In this document: one piece after another, positions 1-56,187 of the stretch | Position numbering within the stretch: the first letter of the stretch is position 1 | Layout of the letters: every line of letters starts with the position of its first letter | Assembly (NCBI GenBank): GCA_027062625.1 | Contig: JAMOSZ010000011.1 | Coordinates: 1 to 56,187 of the forward strand | Reading direction: 5' to 3' | DNA length: 56,187 nt | Source: Nautiliaceae bacterium | GTDB lineage: Bacteria; Campylobacterota; Campylobacteria; Campylobacterales; Nautiliaceae | Program-made: the position numbers and the translations under genes | The notes under the pieces: generated by a model | What the model was told of the DNA's origin: nothing | What the model saw: only the letters and a program-made list of their open reading frames with translations | Databases searched by the model: none

Positions 1-104
1 GTGAGGGGAACACCCAGATCCATTTCGAACCTGGAAGTTAAGCCTCACAGCGGTGATGATACTGCATCCTTACGGATGTGGGAAAGTAGCTCCCTGCTAC
101 ACTT
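1..104 (+). rRNA. rrf: 5S ribosomal RNA, 3' part (5' end outside window)
   Basis: The segment aligns by eye with the 5S rRNA core: the CGAACCTGGAAGTTAAGC block (loop B/helix III), a GATGATACTGC block, and the GTGGGAAAGTAG stretch near the 3' end. Alignment to E. coli 5S suggests about 15 nucleotides are missing at the 5' end and that the molecule ends near 104; the exact 3' end is an estimate. It implies an rRNA operon lying to the left. No strong intrinsic terminator follows in 105-254; only a short CCAG/CTGG stem near 128-138 and T-rich DNA around 170-190 are visible. Confidence 0.93.
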
Positions 105-254
105 GATAGTGATTAAAGTTTAAATAACCAGTGACTGGCACTTAACGTTGATTTCTCCTTCTCTTTATAAGTACTTTCTTTCTTTTTTTTAAATTTAATT
201 TAAATTCAATAAAGTTTTAGGTAGAAATTAAAATTTTATTGAAGCTAAGAAAGC

Positions 255-1436
255 TTAGATTCTTATTACTTTTACTAAGCTTCCTTTCTCTTTACTTCCT
301 TCATTCTCATCAATTACTGCTAAGGCGTTTGATATTGCCATTGAGTGATAGTTGGAGGTTTGTTGGGTGTAGGATGGGGTAAAAGTTACTTCTTTATCGC
401 ACTCAACTACTCCCCTTATAAAATCAACCCTTCCTTTTTTTGCTTTTACTTTTTGGGTTAAGATGGCTTTAAAGTAATGGTTTTGATATTCTTTAATTCC
501 TGCTGCCTTTTTTACAAAAGGCACTAAAAACTCAATTGCATTTACAAGAAGTGCTGCTGGATATCCTGGAAGCCCAAAAAAGAGTTTTTTATCTTTGTTT
601 CCAAAGATTAAAGGGCGTCCTGGGCGGATGTTTGTTGTTGTAAATTTTATATCAATTCCAATCTCTTTTGCTACATCTTTGGTAAAGTCATATTTTCCTT
701 TGCTTGCTCCTCCACTTGAAATTAAGATATCGTTTTCATTTAAAGCGTTTTTAAACACTTCTTTTAATTTTTCTATTTCATCCTCAACTTTTCCATAATA
801 TGTAATATCTGCAAAACCTTTTAAAAGCCCTTTTAAAATATAAAGATTTGAATTTTTAACCCCTGCTTTATCCAATGCTTCAAAAGGCTCTTTTACTTCG
901 CTTCCTGTTACTATTATGCCTATTTTTACTTTTTTGAAAACTTTTATCTGATAGTATCCAATATTTGCAAGGAGGGCTACTTTTTTATAATCAAGCATCT
1001 CACCTTTTTTTAAGATAATTTCACCCTCTCTTATCTCTTCTCCTTTAAAATTTATCAAGTCTCCTTTTTTTACCTCTTTTTCAATAATTATATACTCACC
1101 CTCTCTTTTAACATCTTCAATCCTAATAACAGCGTTTGCACCCTTTGGCACAACCCCGCCAGTCATTATGAAAATTGCTCCATTTTTTAGTTCTTTTTGT
1201 TCACTGCCGGCTGGGGCTTCATCTTCTATTTTTAGTTTTGCTGGATAACTTAGATTATCTACATTTATAGCATACCCATCAACCGCACTCTTATCACTCT
1301 CTGGTATATTAAATTTAGCCACAATATCTTCAAATAAAACCCTCCCCTCAGCCTCATCAATTGTAATAGTTTCAAAATATTTTTGAGTTGTTAGAGAATC
1401 TATTATCTCTTTTGCTTTTTCTCTTGTTACTTTCAT
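255..1436 (-). CDS. moeA: Molybdopterin molybdenumtransferase MoeA
   Basis: 393 residues, normal for MoeA, which inserts molybdenum (or tungsten) into adenylylated molybdopterin in the cytoplasm. Visible family marks are DGYA near residue 53, the MTGG segment near 91, the MoCF_biosynth domain with TGSE near 177 and SSGGASKGKYDF near 240, and a C-terminal GLPGYPAA near 288 leading into the MoeA C-terminal domain. It lies 9 bases downstream of the MoCF-domain gene on the same strand, so the two form an operon read from the promoter near 2470. Molybdo- or tungsto-enzymes such as formate dehydrogenase or periplasmic nitrate reductase are presumably the clients; none is in this window. MoeA paralogues are common, so metal specificity cannot be read here. 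Confidence 0.93.
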   Translation of the reverse strand: MKVTREKAKEIIDSLTTQKYFETITIDEAEGRVLFEDIVAKFNIPESDKSAVDGYAINVDNLSYPAKLKIEDEAPAGSEQKELKNGAIFIMTGGVVPKGANAVIRIEDVKREGEYIIIEKEVKKGDLINFKGEEIREGEIILKKGEMLDYKKVALLANIGYYQIKVFKKVKIGIIVTGSEVKEPFEALDKAGVKNSNLYILKGLLKGFADITYYGKVEDEIEKLKEVFKNALNENDILISSGGASKGKYDFTKDVAKEIGIDIKFTTTNIRPGRPLIFGNKDKKLFFGLPGYPAALLVNAIEFLVPFVKKAAGIKEYQNHYFKAILTQKVKAKKGRVDFIRGVVECDKEVTFTPSYTQQTSNYHSMAISNALAVIDENEGSKEKGSLVKVIRI

Positions 1437-1445
1437 TGTTTTCCT

Positions 1446-2447
1446 TTATGGTATCTCTCCGTTTATTGCTTCAAGAAGCCCTCCGTGAGAGCGTGCTATT
1501 ACTTCTTCTTTGCTTATAACTTCACCAATTAATAATCGTGGAAGCCATATATCAAAAGCCGTGCGTTTAAAAAAAAGAGCCGCTGCTGGGACTGCTACCA
1601 CCGGGGTATCTTCAATCCATCCCATTGTAAGCATATTCCCAGGTTGAATTGGATTTCCGCGGATATAATTTTTTACTCCTGCTTCGTGGATTGCTTTATA
1701 GGTTACATCATCTGGGTCAACGGAAGTCCCGCCTGTTAGGATTACGATATCATATTTTTTTGCAAACTCTTTTATTTTATCTCTAATTTGTTTTTTATCG
1801 TCTGGTAAAATTACTTTTTCTTCAATTTCACACAAAAGCTCTTTTAGTTTTGGTCTTAGTTTTTCTTCAAATTTATCTTTTATTCTTCCTTTATAAACTT
1901 CATTTCCAGTTACAATCAGTCCAGCTTTTTTAGGAGTAAATGGTATAACTTTTACGATTCCTCCTGCACTTTTTGCGATGTTTGCCGCTTTTTCTACTTC
2001 ATCTTTTGGTGCAAGGAGTGAAATAATTCTAACTGCTGCAAGTTTATCTCCCTTTTTTACTACTGAATTATTATAGATTGTAGGGCAGCTTGGCTCACCT
2101 ACTGAATTAAATTTAATAAGTTTTTCTACATCAATTTTACACACTCCAAAAGCATTTGAGTAGATTGTAAGTTTTCCTTCTTTAACCTCTTTTGAGTGGT
2201 AAGTATTCTCTCCCATAAGTGCATCGGCTAATATATAAGCCGCATCGTTTTCGTGAATCTCATCTTCTTTAATTTCAAGCACATAAATATGCTCTTTTCC
2301 TAAGTTTTTTAAAGTTTCTATATCCTCTTTTTGAATAATATGCCCTTTTTTAAAAATCCTTCCTTTAAATTTATCTCCATCAACTTTTGTAATATCGTGG
2401 ATTAACACTTCACCCACTGCATTTTCTACTCTGATTTTTTTAGCCAT
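1446..2447 (-). CDS. Molybdopterin-binding (MoCF_biosynth domain) protein
   Basis: 333 residues. The C-terminal half is a MoaB/MogA/MoeA-type molybdopterin-binding domain: GLIVTGNEV near residue 176, [11 protein letters not shown] near 237-247, then a Pro/Gly-rich segment ([10 protein letters not shown]) and [10 protein letters not shown]. The first 160 residues have no DGYA MoeA core and look like a separate alpha/beta domain. It resembles the standalone MoeA-like proteins that accompany moeA in many anaerobes, where the exact role (cofactor sensing, carrying or adenylylation) is not settled. It is the first gene of the moeA operon, behind an extended -10 promoter and an AAAAAGG ribosome site. 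I am sure of the domain, not of the function. Confidence 0.82.
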
Positions 2448-2465
2448 TTAGCACCTTTTTGATTT

Positions 2466-2474
2466 ATTATATCA
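2466..2474 (-). promoter_or_regulatory. Extended -10 promoter for the molybdopterin operon
   Basis: On the minus strand the sequence reads TGATATAAT, a perfect TGn-TATAAT extended -10, about 20 bases before the start codon at 2447. It is back to back with the -10 of the lipoprotein gene (2484-2489), so 2448-2509 is a compact divergent promoter region. Confidence 0.65.
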
Positions 2475-2483
2475 TTTTTTGGA

Positions 2484-2489
2484 TATAAT
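2484..2489 (+). promoter_or_regulatory. -10 element for the LPP20-type lipoprotein gene
   Basis: TATAAT preceded by a T-rich tract and no clear -35, as usual for sigma-70 promoters in Campylobacterota. It is followed by the ribosome site AAAAAGGAGAG just before the ATG at 2510. Confidence 0.6.
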
Positions 2490-2509
2490 TTTTTTAAAAA
2501 GGAGAGCTT

Positions 2510-3073
2510 ATGAGAAAAATTTTCTCTATTGTATTAATAGGAGGGAGTTTATTATTTTTTGGTTGTTCTAAATCTCCATCTACTCCTGAATGTCAAATAG
2601 ATGGAGCCAAAGCACCAAGTTGGGTTTGTGATGGAGGGGCAAGTATGAAAGGAGGTATTTTTGCAGTGGGAAGTGCTCCAAAATCTCCACTTGGCATAAC
2701 TTTTCAAAGAGAAGAGGCAATGGCACATGCAAGAGATGAAATTGCAAGAGAGATTAAATTAAAAGTTAAGAATATGATTAAGTCTTATATGTCTTCTACT
2801 GGAATGGGAGATTCTCAAACGGCTGAGAGAGTAGTGACTTCTGTTTCAAAGCAAGTAACTTCTTTGGCTTTACAAGGAACTAAATTAATTAAAACATGGA
2901 CATCTCCAAATGGGACTATGTATGTTTTGGTTGGTGTTGATAAAAATATTAAAAATTATGTGAAAAATGCAGTTGCTACTACTTTTAGAAATGATAAAGC
3001 GTTATGGCAAGAGTTTAAAGCTAAAAAAGCCCAAGAAGAGCTTGAAAGAGCGGTTGATAAAGAGTTTAATTAG
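2510..3073 (+). CDS. LPP20-family lipoprotein
   Basis: 187 residues with a lipoprotein signal peptide: short basic start, hydrophobic stretch, and lipobox LFFGC with Cys19 as the predicted lipidated residue. The mature part (SWVCDGG near 37, then a helical segment with REEAMAHARDEIAREIKLKVKN near 67-88, and a C-terminal TSPNGTMYVLVGVDK strand) matches the LPP20 lipoprotein family typical of Helicobacter and relatives. The role is unknown beyond being a surface or periplasmic lipoprotein. It has its own promoter and a strong ribosome site. Its stop codon is interlocked with the stop of the convergent aroC (TTAG at 3070-3073). Confidence 0.85.
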   Translation: MRKIFSIVLIGGSLLFFGCSKSPSTPECQIDGAKAPSWVCDGGASMKGGIFAVGSAPKSPLGITFQREEAMAHARDEIAREIKLKVKNMIKSYMSSTGMGDSQTAERVVTSVSKQVTSLALQGTKLIKTWTSPNGTMYVLVGVDKNIKNYVKNAVATTFRNDKALWQEFKAKKAQEELERAVDKEFN

Positions 3074-4140
3074 TAAATTTTTTTTAAGTTCTCTATTTTT
3101 CGTGTAGCGTTTAAAAGCAGCATATCAACAATTACACAAGCAGCCATCGCCTCTACAACAACGCTCCCTCTTGTTGCTACGATTGGGTCGTGGCGCCCTT
3201 TTAGGTTTACTTCAACTTCATTTCCGTAAATGTCTGTTGATTTTTGGGGTTTAAAGATTGATGGGGTTGGTTTAAAATAGATCTCAATCTCAATATCTTC
3301 CCCGCTGCTTATCCCCCCAAGCACTCCTCCTGAATTGTTGCTAAGAAAGCCCTCTTTGCTTATTTCATCGTTATTCTCACTCCCTTTTAGTCGGTGAGCT
3401 TTTGGATTTCCTATATAAACTCCTTTTACCGCATTGATACTCACCATAGCACTTGCTAAGATATTATCAAGCTTATAATAAATTGGCTCTCCAAGTCCTA
3501 CTGGCAGATTTTTTATTCTCAGTTTTACAACCCCTCCAAGAGAGTCGTGTTCGTTTTTTGCTCTCTCAATTAACTCTATCCACTTTTTCTCAGCTTCTTT
3601 ATCAAGTGCAAAAAGAGGAGAATTTCTTGCATATTCAAAATCTTCATTTTCTCCTCTAACTCCTCCAATTTCAATAACTCCGGCTTCAATTTTAATATCA
3701 AACTCTTTTAAAATCATCTTAGCAACAGCCCCGGCTGCAACCCTTGCTGCTGTCTCCCTTGCTGAGCTTCTCCCTCCACCTCTATAATCTCTTATTCCAT
3801 ATTTGTGAAAATAGGTGAAATCTGCGTGTCCTGGACGAAAGAGGTCTTTTATGTTTGAGTAGTCTTTGCTTTTTTGGTCTTTGTTAAAAATTATGATTGA
3901 AATTGGGGTACCTGTTGTTTTTCCTTCAAAAATCCCACTTAAAACCTCTGGTAAATCCTCCTCTTTTCTCTGGGTTGAAAACTTGTTTTTACCGGGTTTT
4001 CTTCTTTGAAGTTCGCTTTTTAAAAATTCTTCATCAAACAAAATCCCAGCTGGCATTCCATCAATCACTACTCCAATTGCTTTTCCGTGAGATTCTCCAA
4101 AAGTTGTAAATCTAAAAATCTCTCCAAAACTGTTAAACAT
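3070..4140 (-). CDS. aroC: Chorismate synthase
   Basis: 356 residues, the family's usual length. It converts EPSP to chorismate with reduced FMN, the last step of the shikimate pathway. Signature segments are the N-terminal FGESHGKAIGVVIDGMPAG, RRKPGKNKFSTQRKE near 47, RDYRGGGRSSARETAARVAAG near 119-139, NNSGGVLGGISSG near 268, and GRHDPIVATRG near 316. It is the third gene of rnhA-rnc-aroC, 7 bases after rnc. Its stop codon overlaps that of the convergent lipoprotein gene. Confidence 0.97.
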   Translation of the reverse strand: MFNSFGEIFRFTTFGESHGKAIGVVIDGMPAGILFDEEFLKSELQRRKPGKNKFSTQRKEEDLPEVLSGIFEGKTTGTPISIIIFNKDQKSKDYSNIKDLFRPGHADFTYFHKYGIRDYRGGGRSSARETAARVAAGAVAKMILKEFDIKIEAGVIEIGGVRGENEDFEYARNSPLFALDKEAEKKWIELIERAKNEHDSLGGVVKLRIKNLPVGLGEPIYYKLDNILASAMVSINAVKGVYIGNPKAHRLKGSENNDEISKEGFLSNNSGGVLGGISSGEDIEIEIYFKPTPSIFKPQKSTDIYGNEVEVNLKGRHDPIVATRGSVVVEAMAACVIVDMLLLNATRKIENLKKIY

Positions 4141-4147
4141 TACTTCC

Positions 4148-4831
4148 TCACTTTAAATTAAGCTCTTTTTTAAGCTTCTCAATTGTAATTTTTGCTCCTT
4201 CTTGTTGAGCTGCTTTTTTGCTTTTGCCTTTTGCTCTTGCATACTCTTTTCCATTAATTAATACTCCAATTTCAAACTCTTTTTTGTGGTCTGGTCCTGT
4301 TGCACTTATTAATTTATACTCTGGCACAACTCCAAAGTGAGCTTGGGTAATTTCTTGAAGAGTAGTTTTATAGTCTTTTAGGAGTTCTTGTGGAGTGATT
4401 GTAGGGTATTCTTCTTTTAAGAGTCTTAATGCAATCTCTTTTGCTTTATCAAATCCAGCTTCAAGATAAATTGCTCCAATTAAAGCTTCAAATGCACTTG
4501 ATAGTATAGATGATTTTTCTCTTCCTTTATTATTCTCCTCAGCTGGTGATAAAAAAAGATATTTCCCAAGGTTTAGTCTTTTTGCAAGTTTATTAAAGCT
4601 ATCTTCATTTACCAAAGCTGCTCTTAGTTTTGAGAGAGTTCCTTCTTCTGCTTTTGGAAAAAGATGGTATAGATACTCTCCTACTATTAAATCTAAAACG
4701 GCATCTCCTAAATATTCTAATCTTTCGTTATTAAAATCTTTGGTATAACTTCTATGAGTTAGAGCCTCGGTTAAGAGTTTTTCATCTTTAAACTCATACC
4801 CCAAGCTCTTTTGTAGTTCTTTTGCTATCAT
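4148..4831 (-). CDS. rnc: Ribonuclease III
   Basis: 227 residues. The endonuclease domain carries the signature [19 protein letters not shown] near 37-55 and the second acidic cluster [15 protein letters not shown] near 112-126. A double-stranded RNA-binding domain follows ([11 protein letters not shown] from about 153; [14 protein letters not shown] near 203). It processes rRNA precursors and structured mRNAs. The ATG at 4831 has an AAAGGAGAAAA ribosome site lying inside the end of rnhA, so the genes overlap by 38 bases; this rnhA-rnc-aroC order is common in Campylobacterota. Confidence 0.96.
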
Positions 4832-5255
4832 TTTTCTCCTTTATTTTCATTGCTTCCTCTCTTGCAATTTTATCACAAATTTCATTCTCTTTATGACCGC
4901 TATGACCTTTTATCCAAAAAACATTAATTTTATGAGGTTTGCTTATTTTTAAAAGCTCTTGCCATAACTCTTTATTTTTAACATTTTTAAACTCTCTTTT
5001 TTGCCAGTTTTTAAGCCATTCACTTATTCCTTTTAAAACATATGTTGAGTCGCTATATAAATTAATCTCACAAGGTTCTTTTAATGCTTTTAAAGCTTCG
5101 ATTACTGCTATTAATTCCATTTGATTATTAGTTGTTGATTTTTTAGAGCCTTTTAAGATTTTTTCTTGATTTTTGTATCTTAAAATTGCACACCATCCCC
5201 CAGCTCCTGGATTGCCAAGTGAGCTTCCATCGGTAAAGATTTCTATTTTTTTCAC
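4794..5255 (-). CDS. rnhA: Ribonuclease HI
   Basis: I place the start at a GTG (5253-5255) preceded by AAAAGGAAAATA; the ATG at 5309 would add 18 residues with no ribosome site and no family match. This gives 153 residues with all four catalytic acids in register: Asp9 (IFTDGSS), Glu47 (NQMEL), Asp69 (LYSDS) and Asp128 (EICDKIA). The enzyme cuts the RNA strand of RNA-DNA hybrids during replication and repair. The 3' end, coding for a Lys-rich tail, runs 38 bases into rnc. Confidence 0.93.
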
Positions 5256-5294
5256 TATTTTCCTTTTAAAGAAGAGTAATTTTATCTTTTTTTG

Positions 5295-5303
5295 TGCTAT
5301 AAT
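5295..5303 (+). promoter_or_regulatory. Extended -10 promoter of the superoxide reductase gene
   Basis: TGCTATAAT (TGn-TATAAT) lies about 38 bases upstream of the ATG, preceded by a run of seven Ts. It sits just upstream of rnhA, which is read the other way, so the region is a divergent promoter. No obvious PerR- or Fur-like palindrome is visible beside it. Confidence 0.6.
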
Positions 5304-5340
5304 ATCCATACAATCAAAATTTTAACAAAAGGAGGCGCAT

Positions 5341-5727
5341 ATGCCAAAAATCAATAGATACACAGACATTTCGCAAATTGACAAAGAAGCTAAAAAAGAT
5401 TACATTGACAGACACTCTCCATTTGTAATTTGTGAAGATAGTGCAAAAAAAGGTGAAAAATTTAAAGTAAAAGTTAGAGTTGGTAATGAATATTCTCATC
5501 CAGATGATTTTGATCATTATATTGCCTACATTCAGCTTTGGGATGGAGATACTTTGCTTGCTCAAACTACTTTTACGCCAGGAACTCTTGGAAATGAAAA
5601 GAGTCAAGCTGAGGTAGATTTTTATATCATTCCTAAAAAATCTAAACTTAAATTAACAGCAATGGCTTATTGCACAAAGCACGGACTTTGGGAGAGTGAA
5701 GTTAAAGAGGTTAAAGTAAAAGATTAA
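5341..5727 (+). CDS. Superoxide reductase (neelaredoxin-type, 1Fe)
   Basis: 128 residues with no N-terminal desulforedoxin domain, so a 1Fe enzyme. It reduces superoxide to hydrogen peroxide without making oxygen, typical of anaerobes. The Fe(His4Cys) ligands can be assigned: His25 (RHSP), His53 (YSHP), His59 (FDHYI), Cys111 and His114 (YCTKHGLW). The usual Glu-Lys pair before the first His (E14-K15 in the Pyrococcus enzyme) reads Asp23-Arg24 here. The gene is monocistronic with a strong ribosome site (AAAAGGAGG) and lies directly upstream of the cytochrome bd operon, which fits a combined oxygen-defence locus. Confidence 0.92.
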   Translation: MPKINRYTDISQIDKEAKKDYIDRHSPFVICEDSAKKGEKFKVKVRVGNEYSHPDDFDHYIAYIQLWDGDTLLAQTTFTPGTLGNEKSQAEVDFYIIPKKSKLKLTAMAYCTKHGLWESEVKEVKVKD

Positions 5728-5793
5728 TCTCTTCTTCTTTTTCTACTGAATAGGTATACATTAAACAAAACTTAAAAATTTGTTGAAATTTTC

Positions 5794-5822
5794 TTGACTG
5801 AGATGTGGAATTGATATATAAT
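5794..5822 (+). promoter_or_regulatory. Sigma-70 promoter of the cytochrome bd operon
   Basis: TTGACT at 5794-5799 and TATAAT at 5817-5822 are separated by exactly 17 bases, 25 bases upstream of the DUF4492 start. This is one of only a few promoters in the window with a recognisable -35. The rest of 5728-5793 is AT-rich and shows no terminator for the superoxide reductase gene. Confidence 0.7.
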
Positions 5823-5847
5823 TTTTAAGAGCCTCAAAGGAGGTTTT

Positions 5848-6087
5848 ATGTTTAAAAAGGTCTTATTCTTTTACATTGATGGGTTTAAAAACCTATCAGA
5901 CCTTGGGCGAAAGCTCTGGGTTATTATCATTATTAAGTTGGTTGTAATTTTTGTAATTATCAAAGCATTCTTTTTTCCAACTATTACGACAAAAGTGAAA
6001 AAAGAGCATTTACAAGACCTTTATGTAAAGCAAATTACAGGAATTACAACCTCTAATCAAAAAAAGGAGGAGCAGAATGGGCATTGA
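5848..6087 (+). CDS. DUF4492 small membrane protein, cytochrome bd-associated
   Basis: 79 residues with one membrane segment (about 23-44, LWVIIIIKLVVIFVIIKAFFF) between a basic N-terminal part and a polar C-terminal tail. It matches the DUF4492 family, which is usually found directly before cydA in Campylobacterota and Bacteroidetes. Its last codons overlap the cydA start by 11 bases, and the cydA ribosome site (AAAAAAGGAGGAG) lies inside it, so the two are translationally coupled. A role in assembly or stability of cytochrome bd is inferred from location only. Confidence 0.82.
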   Translation: MFKKVLFFYIDGFKNLSDLGRKLWVIIIIKLVVIFVIIKAFFFPTITTKVKKEHLQDLYVKQITGITTSNQKKEEQNGH

Positions 6088-7666
6088 TTTGCATATGCTT
6101 GAATGGGCAAGAGCCCAATTTGCAATGACTGCGCTTTTTCACTTCTTTTTCGTGCCATTTACACTTGGGATGTCGTTTTTAGTAGCATTTTTTGAGACGA
6201 TTTATGTAAAGACAGGAAAAGAAGAGTGGAAGGAAATTACGCAGTTTTGGCAAACGATTTTTGGAATTAACTTTGCACTTGGTTTAGCAACAGGTATTAT
6301 TCACGAGTTTGAGTTTGGTACAAACTGGTCTACTTACTCATGGGTAGTTGGTGATTTATTTGGAGCACCGCTTGCGGTTGAAGGTATAGTTGCATTCTTT
6401 ATGGAAGCAACATTTGCAGCAATTTCATTCTTTGGTTGGAAAAGGGTTAGCACAGGAGTGCATCTATCAGCAACTTGGCTACTTGCAATTGGTTCAAACC
6501 TTTCAGCACTTTGGATTTTGATTGCAAATGGATTTATGCAACATCCAAGTAACGAATTTGGATTTTTCAATATTGATACTTCAAGACTTGAAATGACAAA
6601 CTTCTGGGCACTTATTACTCAACCAGTAGCTCAGGTAAAATTCTTACATACAATTAGTGCAGGATATACATTATCATCACTTTTTGTACTTGGTATTTCA
6701 GCACTTTATCTTTTAAAAGGTAAACATAAAGACTTTGCGAAAAAATCAGCAGCGGTTGCAGCAGCGTTTGGTTTAATATCTTCAATTTTTGTAGCAGTAA
6801 TTGGGGATGAGCATGCTTATGAAGTTGCAAATACTCAGCCAACTAAAATCGCATCAGCTGAGGGACTTTATGTAGGTGAAAAAGGTGCACCAATTGTAGC
6901 AATTGGTATTCCTAAAAACTTACCGGCTGAGGAAGTAAAAAGCAATGATGAAGCTTTTGTATTTAAAATTGAACTTCCAAAAATGCTCTCACTTCTTGGA
7001 AAAAGAGATCCAAATGCATATGTTCCAGGGCTTAAAGATTTAATTAAAGGAAATGAAGAGTATGGAATTTGGCCTCTTAAAAAATTAGCTGAAATTGGAA
7101 AAGAGGCAAGAGAAGATTTATTTAAATATCACGAAGCTAAAAAAGTAGGAGATGAAGCGGCAGCTGAGGCTGCAAAAGCAGATTTTTATAAAGTTATTTG
7201 GGAAGATAAAGATACGGGCGTAAAACTTACAAAAGCTGATTTAATTGGATATGGATACTTTTTGGATAAAAATCCTGATTTAATTTATCCACCAGTTCCA
7301 TCAGTATTTTATGCGTTCCATATTATGGTTGGGCTTGGATTTTGGTTTATCTTACTATTCTTAATGAGTTGGGTTGCTATTGTTAAAGGTACATTTGAAC
7401 AAAATAAATTTCTTCAAAAACTTGCTGTTATTTCAGTTCCGCTTCCTTGGATTGCAACAAGCTTTGGATGGATGACAGCAGAAATTGGAAGACAACCTTG
7501 GACAGTATTTGGAGTATTACCAACAGCTGAGTCTGTAACACCACTTGCACTTACAAATGTTCAAGCAACATTTTTCCTATTCTTGACAGCGTTTGTAATT
7601 CTTGGTATTGCAGAGCTTAAAATCCTATTTACGGTCGTTAAATCTGGACCAAAAGGAGCACACTGA
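6077..7666 (+). CDS. cydA: Cytochrome bd ubiquinol oxidase subunit I
   Basis: 529 residues, multi-spanning. It oxidises quinol (probably menaquinol here) and carries hemes b558, b595 and d, giving high-affinity oxygen reduction. Visible residues by comparison with E. coli: His22 (heme axial ligand), Glu102 and Glu110 (E99/E107), His191 (H186), Lys257 and Glu262 of the Q-loop (K252/E257), Met417 (M393), and the GRQPW motif near 476. The long segment between 250 and 400 places it in the long Q-loop class. The position of E. coli Arg391 is His415. It follows DUF4492 and shares TGATG with cydB. Confidence 0.97.
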   Translation: MGIDLHMLEWARAQFAMTALFHFFFVPFTLGMSFLVAFFETIYVKTGKEEWKEITQFWQTIFGINFALGLATGIIHEFEFGTNWSTYSWVVGDLFGAPLAVEGIVAFFMEATFAAISFFGWKRVSTGVHLSATWLLAIGSNLSALWILIANGFMQHPSNEFGFFNIDTSRLEMTNFWALITQPVAQVKFLHTISAGYTLSSLFVLGISALYLLKGKHKDFAKKSAAVAAAFGLISSIFVAVIGDEHAYEVANTQPTKIASAEGLYVGEKGAPIVAIGIPKNLPAEEVKSNDEAFVFKIELPKMLSLLGKRDPNAYVPGLKDLIKGNEEYGIWPLKKLAEIGKEAREDLFKYHEAKKVGDEAAAEAAKADFYKVIWEDKDTGVKLTKADLIGYGYFLDKNPDLIYPPVPSVFYAFHIMVGLGFWFILLFLMSWVAIVKGTFEQNKFLQKLAVISVPLPWIATSFGWMTAEIGRQPWTVFGVLPTAESVTPLALTNVQATFFLFLTAFVILGIAELKILFTVVKSGPKGAH

Positions 7667-8865
7667 TGACTTGGGCACCAATTACAGTGGACGCAACACA
7701 TTTTTATCTACAAGTTTATTGGTGGATAATAATTGCGGTTCTTGGAGGGCTTTTCTTACTTATGACATTTGTTCAAGGTGGACAAACTCTTTTTCATACA
7801 GCAAAAAGTGAAGATGAAGAGAGGGCAATTTTAAATTCACTTGGTAGAAAGTGGGAGCTTACATTTACAACTTTGGTACTTTTTGGAGGTGCGCTTTATG
7901 CGGCATTTCCACTATTTTATGCAATTAGTTTTGGTGGAGCTTATTGGGTATGGATGTTGATTTTGTTTGCGTTTGTGCTTCAAGCGGTATCATATGAATA
8001 TATGAACAAACCAAACAACTTAATTGGAAAAGGTGCTTATAAAGCATTTCTCTATTTTAATGGATTTGTTGGTATGGTATTAATAGGAGCAGCAGTTGGA
8101 ACTTTCTTTACTGGAAGTAATTTTAGCTATGACCCAGTAACAAAAGTGCTTCATTGGGGAACTGCACCTGAGGGGTTCAACCTAAGAGGTCTTGAAGCGG
8201 CAATTGATTTTAAACACGGAGCTTGGTTTAACCTTGCTATGGGTATCTTAGTATTTGCAGCGGCAAGAATTCTTGGGGCTATGTGGCTTATTAACGATAT
8301 TGACAATAAAGAATTCCCTGAGCTTATTGAAAGGCTTAGAGGGATTGTTAAGAGATGTTTTGTTGTATTGTTAGTAGCACTTGGAGTTGTGCTTTTTGGA
8401 TGGCTTACAATGAAAGGTTATGCATACGATATTCACGACCCAACTGGAAAAGTTTACTATGAAGATGGTAAGTATCTACATAACTTGCTTGCCTTTGGTG
8501 CAATTCAATTGATTATTCTTTTGATTGGACTTGTGCTTTATGTATTTGGAGTATTTGTTACAGCGTTTAAAAACTCAACAAGAGGAATTTGGTTTAGTGG
8601 ACTTGGAATTGTATTAATTGGAATTATTGTATTTACACTTGCAGGACTAAATGGGACTTCTTTTTATCCAAGTTATGCTGATTTACAAAGCAGTTTGACA
8701 ATTCAAAATAGCTCAGGTAGTAAATATACTCTTATGGTTATGGCATGGGTTAGTATTTCTGTGCCATTTGTACTTGGGTATATTGCTTGGGTTTGGTATC
8801 AAATGAAAAAAGGTGGTCCAATTACAAAAGAAGAGATTGCAGACCCAGAATCTCATGCATATTAA
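7666..8865 (+). CDS. cydB: Cytochrome bd ubiquinol oxidase subunit II
   Basis: 399 residues and strongly hydrophobic, partner of CydA. Recognisable CydB segments are the N-terminal YWWIIIAVLGGLFLLMTFVQGG, GRKWELTFTTLVLFGGALYAAFPLFYA near 64-90, and FQNSSGSKYTL-like residues near 345-352 ahead of the last membrane helix. It starts on the last base of the cydA stop codon. A strong ribosome site for the next small gene follows (AAGGAGGGATA). Confidence 0.96.
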   Translation: MTWAPITVDATHFYLQVYWWIIIAVLGGLFLLMTFVQGGQTLFHTAKSEDEERAILNSLGRKWELTFTTLVLFGGALYAAFPLFYAISFGGAYWVWMLILFAFVLQAVSYEYMNKPNNLIGKGAYKAFLYFNGFVGMVLIGAAVGTFFTGSNFSYDPVTKVLHWGTAPEGFNLRGLEAAIDFKHGAWFNLAMGILVFAAARILGAMWLINDIDNKEFPELIERLRGIVKRCFVVLLVALGVVLFGWLTMKGYAYDIHDPTGKVYYEDGKYLHNLLAFGAIQLIILLIGLVLYVFGVFVTAFKNSTRGIWFSGLGIVLIGIIVFTLAGLNGTSFYPSYADLQSSLTIQNSSGSKYTLMVMAWVSISVPFVLGYIAWVWYQMKKGGPITKEEIADPESHAY

Positions 8866-8874
8866 GGAGGGATA

Positions 8875-9087
8875 ATGAGAGTTTTTATTGCAATGTTAAT
8901 GGTTTTTTTGGGTAACTTTTTACTTGCGGCTGATAAGTTTATGCCAAATGGGATTAATCCAGAAGTGCATAAAATCCACACTACTTGGGGAGTAATCCTC
9001 TTTTTTATGTGGCCAGCACTTATTATTATCGGATATCTGTTTGTAGAGTTTACTCTTAAAAAATCTGGTCTTGAAAAAGACCTTTAA
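8875..9087 (+). CDS. Small membrane protein of the cytochrome bd operon
   Basis: 70 residues: an N-terminal hydrophobic stretch that looks like a signal peptide ending near LLAADK (about 19-20), a short polar segment with conserved-looking HKIHTTWG, and a second membrane segment (about 39-60, VILFFMWPALIIIGYLFVEF). It starts 9 bases after cydB with a good ribosome site and ends at the operon terminator. It is longer than CydX (about 37 residues) and I cannot tie it to that family. A CydX-like or assembly role is a guess from position. Confidence 0.72.
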   Translation: MRVFIAMLMVFLGNFLLAADKFMPNGINPEVHKIHTTWGVILFFMWPALIIIGYLFVEFTLKKSGLEKDL

Positions 9088-9107
9088 TCCTCTTTTGAGG
9101 ATTTTTT
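9086..9107 (+). terminator. Rho-independent terminator of the cytochrome bd operon
   Basis: A perfect 7-bp stem AATCCTC/GAGGATT (9086-9092 with 9097-9103) closes a TTTT loop and runs straight into six Ts. The stem starts over the last gene's stop codon. It is the clearest intrinsic terminator in the window. Confidence 0.85.
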
Positions 9108-9146
9108 ATCTTCATAATCTTTTTATTTACTTCAAAATCATACTTT

Positions 9147-9155
9147 TGGTAAAAT
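9147..9155 (+). promoter_or_regulatory. Extended -10 promoter upstream of the HEPN-like/metal transporter genes
   Basis: TGGTAAAAT (TGn-TAAAAT) lies 24 bases before the ATG at 9179, after the cyd terminator. No Zur- or Fur-like dyad is obvious around it. Confidence 0.5.
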
Positions 9156-9178
9156 AATAAAAATTTATTGGGATAATT

Positions 9179-9760
9179 ATGAGTAAAAATTTGCCTTGTT
9201 GGAAAAAGTTTAGTAAAGCTTTAAAGAGTGGTAAGAGTGCAAAAGATTTTGGATTTGAATGCAAGGATGGAGAGATTAGTAGAATAAATGCAAGATATAG
9301 GCTTGTAAAGTCTTTTAGAGGACTGGAATTAGATGGATACTCTCAAACGATACTTCAAAAGTATAACTCTCTTTTTAGAATATTTTTAGCTTATTCGTTG
9401 TTTGAAATTTATTTAAAAAAAGCCTTGGGGGTTAGAGAGAATTTTTATATAAAGTCATGTGAGCTTTTGGGTAAAAGAGGAGAGGAGCTTTCTAAAAGGA
9501 TTGAGAAAAATAAAAAATTTTACGCTTTTTTGTATGAGTATTTGGATAAAAATCATAAAAGAGAAATTGAGAAGTTTTTGGAGGGAAGAGAGTATAATAT
9601 AATTTATTTAATTTCTTCAATAAGGCATATTTTCTCTCATGGAATTTTGCCAGCAAGTAGATTAACAGCTCCAAAGAGAATTACAGATGCTATTTTAGAG
9701 ACTATTCTTGGATTTGTTGAAGAAGATTTTGCAACGAAAGTTTGTAAGGATATGAAATGA
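9179..9760 (+). CDS. Unknown protein with HEPN-like R-x4-H motif
   Basis: 193 residues, soluble, basic and apparently all-helical, with no signal or membrane segment. I do not recognise a named family. The segment SSIRHIFSHG (residues 147-155) contains Arg149-x4-His154, the spacing of the catalytic motif of HEPN-domain RNases, at the start of a helix and after a long helical region, which would fit that fold. The ribosome site is weak (TTGGGATA). Its stop overlaps the start of the metal-binding protein gene as ATGA, so the two are coupled. A link to metal transport, RNA cleavage or neither is open. Confidence 0.7.
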   Translation: MSKNLPCWKKFSKALKSGKSAKDFGFECKDGEISRINARYRLVKSFRGLELDGYSQTILQKYNSLFRIFLAYSLFEIYLKKALGVRENFYIKSCELLGKRGEELSKRIEKNKKFYAFLYEYLDKNHKREIEKFLEGREYNIIYLISSIRHIFSHGILPASRLTAPKRITDAILETILGFVEEDFATKVCKDMK

Positions 9761-10533
9761 AAAAATTACTTTTTTTAATGTTAGCGACTTTGCTTTTTGG
9801 ATTTGAAGTTAGTGTTACGATTTTGCCACAAAAGGGAGTGATTGAGGCTATTGCGAAGGATAAGGTTAAAGTCAATGTAATGGTTCCGCCTGGTAATTCT
9901 CCTGCTACTTATTCTCCAAGCTTTAAGGAGTTAAAATCTATTCGTAATTCAAAAGTTTATTTTACGATTGGAGTGCCTTTTGATAAGAAATATTTAAATA
10001 AAATTAAAAGTATAAATCCATCAATTAAAATAGTAAGCTTTGCAAAATATATAAAAACATCAAAAAATCCTCACATTTGGCTAAGTCCAGCGCTTTTAAT
10101 GCTTCAAGCAAAAGTTGTTTTGGATACTTTGGTTGATTTGGATTTTAAGAATAAAGATTTTTATCTTGCAAATTATAAAGAGTATATTAAAAAATTGTCT
10201 TCACTTGAAGTAAAAGGGTTTAGGGAGATTAAGCAAAAAGCTTTTATAACTTTTCATCCTTCATTTTACTATTTTGCAAAAGATTTTCACTTAAAAGAGA
10301 TTGCCATTCAAAAAGAGGGTAAAGCCCCAAGTTTTAAATATCTTAGTGAAATTATAAGCCTTGCAAAAAAAGAGGGAGTAAGAATTGTAATAATTTCACC
10401 TGAATTTCCCAAAAAGTATGCCCAAATTGTAGCTAAAAAAATTGGTGCGGTTGTTAGAATAGTTTCTCCTCTTAATGAAAAGCCAACTTTTACTATTAAT
10501 AAGCTTATAAAGATATTAAATGAAAGCCGTTGA
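9757..10533 (+). CDS. znuA: Metal (zinc/manganese) ABC transporter substrate-binding protein
   Basis: 258 residues with a signal peptide (about 1-16, MKKLLFLMLATLLFGF). It has the cluster A-I (ZnuA/TroA) layout: MVPPGNSPATYSPS near 42-55, NPHIWLSP near 104 (His106), ITFHPSFYYFAKDF near 164 (His167), and a C-terminal ISPEFP with Glu216 where an acidic ligand is expected. The first His ligand of the usual PHxYxP motif is Ala50. It lacks the His-rich loop of ZnuA. Followed at once by ATPase and permease genes, with overlaps. The transported metal is inferred, not shown. Confidence 0.83.
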   Translation: MKKLLFLMLATLLFGFEVSVTILPQKGVIEAIAKDKVKVNVMVPPGNSPATYSPSFKELKSIRNSKVYFTIGVPFDKKYLNKIKSINPSIKIVSFAKYIKTSKNPHIWLSPALLMLQAKVVLDTLVDLDFKNKDFYLANYKEYIKKLSSLEVKGFREIKQKAFITFHPSFYYFAKDFHLKEIAIQKEGKAPSFKYLSEIISLAKKEGVRIVIISPEFPKKYAQIVAKKIGAVVRIVSPLNEKPTFTINKLIKILNESR

Positions 10534-11242
10534 AGTTAAACATCTTTATTTTAGATATTCAAGAGAGTGGATTTTAGAAGATGTTAGTTTAGAGTTAGAA
10601 GATAAAGAGTTTTTAGCAATTATTGGACCAAATGGAGGAGGAAAAACAACTTTTCTTAGAATTTTACTTGGATTTTTAAAGCCAACGAAAGGGGAAGTTA
10701 AAATTTATAATAAGCCTCCAAATAAGGCTTCTTATCTTATTGGGTATGTTCCTCAATATACTACTTTCTCAACTGATATTCCAATAGTGGTTGAAGATAT
10801 TGTGTTGCAAGGTAGGCTTAGGAAGGGAAAGTTTTTTTATACAAAAGAGGATAAAAAGATTGCTTATGAGAAGATGGAGATTCTTGGAATTTTGCATCTA
10901 AAAGATAAAAAAATTAAAAATCTCTCTGGTGGAGAGAGGCAAAAAGTTTTAATTGCAAGGGCGCTGAGTGTTGAGCCAAAGATTTTGATAATGGATGAAC
11001 CTACAAGTGCGATTGATATTAAAGGACAAAATGAGATTTTAAATTTAATTGAATCTTTGGAGCTTACAAGAATTGTAGTTAGTCACGATGTAAAGATTTT
11101 GTTTAGAAAAGTTGATAAGATTGCTTATATTAATAAAAGAGCAATTATTCACGAAGCTCCTCAACTAAACATTCCAAAAGATAGACATTTTTGCGAAGTT
11201 GAGCTTATAGATTTTTTAAAGGGAGAAGAGTGTGGGATTTAA
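10520..11242 (+). CDS. znuC: Metal ABC transporter ATP-binding protein
   Basis: 240 residues. The ABC ATPase motifs are all present: Walker A GPNGGGKTT near 36-44, Q-loop VPQYT near 75, signature LSGGERQ near 134, Walker B ILIMDEPT near 154, and the switch His in VVSHD near 185. It overlaps the binding-protein gene by 14 bases and the permease gene by 13, so the three are one translational unit. It energises import of a divalent metal, probably zinc or manganese, on the inner face of the membrane. Confidence 0.92.
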   Translation: MKAVEVKHLYFRYSREWILEDVSLELEDKEFLAIIGPNGGGKTTFLRILLGFLKPTKGEVKIYNKPPNKASYLIGYVPQYTTFSTDIPIVVEDIVLQGRLRKGKFFYTKEDKKIAYEKMEILGILHLKDKKIKNLSGGERQKVLIARALSVEPKILIMDEPTSAIDIKGQNEILNLIESLELTRIVVSHDVKILFRKVDKIAYINKRAIIHEAPQLNIPKDRHFCEVELIDFLKGEECGI

Positions 11243-12009
11243 TTAATACTTCAATTTATGCAGGGATTTTATTGAGTATAGCAATTGGAATTATAGGGAG
11301 TTTAATTGTTGTAAATAAAGCCACTTCAATTACTGGTAGCATTGCTCATGGTAGTTTTGGAGGAATTGGAATTGGGCTTTATTTAGGGGTTAGTGTAATA
11401 GTTTCTACTTTATTTTTTACTATTTTGCTAGCAATTGTTTTGGGAGTCGTTAGCTTATATTTTCAAGATAGAAAAGATAGTTTAATTGGAGTAATTTGGG
11501 CACTTGGAATGAGTGTTGGGATTATATTTTTGAATTTAACTAGCGGATATCAGGCTGATGCGCTTAGTTATCTTTTTGGTAATATTTTGTTAGTTGGAGA
11601 TAGTGATTTGAAATTTATGGCTATAACCGATTTGGTTTTAATTTTTTCTATTGTATTTTTGTATAATAGATTTTTAGCGATGAGTTATGATATTGAATTT
11701 TTGAGATTAAGAGGGATTAATGTAAGTTTACTTTATTTTTACTTTTTAATTTTAACTTCCATTACGATTGTTATGAGTGTAAGAGCAATTGGTATTATTT
11801 TGATTTTGGCACTTTTTACGATTCCTCCATTGATTGCAGAAAAATTTACCAAAAAGTTTTATCAAACGATTATTTTAAGTAGTATAATTGCGTTTATTTT
11901 TATTGCAAGTGGGATTTTGATAAGTTATTATTATGATTTATCTCCAACTCCAATTATTGTTTTAATTGCGAGTTTTGGATTGTTTTTAAGTATGTTAAAA
12001 AGGAGTTAG
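11230..12009 (+). CDS. znuB: Metal ABC transporter permease
   Basis: 259 residues, about eight membrane helices, ABC-3 (ZnuB/TroC) type. Family segments are GIIGSLIVVNKATSITGSIAHGSFGGIGIG (about 20-50; the Ser-x-Ala-His-x-x-x-Gly pattern) and MSVRAIGIILILALFTIPPLIAEKF (about 179-203). It is the third transporter gene and is followed without spacing by trmH, which begins on the base after its stop codon. Confidence 0.92.
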   Translation: MWDLINTSIYAGILLSIAIGIIGSLIVVNKATSITGSIAHGSFGGIGIGLYLGVSVIVSTLFFTILLAIVLGVVSLYFQDRKDSLIGVIWALGMSVGIIFLNLTSGYQADALSYLFGNILLVGDSDLKFMAITDLVLIFSIVFLYNRFLAMSYDIEFLRLRGINVSLLYFYFLILTSITIVMSVRAIGIILILALFTIPPLIAEKFTKKFYQTIILSSIIAFIFIASGILISYYYDLSPTPIIVLIASFGLFLSMLKRS

Positions 12010-12606
12010 ATGTATTTAGTAACGCCACAAAGACTTGAAAGAATGAAAAAGATTCTTTATACCCGGCAAGATACTCTAAGAGTTTTTATGGATTATGTTT
12101 ACTCTCCTCACAATCTCTCAGCAATTGTTAGAACTTGTGATGCAGTAAATGTTGGAAAACTTTATTATCGCCATCACAAAAAGGTAAAGCTAAATAGCGA
12201 AATTACTATGGGAGCTCATAAGTGGATTTTTACAGAGTATGTTGAAGATATTGAAAAGTTTTATAAGGATATAAAATCCAAAGGTTATCAAGTTGTTGTA
12301 ACTTTGCTTGATAAAGAAGCTGTGGATTTTAGAGAGGTTGATTATACAAAGCCAACTTTAATTGTGCTTGGGAATGAAGTAGATGGTGCAAGTGAAGTTA
12401 GTATTAAGTATGCAGATAAAAAAATTATAATTCCAATGTATGGGATGAGCCAAAGTTTAAATGTTTCAGTGGCTGCTGGGGTTGTATTATATGAAGCTCA
12501 AAGACAAAGAGCGGCAAAAGGGATGTATGATAAACCTCAACTTAGCAAAGAGATTATAGAAAAAACTTTGAAAAAATGGGCATATGAAGATATAATTAAA
12601 CCTTAA
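12010..12606 (+). CDS. trmH: tRNA (guanosine-18 2'-O)-methyltransferase TrmH
   Basis: 198 residues with the three SPOUT knot motifs: NLSAIVRTCDAVNV near 35-48 (motif 1 Arg), LIVLGNEVDGAS near 118-129, and IIPMYGMSQSLNVSVAAGVVLYEA near 138-161. It methylates G18 in the D-loop of tRNA with S-adenosylmethionine. It is the last gene of the metal transporter run. The stop codon is interlocked with that of the convergent small lipoprotein (TTAA at 12603-12606), with no terminator hairpin between them. Confidence 0.93.
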   Translation: MYLVTPQRLERMKKILYTRQDTLRVFMDYVYSPHNLSAIVRTCDAVNVGKLYYRHHKKVKLNSEITMGAHKWIFTEYVEDIEKFYKDIKSKGYQVVVTLLDKEAVDFREVDYTKPTLIVLGNEVDGASEVSIKYADKKIIIPMYGMSQSLNVSVAAGVVLYEAQRQRAAKGMYDKPQLSKEIIEKTLKKWAYEDIIKP

Positions 12607-12728
12607 AGCTTTTCCCATTCGCTTTGAGCGTTTTGTTTTTGGATGTTAGTATCTGGGAAAGTGTTTTTAGGAGGCTTTGAACACCCAATAAACAATAAAG
12701 CTATTGAGATTCCAATTATTAATCTCAT
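12603..12728 (-). CDS. Small lipoprotein (41 residues)
   Basis: An open frame too short for most gene finders. It encodes a basic start, a hydrophobic stretch (LIIGISIALLFIGC) and a lipobox with Cys16, then a 25-residue polar tail rich in Asn, Gln and Lys (SKPPKNTF... SEWEKL). Its ATG overlaps the TGA of the CAP-domain gene as ATGA, and AAAGGTAAAAGA upstream serves as ribosome site. The signal peptide, the coupling and the exact interlock of its stop with the trmH stop all argue that it is real. It would be a very small outer- or inner-membrane lipoprotein; function unknown. Confidence 0.75.
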   Translation of the reverse strand: MRLIIGISIALLFIGCSKPPKNTFPDTNIQKQNAQSEWEKL

Positions 12729-13870
12729 TCTTTTACCTTTAATTTAATTTCTCTATCTTTTGCAAAGATATTAAAACTACCATTTCCTTTTAAGTTTACT
12801 AAAATATGGTTATTATCTTTTAATTTGAATTTGTTTATGGAAACTCCAATATAGCTTACTCTTATTGAATTAAAGGTATCATTAGGGGAGAGAGGTTTTA
12901 GATAAATTATATAATCTTTATTGGGTTTAATTATAAATTGTTGATATTTTGCATCGTTTATTAAGTAGTTTGATTTTATTGTTTTGGTTGTAAAATCCCA
13001 AGAGAGATTTATTGGTGTGTTATTGGCTAAAATTTTAGCTTCTATGTGGTAAGTGGTGTTTGGTTTAAGGGGAGTTAGTGGGAACAATACTGCATCGGTT
13101 TTGGAGAGTTTTTTATTTGGGTCGTTTTTATAAGTTAGAATTCTTGTATTTTGGATTTTTTTGTTGTTTTGATATATTTCAAAGCTTTTTATTCTAAGAG
13201 TTTTGAAGTAGTAAGGATTTAGATGAATTGATATTGGATATCCGCTAATATCATAATCTGGCAATGGATCTGGGTGTTCGTTGTAAAAAGTAGTTGGGAC
13301 ATTTTTCATATTGGCATATGGAAAGAATATAAGCTTTGGATTTTTGGATTTTATTTGATTAATGTATGAAATTGGTATTATTTTATTAAATTCTTTGCAT
13401 ATTCCATAACTTCCACTCCTAATATTCCACTCTTTTTGGCAAGCAGTATTAATATAGCTATTTCCCATATCATAAGTAAAAAATTGAGTGTTTTTTGCAT
13501 ATCCAATTTCATCAATATTAAAGTTTAAAAAATTTATTCTATGATAAATTGCACTCATTAAGTTTTCAATTGATTCTTTGTAAGAGTTTTGTCCTTTTGA
13601 AATATTTTCAAAAATGTATCTACTTTCATATCCACAATTTATTGCTCTATCTCCTGGAGTTTTACCTATAAAGTAAGGAGTATTTAGCATTTCATAATGT
13701 CCATAAACTTTATTTTTTGCCATATATTCATTATGTTTTGTAGCGGCACATTTTAAAAGGGCATTTTCTGTTAGAGGATTTAAACCAGTGTTTGTTCTAT
13801 ATGAATTTATAATATCAAGTGGAGATGAGGCAAATAAAAGAGAGCCAAGAAAAAAGATTAGCTTTTTCAT
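12725..13870 (-). CDS. Secreted CAP-domain (SCP-like) protein
   Basis: 381 residues with a short signal peptide (about 1-15, ending near FASS). Residues 16-150 form a bacterial CAP domain: SYRTNTGLNPLTENALLKCAATKHNEYM, a YGHYEM His near 62, a FENIS segment (GENI-like) near 86, and IYHRINFLNFNIDEIGYA near 107-124. The C-terminal 200 residues include an Ig-like stretch (ending LSWDFTTKTIK) common in extracellular repeats. Probably periplasmic or surface-bound; the activity of bacterial CAP domains is mostly unknown. Its start shares TAATG with the upstream MBL gene's stop and its stop overlaps the small lipoprotein start, so all three are coupled. Confidence 0.82.
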   Translation of the reverse strand: MKKLIFFLGSLLFASSPLDIINSYRTNTGLNPLTENALLKCAATKHNEYMAKNKVYGHYEMLNTPYFIGKTPGDRAINCGYESRYIFENISKGQNSYKESIENLMSAIYHRINFLNFNIDEIGYAKNTQFFTYDMGNSYINTACQKEWNIRSGSYGICKEFNKIIPISYINQIKSKNPKLIFFPYANMKNVPTTFYNEHPDPLPDYDISGYPISIHLNPYYFKTLRIKSFEIYQNNKKIQNTRILTYKNDPNKKLSKTDAVLFPLTPLKPNTTYHIEAKILANNTPINLSWDFTTKTIKSNYLINDAKYQQFIIKPNKDYIIYLKPLSPNDTFNSIRVSYIGVSINKFKLKDNNHILVNLKGNGSFNIFAKDREIKLKVKE

Positions 13871-14577
13871 TACTTAACCTCAATTACTCTTCCAACTCCA
13901 CCTGAGATGAAATTTTCTTTAAATTCATCTTTAAACATCTCAATTGCTAAATCACCAGTGCAATGAGTCGGAGTTACATATTCTACATCAAGTTCTTTAA
14001 GGGCTTTTATAGTTTTGTAAATTTCATCTTTTGATTTGTTGTATAAATGAAATCCTCCTATTAAATAAGAGATTGGCTTTTTAAACATATGTTGAGCGTG
14101 TCTTACAATATTGACAATTCCAGGGTGTGCACATCCAACTACCAAAAACAATCCGTGTTCATTATTTATGATTAAACTTTGCTCAATTTTATTTATAGTC
14201 CCTGTTGTATAAAAATCTGCAAATAGTTTTTTATTTTGTAAGGATTCTACACTATCTGATATTACGACTCTTTCACTTAGCGATGATAAAAATTCTACAT
14301 ACTTTTTTGAACACGAGTTTGGCACACATATGGTTGTTCTCCTATTAACATCTAAAATTTCTGGAAGTCCTCCTATATGGTCCCAGTGAGGGTGAGAGAT
14401 AAAAATGTCTAAAATATCTTCTGGATATAAAGACATTTTTCTCATATTTCTAATAAGAGCACTTCCATAGCTGCCTGTGTCAAATAAAAAACTTCTTCCA
14501 ATAACGCAAGCAAATCCCCAGTGAGCTTCTAATTCTTCGTTTGCCTGGTAGTTATCAAAAACAATAGAGAATTTCAT
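13870..14577 (-). CDS. MBL-fold metallohydrolase
   Basis: 235 residues, cytoplasmic. Metal-binding motifs of the metallo-beta-lactamase fold are clear: HPHWDHIGG near 61-69, GCAHPG near 149, GGFHLYN near 174, and a late THC near 207. The pattern matches the subgroup annotated with methanopterin-related phosphate synthase or phosphoribosyl cyclic phosphodiesterase-like activity, but the substrate cannot be deduced. It is the first gene of the coupled trio with the CAP protein and the small lipoprotein. Confidence 0.87.
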   Translation of the reverse strand: MKFSIVFDNYQANEELEAHWGFACVIGRSFLFDTGSYGSALIRNMRKMSLYPEDILDIFISHPHWDHIGGLPEILDVNRRTTICVPNSCSKKYVEFLSSLSERVVISDSVESLQNKKLFADFYTTGTINKIEQSLIINNEHGLFLVVGCAHPGIVNIVRHAQHMFKKPISYLIGGFHLYNKSKDEIYKTIKALKELDVEYVTPTHCTGDLAIEMFKDEFKENFISGGVGRVIEVK

Positions 14578-14604
14578 TATAAGCCCTTTATTTTATTGTG
14601 TATA

Positions 14605-14610
14605 ATTATA
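14605..14610 (-). promoter_or_regulatory. -10 element of the MBL-CAP-lipoprotein operon
   Basis: TATAAT on the minus strand about 28 bases upstream of the MBL start codon, inside an AT-rich symmetrical stretch (TATAATTATA). No -35 is evident. Confidence 0.5.
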
Positions 14611-14664
14611 ACTTCTCTTTTCTTAAAACTTTCTTAAAAATTCAGGCTTTTTTTAAAAAATCCT

Positions 14665-15633
14665 CTATTCCACCATAAATTTAAATTTTTTGCCTGCAAA
14701 CATTGGTTTTATCTCTCCTACTAAATAAGGTGCTTGCCACTCTTTTTGGATTAATCTAACTTCTTTTTTAGGCACATTGATATTAAAATTCTCTCTTGCG
14801 TTGTTGCTGATAAATTTTTGGAAAGTATCAATATCATCTCCAAAAAACTCTGCAAGTGCCGGTAAGATTACTGGGGCTGAGAATATTCCAGCTGCTCCTT
14901 TTAGTTTGTTTTTGATTGTGTGAGGGGCTGAATCGCTTCCAAACATTACTTTTTTATGTCCTTTTTTTACAAAGCTTTGAATTGCGTCTTTATCTTTTGG
15001 GGTTTTTAGAATTGGCTTGCAAAAGTAGTGAGGATTTAGCATACCCCCAGCAACCTCATCAAGCGTTAAGAGTAAGTGATGGAGTGTAATTGTTGCATAT
15101 AAATTTTCGTATTTATCAAGCAAATCAAGTAAATCAGCAGTTCCAATATGCTCCATAATAATTTTTAACTTTGGGAAATCTTTTGCTATTTTTTCATATA
15201 CGCTTTTAAATTCTCTTTCTCTATCAAGTACAAATCCATTTGTTTCTCCGTGGACTGATAAAGGGATGTTAAGCTCACTCATTATTTCAAGCACTGGATA
15301 GATGTTCTCAATTGATTTTACTCCGTTTTGAGAGTTTGTTGTAATTCCAGCAGGGTAGAGTTTAATGCCAAAAATTTCATTTTTTAACTCACTAAGCTCC
15401 TCTTTTGAATATTCTCTCATAAAAAGATTCATAAGAGGGGTAAAGTCTTGACTATTTTCTAAAATTTCTTCTTTATAATTTCTTAATCTCTCTTTGTTAT
15501 CAACTGGTGGAATTAAATTTGGCATTATAACAGCTGCTGCAAATTGTTTTTGAGAAAAAGGTAAAACATCTTTTAAAATTTGACCTTCTCTTAGGTGAAG
15601 GTGCATATCAATTGGAGTGTCTAATATAATCAT
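14665..15633 (-). CDS. pyrC: Dihydroorotase
   Basis: 322 residues, class II type. It closes carbamoyl-aspartate to dihydroorotate in pyrimidine synthesis. Motifs: HLHLRE near 11-16 (metal-binding HxH), GIKLYPAGITTNS near 88 (carboxylated lysine), the metal His in PLSVHGE near 130, IIMEHI near 160, and the catalytic Asp in FGSDSAPH near 230. It has its own divergent promoter. The other pyrimidine gene in the window, carA, is far away at 54560. Confidence 0.95.
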   Translation of the reverse strand: MIILDTPIDMHLHLREGQILKDVLPFSQKQFAAAVIMPNLIPPVDNKERLRNYKEEILENSQDFTPLMNLFMREYSKEELSELKNEIFGIKLYPAGITTNSQNGVKSIENIYPVLEIMSELNIPLSVHGETNGFVLDREREFKSVYEKIAKDFPKLKIIMEHIGTADLLDLLDKYENLYATITLHHLLLTLDEVAGGMLNPHYFCKPILKTPKDKDAIQSFVKKGHKKVMFGSDSAPHTIKNKLKGAAGIFSAPVILPALAEFFGDDIDTFQKFISNNARENFNINVPKKEVRLIQKEWQAPYLVGEIKPMFAGKKFKFMVE

Positions 15634-15673
15634 TTTTTATCCTTTTTTGAGAAATTTTAACAAAAATATAGAG

Positions 15674-15679
15674 ATTATA
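15674..15679 (-). promoter_or_regulatory. pyrC: -10 element of pyrC
   Basis: TATAAT on the minus strand, 41 bases upstream of the pyrC start. The left arm of the 12-bp inverted repeat (15681-15692) abuts its upstream side, so a protein bound there could also control pyrC. Confidence 0.55.
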
Positions 15680-15680
15680 G

Positions 15681-15709
15681 TTGACATATGTTCATAAAAA
15701 TGGTATAAT
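15681..15709 (+). promoter_or_regulatory. Consensus sigma-70 promoter of the NifX-like gene
   Basis: TTGACA at 15681-15686 and TATAAT at 15704-15709 with the ideal 17-base spacing. This is the only promoter in the window that matches both consensus hexamers inside a palindrome, which suggests a strong promoter held in check by a repressor. Confidence 0.8.
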
Positions 15710-15721
15710 AACATATGTCAA
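15681..15721. promoter_or_regulatory. 12-bp inverted repeat operator overlapping the promoter
   Basis: TTGACATATGTT (15681-15692) and AACATATGTCAA (15710-15721) are perfect inverted repeats 17 bases apart. One arm covers the -35, the other starts next to the -10 and covers the likely start of transcription. Each arm holds the 8-base palindrome ACATATGT, so the layout can be read as one large dyad or two operator sites 28 bases apart. It looks like a binding site for a dimeric repressor of ArsR or similar type; the regulator is not in the window. Confidence 0.7.
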
Positions 15722-15741
15722 AAACTTTTAAGGAGGGAAAA

Positions 15742-16224
15742 ATGAGAGTAGCATTTCCAACAAACAATCAAAAAACAATTGCAAATCATATTGGACTTGC
15801 AAAAGGATTTTTAATCGTAGATACTGATACAAATGAAAGAATTTATCTAAAAAATCCTCTTTTAGATAGAGTAAAAGAGGTAGCTAACTTGCCAGAAGGG
15901 CAAAGGGGTCTTGGAGTTGGTAGGATTGTACCTGCGTTATTAAGAGAAGAAGGAGTTGATGTTTTTGTTGCAAGAGATTTTGGAGAGGGGATGATTTTAA
16001 ATCTTCAAAGAGAAGGGATTAAACCTATTGTTACTAATGAAAAAGAGATTGATAAATTTTTAGAAAATTTTGATGGTAGCAGAGTTGATTTTGATGGTGT
16101 GATTGATAGAGGTTATGGAAGAGGACTTGGAAGAGGATATGGTTTTAGAAGAGGATTTGGTAGGGGATATGGTAGAGGATTTGGTCGCGGGTATGGTAGA
16201 TTTTGTAGGAGAAGATGGGTTTAA
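15742..16224 (+). CDS. NifX/NafY-like (dinitrogenase Fe-Mo cofactor biosynthesis fold) protein with Arg/Gly-rich tail
   Basis: I choose the ATG at 15742, which has AAGGAGGG before it; the ATG at 15715 lies inside the operator. This gives 160 residues. Residues 1-110 match the NifX/NafY/MTH1175 fold: RVAFPTNNQKTIANHIGLAKGFLIVD, a central GLGVGRIVPALLREEGVDVFVARDFGEGM, and KPIVTNEKEIDKFLEN. Residues 122-160 are a low-complexity tail of GRGYGRG-type repeats ending in CRRRWV. No nitrogenase gene is in the window, so a nif role is not implied; relatives near MRP-type ATPases suggest Fe-S or metallocofactor handling. The tail could bind nucleic acid or metal. Confidence 0.8.
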   Translation: MRVAFPTNNQKTIANHIGLAKGFLIVDTDTNERIYLKNPLLDRVKEVANLPEGQRGLGVGRIVPALLREEGVDVFVARDFGEGMILNLQREGIKPIVTNEKEIDKFLENFDGSRVDFDGVIDRGYGRGLGRGYGFRRGFGRGYGRGFGRGYGRFCRRRWV

Positions 16225-17399
16225 TGGATTATATTCATACTAAAAATTGGAAGTAGCATAGCAGTGATAATAAATCCTATCACTGCTCCTACTATTATCA
16301 TTAAGATAGGTTCAAGCAAAGAGAGAAGAGTTGATATTTGAGTTTCATATTCGTTTAAATATAGCTTACTTATGTTTTTTAAGATATTTTTTACTTCTCC
16401 TGTCTCTTCAATTAACGCAACTGTTTGAATAAAACTCTCATCATAAAAATTTATCTCTTTTAGAGCGGTTGAGAGTTTTTCTCCTTCTTTTACTTTTATT
16501 AGTGCTTTTTTTAAATCATTTTTTATTTTTTCATTTTCTATTGTATTTAAAGAGAGATTTATAGCATCTATAAAGTTAATTCCTGAGCTTGTTAATACAA
16601 AACTTAAATAGCTAAACCTTCCTATCTCTTTTGAAGTTATTAATCTTTTTAAGATTGGAAGTTTTAATAAAAAAGAATGAATAAAAAGTCTTATTTTTTT
16701 TCTTTTGTAAAGTAAAACTGAAACTATGATAAAAATTAATAAGCTAAGGAGTATTAAAAAATAATGTTCTTTTATAAAATTTGATAGAGAGATTACTATC
16801 TTAGTTGGAGTTGGGAGTGTTTGGTTTAGGGATGAGAAGATGCTTATAATTTTTGGCACCATTGTTGTTAGCATAATTCCAACTAAGATGATACTTATCG
16901 TAATTACAAATGCTGGATAAGTGATTGCTTGGAGAGTTTTTGAGGATATTTTCTCTTCTTGCATTAAAAAATTTGCCATTTCAATTAAGATTAAATCAAG
17001 TTTTGAGCTTTTTTGAGCTATTTGGATTGATTCTAAAACATAATTTGGGAGTTTTATAAAATTTTGAGATTTTATTGCAAGATAGAGTTCTTTTCCTTGA
17101 TTTATTTCATTTTCTATATGTTCTAAAAATTTTTGGAGTTTTTGATTAGATGTTTGATTTTTGGTTAGGTTGATTGCTTTTTTTAAAGGAATTGAAGCTT
17201 TTAGATAAAGTCCTAAGGTTTGGAGAGTTTTAGCAAGCTCTTTTTTATTTACGCTTCCAATTGAAAAAGAGGTTGATGATTTGATTTTGATTAAGTATAT
17301 ATTTTGCAATTTTTCTTTTGCTTCTTTTATGGAGTTTGCGTATATTGTTCCTTTTACTTTTTTTCCATTCTTATCAATTCCGATATACTTAAATTTCAA
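16221..17399 (-). CDS. gspF: Type II secretion/transformation inner-membrane protein F
   Basis: 392 residues with the GspF/PilC layout: an N-terminal soluble region, two repeated T2SSF domains (about 60-180 and 260-385), and membrane helices near 160-185, 215-232 and 360-385. It is the platform protein that couples the ATPase to pseudopilus assembly. Last gene of the operon, 1 base after gspE. In Campylobacter the equivalent CtsF acts in DNA uptake, so natural transformation is a real alternative to protein secretion. Its stop is interlocked with that of the NifX-like gene (TTAA at 16221-16224). Confidence 0.9.
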   Translation of the reverse strand: MKFKYIGIDKNGKKVKGTIYANSIKEAKEKLQNIYLIKIKSSTSFSIGSVNKKELAKTLQTLGLYLKASIPLKKAINLTKNQTSNQKLQKFLEHIENEINQGKELYLAIKSQNFIKLPNYVLESIQIAQKSSKLDLILIEMANFLMQEEKISSKTLQAITYPAFVITISIILVGIMLTTMVPKIISIFSSLNQTLPTPTKIVISLSNFIKEHYFLILLSLLIFIIVSVLLYKRKKIRLFIHSFLLKLPILKRLITSKEIGRFSYLSFVLTSSGINFIDAINLSLNTIENEKIKNDLKKALIKVKEGEKLSTALKEINFYDESFIQTVALIEETGEVKNILKNISKLYLNEYETQISTLLSLLEPILMIIVGAVIGFIITAMLLPIFSMNIIH

Positions 17400-17400
17400 T

Positions 17401-18891
17401 TTAATCCTTTAATCCAACTCTTATTGCTTCTTTTAGTGAAGTTTCACCATTTAAGAGGGTATTTAGTATAGCTTCTTTTAGAGTTTTCATTCCTTTTTTA
17501 ATCATTGCTTTTTTTAATTCAATATCATTTGCCTTTTTTGCGATTAAAGCTTTAATTTCATCATCAATTATAAGAAGTTCACCAATTGCTTTTCTTCCTA
17601 AATATCCTGTGAAATTGCATTTTTTGCATCCTGTATGGGTGTAGAGTTTTTGGATTTTATGGTTTTGTAAGAGAGGGTCTTTTTTTATTATCTTTTCTAA
17701 CTCTTCATACTCTTCTTTGCTTGCTTCTTTTTTACATTCACAAAGTTTTCTAATAAGTCTTTGAGATAAAACTCCAATTAAGCTTGATGAGATTAAAAAG
17801 CTATCAATTCCCATATCCATGAGCCGTGTGATTGTTGCTGGGGCGTTGTTTGTGTGAAGAGTTGAGAGAAGTAAATGTCCAGTGAGTGCTGCTTGGATTG
17901 CAATTGAGGCTGTTTCTTTGTCTCTTATTTCTCCTACCATTATAACATCTGGGTCTTGGCGAAGAATGCTTCTAAGTCCAGTGCTAAAAGTTAGGTTTAC
18001 TTTGGGGTTTACTTGGATTTGATTTATGTTGTTTGCTTTATATTCAACTGGGTCTTCAATTGTTATGATGTTTTTCTCTGGGGTAGCTATTGTTTGAAGG
18101 AAGGAGTGAAGAGTTGTTGATTTTCCACTCCCAGTTGGACCAGTTACTAAAATCATTCCATATGAGTGTTCAAGAAGTTCTCTAAATCCTTGGGTTATTT
18201 CTCTATCAAATCCAAGCTCTTCTAAGCTTGGAATATCTTCGCTCTCCATAAGGATTCTAAGGACTGCTTTTTCTCCAAAGTAAGTTGGGATTATTGAGAC
18301 TCTTATGTCAATTGTTTTATTTAGTTTTATTTGAGTTCTTCCATCTTGTGGTTTTCTTGTCTCTGAAATGTCAAGGTTTGAGATAACTTTTATTCTATTG
18401 ATTATAAGTTGGGTGAGATTTTTTGGAATTTGGGTTTGGGTGATTAAAACTCCATCAATTCTAAATCTTATAAGTCCAAAGTTTTCGTGAGTTTCAATGT
18501 GAATATCACTTGCTCTTTTTTTAATTGCTTGAAAAAACATTGCGTTTACAAATTTAATAACAGGAGCTTCTTCTGTTGAGTTTAAAATATCAATTTCACT
18601 CTCTAACTCCATCTCTTCATCAAACTCAATTTCTTTTAGATTTTTTTGAGTTTTTATCTCCATAAATTGATTTAAGGCTCTTTCAAAAGAGTCTTTATCT
18701 GTTATTACAACTTCAAGAGGGAGTGATATTTTATTGTAAAAATTTAGTGCTTTTATTAAGTTGTCTTTGGTTGTGATAAAAACTTTTTTATTATCAATCT
18801 TTACTGGTAAAAGAGAATATTTTATCCCATTTTCAATGTCAAAGTCTTCAAGGAGTATTGCTTTTGGGTTTATGTTATTTATTGTTTTCAA
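17401..18891 (-). CDS. gspE: Type II secretion/transformation ATPase E
   Basis: 496 residues. The GspE/PilB motifs are complete: Walker A GPTGSGKST near 250, Asp box ITIEDPVEY near 274, Walker B RQDPDVIMVGEIRD near 308, His box TGHLLLSTLHTN near 333. A tetracysteine zinc site follows (LCEC near 384 and CKKC near 420, then NFTGYLGR). The N-terminal MshEN-type domain is short. It overlaps gspD by 17 bases. It drives pseudopilus assembly from the cytoplasm. Confidence 0.94.
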   Translation of the reverse strand: MKTINNINPKAILLEDFDIENGIKYSLLPVKIDNKKVFITTKDNLIKALNFYNKISLPLEVVITDKDSFERALNQFMEIKTQKNLKEIEFDEEMELESEIDILNSTEEAPVIKFVNAMFFQAIKKRASDIHIETHENFGLIRFRIDGVLITQTQIPKNLTQLIINRIKVISNLDISETRKPQDGRTQIKLNKTIDIRVSIIPTYFGEKAVLRILMESEDIPSLEELGFDREITQGFRELLEHSYGMILVTGPTGSGKSTTLHSFLQTIATPEKNIITIEDPVEYKANNINQIQVNPKVNLTFSTGLRSILRQDPDVIMVGEIRDKETASIAIQAALTGHLLLSTLHTNNAPATITRLMDMGIDSFLISSSLIGVLSQRLIRKLCECKKEASKEEYEELEKIIKKDPLLQNHKIQKLYTHTGCKKCNFTGYLGRKAIGELLIIDDEIKALIAKKANDIELKKAMIKKGMKTLKEAILNTLLNGETSLKEAIRVGLKD

Positions 18892-20620
18892 TTTTGATTC
18901 CTTTTTTCTTTAAATACTCTTTTACAAATTTTTTTTCAAGTGCGTCAAGTTTTGCAAGGGTGGTGCGTAATTTTTCTAAGTCTGAGCTTTTTTTAACAAT
19001 ATATGGAGTTATTAAGATGGCAAGAGTTGTTTTATCAATGTTTGTCTCTTTATGTCTAAAAAGTGCCCCAATTATTGGGATATCCCCAAGGAGTGGGATT
19101 TTTTTAATTGTTATGTCTTTATTGTTTTTTACAAGTCCTCCAATTATTATACTTTGTCCGTTATTTACGATTGTAGTTGTTTTAACTTCTCTTTTTGAAG
19201 TGGTAGGAAGTCCAACGACTGAGCCTGGGAGGATATCTTCTACTAAGGTTTCTACTTTTAAAGCTACTTTATTATCGCTATCAATTCTTGGGGTAATTTT
19301 TAAAGTAAGCCCAATGTCTTGGCGAGTGTAAGATTCACTTGTAACGGTTGAGGTGGTTTTACCAGTTAAGACTGATACGGTTTTACCAACATAAATTGTT
19401 GATGGAGTATTGTTAATACAAAGAATTGATGGTTCGCTTAATTTTTTTGCGGCTCCAAGAGTTTCTAATAAATCAATCGTAGCTCCAAGTGCTAGTCCTT
19501 GTTTTAAGGTAGGCAAGGCAAGTCCTAAATCAGCTGGATTGAATGCAAGAGAAGGTCCTCCTAAATTTGCACTTAGAGTATAAATCCCATTTGCCCCAGC
19601 GCTTCCTCCAATAAGCCCAAGATTTGCTCCAATTTGAGCTGCTTTTGAGTTTGAGATTTCAAGGATTTTTGCTTTTACATAAACTTGTTGTTTTGGGATA
19701 TCAAGAGCTTTTATAATTGTTTTTATCATTTCAAGTTGCTTTAAATTTGCTACTATAATTAATGAGTTTGTCTCTTTGCTAGTTGTAATTGATGGGGGAT
19801 TTTTTTTAAATTTTACTTTAACGATTTCGTTTAAAATTTTTGCTATATCTACAACATCTGAATTTTTAAGAGTGATTATTTGGGTTATTTGGTTGGATGG
19901 TTTTGGTTTTTCATCAATTAATTTTGCGCTTTTATATAAAGTAGAAGCTACGACTTTTGGCGCTATTATTATAATTGAGTTAGAGTTTGAGTTTGGGATG
20001 ATTTTATATTTATATACTCTTTTATTAAACATCGTGTTTGCTATGTCTTTTAGCTCTTTGTAGGTTTTTTGGGCTTCTGTATAGTGGAGTGTTATTTTTT
20101 TTATTACCATTTTGTTGGCTGTGTCTATTTTTTTTATTATGGTTTTTATTAATTTTATGTTTTTAGGATAGTCTGTGATTATGAGTAAGTTTTTATCTAT
20201 ATTCATTACCATTTTTCCATCTTTGCTAACTAAATAGACAACTTGACCATAAACATCTCTTACTGATGTGTTTTTTAATCTTATTATGCTTGTTTGAAGC
20301 TGATAAATGGAGCTTTTAAGAGGAGGAGCTTCTTTTACGGCTTCATTGCTTCTTACAACTTTTAAAAATCCATTTTCACTTACGATTGTATATCTTTTTG
20401 ATTTTAGGATGCTAAGCAAAATATCATAGATTTCATTCTCTTTTACAGGTTTTACGGAGATAAAGTTTACTTTACCTCTTATTGGAGATGGGATTAGGAT
20501 GTTTTTGTGGGTAACTTTTGCAACTAATTTTATAAAATCGTTAATATCTAAGTTTTGAAAATTTAATTCAACATTTGCAAATGCAAAAGTAGCTAAAAAA
20601 ATTAATTTAATAAATCTCAT
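18875..20620 (-). CDS. gspD: Type II secretion/transformation secretin D
   Basis: 581 residues with a signal peptide (about 1-16). An N0 domain comes first (NVELNFQNLDINDFIKLVAKVT), then N1/N2-type KH-like repeats (about 100-320) and the secretin domain (about 330-560) with VGKTVSVLTGK, TSESYTRQDIGLTLKITPRI and the C-terminal KIPLLGDIPIIGALFR signature near 508. It forms the outer-membrane ring. There is no lipobox. It overlaps the C-like gene by 14 bases and gspE by 17. Confidence 0.94.
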   Translation of the reverse strand: MRFIKLIFLATFAFANVELNFQNLDINDFIKLVAKVTHKNILIPSPIRGKVNFISVKPVKENEIYDILLSILKSKRYTIVSENGFLKVVRSNEAVKEAPPLKSSIYQLQTSIIRLKNTSVRDVYGQVVYLVSKDGKMVMNIDKNLLIITDYPKNIKLIKTIIKKIDTANKMVIKKITLHYTEAQKTYKELKDIANTMFNKRVYKYKIIPNSNSNSIIIIAPKVVASTLYKSAKLIDEKPKPSNQITQIITLKNSDVVDIAKILNEIVKVKFKKNPPSITTSKETNSLIIVANLKQLEMIKTIIKALDIPKQQVYVKAKILEISNSKAAQIGANLGLIGGSAGANGIYTLSANLGGPSLAFNPADLGLALPTLKQGLALGATIDLLETLGAAKKLSEPSILCINNTPSTIYVGKTVSVLTGKTTSTVTSESYTRQDIGLTLKITPRIDSDNKVALKVETLVEDILPGSVVGLPTTSKREVKTTTIVNNGQSIIIGGLVKNNKDITIKKIPLLGDIPIIGALFRHKETNIDKTTLAILITPYIVKKSSDLEKLRTTLAKLDALEKKFVKEYLKKKGIKIENNK

Positions 20621-21311
20621 ATTCTATAACCTTTATTTGGGAATTTCTTTTGATTTTAAGAGTTAAATGGCGTTGGTTTTTTAGTGTATTATAAGTCTTC
20701 CAAGCGTTTGCGTCTGAGTTTAGTGGAATGTTGTTTATGCTTAACAAAATATCCCCCCTTTTTAATCCAATTTTATCAAAAATGGAATTTTTCTTTATGA
20801 AAGTAATTTTATATCCATCTTTTGCTTTTATAATCCCAATATCTTGCCAAATTTTTGCAAAGTTTTTTTCATATGTTTTTATGGTTGTTTTTGGAATTTC
20901 ATAAAGAGGGGTAGGAGGAGGGAGTTTTATTTTTTTAAAGCTTACTTTATAAATTAAGTCTCCTTTTTTAAAGTAAGCAGTTGTAGGAGTTATTTTTATT
21001 AGTTTGTAGCCTCTAAAAGTTTCATTTAAATTTATAAAATGGGTTTTTTTATTTGAAGAGATGATTATAAATTTTTTTTTATCTGATATGTATACTCCTT
21101 TTAGAGTGATATTTTTTAGAGTGTAGCTTTTTTTAGGGATTATGGATGCTTGGGAGTTTAGAAAAATTCTTGTAAGATTTATTTTTATTTGAGGGATTTG
21201 CTTTTGATTTTGAGTGTATATTAGAGGGTATCTTGGCAAAAATAATAAAGCTATATTCCATAAAAGGTATGAGCTTAAAAAAGCGATAATAAAAAGTTTA
21301 AAATTTTTCAT
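20607..21311 (-). CDS. GspC-like protein with HR and PDZ-type domains
   Basis: 234 residues. An N-terminal membrane anchor (about 6-27), a GspC HR-like region (TLKGVYISDKKKFIIISSNKK... near 70-130), and a C-terminal PDZ-like domain (GIIKAKDGYKITFIKKNSIFDKIGLKRGDILLSINN-type region near 160-205). GspC bridges the inner-membrane platform to the secretin, which fits its place directly before gspD. The HR plus PDZ layout favours a type II secretion-like machine over a bare DNA-uptake system, but CtsR-type proteins of Campylobacter have the same place. Confidence 0.78.
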   Translation of the reverse strand: MKNFKLFIIAFLSSYLLWNIALLFLPRYPLIYTQNQKQIPQIKINLTRIFLNSQASIIPKKSYTLKNITLKGVYISDKKKFIIISSNKKTHFINLNETFRGYKLIKITPTTAYFKKGDLIYKVSFKKIKLPPPTPLYEIPKTTIKTYEKNFAKIWQDIGIIKAKDGYKITFIKKNSIFDKIGLKRGDILLSINNIPLNSDANAWKTYNTLKNQRHLTLKIKRNSQIKVIEYEIY

Positions 21312-21768
21312 AATAAAAATATCCTTTTTTGTCTCTTTTTAAGAGAGGTTTTATTTGAAAAGATGGGTTTTTGATGTAAATTTTTGCTTCTTTTAGCGAT
21401 ATCCATCCTTCAAATTCTCCTATATTCCCATCTCCTTTTATAAAGGTTTTTGGATAGAGAGTAAAATAAGCGTTTAGAGTTTTTATTTGGATGTTGCCAA
21501 TGTCAAGTTTTATATTTTTTGCTTTTATTATGTTTATAAGCAAAAGTGGGTAGATGTTTATTTCTTTGATTGATGCTGTTTTTATGTTTGAATAAAAAAT
21601 TTTAGTGTTAAATAGAGTTAGTTTTATTGGATTTTGAGATGGGGTTGATGTTATTTGAATATTTTGTTGAGGTAAAACTCTTTGAAGTAAGAAGAATATC
21701 TCTTTTTTTGGCATAAAAACAATAAATCCAATAAGAAATCCTACAATTATTATTGCTATTCTTTTCAT
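21298..21768 (-). CDS. GspN-like membrane-anchored protein
   Basis: 156 residues: one N-terminal membrane helix (about 4-21), then a beta-rich periplasmic domain with repeated strands (IKLDIGNIQIKTLNAYFTLYP, GNIGEFEGWISLKEAKIYIKNP). This pattern matches GspN-like proteins, but it is shorter than the typical 250 residues and the match rests on position between the M- and C-like genes. It overlaps both neighbours (14 and 4 bases). Confidence 0.6.
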   Translation of the reverse strand: MKRIAIIIVGFLIGFIVFMPKKEIFFLLQRVLPQQNIQITSTPSQNPIKLTLFNTKIFYSNIKTASIKEINIYPLLLINIIKAKNIKLDIGNIQIKTLNAYFTLYPKTFIKGDGNIGEFEGWISLKEAKIYIKNPSFQIKPLLKRDKKGYFYYEKF

Positions 21769-22082
21769 TGTATAGTAACTTTTGCGTTTATAGTTTTGTT
21801 TTTCTCAATGTCAAGAGATTTTATATTTACTTTTGATAAAAATTCTTCAAATATATAAAACTTAGATTTTGTAAGATTTTTACAAATTATAACTTTTTCT
21901 TTTTGCTTACAAAAGTGAGGAGGCGTAGCTTTTTTATTTAGTGATTTTATTTTTTCAGCAAGTAAGAGTAATTTTTGGGAATATTTTATTTGGTTATTTA
22001 ACTCTTTTTTTGCTTTTGAGTGATAGATAAAATTAATTAATGTAAGTGTGGTTAGTAAAGCTATTAAGATTAATTCTCTCAT
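21765..22082 (-). CDS. GspM/PilO-like small membrane protein
   Basis: 105 residues: an N-terminal membrane helix (about 3-19, LILIALLTTLTLINFIY), a coiled-coil-like stretch (SKAKKELNNQIKYSQKLLLLAEKIKS), two Cys (CKQKEKVIICKN near 58-68), and a C-terminal strand pair. The layout matches the GspM or PilO assembly-platform proteins in a short form. It overlaps the L-like and N-like genes by 4 bases each. Sequence conservation of this family is low, so the call depends on operon order. Confidence 0.58.
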   Translation of the reverse strand: MRELILIALLTTLTLINFIYHSKAKKELNNQIKYSQKLLLLAEKIKSLNKKATPPHFCKQKEKVIICKNLTKSKFYIFEEFLSKVNIKSLDIEKNKTINAKVTIQ

Positions 22083-22903
22083 TGCAAACTCGCTTTGTAT
22101 AAATTATTTTGGTAAGTTGATTTGACTTTGAAATATTTTTTGAAATAAGGGTCATAGCTTTTAGAAGCTTTTATAATTATAAAAAACTTTTTATCAAAAG
22201 AGAGTTTTAAAAAGTAATCTCCTTTTTTTAGAGGAGTTTTTGTAATTAGTGAGAGTTTTTGCTTTATTTGATTTTGGATTTTTTGTTTAACTAAAAGATT
22301 TTGATAAATTGAATCTAACTCAAAAGATGTTGTTGGGAGGTTGTTTGATTTTAGATAGTTTGTTGTCTTTTGATAAAGGGTGGAGGTTGATTTTTTTAGT
22401 GAAATTGTATTAAGAAACAAAGAGATGTTAATTATTGCAAATATTAAAGCGATAAAGAGTATATTGTTGTTTGTGCTTTGGTAAAAGTTTTTTTTAGAGA
22501 GTTTTATATCTTGAATTTCTTCTTTGCAATTTTCTTTGGGAGTCGGGAGGATAAACAAAATATCATCAATTTTTTGAAGATATTTATTGTTGTTTATTTT
22601 TACACAATCAAAATCAAATAACTCTATTTGGGCAAGTTTAATTGAGTTTATATACTTTTTTGGGATTTTTATATCAAGTTTTTTGGGAAGGGCAACTCCA
22701 AATAACATATCTTTTATTTTTATTACTTCAAAGTTATACTCTTTTTCGTCTAATTCTTTAAAAAAGGATTTCACGATCTTTTTTGCGATTTTTTGTGATA
22801 CTTTTGGAAGTTTTTCAATCCAATAAAATTCTGGTGTTAGAATTACATTAACTTTTTCGTTGATTTCTTGATTAAAATCCTTAGTATAGAGGATATTTTT
22901 CAA
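22079..22903 (-). CDS. GspL-like bitopic membrane protein
   Basis: 274 residues. An N-terminal cytoplasmic part (1-145), one membrane helix (about 148-166, ILFIALIFAIINISLFLN), and a periplasmic coiled-coil plus ferredoxin-like end. This matches GspL, which links the ATPase to the platform, though the cytoplasmic actin-like part is shortened. It overlaps the K-like gene by 23 bases and the M-like by 4. Very rich in Lys, Ile and Asn. Confidence 0.6.
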   Translation of the reverse strand: MKNILYTKDFNQEINEKVNVILTPEFYWIEKLPKVSQKIAKKIVKSFFKELDEKEYNFEVIKIKDMLFGVALPKKLDIKIPKKYINSIKLAQIELFDFDCVKINNNKYLQKIDDILFILPTPKENCKEEIQDIKLSKKNFYQSTNNNILFIALIFAIINISLFLNTISLKKSTSTLYQKTTNYLKSNNLPTTSFELDSIYQNLLVKQKIQNQIKQKLSLITKTPLKKGDYFLKLSFDKKFFIIIKASKSYDPYFKKYFKVKSTYQNNLYKASLQ

Positions 22904-23558
22904 TTTTGATAACCTTTTTCTCTTTTAAATCATAAATCAAACTCAAATTTGACTCTTGGTTTTGTAAAATGTAATTTACTTTTGCTTTTATTAAGATATG
23001 TTTTGCATTTTTGTATTTTGCAAAAAGTGTTTTATTACAATCTATATCAAATTGATTAAATTCGCAAATTACTTTATATCTGCCATTTAAAAAGTAAAAA
23101 TATCTCTCCCAAGGAATTAAAAAGATGTTTTTATCTTTTGTAATTTTATAATATCTTTTTAAGATTTCATCAAATTCATCTTTTGTGAGATTTTCTTCAA
23201 GCAATGTTTTAAATAAAATACTATCTTTGATTTGATACTTATAAAGCAATTTATCTAATATTTTTTTTACTACTGGATTTTTATATTGATTGAGGTTAAT
23301 TTTATCGCTTAAAAGTTCAATTGTTATTAGGGCTTTGAAGTCTTTGTAGTTTATTGGGTATGTGTTTATGTATTGAGTTAGCTTTTTTGAAGAGTTTGCT
23401 TCTATTTTAGGCAAGCTTTTTTGAAGGCTTTTTATAATAAGGTTATCTTGGGGGAGAGTTATTGTTGAGGATGATTTAATGTTTAAAATAAAAAAAGCAA
23501 TCGTAATTAAAAAAGTAATAAATATAAGGGTAGTTAAAAGTGCAATTGATTTTTTCAT
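22881..23558 (-). CDS. GspK-like minor pseudopilin
   Basis: 225 residues. The N-terminus (KKSIALLTTLIFITFLITIAFFIL) is a prepilin-type hydrophobic helix resembling GspK (GxALLxxLxxx), but the Gly normally found before the cleavage site is not obvious, so processing is uncertain. The remainder (helical segments near 85-140 and C-terminal strands) is consistent with a GspK-like tip protein. It is the first gene of the operon, divergent from nspC with 49 bases between the start codons. Confidence 0.6.
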   Translation of the reverse strand: MKKSIALLTTLIFITFLITIAFFILNIKSSSTITLPQDNLIIKSLQKSLPKIEANSSKKLTQYINTYPINYKDFKALITIELLSDKINLNQYKNPVVKKILDKLLYKYQIKDSILFKTLLEENLTKDEFDEILKRYYKITKDKNIFLIPWERYFYFLNGRYKVICEFNQFDIDCNKTLFAKYKNAKHILIKAKVNYILQNQESNLSLIYDLKEKKVIKIEKYPLY

Positions 23559-23578
23559 TTCAAATCCTCTAAAAAAGT

Positions 23579-23587
23579 TGATAAAAT
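23579..23587 (+). promoter_or_regulatory. Extended -10 promoter of nspC
   Basis: TGATAAAAT (TGn-TAAAAT) 21 bases before the nspC start, in the short divergent gap with the secretion operon. A leader of about 14 bases would result. Confidence 0.5.
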
Positions 23588-23607
23588 GGTATCAAAAAAG
23601 GATTAAT

Positions 23608-24723
23608 ATGGAAATTAAAACACCAGCTTATGTAATTGAAGAAGAACTGCTTGAAAAGAACCTAAAAATCCTTGATAAAGTTCAAAAAGAAGCAAATGCA
23701 AAAATTCTTGTAGCTCTTAAAGGTTATGCTACTTGGGCTACTTTTGATTTGCTTGAAAAATATCTTGCTGGGGCTACTGCAAGCGGACTTTGGGAAGCAA
23801 AGCTTGCTCAAATGAAGCCTTGGGAAGTGCATACATACTGCCCTGCTTTTAAAGATGATGAGATTGATGAGGTTGCTGATATTTCTCATACCGTTGTATT
23901 TAATAGCTTCACTCAGCTTGAAAGGTTTGAGACAAGAGTAAAGGATAAAGCGTTAATTGGGCTTAGGGTAAATCCTGGGGTTTCATCAGCTCCTGTTGCA
24001 CTTTATGACCCGTGTGCTCCATATTCAAGACTTGGAATTACAAAAGAGAATTTTAAAGCTAATAAACTAAAAAATGTCTCAGGTCTTCATTTTCATGCAC
24101 TTTGTGAGCAGCTTGATGATGCGTTAGAGAGAGTGTTAGAGGGGTTTGAGAAGAATTTTGGTGAGTATTTAAAAGATATGGAGTGGGTAAATTTTGGTGG
24201 AGGTCATCATATAACAAGACCTGGTTATAATGTAGAGAATTTAATAAAAATTATAAAAGAATTCAAAAACAGATACCCAACCATTAAAGATGTTTATCTT
24301 GAACCTGGTGAAGCTGTTGGTTTGAATGCTGGATATTTAGTGGCTGAGGTTTTAGATATTGTGGATAATGGGATGAAAATAGCAATTCTTGATACAAGTG
24401 CAGAAGCTCATATGCCAGATGTGCTTGCTATGCCATACCGCCCAAATGTAAGAGGAGCTGGGAAGCCAGGTGAAAAACCTTATACTTATAGGCTAGGAGG
24501 AGTTACTTGCCTTGCTGGTGATGTGATAGGGGATTATAGTTTTGATAAAGAACTTAAAGTTGGAGATAAAATAATTTTTGAAGATATGGCAATTTATACA
24601 ATGGTAAAAAATACGGCGTTTAATGGAATTAAACTTCCAAGTATTGTTATTAAAAGAAAAGACGGCTCGCTTTGGACTACAAGGGAGTTTCATTTTGAAG
24701 ATTTTAGAAACAGGCTAAGCTGA
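23608..24723 (+). CDS. nspC: Carboxynorspermidine decarboxylase
   Basis: Start taken at the ATG 23608 (AAAAAAGGATTAAT before it); the upstream in-frame extension overlaps the divergent gene and has no family match. 371 residues, fold III PLP decarboxylase. The PLP lysine is Lys38 (VALKGYATWATF), followed by GLHFHALCEQ near 183, NFGGGHHITRPG near 215, LEPGEAVG near 251, and GVTCLAGDVIGDY near 300-312 with the substrate-side Cys. It forms spermidine or norspermidine from the carboxy-polyamine. The partner carboxyspermidine dehydrogenase is not in the window. Its stop overlaps the start of a diguanylate cyclase gene. Confidence 0.94.
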   Translation: MEIKTPAYVIEEELLEKNLKILDKVQKEANAKILVALKGYATWATFDLLEKYLAGATASGLWEAKLAQMKPWEVHTYCPAFKDDEIDEVADISHTVVFNSFTQLERFETRVKDKALIGLRVNPGVSSAPVALYDPCAPYSRLGITKENFKANKLKNVSGLHFHALCEQLDDALERVLEGFEKNFGEYLKDMEWVNFGGGHHITRPGYNVENLIKIIKEFKNRYPTIKDVYLEPGEAVGLNAGYLVAEVLDIVDNGMKIAILDTSAEAHMPDVLAMPYRPNVRGAGKPGEKPYTYRLGGVTCLAGDVIGDYSFDKELKVGDKIIFEDMAIYTMVKNTAFNGIKLPSIVIKRKDGSLWTTREFHFEDFRNRLS

Positions 24724-25691
24724 TGGAGGAGCTTAGGGTCTCTTTTTCAAAAATGGGACTTATTTTGAGCCTTTTTGTCCTTTTTATTTTATTGCTTGTT
24801 AAGTTTCTTACTAATTATTATTCGGTTGTTGAGATATTTTTTTTATTTTTTGCTTTTGGCACTTTTTTTATAGAAGTGGTTTTTTTTGAAAAATTAAAAA
24901 AATATCTTTTGCAAATGCAAATTTTTTCATATGTTATTTTGCTTTTATTAATTTTTGTTGGATATGTTAGTTTAAAGAATATTGCTATTTTACTTTGGCT
25001 CTATCCCACAATTTTAAGTGCTTTTTTTATTATGTCAAAATCTTATGCCTTGATAGTGCCTATTTTGTCTCTTTATGGGCTTGTTTATATTTTTTATTTT
25101 CATATTATCTCTTTTTATGATATGGTAAATTTGCTTATTTCCGTTGTGATTTTTTCGTATTTTAGTTTTAAGTTAAGCTCTCTGATTGAGGAGTATGAGA
25201 GTAAAATAAAAGAGCAAAATGCTATTTTAAAAAAGCTTGCAAATAAAGATGATTTAACGGGTGCTTATAATAGAAGAGCATTTTTTGAACTTGTTAATAA
25301 AATAAAAGTGCCAAGTGCTATTGTTATGTTTGATTTAGACTATTTTAAGAGAATAAATGATACCTATGGACACGATGTTGGGGATGAAGTTTTGAAGTTT
25401 TTTTCTTCTTTGGTAAAAAGTCATATAAGAGAGAGTGATATTTTTGCAAGGATTGGAGGGGAGGAGTTTGTTTTGGTGTTGGCTGGGAGTGATTTGGAAG
25501 TTGGAAAAAAAGTAGCTGAGAAAATAAGAAAATTAGTTGAAAAATCCCAGATTAACGGGGTTAAATTTACAATAAGTGCTGGGGTTAGCCTTTATAGGGG
25601 GGATATTCAAAAGGCTTTAAAAGAAGCTGATGAGGCGTTGTATGAGGCTAAGAAGAGAAGAAATGAGGTTAGGGTTTATTCTTTGATATAA
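24723..25691 (+). CDS. Membrane-bound diguanylate cyclase (GGDEF domain)
   Basis: 322 residues. Residues 1-155 hold about six hydrophobic helices, rich in Phe, Ile and Leu, with no named sensor domain. A short coiled coil (EEYESKIKEQNAILKKLANKDDLTGAYNRRAFF) leads into a GGDEF domain with active-site motif GGEEF near 245 and the metal/substrate segment FDLDYFKRINDTYGHDVGDEV near 203. All expected catalytic residues seem present, so it should make cyclic di-GMP. No RxxD inhibitory site is seen upstream of GGEEF. It starts on the last base of the nspC stop, so both are co-translated. Confidence 0.9.
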   Translation: MEELRVSFSKMGLILSLFVLFILLLVKFLTNYYSVVEIFFLFFAFGTFFIEVVFFEKLKKYLLQMQIFSYVILLLLIFVGYVSLKNIAILLWLYPTILSAFFIMSKSYALIVPILSLYGLVYIFYFHIISFYDMVNLLISVVIFSYFSFKLSSLIEEYESKIKEQNAILKKLANKDDLTGAYNRRAFFELVNKIKVPSAIVMFDLDYFKRINDTYGHDVGDEVLKFFSSLVKSHIRESDIFARIGGEEFVLVLAGSDLEVGKKVAEKIRKLVEKSQINGVKFTISAGVSLYRGDIQKALKEADEALYEAKKRRNEVRVYSLI

Positions 25692-25692
25692 T
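25684..25692 (+). promoter_or_regulatory. topA: Extended -10 promoter of topA, inside the upstream stop codon
   Basis: TGATATAAT (TGn-TATAAT) lies across the last codons of the diguanylate cyclase gene; the TAA stop is part of the -10 box. The predicted leader is only about 14 bases before the TTG start. Confidence 0.6.
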
Positions 25693-25712
25693 ACTACTAA
25701 AAAAGGTTTAAG

Positions 25713-27887
25713 TTGGGTAAAAAATTAATTATAGTTGAATCACCTGCAAAAGCTAAAACTATTAAAAACTTTTTGGGAAAAGAGTATGAAGTTGTTGCAA
25801 GTAAAGGGCATATTAGGGATTTACCAAAAACATCTTTTGGTATAAAAATAGAAGATGATAAGTTTATTCCTCAATATAGAGTTACAAAAGACCATCAGTT
25901 AACTGCAAAAGAGCTAAAAGAAAAAGCAAAAAAAGCAAAGACTATTTATATCGCCACAGATGAAGATAGAGAAGGTGAAGCTATTGGGTTTCATATAGCC
26001 CATATTCTTGGTAAAAAACCAGATGAACTTCCAAGAATTGTATTTCACGAAATTACAAAGAGTGCAATTAAAAAAGCTTTACAAAATCCAAGAAGACTTG
26101 ATATAAACAGAGTCAACGCCCAACAAGCAAGAAGACTTCTTGATAGGATTGTTGGGTATAAACTTTCTCCTTTACTTAATAAGAAAATTCAAAAAGGGCT
26201 AAGTGCTGGGAGAGTTCAGAGTGCGGCACTCAAACTAGTAGTTGATAGAGAAAGGGAGATTAAAGAATTTAAGCCAAAAGAGTATTGGAGGATTGAAGGA
26301 ATTTTTAAAAAAATTAAAGCTGATTTAATGAAGTATCATGGTAAGAAGCTTAAAAAGTTTGATATTTCAAATAAAGAAGAGGCTACAAAGATAGTAAAAG
26401 AGTTAAAACCTCTTGAATATGAAGTTAGTAAAATTGAGAAAAAAATTACCACTTCAAAATCCCCAGCTCCTTTTATGACTTCAACCCTGCAACAAGTTGC
26501 AAGTAGTGAGCTTGGCTTTTCACCTAGACGTACTATGCAAATAGCTCAAAAACTTTATGAGGGAGTTAAAACTCCTGTTGGAGAGAGTGGGATTATTACC
26601 TATATGAGAACAGATAGCTTAAACATTGCAAAAGAAGCTCAGGATGCAGCAGTTGAATTTATAAAAGAGAATATCGGGGCTGAGTATGCAGAACCTAAGA
26701 GTTATGAGACAAAATCTCAAAATGCCCAAGAAGCACACGAAGCAATTAGACCTGTTGATGTAAGACTAACGCCAGATGATTTAAAAAACTATTTAAGTAA
26801 AGATGAATTAAAGCTATATACTTTAATTTATAACCGCTTTTTAGCTTCTCAAATGAAAGATGCAAAGTTTGAGACTCAAAATATCTACCTTACAAACGAA
26901 AAGGGAGAGTTTAAAATAAGCGGTAAAAGACTTGTGTTTGATGGATTTTATAAGGTATATGGAAAGCCAAGTGCTGATACACTGTTGCCTGAATTTAGTG
27001 AGGGTGAGAAGTTAAAACCAGAAGATATAAAAGCAACCCAACACTTTACAAAACCTCCTGAGAGGTTTACGGAAGCATCTTTGATAAAGCAACTTGAAAC
27101 TCTTGGAATTGGTCGTCCATCAACATACGCTCCTACAATTACACTTTTGCAAAATAGGGATTATGTAGAGCTAAAAGAGAGAAAGCTTTATCCAACTGAA
27201 ATTGCTTTTAATGTAATTGGAGTTTTAGAAAAGCATTTTCCTGATATTGTGGATGCAAACTTTACGGCAAATATGGAAGAGATGCTTGATGAGATTGCCG
27301 GGGGGAAAAAAGATTGGCAGGAGATGTTAAAGGAGTTTTATTATCCTTTTATGGAGCTTATTAAAAAGGGTGAGGAGGAGATTCCTTCTCAAAAAATTGC
27401 AAAACCGATTGATGAAGTGTGTCCTAAGTGCGGGAGTCCTCTTGTAATTAGAAAGGGAAGATTTGGAGAATTTATTGCGTGTAGCTCATTTCCAAAATGC
27501 AGATATACTCGTCCTATTGAAAAAGAAGAAAAAAAGGTAGATGTTAAGTGTGATAAATGCGGGGCTGATATGGTGGTAAAAAGAGGAAAAAAGGGAGAGT
27601 TTTTGGCGTGTAGCAATTATCCAGAGTGTAAAAATACAAAACCTCTAAATCCACCTGAAATTCTTGAAGATGTGAAATGCCCAGAGTGTGGGGGAGATAT
27701 AATTAAAAGGAAAAGTAAAAGAGGAGAGTTTTATGGGTGTAGCAATTATCCAGAGTGTAACTTTATCTCAAAATACCGCCCTATAAATAAAAAATGTGAA
27801 GAGTGTGGATATTTGATGGCAAAGAGAACTTATAGAGGAAAAGAAGTTTATGAATGCATTAAATGTAAAAAAAGAGAGGATGTTTAA
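25713..27887 (+). CDS. topA: DNA topoisomerase I
   Basis: 724 residues from a TTG start (25713) that gives the universal N-terminus (LIIVESPAKAKTI). Toprim acidic residues are in ATDEDREGEAIG near 86-97; the catalytic Tyr is in GIITYMRTDS near 293-302. The C-terminus carries four zinc ribbons in a row (first at about 567, CPKCGSPLVIRKG ... CSSFPKC; last at about 692, CEECGYLM ... CIKC). It relaxes negative supercoils. The phosphoesterase gene starts on the last base of its stop (TAATG). Confidence 0.96.
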   Translation: MGKKLIIVESPAKAKTIKNFLGKEYEVVASKGHIRDLPKTSFGIKIEDDKFIPQYRVTKDHQLTAKELKEKAKKAKTIYIATDEDREGEAIGFHIAHILGKKPDELPRIVFHEITKSAIKKALQNPRRLDINRVNAQQARRLLDRIVGYKLSPLLNKKIQKGLSAGRVQSAALKLVVDREREIKEFKPKEYWRIEGIFKKIKADLMKYHGKKLKKFDISNKEEATKIVKELKPLEYEVSKIEKKITTSKSPAPFMTSTLQQVASSELGFSPRRTMQIAQKLYEGVKTPVGESGIITYMRTDSLNIAKEAQDAAVEFIKENIGAEYAEPKSYETKSQNAQEAHEAIRPVDVRLTPDDLKNYLSKDELKLYTLIYNRFLASQMKDAKFETQNIYLTNEKGEFKISGKRLVFDGFYKVYGKPSADTLLPEFSEGEKLKPEDIKATQHFTKPPERFTEASLIKQLETLGIGRPSTYAPTITLLQNRDYVELKERKLYPTEIAFNVIGVLEKHFPDIVDANFTANMEEMLDEIAGGKKDWQEMLKEFYYPFMELIKKGEEEIPSQKIAKPIDEVCPKCGSPLVIRKGRFGEFIACSSFPKCRYTRPIEKEEKKVDVKCDKCGADMVVKRGKKGEFLACSNYPECKNTKPLNPPEILEDVKCPECGGDIIKRKSKRGEFYGCSNYPECNFISKYRPINKKCEECGYLMAKRTYRGKEVYECIKCKKREDV

Positions 27888-28417
27888 TGAAAGTAGGAAT
27901 AATATCTGATACCCACAAAAAAGTAGGTCGTGCAAAAAAGGCTATTGATTTATTAATAGATGAGGGGATTGAGTTTTTGGTTCATGCTGGGGATATTGTA
28001 AAAGAGGAGATACTTGAATATATTGAGTCTAAAAATATAAGATATGTAGCAGTGCTTGGGAATAACGATTATCATCTTTATAGTTTGGTTGATAAGTATG
28101 AGTTAGTAACAGAACCTTTTTATTTTAAACTTGCTGGTAAAACGTGGAAGCTTATGCACTATCCAAAGTATATGTTTCCGCTTGATACGGATATTATTGT
28201 ATATGGACATACTCACGATGTGGATATTAGCTTTAATGGCAAAAATTTAATACTAAATCCAGGGGAAGTTTGTGCAAGGGATACTGGATTTAGCAGTTGT
28301 ATGACGCTTGATATAAAAAAAGATAAATATATCGTAACTTTTTTTTACAGAAAAATTAAAACTACTGAGTGGAAAAGCAAGGTAAAAGAATTTTTTATTT
28401 CCGGAGGTAAAGAGTGA
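27887..28417 (+). CDS. YfcE/MJ0936-family metallophosphoesterase
   Basis: 176 residues with all core motifs of the calcineurin-like fold: ISDTHKK (residue 6), HAGDIV near 38, LGNNDYH near 58, and GHTHDVD near 105. The family hydrolyses phosphodiesters of the bis(p-nitrophenyl) type in vitro; the cell substrate is unknown. It is coupled to topA before and to bioB after (GTGA overlap). Confidence 0.9.
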   Translation: MKVGIISDTHKKVGRAKKAIDLLIDEGIEFLVHAGDIVKEEILEYIESKNIRYVAVLGNNDYHLYSLVDKYELVTEPFYFKLAGKTWKLMHYPKYMFPLDTDIIVYGHTHDVDISFNGKNLILNPGEVCARDTGFSSCMTLDIKKDKYIVTFFYRKIKTTEWKSKVKEFFISGGKE

Positions 28418-29238
28418 TATATCTTTGTGCTATTTCAAACATCCGTTCAGGTGCTTGCAGGGAAGATTGTAAATTTTGTACCCAAAGTGTAAAATGGGGA
28501 GCGGATATTAAAAGATTTAGAGAAAAACCTATTGAAGTGATTGTAGATGAAGCAAAACTTGCCAAAAAATATAAAGCCGCAGGTTTTTGTTTGGTAACAA
28601 GCGGAAAAAGTCTTGATGATAAGACTCTTGAATATATTTGTAAAGCTAGCAAGGCTATTTTAAAAGAGGTTGATATTACTTTAATTGGATGCAATGGTGT
28701 AGCAACTAAGGAAGCTTTAAAGGAGCTTAAAAAAGCAGGAATAAAAATTTATAACCACAATCTTGAAACAGGAAAAAGTTTTTACTCAAAAATATGCTCC
28801 ACCCACTCCTTTGAAGAGAGATTTAATACCTGTTTGAATGTTAAAGAGGCTGGGCTTAAATTGTGTAGCGGCGGGATTTTTGGGCTTGGTGAGAGTGAGG
28901 AGGATAGAAGAGAGCTTATAAATTATTTAAAAGAGTTAAAGCCAGATGGAGTTCCTATTAACTTTTTTATTGAAAACCTAAAACTTCCTCTAAAAGCTAC
29001 TTGGGATAAAAAAATGGCAATTGATGTTATAAAAAGAGTAAAAAAAGAGATAAATCCTAAAATTTTAATGCTTGCAGGAGGTAGAGAGCTTGTATTTGGA
29101 AGTGAATGGGTTGAGGCTTTAAAATATGGGGTAAATTCAATAGTAATTGGGGATTATTTAACTACAAAAGGGGAAAAAGAGGATTTGGATTTGGAAGTTA
29201 TTAAAAGATATAAAATCAAGGTAGCAAATGAGTGCTGA
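28414..29238 (+). CDS. bioB: Biotin synthase
   Basis: 274 residues from a GTG start overlapping the previous stop, with CCGGAGG as ribosome site. The radical SAM cluster is CREDCKFC (Cys15, Cys19, Cys22), followed by GFCLVTSG and TLIGCNGVA segments and, near 143, the LCSGGIFGLGE region typical of BioB. The auxiliary 2Fe-2S Cys residues fall near 54 and 91, 121. It inserts sulfur into dethiobiotin. A little shorter than E. coli BioB (346) but normal for Campylobacterota. bioF lies 5 kb away on the other strand. Confidence 0.93.
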   Translation: MIYLCAISNIRSGACREDCKFCTQSVKWGADIKRFREKPIEVIVDEAKLAKKYKAAGFCLVTSGKSLDDKTLEYICKASKAILKEVDITLIGCNGVATKEALKELKKAGIKIYNHNLETGKSFYSKICSTHSFEERFNTCLNVKEAGLKLCSGGIFGLGESEEDRRELINYLKELKPDGVPINFFIENLKLPLKATWDKKMAIDVIKRVKKEINPKILMLAGGRELVFGSEWVEALKYGVNSIVIGDYLTTKGEKEDLDLEVIKRYKIKVANEC

Positions 29239-30376
29239 TATTGCGTTAATTATTACTTTATCGGTTATTTTGTTAATTTCTCCTTTTATTAGTAATACTT
29301 TAAAACTTCCAATCTCAATGGTAGAGATGGGGCTTGGGAGCTTGGCAGCAGCTTTTGGATTTTTGCACCATAACGAAATTTTTTCTTTATTAGCAGAAGT
29401 TGGATTTTTATATTTGATGTTGCTTGCTGGAATGGAGGTTGATTTAAAAGATATTTTAAAGCTTGGAAAATCTATTTATAAAAAGGCATTTTTGTTTTTA
29501 TTGTTTTTATATCTTTTATCTTTTTTAGTGATTTATATTTTTCATTTTTCTTTGGTATTTGTTGTGATTTTGCCATTAATTTCTATTGGGCTTTTACTCT
29601 CAATTCAACAAGAGGTTGGCAAAACTCCTTGGCTTGATTTAGCTATTAAAGTTGGAGTAATTGGTGAGCTTTTGTCTATTTTGGTGCTAACAATTATTAG
29701 TGGATATTTTGAAGTGGGATTTTCGGCAAAACTTTTTTTAAATATTTTTATTTTGCTTTTGTTTATTGCTACTCTTGCTTTTGTGTTTTTGATGTTTAGG
29801 ACTTTACTTTGGTGGTATCCTCAGCTTAAATTATACCTTATGCCTCGCAGAGATAGATATTATCAGGATGTAAGGATTGCGATGAGTCTTTTTTTTATAA
29901 TGATTGCAATTATGATAACTTTACATCTTGATGTTGTGCTTGGGGCGTTTGTGGTGGGAGTATTTTTAAGGACTTTTTTTGAGCATAATCACGATTTAGA
30001 ACATAAACTTGCTCCTTTTGGATTTGGATTTTTGATTACTATCTTTTTTGTGCATGTTGGAAGTAATATTAATATTTTTAAGATTAATTTTTCAATGATT
30101 TTAGATGTTTTAAAGATAACTTTTCTTATGATTGGGATAAGAGTGGTTAGTGCTTTTGTTTTTTTTAAAGAGCTTAAAAAAGATACAATTTTATTTGGAT
30201 TATCACTCTCTATGCCTCTTACTTTAATGATTGCTACTGCAACTCTTGCTTATCAAAATCATAAATTGGATGAGTATTGGTATACGATTTTAATTACTGC
30301 ATCGGTAATTGAAGTTTTGGTGGTTATGCTTGGAGTAAAACTTATAAATAAGTTACAATTTCATAAAAAAGGATAA
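29228..30376 (+). CDS. Cation:proton antiporter (CPA2/Kef-type) membrane domain
   Basis: 382 residues, about 11-12 membrane helices, Na+/H+ exchanger fold. The helix-4/5 region LAEVGFLYLMLLAGMEVDLKDIL (about 55-78) is the usual CPA2 landmark. There is no C-terminal TrkA-N or USP domain, so it is the transporter core only. The transported ion (Na+ or K+) cannot be told. It overlaps bioB by 11 bases. Confidence 0.87.
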   Translation: MSADIALIITLSVILLISPFISNTLKLPISMVEMGLGSLAAAFGFLHHNEIFSLLAEVGFLYLMLLAGMEVDLKDILKLGKSIYKKAFLFLLFLYLLSFLVIYIFHFSLVFVVILPLISIGLLLSIQQEVGKTPWLDLAIKVGVIGELLSILVLTIISGYFEVGFSAKLFLNIFILLLFIATLAFVFLMFRTLLWWYPQLKLYLMPRRDRYYQDVRIAMSLFFIMIAIMITLHLDVVLGAFVVGVFLRTFFEHNHDLEHKLAPFGFGFLITIFFVHVGSNINIFKINFSMILDVLKITFLMIGIRVVSAFVFFKELKKDTILFGLSLSMPLTLMIATATLAYQNHKLDEYWYTILITASVIEVLVVMLGVKLINKLQFHKKG

Positions 30377-30378
30377 AA

Positions 30379-31755
30379 ATGGTAGTTACAAGATTTGCAC
30401 CATCTCCAACTGGATATTTGCATATAGGAGGACTTAGAACGGCTCTATTTAACTGGCTTTTTGCAAGAAAAAACAATGGAAAATTTAGATTAAGAATTGA
30501 AGATACAGACCTTAGCCGCAATAAGCAAGAGGCAGTTGATGCAATAATAAAAGCCTTTAACTGGACTGGATTAAATTATGATGATGAGGTTGTTTTTCAA
30601 AGTGAGAGATTTGATATTTATAAAAAGTATATCAATGAGCTTTTAAAAAAAGGGCTTGCTTATAAATGTTATTTGACAAAAGAAGAACTTGAAAAGATTC
30701 GTGAAGCTAAATTAAAAGGTGAAAAACCGCCAATTGATATTAGAAAGTATAGGGATTTTAAAGGGGAGCTTGATAAACCTTATGTGATTAGATTCAAAAC
30801 TCCACTTGAAGGCAAAATCTGTTTTGAAGATGGAGTAAAGGGAAAGCAGTGTGTTGATGCAAGCGAGATTGAAGATTTTGTAATTGCAAGGAGTGATGGG
30901 ACTCCAACTTATAATTTTGTTGTAGTAATTGACGATAAAGAAATGGGGATGAGCGATATTATAAGAGGAGATGACCATTTAAGAAATACATTTAAACAAC
31001 TCTTAATTTATAAAGCTTTTGGATGGGATGTGCCAAATTTTTATCATGTGCCTATGATTCATAACGAAAAAGGCGCAAAAATGAGCAAGCGAGATGGGGC
31101 TGTTGATGTAATGGAGTATAAAAAAGAGGGTTATTTACCAGAGGCTTTACTTAATTTTTTAGTTAGACTTGGATGGAGTTATGGAGACCAAGAGATTTTT
31201 AGTATTGAAGAGATGATAAATTTATTTGACCCAAAAGATATAAATAAAGCTCCAAGTAGATTTAATAAAGAAAAACTTGATTGGTTAAATTCTCACTATA
31301 TCAAAAATTCTCCAAATGAGAGAATTGAGAGAATATTAAGAGATGACTTTGGAGTTGATATTGTAAATCACGACAAAAAAGAGATTTTAATTGATGAGCT
31401 TAAAGAGAGAGTAAAAACTCTAAAAGAGATGGCAAGAGAGATTGAAAAAATTTTAACCCCTCCAAGCGAATATAATGAAAAGGCTATTAAGAAATTTTTA
31501 AAAGAGGATGCAATTAATAATTTAAGAGAGTTTATTGAATTTTTAAAAGACAAAGACCCAAAACTTCCGCCGGATTGGCATAAGGTAATGGATGAGTTTT
31601 TAAAACAAAAAGAGATTAAGCCAAAATTTCTAATGCCTCCACTTAGAATTGCAATGGTAGGAGATACAAAAGGGATTGATTTAGCAGCTTTACTTAGTGT
31701 GCTTGGGAAGGAAGAGGTTATTAAAAGAGTAAATACTCTTCTTTCTAAAATATAG
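30379..31755 (+). CDS. gltX: Glutamyl-tRNA synthetase
   Basis: 458 residues. Class I synthetase with HIGG (PSPTGYLHIGGLRTALFN, residue 10) and KMSKRDG near 234. Campylobacterota usually have two GltX enzymes, one charging tRNA-Gln for amidation; which one this is cannot be decided here. A good AAAAAAGGATAAAA ribosome site. It ends 11 bases inside the convergent penicillin-binding protein gene. Confidence 0.95.
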   Translation: MVVTRFAPSPTGYLHIGGLRTALFNWLFARKNNGKFRLRIEDTDLSRNKQEAVDAIIKAFNWTGLNYDDEVVFQSERFDIYKKYINELLKKGLAYKCYLTKEELEKIREAKLKGEKPPIDIRKYRDFKGELDKPYVIRFKTPLEGKICFEDGVKGKQCVDASEIEDFVIARSDGTPTYNFVVVIDDKEMGMSDIIRGDDHLRNTFKQLLIYKAFGWDVPNFYHVPMIHNEKGAKMSKRDGAVDVMEYKKEGYLPEALLNFLVRLGWSYGDQEIFSIEEMINLFDPKDINKAPSRFNKEKLDWLNSHYIKNSPNERIERILRDDFGVDIVNHDKKEILIDELKERVKTLKEMAREIEKILTPPSEYNEKAIKKFLKEDAINNLREFIEFLKDKDPKLPPDWHKVMDEFLKQKEIKPKFLMPPLRIAMVGDTKGIDLAALLSVLGKEEVIKRVNTLLSKI

Positions 31756-33682
31756 GGATTTCTCCCTCTTTTTGCTCTGTTGCTGGTGGAGAGAGAGGAG
31801 TGTAGAGTTCTTTTTTGCCATTTATTGTATAAGTTTTTACTCCTTGTGGAGTTATAAATTTTCTTAAAAGTTCTGGATGAACTTTTAAGAGATGTTCATA
31901 AAAGTATTTAAAAGCCGGAGCCGATACTCTTCCTCCACTCATTCTTTTGCCAAGAGATTTTGCGTTATCTTTTCCAAACCAAATTATTGTTTGAGAATTT
32001 GGAGTAAATCCTACAAACCAAGCATCTTTATACTCATTTGTAGTTCCAGTTTTGCCGGCTATTTGAATTTGTGGCATAAATGCTTTTCTTCCAGTCCCTT
32101 TTTTAACGACATCTTCCATCATATTTATCATTAAGTAGGCTTGATAGGCTGGTTCAATGTTTTGGTGGGCTTCTTTTGGGATAATTTTTTTATTCTCAAA
32201 AGGAATATCAATCTCTTTTATGATTCTAAGTTTTGATTTTTCGCCATAATTGCTAATTATTGTATAAAGCTCGCTAAATCTCCACATATCAATCCCAATA
32301 CTTCCAAGAGAGATTGATAGGTTATATGGCATTTTTGGAAATCCAAATTTTTCAAGGTTGTTAATTACTACATCAAGCCCTAAATCTCTTACTAAGTTTA
32401 TAGTTGCAAGGTTTCTTGAATGCACAAGGGCTTCTCTTAGAGTAATAAGCCCAAGAGTATTTCTTTCATAATTTTTTGGCTTCCATACTTCATCTTCTTG
32501 TGGAGTTTTGATTTTAAAGACTCTACTAATGTCTGCGATTTTGCTTGCTGGATTGTATCCATAATTTAGGGCAATTTGATAGATAAATGGTTTAATTGAG
32601 CTTCCAACACTTCTTTTTGATTGAATTACTCTATTGAATTTGCTTTTTTTATAATCAACTCCTCCAACAAGCGCCAAAACTTCTCCTGTTTTTTGGTTTA
32701 TATTTATTAATGCTCCGTTTAATGTGGAGTTATTAAGTTCTGGATTTTCTTTTATCAATCTCTGATAGTTCCATTTTAGGGTTTTTTGTGCTATTTCTTG
32801 GGTTGGGAGGTCAATTGTTAGTGTGATGTTATATCCACGGGTTAATAAATCTGGATATTTTGGCAAAAGTTTTCTTATTGCTGTATCAACTGCATAAGGG
32901 GCTTTTGGTTTTACAAGATAGTTATAAACTTTTGGATTTTCGCTTAGGGCTTTTTTAAGTTCAGCTTTTGTAATCCATCCAAGATTATACATTCTTTTTA
33001 TGATTGAATTTGCTCTTTTTGTGTTTGCTTCATAATGGCGAGTTGGGTCATAGATACTTGGACCTTTTGGGAGGGCTATTAACATTGCAGTCTCTTTTAA
33101 ACTCAAATCTTTTAAGTCTTTATGAAAATACCCAAGGGCTGCTGTTTTTATCCCATAATACCTGTGTCCAAAGTAGATTTGGTTTAGGTATCTCTCTAAA
33201 ATCTCCTCTTTTGTCAAAATCCTCTCAATTTTTAATGATAAAAATATCTCTTTTATTTTTCTTGAAAGCGTTTTTTTGCGAGATAGATAGATATTTCTTA
33301 CTAATTGTTGAGTTATGGTAGAAGCGCCTTCTACTTTTTTACCGGCTTTTATATCTTTTATCAAAGCTCTTATAATTGCGTTTATGTTAATTCCTGGATG
33401 CTCAAAAAAGGAGGTGTCTTCTGTGGCGATTAAAGTTTCAATTACTCTTCCTGGGATATCTTTATACTTTACATAAAGTCTATTTTCGTCTTTGTAGCGA
33501 ATTGCAAGGAGGTTATGGTTTCTATCATAAAATCGTGCTGAGAGTGGAGGATTGTAGTATACTATTTTTTCACTTGCGAATTTAGTATCTTCATAAAGAT
33601 AAAAAATATATCCTCCAATTGCAATCATTAAAGTTATCGTAAAAATTAAAAATCTTATTACGATTTTTTGAAACCTTGTCAT
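31745..33682 (-). CDS. Class A penicillin-binding protein (PBP1A-type)
   Basis: 645 residues. A membrane anchor (about 10-32), then glycosyltransferase family 51 domain (ATEDTSFFEHPGININAIIRA near 87; EGASTITQQLVRN near 118), and a transpeptidase with SVGSSIKPF near 361 (catalytic Ser and Lys), the HSRN motif near 418, and KTGTTNEYKDAW near 545. It builds and crosslinks peptidoglycan on the outside of the membrane. It overlaps bioF by 4 bases on one side and gltX by 11 at the other. Confidence 0.94.
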   Translation of the reverse strand: MTRFQKIVIRFLIFTITLMIAIGGYIFYLYEDTKFASEKIVYYNPPLSARFYDRNHNLLAIRYKDENRLYVKYKDIPGRVIETLIATEDTSFFEHPGININAIIRALIKDIKAGKKVEGASTITQQLVRNIYLSRKKTLSRKIKEIFLSLKIERILTKEEILERYLNQIYFGHRYYGIKTAALGYFHKDLKDLSLKETAMLIALPKGPSIYDPTRHYEANTKRANSIIKRMYNLGWITKAELKKALSENPKVYNYLVKPKAPYAVDTAIRKLLPKYPDLLTRGYNITLTIDLPTQEIAQKTLKWNYQRLIKENPELNNSTLNGALININQKTGEVLALVGGVDYKKSKFNRVIQSKRSVGSSIKPFIYQIALNYGYNPASKIADISRVFKIKTPQEDEVWKPKNYERNTLGLITLREALVHSRNLATINLVRDLGLDVVINNLEKFGFPKMPYNLSISLGSIGIDMWRFSELYTIISNYGEKSKLRIIKEIDIPFENKKIIPKEAHQNIEPAYQAYLMINMMEDVVKKGTGRKAFMPQIQIAGKTGTTNEYKDAWFVGFTPNSQTIIWFGKDNAKSLGKRMSGGRVSAPAFKYFYEHLLKVHPELLRKFITPQGVKTYTINGKKELYTPLSPPATEQKEGEIPIF

Positions 33683-34722
33683 TTAGAAAGTCTTTTTATT
33701 ATATTTTTTGTAAGCTCAAAATCAATATTTACTCTCATAATCACTCTTATTATCTCCTCTTTTGTGGTAGGGGGTCTTATAGCTCCTACTAAAATGTTCT
33801 CTTTTAAGAGTTCTTTTTGTTTTTTTACAACATCTTTTGTTGGGATAATTTTAATTAATGAGTCTGAATTTAACCTTAATCTAAGGTTAATTTTCTCTTT
33901 AAATTCGTTTAGATTGTTTTCAATTTTTTCAAGGGCGTAAAATCCAAGTAGGGTATCCATAGGGCTTAGGGCGGTTGTGTAAATTACGCTTTTTGCCCTG
34001 TTTATTAAAAACTCTATTATCTCTTTGTTTGCAAGGATATAAGCTCCATAACTCCCAAGAGCTTTTCCAAGTGTTCCCATTTTTATCGTTTTTTTAGGAT
34101 TTAGATTATATTCATCACTTATCCCCATTAAATTTTTGCCCCTAACTCCAACACTGTGGGCTTCGTCAATTATTAAATATCCAATATCATAAGCAAAGTT
34201 TGTAATCTCTTCTTTTACTTTATCCCCTCCCATTGAGTAAATTCCTTCAACTACGACAAACACTCTTTTAAATTTTTTATAGTCTTTGCTTTTTTGTTTT
34301 AAATCCTCTAAATCGTTATGATTAAAAAACCTAACTTCCGCTTTTGTTAATTTAGCCCCAACTATCCCGCTTGCGTGATATTCGCTATCTACCAAAAACA
34401 AATCCCCCTTCCTACCAAGCTCAAACAACGCCATATTTGCCAAAAATCCGCTTCCTACAATTAAAGCCTCTTCAAAGTTATTTAGCTTTTTTAACTTCTC
34501 TTCAAGCATCTTATGGGCTAAGTTATATCCGTTTACAAGGAGGGATGCTTTTGAGCCGTGAAGTTTTAACTCTTTTGCTTTAAGATAGGCTTTATTTAAT
34601 ATCTCCTCATCTTCTGCTAAGCCTAAGTAGTCATTACTTGCAAGGTCTATTACATTTTGATAGAGTTTTTTCTCTCTAAGTCTTCCTTTTGCTTTAAGTA
34701 AATTTAACTCTTTTTCATACAT
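33679..34722 (-). CDS. bioF: 8-amino-7-oxononanoate synthase (BioF) or related alpha-oxoamine synthase
   Basis: 347 residues, PLP fold I. Key segments: NDYLGLAEDEE near 30, the substrate-side HGSKASLLVNGY near 54, EALIVGSGFLANMA near 84, IIDEAHSVGVRG near 184, and the PLP lysine in TLGKALGSYGAY near 218. It joins pimeloyl thioester and alanine. BioF is preferred over the related Kbl or Spt because bioB is nearby and the length fits, although the N-terminal part is short (BioF is usually about 380). It overlaps the PBP gene by 4 bases. Confidence 0.83.
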   Translation of the reverse strand: MYEKELNLLKAKGRLREKKLYQNVIDLASNDYLGLAEDEEILNKAYLKAKELKLHGSKASLLVNGYNLAHKMLEEKLKKLNNFEEALIVGSGFLANMALFELGRKGDLFLVDSEYHASGIVGAKLTKAEVRFFNHNDLEDLKQKSKDYKKFKRVFVVVEGIYSMGGDKVKEEITNFAYDIGYLIIDEAHSVGVRGKNLMGISDEYNLNPKKTIKMGTLGKALGSYGAYILANKEIIEFLINRAKSVIYTTALSPMDTLLGFYALEKIENNLNEFKEKINLRLRLNSDSLIKIIPTKDVVKKQKELLKENILVGAIRPPTTKEEIIRVIMRVNIDFELTKNIIKRLSK

Positions 34723-34758
34723 TTTTATCTCTTTATTTATTAAGTATGATTACTTTTA

Positions 34759-34767
34759 TGTTAAAAT
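34759..34767 (+). promoter_or_regulatory. alaS: Extended -10 promoter of alaS
   Basis: TGTTAAAAT (TGn-TAAAAT) 20 bases before the ATG, in the divergent gap with bioF. It may drive a very long run of plus-strand genes from alaS to pssA. Confidence 0.5.
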
Positions 34768-34787
34768 TTTAGCAAAAAAGGTCTTTT

Positions 34788-37334
34788 ATGGATATAAGGA
34801 AAAAATTTTTAGAGTTTTTTGAAAAAAAAGGGCATAAAGTCTACCCATCCGCTCCTTTGGTGCCTGATGACCCTACTTTGCTTTTTACGAATGCTGGAAT
34901 GGTTCCTTTTAAACCGATTTTTACCGGAGAAAAACCAGCCCCAAATCCGCCAAGAGCAACATCATCTCAGCTTTGTATGAGAGCAGGAGGGAAACATAAC
35001 GACCTTGAAAATGTAGGGTATACAAACCGCCACCATACTCTTTTTGAAATGCTTGGAAATTTCTCTTTTGGGGATTATTTTAAAGAAGAAGCGATTGCTT
35101 ATGCTTGGGAGTTTGTCACAGAAGTTTTAGGGCTTGATAAAGATAGGCTTTGGATTACAATTCATAAAAGTGATGATGAAGCTGGGAAAATCTGGGAGAA
35201 GTATGTTCCAAAGGATAGAATTGTAAAAATGGGCGATAAAGATAACTTCTGGCAGATGGGAGATACCGGACCTTGCGGACCTTGCAGTGAGATTCATTAT
35301 GACCAAGGTGCTGATAAATTTAATTCTCCTGAGGATTATTTAGGAGGAGAGGGGGATAGGTTTTTAGAAATTTGGAATTTGGTTTTTATGCAGTATAATA
35401 GAGATGAGAGTGGCAAATTAACCCCTCTTCCAAAGCCAAGCATTGATACAGGTATGGGATTAGAGAGGATTACAGCTGTTGTAGAGGGGGTTGAGAGTAA
35501 TTATGATACTTCAATTTTTAGACCTTTGCTTGAAAAAATTGTGGAAATTACAAATAAAGAGTATTTTAAAGATAAAAGAGGAGCAAGTCATAGAGTAATA
35601 GCTGATCACATAAGGGCTGTTAGCTTTTTACTGAGTGAAGGGGTTAGGTTTGATAGAGAAGGTAGGGGGTATGTATTAAGAAGGATTTTAAGAAGAGGGG
35701 TAAGGCATGGGTATCTTCTTGGGATGCGTGAGCCTTTTATGTATAAAATCGTTGATACTTTGGTAAATCAAATGGGGGATATCTATCCACAGCTTAAAGA
35801 GAAAAAAGAAGCCATAAAAGATGCAATAAAACTTGAAGAAGAGAGATTTTTTGCCACAATTGATAAAGGGATGGAGCTTTTTAAAGAGGAGCTTTCTAAA
35901 ACGAGTGGGGATGTTTTTAGTGGAGAGATTGCGTTTAAGCTTTATGATACTTATGGATTTCCTCTTGATTTGACTGAGGATATGTTAAGAGAAGTTAATA
36001 AGAGGGTTGATATTAAAACTTTTGAGAAGCTTATGCAAGAGCAAAAAGAAAGAGCAAGAGCAAACTGGAAAGGAAGCGGAGATAAAAAAGTTAACATAAA
36101 AGACCTTGAAAAATATGAGCCAAACAGATTTGTAGGATATGAATTTCTTGAATACAAAACAAAAGTAAAAGCCCTTTTTGATAAAGATATGAATGAGGTA
36201 GAAGAACTTAAAGGTAGTGGTTTTGTAATGCTTGAAGAGACTCCGTTTTATGCTGAGAGTGGAGGTCAGGTTGGAGATAGAGGAGAGATTTTAAAAGATG
36301 GGAGAGTTGTTGCAAAAGTTATTGATACTCAAAAATTTGATGAGAGAAATTTAAGTAAAGTTAAAGATGCAAAACTTAAAAAAGGGGATGAGGTTTTAGC
36401 AAGAGTTGATGAGAGTAGGCGTGAGATTGCAAAACACCACTCAGCAACTCACCTTTTACATTCAGCCCTTAGAAAAGTGCTTGGAGAGAGCGTAACTCAG
36501 GCCGGAAGTTTGGTCGAAGCAAACAGGCTTAGATTTGACTTTACATATCCAAAGGCTTTGAGTAAAGAGGAACTTAATAAAATTGAAGAGATGGTAAATA
36601 ATGTAATTGCAAGAGGGATTGAAGGGGAAGTTAAAGAAGTAAGCCTTGATGAAGCCAAAAAAGAGGGGGCTATGGCTTTGTTTGGTGAGAAGTATGGGGA
36701 TATTGTAAGAGTTGTTAGATTTTCTGATTTTAGCGTTGAGCTTTGTGGCGGGACTCATGTAAAAAACACAGCTGAGATTGGAAGTTTTTATATTGTAAAA
36801 GAGAGTGGAGTAAGTGCTGGGGTTAGAAGGATTGAAGCAGTAGCTGGGCTTAGTGCTTATAAATATGCAAAAGGTTTTAGGGATTTGGTTGAGGAGGTTA
36901 AAGCTGAGAACAAGGCAAACGATATAAAAAAATTTATTGAAAAACAAAAAGAGGAGATTAAAAATTTAAAAGAAGAGATTAAAGCCTTGAAACAAGCAGC
37001 CGTTAGGGAGATTAAACCGATAGAAAAAGATGGGGTTAATTTTGTAATTGAGAGAATTGATAATGCAAATTTAAGAGAAATTGCAACCGAGCTTAAAGGA
37101 AAATACGATAATTTAGTAGCTTTTCTTGCGGGTGAGAATAAGGGTAGAGTCAATATGGTTGCCATTAGTAAGGTTGATGGAATTAAGGCTTTGGATTTGA
37201 TTAGGGAGTTTGCTCCAATTGTTGGTGGAAAAGGTGGTGGAAAAGCCGATTTTGCCCAAGGTGGAGGTAAGGATGTAGGAAAGATTGATGAATTGATAGA
37301 GAAAGTTAAAAAAAGGCTTTTAAAAGGAGAGTAG
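34788..37334 (+). CDS. alaS: Alanyl-tRNA synthetase
   Basis: 848 residues, full length. Class II core motifs: [17 protein letters not shown] near 82-98 and [10 protein letters not shown] near 163. The editing domain has [13 protein letters not shown] near 549 and [15 protein letters not shown] near 651. The C-Ala domain ends with [21 protein letters not shown] ribosome site. The response regulator gene starts right after its TAG. Confidence 0.97.
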
Positions 37335-37985
37335 TTGCTTTATAGTGTTTTGCTTATTGAAGATAACTATCAGCACGCAAAAATTGTTAAAAGGATTCTT
37401 GAAAAAAATGACTTTTTAGTTGTTGTTGAGGATAATGGAAAAGAAGCACTTGAAAACATTAAAAAAAGAGATTATGATTTGTACTTAATTGATATTAATA
37501 TTCCTGGGATTAACGGAGTTGAGCTTGTTAAGTATATAAGAGAGTTAAAAGAGGGTGCAAATATTATTATGATTACTGCTTCTGATGATGAGTATGATTT
37601 TAGAAAGTCGTATGAGTATGGGTGCGATGATTATATTAAAAAACCTTTTAAAGCAGCTGAAATTGAGGTTAGGGTTAATCATCTTTTAAAAAGAAAAGCC
37701 TCTTTAAAATGGGATGGGTATGAGTTTGTTTGGGAGAGTGGTGATTTGTTTAAAGATGGGAAACTTGTAGATTTAACAAAAAAAGAGAGAAAGCTTCTTT
37801 ATCTTTTGCTAAATAATGTGAATTTGACCGTAAAAAAGGATAAAATTATAGAGTATGTTTGGGGAGAAAATTATCAAAAAGAGCCTCCAATCCGTCAGCT
37901 TATAAAGCAGCTAAGGGAAAAATTTGACAAAGATTACATTAAAACAATAGTAGCAACAGGATATAGATTTGAAATTGAGAGTTAA
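37335..37985 (+). CDS. OmpR-family response regulator
   Basis: 216 residues from a TTG placed directly after the alaS stop, with AAAAGGAGAG as ribosome site. The receiver domain has the acidic pair ED near 9-10, phosphoacceptor Asp53 (LIDINIPG), the Thr in ITASDD near 80, and Lys in KKPF near 101. The C-terminal winged helix (KKERKLLYLLLNN ... IRQLIKQLREKF ... GYRFE) is of OmpR/PhoB type. It overlaps the kinase gene by 17 bases. Target genes are unknown. Confidence 0.92.
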   Translation: MLYSVLLIEDNYQHAKIVKRILEKNDFLVVVEDNGKEALENIKKRDYDLYLIDINIPGINGVELVKYIRELKEGANIIMITASDDEYDFRKSYEYGCDDYIKKPFKAAEIEVRVNHLLKRKASLKWDGYEFVWESGDLFKDGKLVDLTKKERKLLYLLLNNVNLTVKKDKIIEYVWGENYQKEPPIRQLIKQLREKFDKDYIKTIVATGYRFEIES

Positions 37986-39714
37986 ATTAAGAAAAGTTTT
38001 TTTAGGAGTTTTTATTGTTATTTTTTTGATATTAGTGTTTTTGGCAATTAACAATTATATTGTATTCCGTAATACTATTATCCAAAACTTTTTGAACCAA
38101 AAATATCTTTTAACTTATAGGATAGAAGCTCAAATTAACTCTTATTTTAATAATATTAAGTTTTTGTTTGATAGAAATTATTATTTCGCAAAAGACTTTT
38201 TGAGTGATGTTAGTAAAATGCCATTTGATGAGATTAAAAGGGAGATTGAAAAAAAGTGTAATAAACTTATGGAGTATGAGCTTTATTTGATTAATAAAGA
38301 TTTAAAATGTTTAAGAGGAGATAGTGAGTGTAAAGAAGAAGCTTATTTGCATAGGTATCATATTTTAAGAGTTTTAAATAATGAGATTAATTTTGATGCC
38401 TCAGGGTTTAATATTGACTTTAAAAATTGGTATGTTAAAAAAGATTACTTTGTAAGGTATTATGATAAAGTTATAGGAGTTGATTGTGGAGTTAGTATTT
38501 CTAATTTAATGGAGCATCTTAAAAATTTAGTGAGCATAATTCCAGATTTATTGGATATGCAACTTTTATTAAAAGAGAATAAAGTCTATTTGCTTGATAT
38601 TACAAAAGATGAGGTTAAAAGTTATGTTTACTCTTTAAAAGAGTGGGAGAAGTATAAGAAAAGTTTCTTTACAAAAGTTATCAAAGACGATGATGAATAT
38701 TACTTTTTTGATAATGATAAACTTATTATCTTTCATAAGTTTAAGGTTTTGGATAAAGATGCTATTTTAAAAGTCGAGTATTCAGCAAAGTCTCTTTTTC
38801 AAGAACTTGAAAATTCAAAAATAAGACTTATTGTAATTTTTAGCTTGCTTGCGGTTTTAGTCTTTTTAATTTATAGACTAACAGCTTATAAAGTTTCAGA
38901 AGAGATTATTGGGGTTGTTAAGAGTATGAGAGAAAATGAAAAAGTAAAAGAACCTAAAAAAGAGAGAGTTATTTCAATTTATGAACTTGAAGAGTTAAAA
39001 AATAGGTATAATCAATTTAGAGAAGAGTTACAAACTGAAATAGAGAAAAATCAAGCACTTTTAAAAGAGAATAAAAGGTTTATTGTTGATACTATTCACC
39101 AAATAAGAACACCGCTTGGAATAATTACTTTAAATATTGACTTTTTAAGAAATATGGCAACTACAAAAGAAGAAAAAGAGATTATTGATGAGATTGAATC
39201 AGCAATAATTATGCTCTCTAACTCATATGAAGATTTGTCATATATTTCAGCAAATGGAATTTTAAAATATGAAGCAAAAGAGATGCTTAATTTAAGTGAT
39301 GTTTTAAGAAGAAGAGTTAGATTCTTCTCAGCAATGGCAAGAAGTAATGATATTGAAATAGTAACGGATATTGATGATTATATTCACTACTATATCAATA
39401 AAGTGGAGTTTGAGAGAATTGTAGATAATAATCTCTCAAATGCTTTAAAATATTCGCCAAAACACTCAAAAGTTTATGTCTCTTTAAAAAGAAGAGGAAA
39501 TTTTGTAGCGCTTAGATTTGAATCATTTGGTAAACCAATTAAACATCCTGAGAAGATTTTTGATAAAAATTATAGGGAGCATTCTTATACAAGGGGACTT
39601 GGGGTTGGGCTTAATATTGTAAAAAATATTTGTGAAAAATATGGAATTGATTATAGAGTTGAGCATAAAGATGGTAAAAATATCTTTGAGTATGTTTTTA
39701 AGGTCGGGGAATGA
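37969..39714 (+). CDS. Membrane sensor histidine kinase
   Basis: 581 residues from a TTG start inside the response regulator gene. One membrane helix near 9-30, an extracytoplasmic sensor of about 250 residues with three Cys (KCNK, KCLRGDSECKE near 91-123), a second helix near 285-303, a charged coiled-coil linker, HisKA with His377 (VDTIHQIRTPLG), and a HATPase domain with NNLSNALKYSP near 487 and TRGLGVGLNIVKN near 542. The ligand is unknown. Overlaps maf as ATGA. Confidence 0.9.
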   Translation: MKLRVKLRKVFLGVFIVIFLILVFLAINNYIVFRNTIIQNFLNQKYLLTYRIEAQINSYFNNIKFLFDRNYYFAKDFLSDVSKMPFDEIKREIEKKCNKLMEYELYLINKDLKCLRGDSECKEEAYLHRYHILRVLNNEINFDASGFNIDFKNWYVKKDYFVRYYDKVIGVDCGVSISNLMEHLKNLVSIIPDLLDMQLLLKENKVYLLDITKDEVKSYVYSLKEWEKYKKSFFTKVIKDDDEYYFFDNDKLIIFHKFKVLDKDAILKVEYSAKSLFQELENSKIRLIVIFSLLAVLVFLIYRLTAYKVSEEIIGVVKSMRENEKVKEPKKERVISIYELEELKNRYNQFREELQTEIEKNQALLKENKRFIVDTIHQIRTPLGIITLNIDFLRNMATTKEEKEIIDEIESAIIMLSNSYEDLSYISANGILKYEAKEMLNLSDVLRRRVRFFSAMARSNDIEIVTDIDDYIHYYINKVEFERIVDNNLSNALKYSPKHSKVYVSLKRRGNFVALRFESFGKPIKHPEKIFDKNYREHSYTRGLGVGLNIVKNICEKYGIDYRVEHKDGKNIFEYVFKVGE

Positions 39715-40250
39715 TACTTTGTAGTTCTTCTTTAACTCGGGCAAAACTTTTAAGAAAAGCTGGAATTGAGTTTATTCAAAAGAGTTGCGAATTTGATGAA
39801 GATAGTATTAAATCAACTGACCCTTATGAATTTGTGGTATTGGCAAGTTATGGCAAATTTAAGAAGTGTTGCGAGTGTTTTAGCGATGATATTATAGCTG
39901 CTGATACGATTGTAACTGATGGGAGGAGGATTTTAAGAAAAGCAAAAGATGAAAAGGAAGCAAGGGAGATTTTACTTTTACAAAGTGGAAGAGAAATAAA
40001 AATAGTTACTTCAATGTGGATTAGATTTAAAGGTCAGATTTTTGGTAGAGTTGATGAAACTATTTATAAATTCAAAGAGTTTGATAAAAAAGAGTTAGAA
40101 GAGTATTTAAAAAGCAAAGAGTGGAGAGGGAAAGCTGGGGCTTGTATGGTTGAAGGATTTTGTAAAAAGTATATAAAAGAGGTAAAAGGGTATGAATCAA
40201 CGGCAATGGGACTTTGTGTGGAGGAACTGTTAAGAATTATTAGGAGGTAA
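39711..40250 (+). CDS. maf: Maf-like nucleoside triphosphate pyrophosphatase
   Basis: 179 residues. Maf/HAM1-type fold marks: the N-terminal CSSSLTRAKLLRKAGIEF, AADTIVTDGRR near 64-74 with the catalytic Asp, ATMAS-like region replaced by ESTAMGLCVEELL near 163-175, and EWRGKAGACMVEG near 139. The usual GYxIQG motif reads GACMVEG. The enzyme hydrolyses non-canonical nucleotides. Cys-rich for this family (seven Cys visible). The next gene's ribosome site (AGGAGG) is inside its last codons. Confidence 0.82.
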   Translation: MILCSSSLTRAKLLRKAGIEFIQKSCEFDEDSIKSTDPYEFVVLASYGKFKKCCECFSDDIIAADTIVTDGRRILRKAKDEKEAREILLLQSGREIKIVTSMWIRFKGQIFGRVDETIYKFKEFDKKELEEYLKSKEWRGKAGACMVEGFCKKYIKEVKGYESTAMGLCVEELLRIIRR

Positions 40251-40252
40251 GA

Positions 40253-41152
40253 ATGCATATAAGAGAGATTCATCAGTTTTTTAAGATAAGAAAAGAGGCA
40301 AGAGCTTATTTTTGTTATATTTTACAAAGAAACTTGCCAAATAGACTTCCAGAAATCACTTTGGATGTAATTATTGATGGGTTAGAGAGGATTGTGCATG
40401 AACTTCCTTTTGTAAATGCAGCTTATGTTTTAGATGCAACGGGACATCAAATCTCAGAGTTAATTACTCTAAAAGATGAATTTAAGGAAGTGCATATTGA
40501 TTTAAACCAATCAAATAGAACTTACTTTTATAAAGCCGTAAAAGAGAAAAAATGTATCTTAACTGATCCTTATCCAAGTTTAATTAACGGAGAGATGGTA
40601 GTTAGTGCGGCAATGCCAATTTTTAATGACAAAGGTAAGCTTTTATATGTTGCGGTTATTGATATTCCACTTAATGAATTACTAAAATTTGTAAGAGAAG
40701 AAAGAGGTGAGAAGTGGTTTCATAATTTTAATAGAATAATTTATGCTCTCTTTTCGCTTGCACTTTTTAGTATTGTTGTTTTGCTTTTTATTGATGGAGT
40801 TAAAATGTTTTTTTCATATAACTTAGCTCAGCTTGATGTTAAGAAGATGTTTGAATCAACAATTCTTTTAACTTTGTCTCTTGCTCTTTTTGATTTAGTT
40901 AAGACTTTAATGAGTGAAGAGGTTATTCAAGAAAAAGAGGAGCATCCTTTTGCAATTCATAAAACAATGATTAAGTTTTTGGGAAGTATTGTAATTGCGC
41001 TTGCAATTGAGGGGCTTATGCTGGTATTTAAGTTTGCTATGATTGCGCCTCAAAAACTTCTATACGCGGCAATTTTACTTGGAGCTGTAACTTTTCTTTT
41101 GGGAGGACTTGCTTATTATATGAAATCAGTTGGTAAGGAGTTTAAAGAGTGA
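40253..41152 (+). CDS. PDC-sensor membrane protein
   Basis: 299 residues. The N-terminal 155 residues form a PDC/Cache-like sensor fold (AYVLDATGHQISELI near 58-72, TYFYKAVKEKKCILTDPYPSLINGEMVVSAAMPIFNDKGKLLYVAVIDIP spread over about 88-142). Four membrane helices follow (about 158-182, 200-220, 238-262, 267-287). There is no kinase, cyclase or methyl-accepting domain. Such proteins sit at this place in other Campylobacterota; the function is not known. The sensor part has no signal peptide, so it may be cytoplasmic, which is odd for a PDC fold. Confidence 0.75.
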   Translation: MHIREIHQFFKIRKEARAYFCYILQRNLPNRLPEITLDVIIDGLERIVHELPFVNAAYVLDATGHQISELITLKDEFKEVHIDLNQSNRTYFYKAVKEKKCILTDPYPSLINGEMVVSAAMPIFNDKGKLLYVAVIDIPLNELLKFVREERGEKWFHNFNRIIYALFSLALFSIVVLLFIDGVKMFFSYNLAQLDVKKMFESTILLTLSLALFDLVKTLMSEEVIQEKEEHPFAIHKTMIKFLGSIVIALAIEGLMLVFKFAMIAPQKLLYAAILLGAVTFLLGGLAYYMKSVGKEFKE

Positions 41153-41751
41153 TAGGGATAGTTGATTATAATATGGGAAATTTAGCAAGTGTAAAAAACG
41201 CTTTTGATAAGATTGGTGCAAAAGCTGAGATTGTAAAAGATGCTGATAAATTAAAAAACTATGATAAGCTCCTTTTCCCGGGGGTTGGGGCGTTTGGAGA
41301 TGCAATGGAGCATTTAAAAGAGACAAATTTAGATAAGGCTATTAGAGAATTTGTAAAATCTGGAAAATATGTGCTTGGGATTTGTTTGGGGATGCAGCTT
41401 TTGTTTGAAAGCAGCGAAGAGTTTGGAAGACACAAAGGGCTTGGATTGATTAAAGGGAGGGTTGTGAGATTTAAAAACATTGAAAAAACTCACAAAATTC
41501 CTCATATGGGGTGGAATAAGATGTTTTTTACAAAAAAAGCTCCTCTTTTTAAAGGGCTTAATAACCCATACCTTTATTTTGTTCACTCTTACCATGTTGT
41601 TTGTGATGATGAATTTGTTATTGGTAAAACAATTTATGGGTATGAATTTGTAAGTGCTGTTAATAAAGATAATCTTTTTGGGTTTCAACCACATCCGGAA
41701 AAGTCTCACAATGCTGGTCTTAGAGTGCTTGAAAATTTTATAAATTTATAA
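41149..41751 (+). CDS. hisH: Imidazole glycerol phosphate synthase, glutaminase subunit
   Basis: 200 residues from a GTG overlapping the previous stop (GTGA). Class I glutamine amidotransferase with LFPGVGAFGDAM near 43, nucleophile Cys in LGICLGMQLLFE near 78, and the His-Glu pair in HPEKSH near 183. It supplies ammonia to HisF for histidine synthesis. hisA follows with AAGGAG at its start; hisF is not in the window. Confidence 0.96.
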   Translation: MIGIVDYNMGNLASVKNAFDKIGAKAEIVKDADKLKNYDKLLFPGVGAFGDAMEHLKETNLDKAIREFVKSGKYVLGICLGMQLLFESSEEFGRHKGLGLIKGRVVRFKNIEKTHKIPHMGWNKMFFTKKAPLFKGLNNPYLYFVHSYHVVCDDEFVIGKTIYGYEFVSAVNKDNLFGFQPHPEKSHNAGLRVLENFINL

Positions 41752-41760
41752 GGAGTAAGA

Positions 41761-42468
41761 ATGATAATTTTTCCAGCGATTGATTTAAAAGATGGTAAGG
41801 CTGTTAGGCTTACAAAAGGGATAATGGAGAGTGCAAAAGTTTATAGCGATGAGCCATGGGAACTTGCAAAAAGATTTGAAGAGATGGGGGCTAAGTGGCT
41901 TCATATTGTAGATTTAAACGGAGCTTTTGCAGGGGAGCCAAAAAATATTGCTCAAATTGAAAAAATAAGAAAAAACACAAACCTAAAAATCCAGCTTGGA
42001 GGTGGAATAAGGGATGAAGAGACTATCAAAAAATATCTTGACCTTGGAATTAATAGGGTAATTCTTGGGAGTGTTGCGGCAAGGGAGTCACAAAAGGTAA
42101 AAGAGCTTGCAAAAAAATATCCAATTGCCGTTGGAATTGATTCAAAAGATGGATTTGTAGCGGTTGATGGATGGGGTAGGAATGAGAAAGTTAGGGCAAT
42201 TGAGCTTGCAAGAGAGTTTAGAGATAGCGATGTTGAGTGTATTATTGCTACTGATATTGACAAAGATGGAACTCTTAATGGACTTAATATTGAGTTTATT
42301 TTAGATATTATGAGAGCTTCTAATAAGCCAGTTATTGCAAGTGGTGGGGTTGCGAGTGAAAATGATATAAAAAAAGCAAAACATTATGGAGTTTATGGAG
42401 TAATTGTTGGAAAAGCCTTTTATGAGGGAAGAGTCAATTTAGAAAAAGTTTTAAGAGAGTATCAATGA
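41761..42468 (+). CDS. hisA: Phosphoribosylformimino-5-aminoimidazole carboxamide ribotide isomerase
   Basis: 235 residues, TIM barrel. N-terminal [17 protein letters not shown] with the catalytic Asp, the phosphate site [11 protein letters not shown] near 78, the second acid in [12 protein letters not shown] near 163-174, and [13 protein letters not shown] near 193. Fourth step of histidine synthesis. It overlaps prmA as ATGA. Confidence 0.96.
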
Positions 42469-43295
42469 AAGAGAAGTATTATGAAGTGGTGATTACCCCA
42501 TCAAAATTTAAAGATGAGATAGAATCATTTTTGATGGATAGGTTTTTTAACGGCATTGAAGAGAGAGGAGAGAGTTTAATTTTAAGGAGTGAAGAGAAAT
42601 TTGATGGGTTAATTGAAGAGTTGAAAGAGTATGTAAAAGCACTTGAAGAGATTTTTGATACCAAAGTTGATTTGGAAATTAAAGTAAGCGAAAAGTCTAA
42701 TAAAGATTGGATTAAAGTATATCAAGAGTCAATTAAGCCAATTGAAATTGGAAAGTTTTATATAAGACCAAGCTGGTATGAGAAGAAAGAAGGGAAAATT
42801 GATATAGTAATTGACCCAGCCCTTGCTTTTGGAAGTGGACATCATGAGAGTACAAGAAGTTGTGTTAGAGCGATTGAGAAGTATATAAAAAAAGGTGATA
42901 GAGTTTTAGATGTTGGATGTGGGAGTGGTATACTTGGAATTGTTGCAAGCAAACTTGGGGCTGAGGTTGATTTGTGTGATACAGATCCTTTGGCAATTGA
43001 GAGTGCAAAGGAGAATTTTAAATTAAACAATGCAAAGTATAATAAAATTTGGCAAGGAAGTGCAAATTTAGCTAATGGTAATTATGATGTAGTAATTGCC
43101 AATATTATTGCGGATGTATTGGTTTTTATTGCTCCTGATTTGAAAAAAAGAGCGAATACTTTAATTTTATCTGGAATTATTGATAAATACAAAGATAAAG
43201 TCTTGCAAAAATATAAAGAGTTTGATTTAATAGAGGAGATAAAGGAGAATGAGTGGGTTACTTTAATTTTAAGAAAGGGAGTTAATGGCAAATAA
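42465..43295 (+). CDS. prmA: Ribosomal protein L11 methyltransferase
   Basis: 276 residues. An N-terminal substrate-recognition domain (1-110) and a Rossmann methyltransferase with [13 protein letters not shown] near 121-133 and SAM motif [14 protein letters not shown] near 149; IANIIADVL near 210 is the PrmA motif IV. It methylates lysines of L11. It overlaps ftsH by 11 bases. Confidence 0.93.
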
Positions 43296-45138
43296 AAACG
43301 ATAATAACTTTTTTAACAAAAATCCTTTACTTTTGTTTATTATTTTTGCAATTTTAATTGTTGTGATTTTTAGAAGTATTGCTCCAAATAATTTACAAAA
43401 TGAATTCTCTTCTGGGATTGTTAAGAGTTATACCTATTCTGATGTAAAGGAGTGGGCAAAAAAAGGAAAGCTTGAATATGTTTGGATTGGACGTAAGATT
43501 GTAAGAGTTAAGCTAAAAGATGGAGAAATAATTACTCTTAAAAAAGTTCCAAATGATAATACTTTAATTCCGATTTTGGATAAGTATAAAATTTCTTATG
43601 GTGCAATTGACGATACAGCTAATAATTGGTTAAGTGAGCTTATATTTGGATGGATTATTCCAATTTTTATCTTTTTTGCCATTTGGATGTTTTTGGCATC
43701 CCGTATGCAAAAAGGTATGGGAGGGGTGCTTGGATTTGGAAGTGCCAAAGGGCTTATAAAAAGCGAAAAGCCTAATGTAAAGTTTGATGATGTTGCTGGA
43801 AATGAAGAGGCAAAAGAGGAAGTAAAAGAGATAGTAGATTTTCTAAAAAATCCGGATAGATATATTGAGCTTGGAGCAAAAATTCCAAAAGGGGTTTTAC
43901 TTGTTGGACCTCCTGGGACTGGGAAAACGCTTCTTGCAAAAGCAGTTGCAGGAGAAGCTGATGTGCCTTTTTTTGCGGTAAGTGGAAGTAGCTTTATTGA
44001 GATGTTTGTAGGGGTTGGTGCTGCAAGAGTTAGAGACCTTTTTGCCCAAGCAAAAAAAGAGGCTCCAAGTATAATTTTTATTGACGAGATTGATGCTATT
44101 GGTAAATCGCGTGCAGTTGGTGGTCCAATGGGAGGAAATGATGAGAGAGAGCAGACCTTAAATCAGCTTTTGGCTGAAATGGATGGGTTTGATTCAAATG
44201 AACCAGTAATTGTGCTTGCGGCAACTAACCGCCCAGAAGTTCTTGACCCAGCCCTTCTTAGACCCGGAAGGTTTGATAGACAGGTTTTAGTGGATAAACC
44301 AGATTTTAAAGGAAGGGTTGAAATTTTAAAAGTTCATATCAAAAAAATTAAAGCTGGAAAAGATGTGGATTTAGAAGAGATTGCAAGAATGACAGCCGGA
44401 CTTGCTGGGGCGGATTTAGCTAATATTGTAAATGAGGCGGCTTTGCTTGCTGGGAGAAAAAATAAAAAAGAGGTAAATCAAGAGGATTTTGTTGAAGCGG
44501 TTGAGAGACAGATTGCTGGGCTTGAAAAAAAATCAAGACGCTTAAATGAAAAAGATAAAAAAATTGTTGCGTATCATGAGAGTGGACATGCGGTAATTGC
44601 GGAAATTACCCCAGAAGCAAGAAAAGTTAAAAAAGTTTCAATCGTACCAAGAGGACTTGCGGCGCTTGGATATACTCTTAATATGCCAGAAGAGGATAAA
44701 TTTTTGATGCAAAAAAAAGAACTTATAGCAGAAATTGATACTTTACTTGGCGGAAGAGCGGCTGAGGAAGTTTTTATTGGGGAGATTTCAACAGGTGCCG
44801 CAAACGATTTAGAAAGGGCAACTGATATTGTAAAAGCAATGGTTAGAATATATGGGATGAGTGATGTTGCTGGACTTATGGTGCTTGAAAAGCAAACGAA
44901 TAGATTTTTAGGTGGATTTAGCACAGAAAGAGAATATTCAGAAAAAACACAAGAAGAAATTGATAAATTTGTAAAAGAATTTTTAGCTAAAAGGTATGAG
45001 ATTGTAAAAGAAAAACTCAAAAAATATGCTTTGGTTATTGAAAAAATGGTAAAAGAGCTTTATGAGAAAGAAGTAATTGAAGGAAGTAGGGTAAGAGAGT
45101 TGATTGAAGAGTTTGAAAAATCCAATAAAGAGGGATAA
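43285..45138 (+). CDS. ftsH: ATP-dependent zinc metalloprotease FtsH
   Basis: 617 residues. Two membrane helices (about 11-31 and 115-140), then an AAA module: Walker A GPPGTGKT near 211, Walker B IIFIDEID near 266, [24 protein letters not shown] near 314-334. The protease has HESGH near 431-435 and the third zinc ligand region [12 protein letters not shown] near 507. It degrades membrane and regulatory proteins at the inner membrane. Confidence 0.97.
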
Positions 45139-45140
45139 AA

Positions 45141-45773
45141 ATGGAGATAATTGTAAAAGAAGGGTATCCTTATGTGGGAGTTAGTGGAGGAATTTTTTTA
45201 ATTTCGTTAATTTTTAGATTTCCTTTAATTTGGCAGCTTATCTTTTTTGGGATTTTTATGTTTATGATTTATTTTTTTAGAAATCCTCCAAGAGAGCCAG
45301 AAGAAGAGGGGGAAAATGTAATTATATCTCCGGCTGATGGGGTAGTTTTAGAGATTTGCGAAGCTATTTCTCCTATTACTAATGAAAAATCAATAAAAGT
45401 TTCAATAAGACTCTCTTTGATTGACTTGCATATTCAATTCTCTCCAATTGAAGGAGAAATGAGTGCAAGAGAGTATATTCACGGGACCTTTTTAGCTTTA
45501 AATTCAAATAAAGCAAGTGAGCTTAATGAGCAAAATAGAGTTTTATTTAAAAATCAAAAAGGTAAAGTGGTAGTTAATCAAATTGCAGGATTTATAACAA
45601 GAAGAATTGTTATGTTTAGGGATTTGGGATTTATTAAGCTTGCTAAAAAATATGGGATGATTACATTTGGCTCACAAGTGGATATATATTTGCCGCTTGA
45701 TAGTAAAATTAAAGTTATTGAATTTCAAAAGTTAAAAGGGGGAGAGAGCGTTATAGGATATTTCAATGACTAA
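45141..45773 (+). CDS. psd: Phosphatidylserine decarboxylase, short type
   Basis: 210 residues. Two hydrophobic N-terminal helices (about 10-50) precede the PS_Dcarbxylase fold: SPADGVV near 64, LSLIDLHIQFSPIEG near 92-106, and the self-cleavage site Gly177-Ser178 in TFGSQVD, which would yield the pyruvoyl group. This is the short form common beside pssA. It overlaps pssA by 8 bases, so the pair gives phosphatidylethanolamine from CDP-diacylglycerol. A second, different Psd lies at 52505. Confidence 0.88.
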   Translation: MEIIVKEGYPYVGVSGGIFLISLIFRFPLIWQLIFFGIFMFMIYFFRNPPREPEEEGENVIISPADGVVLEICEAISPITNEKSIKVSIRLSLIDLHIQFSPIEGEMSAREYIHGTFLALNSNKASELNEQNRVLFKNQKGKVVVNQIAGFITRRIVMFRDLGFIKLAKKYGMITFGSQVDIYLPLDSKIKVIEFQKLKGGESVIGYFND

Positions 45774-46479
45774 AATTCATTTAGGTTATATTTTGCCAAA
45801 CTTTTTTACAGCTCTTAGTGCTTTTTTTGGGGTTATGAGTATTATTGCTTCATCCCAAGGGAAATTTGAAAAGGCATTTATTTATATTGTATTAAGTCTT
45901 ATTGCTGATGGGCTTGATGGGCGGCTTGCAAGGCTTACAAATACCACCTCAAAATTTGGAATAGAATTTGATAGTTTAGCAGATGCGGTGGCTTTTGGAG
46001 TGGCTCCTGCTATGATGCTTTTTTTTGCGGATGGGACTTATTATGGGAAATTAGGAGCTTTGGTTAGTGGGCTTTTTGTGGTATTTGGACTTATAAGACT
46101 TGCAAGATTTAATGTAACAACTACAACTCTTGATTCAAGTTTTTTTATTGGACTTCCAATTCCAACGGCTGCGGTTGTGCTTAGTAGTTGGATTTTGATT
46201 TATAAAAAGTATTCTTTTGATTTTTTAGGACCTTTTTTGTTGTTTTTAGCACTTTTCTTGGGGATTTTGATGGTTAGTAATTTTAGGTATCCAAGTTTTA
46301 AAAAGATAAATTTTAATAAAAATGTTGCTTTTAAGATTTTAGTTGTTATTATTTTAGTTGCGTCTTTGATTTATTTGTATCCAGTTGAGTCAATTGCTAT
46401 AATTTTGAGTATTTATGTGTTATATGGATTTGTAAGAGGAATTTATAATTATTGGAAAATTTATAAACACAAACTCTAA
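45766..46479 (+). CDS. pssA: CDP-diacylglycerol--serine O-phosphatidyltransferase
   Basis: 237 residues, about seven membrane helices. The CDP-alcohol phosphotransferase motif is clear: DGLDGRLAR near 48-56 followed by EFDSLADAVAFG near 67-78. It makes phosphatidylserine. Preceded by psd with an 8-base overlap, and followed by a 72-base gap with the leuA promoter. Confidence 0.93.
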   Translation: MTKIHLGYILPNFFTALSAFFGVMSIIASSQGKFEKAFIYIVLSLIADGLDGRLARLTNTTSKFGIEFDSLADAVAFGVAPAMMLFFADGTYYGKLGALVSGLFVVFGLIRLARFNVTTTTLDSSFFIGLPIPTAAVVLSSWILIYKKYSFDFLGPFLLFLALFLGILMVSNFRYPSFKKINFNKNVAFKILVVIILVASLIYLYPVESIAIILSIYVLYGFVRGIYNYWKIYKHKL

Positions 46480-46496
46480 CGGATAATTTTTTTCCA

Positions 46497-46525
46497 TTGA
46501 CAAAAACTTTATTTTAAAGTATAAT
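46497..46525 (+). promoter_or_regulatory. leuA: Sigma-70 promoter of leuA
   Basis: TTGACA (46497-46502) and TATAAT (46520-46525), both perfect consensus, with 17-base spacing. The leader is only about 20 bases and shows no leucine-codon leader peptide, attenuator or T-box. Confidence 0.8.
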
Positions 46526-46551
46526 TAGAAAAAAGCCATAAAGGAATTTAT

Positions 46552-48105
46552 ATGGAGATGGTAAAAATTTTTGATACTACTTTGCGAGATGGAGAGCAAT
46601 CTCCTGGGGCAAGTATGACAATTGAGGAGAAGGTAAAAGTAGCAAAGCAACTTGAAAAACTAAGAGTTGATATTATTGAAGCTGGGTTTGCAGCGGCAAG
46701 TCCTGGGGATTTTGAAGCTATTTATAACATTGCAAAAGAAGTTAGAGATTCTACAATTTGTTCACTTGCAAGAGCAGTGGAAAAAGATATTAAAAAAGCA
46801 GCCGATGCAATAGCTCCGGCAAAACTAAAAAGAATTCACACTTTTATTGCAACAAGTCCTATTCATATGAAATATAAACTTAGAATGAGCCCGGATGAAG
46901 TAATAAAAAAAGCAGTAAGAGCGGTTGAGTATGCAAAAACTTTTGTGGATGATATTGAGTTTAGTTGTGAAGATGCTGGAAGAAGTGAAATGAGCTTTTT
47001 AAAAGAGATTATTGATGCAGTAATTAAAGCCGGAGCAAAAACAATTAATATTCCAGATACGGTAGGTTATAGATTTCCTCACGAAATGGGAGCTATGATA
47101 AAAGAACTGGTTGAATATTTTCCAAAAGATATTACTTTCTCAGTTCATTGTCACAACGACCTTGGACTTGCAACTGCTAATAGTCTTTATTCTGTACTTA
47201 ATGGGGCAAGGCAGGTAGAGTGTACTATAAATGGGCTTGGAGAGAGGGCAGGAAATGCGGCACTTGAAGAGATAGTAATGGCTATTAAGGTTAGAAGAGA
47301 TTTGTTTGATGGAATTGATACAAGAATAAATACCCGTGAGATTTATCCAACAAGCCGTTTGGTTGCATCTGTAACTGGAATTGAACCTCAGCCAAATAAA
47401 GCAATTGTTGGAAGAAACGCTTTTGCTCACGAATCTGGAATTCATCAAGATGGAGTATTAAAACATAAAGAGACTTATGAGATTATGAGTGCTGAGGATA
47501 TTGGGCTTGATGTAAAAGATACAATTGTTCTTGGAAAACATTCAGGCCGTCACGCACTTAAAAAGAAACTTGAAGCGCTTGGATTTAGTAATTTGAGTGA
47601 AGAGGAGTTAAATAGAGTTTTTGAGAGATTTAAAAAGCTTGCTGATAAGAAAAAAGAGATTTATGATGAAGATATTTTGGCAATTATGAATGAAGAGAGT
47701 GATAAAACTCCAAAAGTATATGAACTTATTTCTCTTCAACTTAGCGATTGTAGCGATGGTATGCCAAGTGCTGCGGCTAAGATTAAGTTTGAGGATAAAG
47801 TTTATACTGATGCGGCTATTGGAGAAGGGACAATTGATGCAGTATTTAAAGTAATTGATAGAATTAGTGGAATAAACGGAAGGCTTATGGATTATAAAGT
47901 AGAGGCTGTTAGTGAAGGAAAAGATGCTCTTGCAAAAGTTATGGTAAAAGTTATTTTTGATGAGAATAAGCCAGCGGTTATGGGGCATGGACTTAGCATT
48001 GATACAATGCTTGCAAGTGCAAAGGCTTATATAAATGCACTTAATAATTATTTGCATATGAAAGATTTGTTAAGTAAAAAAATAAGCTATAAGGATAGTA
48101 TTTAA
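46552..48105 (+). CDS. leuA: 2-isopropylmalate synthase
   Basis: 517 residues. N-terminal TIM barrel starting [13 protein letters not shown], the metal site in [15 protein letters not shown] near 198, and [19 protein letters not shown] near 294-312; the C-terminal LeuA regulatory domain (from about 385) implies leucine feedback. The start could be the ATG at 46552 or 46558; 46552 sits best relative to AAGGAA. First step of leucine synthesis. Overlaps der by 1 base. Confidence 0.95.
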
Positions 48106-49487
48106 TGATTAAGATAGCAATACTTGGTAAGCCAAATGTAGGGAAGAGTTCTTTATTTAATAGAATTATAAGAGAGAGAGATGCAATTGTAAGTGAAAGG
48201 GCTGGGACTACTCGGGATATTAAAAAAAGAGTTGTAAATATTGATGATGAGTTAGAGGATTTTATTTTGCTTGATACTGGTGGACTTGAAGAGAGGGATG
48301 AATTATTTAATAAAGTAAAGGAAAAGTCTTTAAATGCGGCAAAAGAAGCTGATTTAATTTTATATATGGTAGATGCTAAGAGTTTGCCAGATGAGGAGGA
48401 GATAAAGTATTTTAGGAGTTTGCAAAAATTAAATAAGCCAATTATTTTAGTCGTTAATAAAGTTGATAATGATAAGATGATGGAAAAAGTTTATGATTTT
48501 TACTCTCTTGGAGCGGATGAGGTTTATCCAGTTTCAGTAGCTCATAATAGAGGAGTTGGTAAATTAGTAGAGAGAATTAAAGAATTTATTCCTAAAAAAA
48601 AGCAGATAATAGAGGCTACTTCAATTGAAGAAGATATGGCAATTGAAGATTTGTTTAGCGAAGAAGAAAAAGAGAATTTAGAAGAACTTAAAGAGATAAA
48701 AGTTGCGATTGTAGGAAGAGTAAATGTTGGAAAAAGCTCTTTGCTTAATGCTTTAATTGGAGAAGAGAGGGCAATTGTTAGTGATGTTGATGGGACTACG
48801 ATTGACCCAATTGATGAGAGTGTTTGGCATAATGGATATACTATTACTTTTGTCGATACTGCTGGGATTAGAAGAAGAGGAAAAATTAAGGATATTGAAA
48901 AGTATGCTTTGATGAGGACTGAGAAGGTTTTAGAAGAGGCGGATATTGCGATTTTGGTGCTTGATGCACAAAATGGGATAGTAGAACTTGATGAAAAAAT
49001 CGGTGGGCTTATTGAAAAGCACAAAAATGCGTGTATAATTGTCGCAAACAAGTGGGATGAAGCTAAGATGGATTATAAAAAGTTTGAGAGAGAAGTAAGA
49101 GATAGGTTTAAATTTTTATATTATGCTCCTTTTATGGTGGTGAGTGCTAAGACAAAAAGAAATATTGATAAATTAAAAGATAAGATAGTTTATGTTTATG
49201 GCAACTATACAAAAAGAATTCCAACTTCAAGATTGAATGAATGGATAAAAGAGGCAACCCAAAGACATCATCTCCCAACTGATGTTAGAGGAAAAGAGAT
49301 AAAAATTTATTATGCAACCCAATTTGATATAAAGCCTCCTCAAATTGCTTTAATTATGAATAAGCCAAAGCTTCATTTTTCTTATAAAAGGTATTTAATT
49401 AACTTTTTAAGAGAAAAAGAGGACTTTACAGGCACTCCAATTGTGCTTATACCAAGAGAGAAAGGAAATAAAAATGAAAAAAAGTAA
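48105..49487 (+). CDS. der: GTPase Der (EngA)
   Basis: 460 residues with the two G domains in tandem: GKPNVGKSSLFN near 8 and GRVNVGKSSLLN near 204, each with DTxG (LLDTGGLEE near 56; VDTAGIRR near 251), NKVD near 120 and NKWDEAK near 315, then the KH-like domain (from about 355). Acts in 50S ribosome assembly. The outer-membrane protein gene starts inside its last 14 bases. Confidence 0.96.
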   Translation: MIKIAILGKPNVGKSSLFNRIIRERDAIVSERAGTTRDIKKRVVNIDDELEDFILLDTGGLEERDELFNKVKEKSLNAAKEADLILYMVDAKSLPDEEEIKYFRSLQKLNKPIILVVNKVDNDKMMEKVYDFYSLGADEVYPVSVAHNRGVGKLVERIKEFIPKKKQIIEATSIEEDMAIEDLFSEEEKENLEELKEIKVAIVGRVNVGKSSLLNALIGEERAIVSDVDGTTIDPIDESVWHNGYTITFVDTAGIRRRGKIKDIEKYALMRTEKVLEEADIAILVLDAQNGIVELDEKIGGLIEKHKNACIIVANKWDEAKMDYKKFEREVRDRFKFLYYAPFMVVSAKTKRNIDKLKDKIVYVYGNYTKRIPTSRLNEWIKEATQRHHLPTDVRGKEIKIYYATQFDIKPPQIALIMNKPKLHFSYKRYLINFLREKEDFTGTPIVLIPREKGNKNEKK

Positions 49488-50307
49488 CTTAGTAGCTATT
49501 TTGTTAGCTGGGGTAGTTAGTGTTGCAAATGCTGATTTTTTAAGTATTAGTGGTGGAGCTGGAATTTGGCAAGAGAATATTGATGGATATGTAAAACTTA
49601 AAGATACCAAAAACTATTTTAATAATTCATCAGCTCAAAGTGATAGGAATTGTAATACTGGGGATTTTGGATTAAAAGATAAGTCAAATCCATATGTTTG
49701 GGTTAAGTTTATCCATCCAATTCCTCTTATTCCAAATGTAAAACTTCAATATACAAAATATGATAGTGATGGACATAGTAATTATATTGCCGGGAATGTA
49801 AAAATATTTGATGATGTAAAAATTCCGACCTCTCTTACAAACGCTTATACAAAACAGACAATTAACTCATACGATTTAACTCTTTTTTATGAAATAAAAC
49901 CAGTTTTTGCAGATATTGAAGCTGGATTTGGGATTGATTATTGGCAAGGAAATACAAAAATTAATGGAGAAAACGCAACCTGTATTAATGGGACTATTAA
50001 AAAAACTGGGGGCACTACATCTATTAATAAAGATTGGAGTGTAATTTTGCCTTATCTTTATGGACATGTTGAGAGTATGCATATTTTTGGATTTAGCGTT
50101 TTGGCAAATGTAAAGTGGGCAAAGCTTGGGGATAATCACCATTATGATTATAGTGGTGCTTTAAAATATACAATTGATATTTTAGGACCTGTTAATCCGT
50201 TTGTTAAAGTGGGATATAGATATAAAGATGCTTACGGGAAAGATGGGGATAATGAGACTCAAATTAAATACAAAGGTGCATTTTTAGAAATAGGAGCAAG
50301 GTTTTAA
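49474..50307 (+). CDS. TIGR04219-type outer membrane beta-barrel protein
   Basis: Start at the ATG 49474 (AGAAAGGAAATAAAA before it), giving 277 residues with a signal peptide (about 1-20, ending VANA). The mature protein alternates strands and turns and ends in GAFLEIGARF with a C-terminal Phe, the usual Bam signal. The N-terminal GGAGIWQENIDGYVKLKDTKNYF region and the overall length fit TIGR04219 proteins found in Campylobacterota. Function unknown. Its 5' end overlaps der; trpS follows one base after its stop. Confidence 0.8.
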   Translation: MKKSNLVAILLAGVVSVANADFLSISGGAGIWQENIDGYVKLKDTKNYFNNSSAQSDRNCNTGDFGLKDKSNPYVWVKFIHPIPLIPNVKLQYTKYDSDGHSNYIAGNVKIFDDVKIPTSLTNAYTKQTINSYDLTLFYEIKPVFADIEAGFGIDYWQGNTKINGENATCINGTIKKTGGTTSINKDWSVILPYLYGHVESMHIFGFSVLANVKWAKLGDNHHYDYSGALKYTIDILGPVNPFVKVGYRYKDAYGKDGDNETQIKYKGAFLEIGARF

Positions 50308-50308
50308 G

Positions 50309-51277
50309 ATGAGGGTAGTTAGCGGAATGAGACCAACTGGTAAGCTTCATTTAGGGCATTATATTGGGGTTATTGAGAATTGGAAAAGACTTCAAGATGA
50401 GTATGAGAGTTTTTTCTTTGTAGCTAATTGGCACGCTTTGTCTACAAAGTATGATGAGGGGCTTAATTTAAGAGAGCTTAGTGTTGAGCTTGTTAAGGAG
50501 TGGATTGCAAGCGGGATTGACCCAAATAAAGTAACTCTTTTTATCCAAAGTGAGATTAAAGAGCATGCAGAACTTTATTTAGTATTTAATATGATAACTC
50601 CTATTAGCTGGTTAGAAAGAAACCCAACCTACAAAGATGCAATGAGTCAGCCTGAGTATAAAAAGAAAAATAATGCTGGATTTTTGACTTATCCAGTGTT
50701 ACAGACTGCTGATATTGTTTTGTATGATGCCGATTTTGTCCCAATAGGAGAGGACCAAAAACCTCATTTAGAAATAGCCAGAGAGATTGTAAGACACTTT
50801 CACTATATCTATAAAAAAGAGATTTTCAAAGAGCCAAAAGAACTTTTGACTAAAATTCCAAGGCTTCCTGGACTTGATGGAAGAAAAATGAGTAAAAGTT
50901 ATAATAACGCAATCTATCTTGATGAGAGTAAAGAGGAGATTTGGCAAAAGATAAGAAAAGCAAAAACCGACCCTTCAAGAATTAAAAAAACAGATCCTGG
51001 GCATCCTGAGGTTTGTATTGTGTTTGAATACCACAAAGCCTTCTCATCCCCTGATGAGGTAAAAGAGATTGAGAAAGCTTGCAAGAAGGGTGAGATTGGG
51101 TGTGTTGAGTGTAAAAAAAGATGTGCTAAGAATATAGAAAAGATTGTTATGCCAATAAGAGAGAAAAAAGCAAAGTTAAAAAATGATGAAATTTTGGATA
51201 TAATTAATCAAGGAAATAAAAAAGCAAAACTTTTAGCTGAGGCTAAAATGGATGAGGTAAACAGAGTAATTTTTTAA
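50309..51277 (+). CDS. trpS: Tryptophanyl-tRNA synthetase
   Basis: 322 residues. Class I with KLHLGHYIGV near 13 and KMSKSYNNAIYLDES near 193. Four Cys near 254-267 (GCVECKKRCAKN) may form a metal site as in some thermophiles. Charges tRNA-Trp. No ribosome site of its own beyond AGGAGCAAG in the previous gene. Confidence 0.95.
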   Translation: MRVVSGMRPTGKLHLGHYIGVIENWKRLQDEYESFFFVANWHALSTKYDEGLNLRELSVELVKEWIASGIDPNKVTLFIQSEIKEHAELYLVFNMITPISWLERNPTYKDAMSQPEYKKKNNAGFLTYPVLQTADIVLYDADFVPIGEDQKPHLEIAREIVRHFHYIYKKEIFKEPKELLTKIPRLPGLDGRKMSKSYNNAIYLDESKEEIWQKIRKAKTDPSRIKKTDPGHPEVCIVFEYHKAFSSPDEVKEIEKACKKGEIGCVECKKRCAKNIEKIVMPIREKKAKLKNDEILDIINQGNKKAKLLAEAKMDEVNRVIF

Positions 51278-51286
51278 AGGAGAAGA

Positions 51287-51538
51287 ATGAAAGCTAAAAA
51301 ACTTTGGTGTGCTGAGAGGGTCCAAAGACTTATGATGAGTATGTTTTTGGTGTTGATTTTGGCACTTCTTTCAAAGGGGTATAGTGTAGCTGGACTTGCA
51401 CTTTTAGCATTTATGGCAATTATGCTTTTTATCTACTTTATTTTTGATTTTTGTCCAAGCACTGTTTTGTTAAATAAAATTTTTGGAAGCTGTTTTTGCG
51501 AATGTAAGGAGGATAAAGAAAATGAAAATCAGCTATAA
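51287..51538 (+). CDS. DUF2892 (YgaP transmembrane-like) protein
   Basis: 83 residues. A short N-terminal WCAERVQRLM, two membrane helices (about 14-34 and 35-55), and FCPSTVLLNKIFG, which matches DUF2892 (inner-membrane domain of YgaP). The C-terminal SCFCECKEDKE adds a Cys cluster. Function unknown. It overlaps purM by 17 bases and carries its ribosome site (AAGGAGGATAAAG). Confidence 0.85.
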   Translation: MKAKKLWCAERVQRLMMSMFLVLILALLSKGYSVAGLALLAFMAIMLFIYFIFDFCPSTVLLNKIFGSCFCECKEDKENENQL

Positions 51539-52508
51539 GGATGCAGGGGTTGATATTGATGCTGGTAATAGCTTAGTTGAGAGGATTAAGCCTTTTGTGA
51601 AAGAGACTTTTAATGAGAATGTAATTGGTGGAATTGGGAGTTTTGCTGGGGCATTTAGACTTCCAAGTGGATATAAAAAACCAGTTTTACTAAGTGCAAC
51701 TGATGGGGTTGGGACTAAGTTAAAACTTGCAATTGATGCAAAAAGATATGATTTAGTTGGGATTGATTTAGTGGCGATGTGTGTTAATGATTTGATTTGT
51801 AATTTTGGAGAGCCTCTTTTTTTTCTTGATTATTATGCTACTGGAAAGCTTGATGTGGATGTGGCAAGTGAAGTTATAAAAGGGATTGGAGCTGGATGCA
51901 AAGAGGCTGAGTGTGCGTTAATTGGTGGAGAAACTGCTGAGATGCCTGGGATGTATAATCAAGGAGACTTTGACTTAGCTGGATTTGCCGTTGGGATTGC
52001 AGAAGAGGATGAGTTAAATCCAAAGGTAAAGAAGGGGGATATTTTAGTGGCTTTGCCAAGTAGCGGGATTCACTCAAACGGGTATAGCTTAGTTAGAAAA
52101 CTCTTTTTTGAAAAACTTAAAATGAAATTTGATGATGAAATTAACGGAGAGAGATTAATTGATATTTTATTGACTCCTACTAGGATTTATGTAAAAGACT
52201 TCAAACGCCTAAAACCGTATATAAACGCACTTGCCCATATTACCGGTGGAGGAATTGTAGAAAATCTTCCAAGGGTGTTAAGCGATGATTTAGAGGCTGT
52301 TGTTTATAAAGATAAAATAAGAGTGCTTCCAATTTTTGAATTTATGGGTAAATATGTTGATGAGAGTGAGATGTTTAGGACATTTAATATGGGTGTAGGG
52401 ATGATTTTGGCAGTTTCCCCTGAAAATCTTGATAAAGTTTTGGAAAATAGTGATGGATATGTTATCGGTGAGATTAAAAAAGGTAAAAAAGGAGTAAACT
52501 TAAAATGA
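51522..52508 (+). CDS. purM: Phosphoribosylformylglycinamidine cyclo-ligase
   Basis: Start at the ATG 51522 with AAGGAGG upstream; the longer in-frame extension lies inside the DUF2892 gene. 328 residues. AIR synthase motifs: GVDIDAGNSLVERI, SATDGVGTKLKLA near 60-72, GGETAEMPGMY near 135, and ALAHITGGGIVENLPR near 234. Fifth step of purine synthesis. Overlaps the second psd as ATGA. Confidence 0.95.
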   Translation: MKISYKDAGVDIDAGNSLVERIKPFVKETFNENVIGGIGSFAGAFRLPSGYKKPVLLSATDGVGTKLKLAIDAKRYDLVGIDLVAMCVNDLICNFGEPLFFLDYYATGKLDVDVASEVIKGIGAGCKEAECALIGGETAEMPGMYNQGDFDLAGFAVGIAEEDELNPKVKKGDILVALPSSGIHSNGYSLVRKLFFEKLKMKFDDEINGERLIDILLTPTRIYVKDFKRLKPYINALAHITGGGIVENLPRVLSDDLEAVVYKDKIRVLPIFEFMGKYVDESEMFRTFNMGVGMILAVSPENLDKVLENSDGYVIGEIKKGKKGVNLK

Positions 52509-53293
52509 ACCCCTCCCGTTTGCTTGCTAAGATTGTTGTAAAAATAGCAAGAACTCCCTTTCCTCGTCCTATTCAGTGTTTTATCAATAGACTTTATGTG
52601 AAGTGGTTTGATATTAATATGGAGGAGTTTGTGCCAGAAGATCCTTGCGAGTATCCAACTCTTAATGATTTGTTTATAAGGCATAAGAAGTATATTGAGT
52701 TTTATGAAGATAAAGATATTGTTGTAAGTCCAAGTGATTCAATGGTAATTTGTGAGGGTGAGATTGAAGAAGGTTATGCTTATCAAATTAAAGGTAAAAA
52801 GTATAAATTAAAAGAGCTTATTTTAGATGAAGTTGATTTTAATGATGGTCATTTTATTAATCTTTATCTCTCACCAAGAGATTATCATAGATTTCACGCT
52901 CCAATTGATATGGAGATTTTAAGTGCTACTTATATTCCAGGAGACTTAAAGCCTGTAAAGCCTACTCAACTTGAAAAAGAGCTTGTTTTTCCCAAAAATA
53001 AAAGGGTCGTATTAAAATGTAGAGCTCATAATGGCTCAATTTTTTACTTTGTAGCAGTGGGAGCGATGATTGTTGGGAGAATTTATCTAAATTTTGATGA
53101 GAGACTTCAAAAAGATTATGATGAGGTATTCAAAATTGAGTATCCTCTTCCAATTGCTATAAGAAAAGGGGATGAGCTTGGAAGGTTTGAATTTGGAAGC
53201 TCAATTTTGCTTTTCTTTGAGCCTGAGCATTTTAAATATCTAAATCAAAAAGAGTATGTAGAAGTTGGAGATATTTTAGGAGAGGTGTACTAA
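52505..53293 (+). CDS. psd: Phosphatidylserine decarboxylase, longer type
   Basis: 262 residues. PRPIQCF N-terminal region, SPSDSMVICEG near 76, the catalytic His in YLSPRDYHRFHAP near 119-131, and the self-cleavage site Gly231-Ser232 in FGSSILLFF near 230-238. This is the form most Campylobacterota have as their only Psd. Its presence beside purM, apart from pssA, makes the window carry two psd genes. The next gene starts on the last base of its stop (TAATG). Confidence 0.9.
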   Translation: MNPSRLLAKIVVKIARTPFPRPIQCFINRLYVKWFDINMEEFVPEDPCEYPTLNDLFIRHKKYIEFYEDKDIVVSPSDSMVICEGEIEEGYAYQIKGKKYKLKELILDEVDFNDGHFINLYLSPRDYHRFHAPIDMEILSATYIPGDLKPVKPTQLEKELVFPKNKRVVLKCRAHNGSIFYFVAVGAMIVGRIYLNFDERLQKDYDEVFKIEYPLPIAIRKGDELGRFEFGSSILLFFEPEHFKYLNQKEYVEVGDILGEVY

Positions 53294-53967
53294 TGAGAGG
53301 ACAAGTAGTCTTGAATGTAAAAGCTCAGAAAAAACTTATTGCTTATGCACTTTCAAAATATATTGATTTTTCAAAAAGGGTTTATGTAGCATATGGTTCT
53401 ACTAATCAAGAGCTTTTGAATTATTTGGGATTAAATCTTGGGATGCTTTATGTTGCTGGATGTATTATGGATAATAAATTAAATGTAACTCGCGAAAGAC
53501 CTCCTATTGTAATTTTGGATAATGGTAAACTTAGTAATATAGAAAATTTTGAAATTACAAAAGAGGATTATTTTATAAAAGGGGCTAATGCGCTTTGGTA
53601 TGAAAATGGCAAAAAACAAGCAGCCGTAGCTGCATCAGATATTAATGGTGGAACTTATGGTAATCATTATGTAAAAGCGGTGTGTAGAGGAGCAAAAGTG
53701 ATAATTCCAGTCTCTCACGAAAAGCTTATTCCCTACTTTGTGCCAGCTTCTCAAAATGTGGATTTGGCAATGGGAAATAAAATTGCGATGCTTAGATTTT
53801 TTTATGGGGAAGTATTTAGTGAGATTGAAGCTTTTAAGTTTTTGTTTGGAGTGGATGCTGAGGTTATTGCAAGTGGAGGAATTTTTGGAAATGAGGGGAG
53901 TGTTGTGTTTGAAATAAGAGGTGAGAGGGTAAAAGAGGCTTTTAATTTTGTTGAGAGTTTAATTTGA
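53293..53967 (+). CDS. Conserved-looking protein of unknown function, ISOCOT-like
   Basis: 224 residues, soluble, alpha/beta. I do not recognise a named family. The core (YFIKGANALWYENGKKQAAVAASDINGG-type stretch, 95-122, followed by GTYGNHYVKAVCRGAKVIIPVSHEKLIPY to about 152) recalls LutC and other ISOCOT/sugar-phosphate isomerase folds, in which Gly-rich loops hold a phosphate or CoA. The C-terminal ASGGIFGNEGSVVFEIRG looks like a ligand loop. Coupled to psd by TAATG. Substrate unknown. Confidence 0.72.
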   Translation: MRGQVVLNVKAQKKLIAYALSKYIDFSKRVYVAYGSTNQELLNYLGLNLGMLYVAGCIMDNKLNVTRERPPIVILDNGKLSNIENFEITKEDYFIKGANALWYENGKKQAAVAASDINGGTYGNHYVKAVCRGAKVIIPVSHEKLIPYFVPASQNVDLAMGNKIAMLRFFYGEVFSEIEAFKFLFGVDAEVIASGGIFGNEGSVVFEIRGERVKEAFNFVESLI

Positions 53968-53973
53968 TATAAT
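53965..53973 (+). promoter_or_regulatory. Extended -10 promoter upstream of DUF507-carA
   Basis: TGATATAAT, where the TGA is the stop codon of the preceding gene. It lies 20 bases before the ATG at 53993 and is identical in 11 bases to the topA promoter core. Confidence 0.6.
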
Positions 53974-53992
53974 TTTAAAAAAAAGGCGAAAA

Positions 53993-54550
53993 ATGCTTAT
54001 AAAAGAGGCACAAGTTCCTTTTATTGCAAGAAAAGTTGCTACTGATTTGTTAAAAAGTGGCTTAGTTACTTTTCCAAAAGGAATAGATGAGGCTATAAAA
54101 GAGATTGAAGAGATTATTTTAGATGATGTTTTATTTGAAAAGAGTATAGAAGATAAAGTAAGAGAAATTTTAGAAAAGCAAGAAGAAGAGAATGAGTATA
54201 TGCTTTATGATGTGGATAGAAGAGAGCTTTTTAAACTTATCAAGAGAAAAATTGCCCAAGAAGAGGGATTTATTATTAATAAAGAGGAAAGAATTAACGA
54301 TTTAGCCGCTTTTATAGTTCAAGAGCTTTGGGATGATGAAGTTATTGATTATGATGTGAGAGATGGTAAGATAAAAAATATTATTTTTGATTCTATAATG
54401 GAGTTTTTAAATAGAGAAAGAGCAGCAAGAGAAGCGGCTTTTGAGAAAATTGAGCATTATAAAAGACCTTTGGTACCTGGAAGTGATGAGTGGAATTTGG
54501 TTTTTCAAAGATTATATGAGCAAGAGCTTAGGAAAAGAGGACTTATTTAA
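53993..54550 (+). CDS. DUF507 family protein
   Basis: 185 residues, highly charged and mostly helical, without membrane segments. Matches DUF507 (two repeats of the type KEAQVPFIARKVATDLLKSG and ERINDLAAFIVQELWDDEVIDYDVRDGKIKN), a family placed before carA in Campylobacterota. Function is unknown. It precedes carA by 9 bases. Confidence 0.83.
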   Translation: MLIKEAQVPFIARKVATDLLKSGLVTFPKGIDEAIKEIEEIILDDVLFEKSIEDKVREILEKQEEENEYMLYDVDRRELFKLIKRKIAQEEGFIINKEERINDLAAFIVQELWDDEVIDYDVRDGKIKNIIFDSIMEFLNRERAAREAAFEKIEHYKRPLVPGSDEWNLVFQRLYEQELRKRGLI

Positions 54551-54559
54551 AGGACTAAA

Positions 54560-55684
54560 ATGAAAGTTAGCATTTTACTTGAAAATGGGATGTTTTTTGA
54601 AGCAAAAGGATTTGGAGCAAGAGGAACTGAGGTTGGTGAGATTGTGTTTAATACCTCAATGACTGGATATCAAGAGATTATTACTGACCCAAGTTATGCA
54701 GGGCAGTTTGTTGTTTTTACAATGCCAGAAATTGGGAATGTTGGGGTTAATGAAGATGATATGGAAAGTAGAGGGGCTTTTTTAAAGGGAGTAATTGTTA
54801 GAGAGTATGTTGATAATTTTTCAAATTTCAGAGGTAAAAAAAGCTTAGGGGAGTTTTTAAAAGAGCAAAATATTCTTGGGATTTGCGATATTGATACAAG
54901 GTTTTTGACTAAAACAATTAGAAAAGAGGGGGCTATGATGATGATAGCCTCAACAGAAATTCACGATAAAAATGAGCTTGAAAAAATCCTAAAAAACTCT
55001 CCAAGGATTGAAGAGATTGATTATATAAAAGAGGTCACAACAAAAGAGCCTTATATCCACAACCAAGGAGCTTGGGATAGTAAAGAATTTAAGTATAAAC
55101 CTAAAAAAACCGATAAGAAAATTGCGGTTTTGGATTTTGGGGTAAAAAGAAATATTCTAAATGAACTTACAGAAGCTGGGATGGAGTGTGTGGTATTACC
55201 AGCCTCAACCCTTGCAAGTGAAATTATAAAAATGTATGAAAATGGCAAGATTGGGGGAGTGTTTTTAAGTAATGGACCTGGCGACCCGCTTATTTTAAAA
55301 GAGATTCATGAAAAGATAAAAGAGCTTTTAAAAGCCAAAATTCCTATGTTTGGAATTTGTCTAGGTCACCAGCTCCTTAGTATCTCCCACGGATACCCTA
55401 CATTTAAACTAAAATTTGGACACCATGGCGGAAACCATCCTGTAAAAAACTTAATAGGTCGCCATCCGGTTGTAGAAATTACGGCTCAAAATCATAACTA
55501 TAATGTGCCAGAAGAGATTAAAGAGGTTGCTGAGGTTACTCATATGAATCTTTTTGATGGAACAATTGAGGGGGTTAAGTATAAAAATGAACCTGTCTTT
55601 TCAGTCCAGCACCATCCAGAAGCAAGCCCTGGACCACACGATAGTAAATATATTTTTAAAGAGTTTTATAAAATTGTAAAATGA
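54560..55684 (+). CDS. carA: Carbamoyl-phosphate synthase small (glutaminase) subunit
   Basis: 374 residues. The N-terminal CPSase_sm domain (FNTSMTGYQEIITDPSYAGQ near 30-49) and a class I glutaminase with nucleophile Cys in FGICLGHQLLS near 262 and HHPEASPGPHD near 350. It feeds ammonia to CarB for pyrimidine and arginine synthesis. carB is not in the window, so the subunits are not adjacent here; DUF507 is the partner upstream. Confidence 0.95.
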   Translation: MKVSILLENGMFFEAKGFGARGTEVGEIVFNTSMTGYQEIITDPSYAGQFVVFTMPEIGNVGVNEDDMESRGAFLKGVIVREYVDNFSNFRGKKSLGEFLKEQNILGICDIDTRFLTKTIRKEGAMMMIASTEIHDKNELEKILKNSPRIEEIDYIKEVTTKEPYIHNQGAWDSKEFKYKPKKTDKKIAVLDFGVKRNILNELTEAGMECVVLPASTLASEIIKMYENGKIGGVFLSNGPGDPLILKEIHEKIKELLKAKIPMFGICLGHQLLSISHGYPTFKLKFGHHGGNHPVKNLIGRHPVVEITAQNHNYNVPEEIKEVAEVTHMNLFDGTIEGVKYKNEPVFSVQHHPEASPGPHDSKYIFKEFYKIVK

Positions 55685-55720
55685 ATTTAGAGCTTATTCA
55701 TAAACTTTTAACCAAACCCC

Positions 55721-55762
55721 CAAAGAATTCTCCCTCTAAATTAGAATAATTAGAGGGAGAAT
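55721..55762. repeat. Palindromic repeat, left copy
   Basis: Starts CAAAGAAT and then forms a 13-bp perfect stem ATTCTCCCTCTAA/TTAGAGGGAGAAT (55727-55739 with 55750-55762) around a 10-base loop. The first 21 bases match the right copy at 56081-56101 in 20 positions, and TTAGAGGGAGA is also shared. It follows carA by 36 bases but has no T-run, so it does not look like a normal terminator. Confidence 0.8.
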
Positions 55763-55767
55763 AAAGG

Positions 55768-55782
55768 ATGAGCGTAGCTCAT
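55768..55782. repeat. Small hairpin at the transposase 3' end
   Basis: ATGAGC-GTA-GCTCAT, a perfect 6-bp stem with a 3-base loop that covers the stop codon of the transposase remnant. A foot hairpin at the end of an IS200/IS605 element is possible. The other side has a hairpin of similar shape but different sequence (56130-56146). Confidence 0.6.
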
Positions 55783-56081
55783 TGATTAGGTCTTTCTTGG
55801 GACTGAATATATTGTTTGATAATTTCAAGCGGAGCTCCGCCTGTTGTGGCAATAAAATAAGCTCTCGTCCAAAAATATGGCTTCCAATAGAACTTAGAGA
55901 GATGTTCTTTGTATTCTTTTCTAATAAGTCTTGAAGATACGGTTTTTAGATTATTTATGAATTTAGATAATTCCATTGATGGATGAGCCGATATAAGTAA
56001 GTGGATATGGTCTTCTTCTCCACTAAATTCTAAAACTTCCACATCCCATCTATTGCAAATATCTTTTATCAAACTCTCAGC
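55779..56081 (-). pseudogene. IS200/IS605-type Y1 transposase TnpA, N-terminally truncated
   Basis: Reading on the minus strand from about 56081 (AES...) gives roughly 100 residues matching the last two thirds of IS200-type TnpA: DVEVLEFSGEEDHIHLLI with the HUH pair (His-Ile-His), SKFINNLKTVSSRLIRKEY, FWTRAYFIATTGGAPLEIIKQYIQSQ with the catalytic Tyr. The first 35-40 residues (HLVFVTKYR type) are missing: upstream the frame runs through the right repeat copy and stops at 56109-56111. No start codon with a ribosome site exists; a TTG at 56070-56072 is the only late start. Active residues are kept but the fold should be broken. Confidence 0.85.
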
Positions 56082-56119
56082 AAAGAATACTCCCTCTAAA
56101 TCGTTAGATTAGAGGGAGA
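56081..56119. repeat. Palindromic repeat, right copy
   Basis: Starts CAAAGAAT and forms a 10-bp perfect stem CTCCCTCTAA/TTAGAGGGAG (56090-56099 with 56109-56118) around a 9-base loop. It is a direct repeat of 55721-55762 at a distance of 360 bases. Transposase homology begins exactly at its left boundary. Confidence 0.8.
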
Positions 56120-56129
56120 TGAATTTGCT

Positions 56130-56146
56130 ATCCTGCATAGCAGGAT
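56130..56146. repeat. Perfect hairpin outside the right repeat copy
   Basis: ATCCTGC-ATA-GCAGGAT, a 7-bp stem with a 3-base loop. It has no T-run after it on either strand, so it is not a clear terminator. Possibly the end hairpin of the mobile element or an independent site. Confidence 0.6.
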
Positions 56147-56157
56147 TATAAAAAAAC

Positions 56158-56185
56158 TTGACAAATTCAACAATTTTGATACAAT
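56158..56185 (+). promoter_or_regulatory. Sigma-70 promoter reading out of the window
   Basis: TTGACA (56158-56163), 16-base spacer, and TACAAT (56180-56185) with TGA just before the -10. It points rightwards to a gene beyond the window edge. Confidence 0.6.
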
Positions 56186-56187
56186 TT

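Follow-up and report, generated by a model that had tools for sequence, protein, structure and literature searches.

A probable DUF134 operator pair at the promoter of an apparently relocated IssA-like gene in a Nautiliaceae bacterium

The IssA protein of Pyrococcus furiosus functions in thioferrate storage and is produced under conditions of plentiful sulfide and iron (PMC5524996). The authors of that study proposed that the anionic thioferrate chain is held by the cationic Gly/aromatic tail of the protein, and they suggested that the same role is possible for bacterial homologues (PMC5524996). MrpORP and orange protein, which have the same fold, carry small clusters (PMC6345978). Among characterised DNA-binding proteins, the system most relevant here is DeoR of Bacillus subtilis, which recognises its operator (ATTGAACAAAATTTCAAT / ATTGAACAAAATTTCAATTACCAATTTACATATGTTCAA) through base contacts in TTGAACA and through R34 and R39 (PMC11229326). 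DUF134 (PF02001/UPF0251) is an uncharacterised helix-turn-helix family that is spread over Bacteria and Archaea. Among 5.39 million open papers, DUF134 is named in 22 and UPF0251 in one; in this literature we found the family mentioned only in passing and found neither a binding site nor a regulon for it. An open-literature search for the 8-mer ACATATGT, which forms the core of the sites described below, returned mostly primers and unrelated sequence.

The window analysed here is a stretch of 56,187 nucleotides from a Nautiliaceae bacterium. It carries a gene on the plus strand (15742..16224) that codes for a 160-amino acid protein, of which residues 10-110 (15769..16071) form a NifX/MTH1175-type domain (PF02579, 49.4 bits against a cut-off of 26.3). 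Structural matches of the fold include PH0822, TM1816 and orange protein, and a search of the PDB with the window protein as a single sequence returned only weak low-complexity or unrelated matches. The protein ends in a tail (16108..16221) composed of 14 Gly, 12 Arg and 9 aromatic residues, with no acidic residue, one Cys and a computed pI of 12. The preliminary description had correctly noted an Arg/Gly-rich tail but gave its length as roughly 39 residues, whereas it is 38. The structure model has low confidence and appears disordered from residue 116 onward, consistent with the unstructured, cationic and Gly/aromatic-rich tail that characterises IssA. Comparable Gly/Arg/aromatic tails end the Nautiliaceae orthologues, in which the tail Cys of the window protein is not conserved, and the computed pI of the whole protein is 10.0 versus 6.2-9.5 for these relatives. 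The window protein can be called IssA-like by architecture, and thioferrate storage would be its predicted function, against which the lower whole-protein pI of the relatives can be counted.

The start codon of the gene is most likely at 15742, where it is preceded by a putative ribosome-binding site (AAGGAGGG, 15730..15737, plus strand) that is also present, as ACTTTTAAGGAGGG, upstream of the orthologue in most relatives. An alternative in-frame ATG at 15715 is located inside the right arm of the palindrome described below, and automatic callers may therefore make the gene nine codons too long.

The gene is preceded by a sigma-70-type promoter that matches the consensus at 12 of 12 positions, with TTGACA at 15681..15686, a 17-bp spacer and TATAAT at 15704..15709 on the plus strand. 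It is the sole promoter of this quality between 14000 and 18000, and it confirms the consensus hexamers at ideal spacing that had been reported for this gene. Likewise, the perfect inverted repeat stands at the coordinates given earlier: its arms, TTGACATATGTT (15681-15692) and AACATATGTCAA (15710-15721), are 100% complementary and are separated by 17 bp. Each arm is its own self-palindromic site around ACATATGT, for which the full symmetric form is TTGAACATATGTTCAA, and the two centres are 27 bp apart. Because each arm is centred on this shorter palindrome, the element resembles two dimer-type sites rather than a single long palindrome. The left site (TTGACATATGTTCA, 15681..15694, core 15684-15691) overlaps the -35 hexamer. 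The right site (AACATATGTCAA, 15710..15721, core 15711-15718) is positioned over the predicted transcription start at about 15716, and the -10 hexamer falls between both sites. A second exact TTGACA..TATAAT promoter in the window (46497, plus strand) is not accompanied by a ACATATGT pair. An attenuator or other RNA hairpin for the NifX-fold gene was considered and rejected, because the left arm is located 5' of the predicted start and the repeat would not be transcribed whole from this promoter.

A Markov model of the window predicts approximately 1.25 perfect 12-bp inverted repeats within 40 bp, and there are two further such places. By itself, the inverted repeat is no more than chance would provide, and thus the case for its significance rests on comparison between genomes. 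The core ACATATGT occurs four times in the window versus 0.42 expected, and the two copies outside the palindrome (5038 and 14085) are located within minus-strand ORFs.

A scan for site pairs, as proposed in the preliminary description, revealed that the arrangement ACATATGT-N(8-30)-ACATATGT occurs once in the whole 1.48-Mb genome, at the window palindrome. The arm AACATATGTCAA has three exact copies in this genome, two of which are the window arms. The third (G000:C38:958-969) is on a separate contig, within the promoter of the only DUF134 gene of the genome (G000:C38:655-933, minus strand; PF02001, 76.6 bits against a cut-off of 27). Each of the 13 other Nautiliaceae genomes that carry DUF134 has this gene immediately upstream of the window-gene orthologue. 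The DUF134 promoters of all 13 contain two sites that are centred on CATATG and spaced by exactly 34 bp, typically in the form CTTGACATATGTTCAAAAAAGTTGTATAATTTCATTGAACATATGTTCAA, with TTGACA in the left site, the -10 hexamer between the sites and the right site near +1. The left site of the window aligns with the left site of these promoters. This comparison supports the earlier view that the palindrome is an operator-type element of the NifX-fold gene, and it indicates DUF134 rather than the ArsR/MarR/Rrf2-type regulator that had been suggested.

The DNA upstream of the window gene resembles the DUF134 promoter of the relatives fused directly to ACTTTTAAGGAGGG, minus DUF134 itself. The window pair has 7 bp fewer between its sites (27 versus 34 bp from centre to centre), and with this shorter spacing any cooperative contacts may not be the same as in the relatives. 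The contig that bears DUF134 retains neighbours that flank the operon in a relative, namely a gene of Sir2 type and a FAD-oxidoreductase gene that has decayed here. Because these neighbours are kept, it is most likely that the NifX-fold gene moved, carrying a copy of the operator, rather than DUF134. The decayed gene beside DUF134 (L087, positions 970-1500 of G000:C38) is sulfide:quinone-reductase-like and contains stop codons. In the relative G075 (L089:6721-7914), the FAD-oxidoreductase gene is intact and is divergent from DUF134.

We found DUF134 in 73 of 397 Campylobacterota genomes, representing 32 genera. Within 160 bp upstream of the 85 DUF134 genes, ACATATGT was found in 68 cases, compared with a mean of 0.66 and a maximum of 3 in dinucleotide shuffles. 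Two CATATG sites at a distance of 20-40 bp from each other are located upstream of 55 (shuffles: 0.04). A reversed-motif control gave no match in the 85 upstream regions. The exact ACATATGT is absent upstream of the remaining 17 genes, some of whose starts may be misplaced. When the strict pair was searched independently of DUF134, it was recovered from 37 genomes, 36 of which encode DUF134, compared with 73 of all 397 genomes (Fisher p 1.5e-29, uncorrected for phylogeny). This value overstates the case, as related species do not count as independent observations. That the region was simply inherited as a whole is nevertheless an unlikely explanation, since the genera are numerous and the flanks are variable. 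The single genome with a pair and no DUF134 (G440) was judged to reflect chance, as were pairs of CATATG within coding sequence (e.g. G104:C86 and G397:C23).

For stand-alone DUF134 genes in other families, the site is often located between the -35 and -10 hexamers. Many Campylobacterota carry DUF134 fused to a C-terminal NifX-type (PF02579) domain, which scores 43 and 29 bits in two proteins, falls below the cut-off in many others and has no match in one. These fusions suggest that the NifX fold is a sensing partner. Additional promoters with paired sites precede genes for cytochrome bd subunit I, pyruvate:ferredoxin oxidoreductase, a cation efflux protein, a DUF2202 protein and MinD/ferredoxin ATPases, as well as a second NifX-fold gene that is divergent from a SLAC1-type transporter. 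This gene set fits a putative signal related to iron, iron-sulfur and redox stress.

At four loci (L142, L143, L146 and L162), the fused DUF134-NifX gene and a DUF4492 gene are transcribed divergently, and two ACATATGT sites flank the promoter on the DUF4492 side. At two others (L141 and L160), the cytochrome bd subunit I gene occupies the divergent side of the fused gene. Pairs with a spacing of 33 bp are located upstream of pyruvate:ferredoxin oxidoreductase genes in two genomes (L244 and L245; G425 and G442). In another group (L115, L117, L118, L124 and L125), the DUF134 protein ends in a Cys/His tail that resembles a zinc ribbon. MinD/ferredoxin ATPase genes are downstream in several of these, and the site GCACATATGTGT is present in most.

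Outside Campylobacterota, a palindromic site of the same kind, with altered base preferences, is present at each of the six DUF134 loci that were inspected, which were individual cases rather than a survey. The DUF134 gene of Treponema has two TGACAAATGTCA sites, and that of Phocaeicola has a TGAACATTTGTTCA site. In Dongshaea, Citrobacter and Klebsiella plasmids, the gene after DUF134 has a NifB/NifX-family annotation, and the plasmid operons of Klebsiella and C. freundii also have a gene for the iron-storage protein Dps downstream. The plasmid DUF134-NifX operons carry two CATATG sites 25-30 bp apart upstream, mostly with GC flanks (GCATATGC). This operon is found on L249, L251 and L253 and in approximately 185 further plasmid records from Klebsiella, Citrobacter, Enterobacter and E. 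coli. The plasmids are often conjugative, and several of the operons continue with genes for a PaaI-type thioesterase and Dps. A search of viral contigs for DUF134 found nothing.

We conclude that the palindrome is probably a DUF134 operator pair, most likely one that represses the apparently relocated IssA-like iron-sulfur gene. A very different origin, as a chance inverted repeat in AT-rich DNA or as mere promoter sequence, would accord with the expectation of about one perfect 12-bp repeat within 40 bp per window and with the fact that the left arm is partly the -35 hexamer. However, the conservation of the pairs in 13 relatives, the phylum-wide excess of the site, its co-occurrence with DUF134 and the plasmid cases make such an origin extremely improbable. 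The preliminary description had instead proposed that a regulator bound to the palindrome could control pyrimidine synthesis and the metallocofactor-fold gene together. The divergent neighbour is indeed pyrC, which codes for dihydroorotase (14665..15633, minus strand; TIGR00856 pyrC_dimer, 334 bits against a cut-off of 293). Since the left arm abuts a possible pyrC -10 hexamer (TATAAT, 15674..15679, minus strand), binding of a protein there could interfere with both promoters in the window genome. Yet pyrC is located elsewhere in 16 relatives and adjoins the NifX-fold gene in none of them. The pyrC promoters of these relatives carry no operator site, as their few CATATG matches are all inside upstream coding sequence, and the operator travels with the DUF134/NifX-fold gene. 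Joint control was thus rejected as a conserved role and is very unlikely as the purpose of the element, and the contact of pyrC with the left arm appears to be a by-product of the rearrangement that leaves pyrC a bystander. Hindrance of pyrC by the bound regulator in this organism alone is possible but unsupported. Examining relatives that keep the gene pair for loss of the palindrome, as had been suggested, is inapplicable because no relative keeps pyrC beside the NifX-fold gene.

Crp/Fnr regulators of the HcpR/NssR kind have boxes of the form TTGAC-N4-GTCAA, and single arms (TTGACATATGTT) come near to this form. Crp/Fnr-type helix-turn-helix genes are encoded in every Nautiliaceae genome, with three matches in the window genome, and if such a regulator owned the sites then DUF134 would merely be a co-regulated target. 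This assignment is very unlikely, because the sites track DUF134 rather than Crp/Fnr genes, which also occur in Nautiliaceae members that lack both DUF134 and promoter site pairs, the symmetric form TTGAACATATGTTCAA is two bases longer than the Crp/Fnr geometry, and the plasmid versions TGGCATATGCCA and TAGCATATGCTA do not match the box. The site matrix does not keep the TTGAC-N4-GTCAA geometry either, and membership among Crp/Fnr boxes was set aside as less likely. More open to debate is whether, instead of storing iron and sulfur, the protein carries a metallocluster or acts as an accessory sensor that serves DUF134. The DUF134-NifX fusions of many Campylobacterota, the tight operon pairing on gammaproteobacterial plasmids and the small clusters borne by other proteins of the fold (MrpORP and orange protein; PMC6345978) all point in this direction. 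The long Gly/Arg/aromatic tail that is common to the Nautiliaceae operon proteins is a described trait of IssA, however, which renders a carrier or sensor role possible but somewhat doubtful.

With DUF134 as the repressor, the locus might operate as follows. Presumably two DUF134 dimers would bind palindromes of the TTGAACATATGTTCAA type, one covering the -35 hexamer and the other the transcription start, and in this way would most likely keep the strong intervening promoter repressed. These are classical repressor positions, and thus the placement of the sites favours repression over activation. In the relatives, DUF134 and the IssA-like gene would constitute one autoregulated operon. In the window genome, where the IssA-like gene seems to have been relocated with an operator copy to a position beside pyrC, DUF134 would act in trans. 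Repression would be released by a signal, most likely iron and/or sulfide status, which might be sensed via the NifX-type domain that is fused to DUF134 in many Campylobacterota or via the CxxxC of stand-alone DUF134. Once made, the NifX/MTH1175-fold domain could scaffold iron and sulfur, and the cationic Gly/Arg/aromatic tail could hold anionic thioferrate.

A broader proposal may also be considered, although we put it just short of probable. DUF134 proteins, alone or NifX-fused, may be widespread iron-sulfur- or sulfide-responsive repressors of TTGAACATATGTTCAA-type palindromes in several phyla. IssA-like thioferrate storage proteins would belong to their regulon, joined in some genomes by cytochrome bd, pyruvate:ferredoxin oxidoreductase, a cation efflux pump and MinD/ferredoxin ATPases, with the NifX fold serving as a metallocluster-sensing domain. 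We know of no sensor type in the literature in which a NifX-type domain fused to DUF134 senses an iron-sulfur species. The concrete operator and target set make DUF134 directly testable. If the IssA-like protein does store thioferrate, then this form of iron-sulfur storage would extend to vent bacteria.

Comparison with known systems places the window protein closest to IssA in its architecture. Both proteins have an N-terminal IPR003731/PF02579 domain and an unstructured Gly/Arg/aromatic C-terminal tail. In both, the one Cys is located in the tail, although this Cys is not conserved in the relatives of the window protein. Unlike IssA, the window protein is bacterial, has a shorter tail without the proline-rich part and is preceded by a DUF134-type operator. 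The fold is shared with the NifX and NafY nitrogenase accessory proteins, but identity as nitrogenase NifX was rejected because the window protein scores only 19 bits against the TIGR02663 equivalog cut-off of 112. As in the ORP/MrpORP operons of Desulfovibrio, NifX-type domains occur together with MinD/NBP35-type ATPases, which are downstream of DUF134 in some Campylobacterota, whereas control of the orp operons lies with sigma-54 and its cognate activator rather than with DUF134 (PMC6345978).

On the regulatory side, the closest solved helix-turn-helix to DUF134 by sequence is that of B. subtilis DeoR (7bhy, E 8e-4). A DUF134 model superimposes on operator-bound DeoR at 0.6 A over 41 residues, and sigma region 4 domains match likewise; Foldseek E-values for the DUF134 domain are weak, as expected for a domain so small. 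DUF134 cannot be counted as a member of the SorC/DeoR family, because its approximately 93 amino acids share the helix-turn-helix but include no C-terminal sugar-phosphate effector domain. DUF134 differs from DeoR (SorC family; PMC11229326) in having a NifX-type partner or fused domain in place of the sugar-binding domain, and in the genes that it would control. The similarities lie in the presence of two site regions per operator, in the half-site geometry and in both Arg residues of SRPTxSR. The symmetric DUF134 site, TTGAA-CATATG-TTCAA, has the half-sites and spacing of the DeoR operator (TTGAA-N6-TTCAA), and ACATATGTTCAA is contained in the right half of the latter. Both Arg residues of SRPTxSR are invariant in Nautiliaceae DUF134, and they would correspond to R34 and R39 of DeoR if the solved chain has a five-residue tag, as its length suggests.
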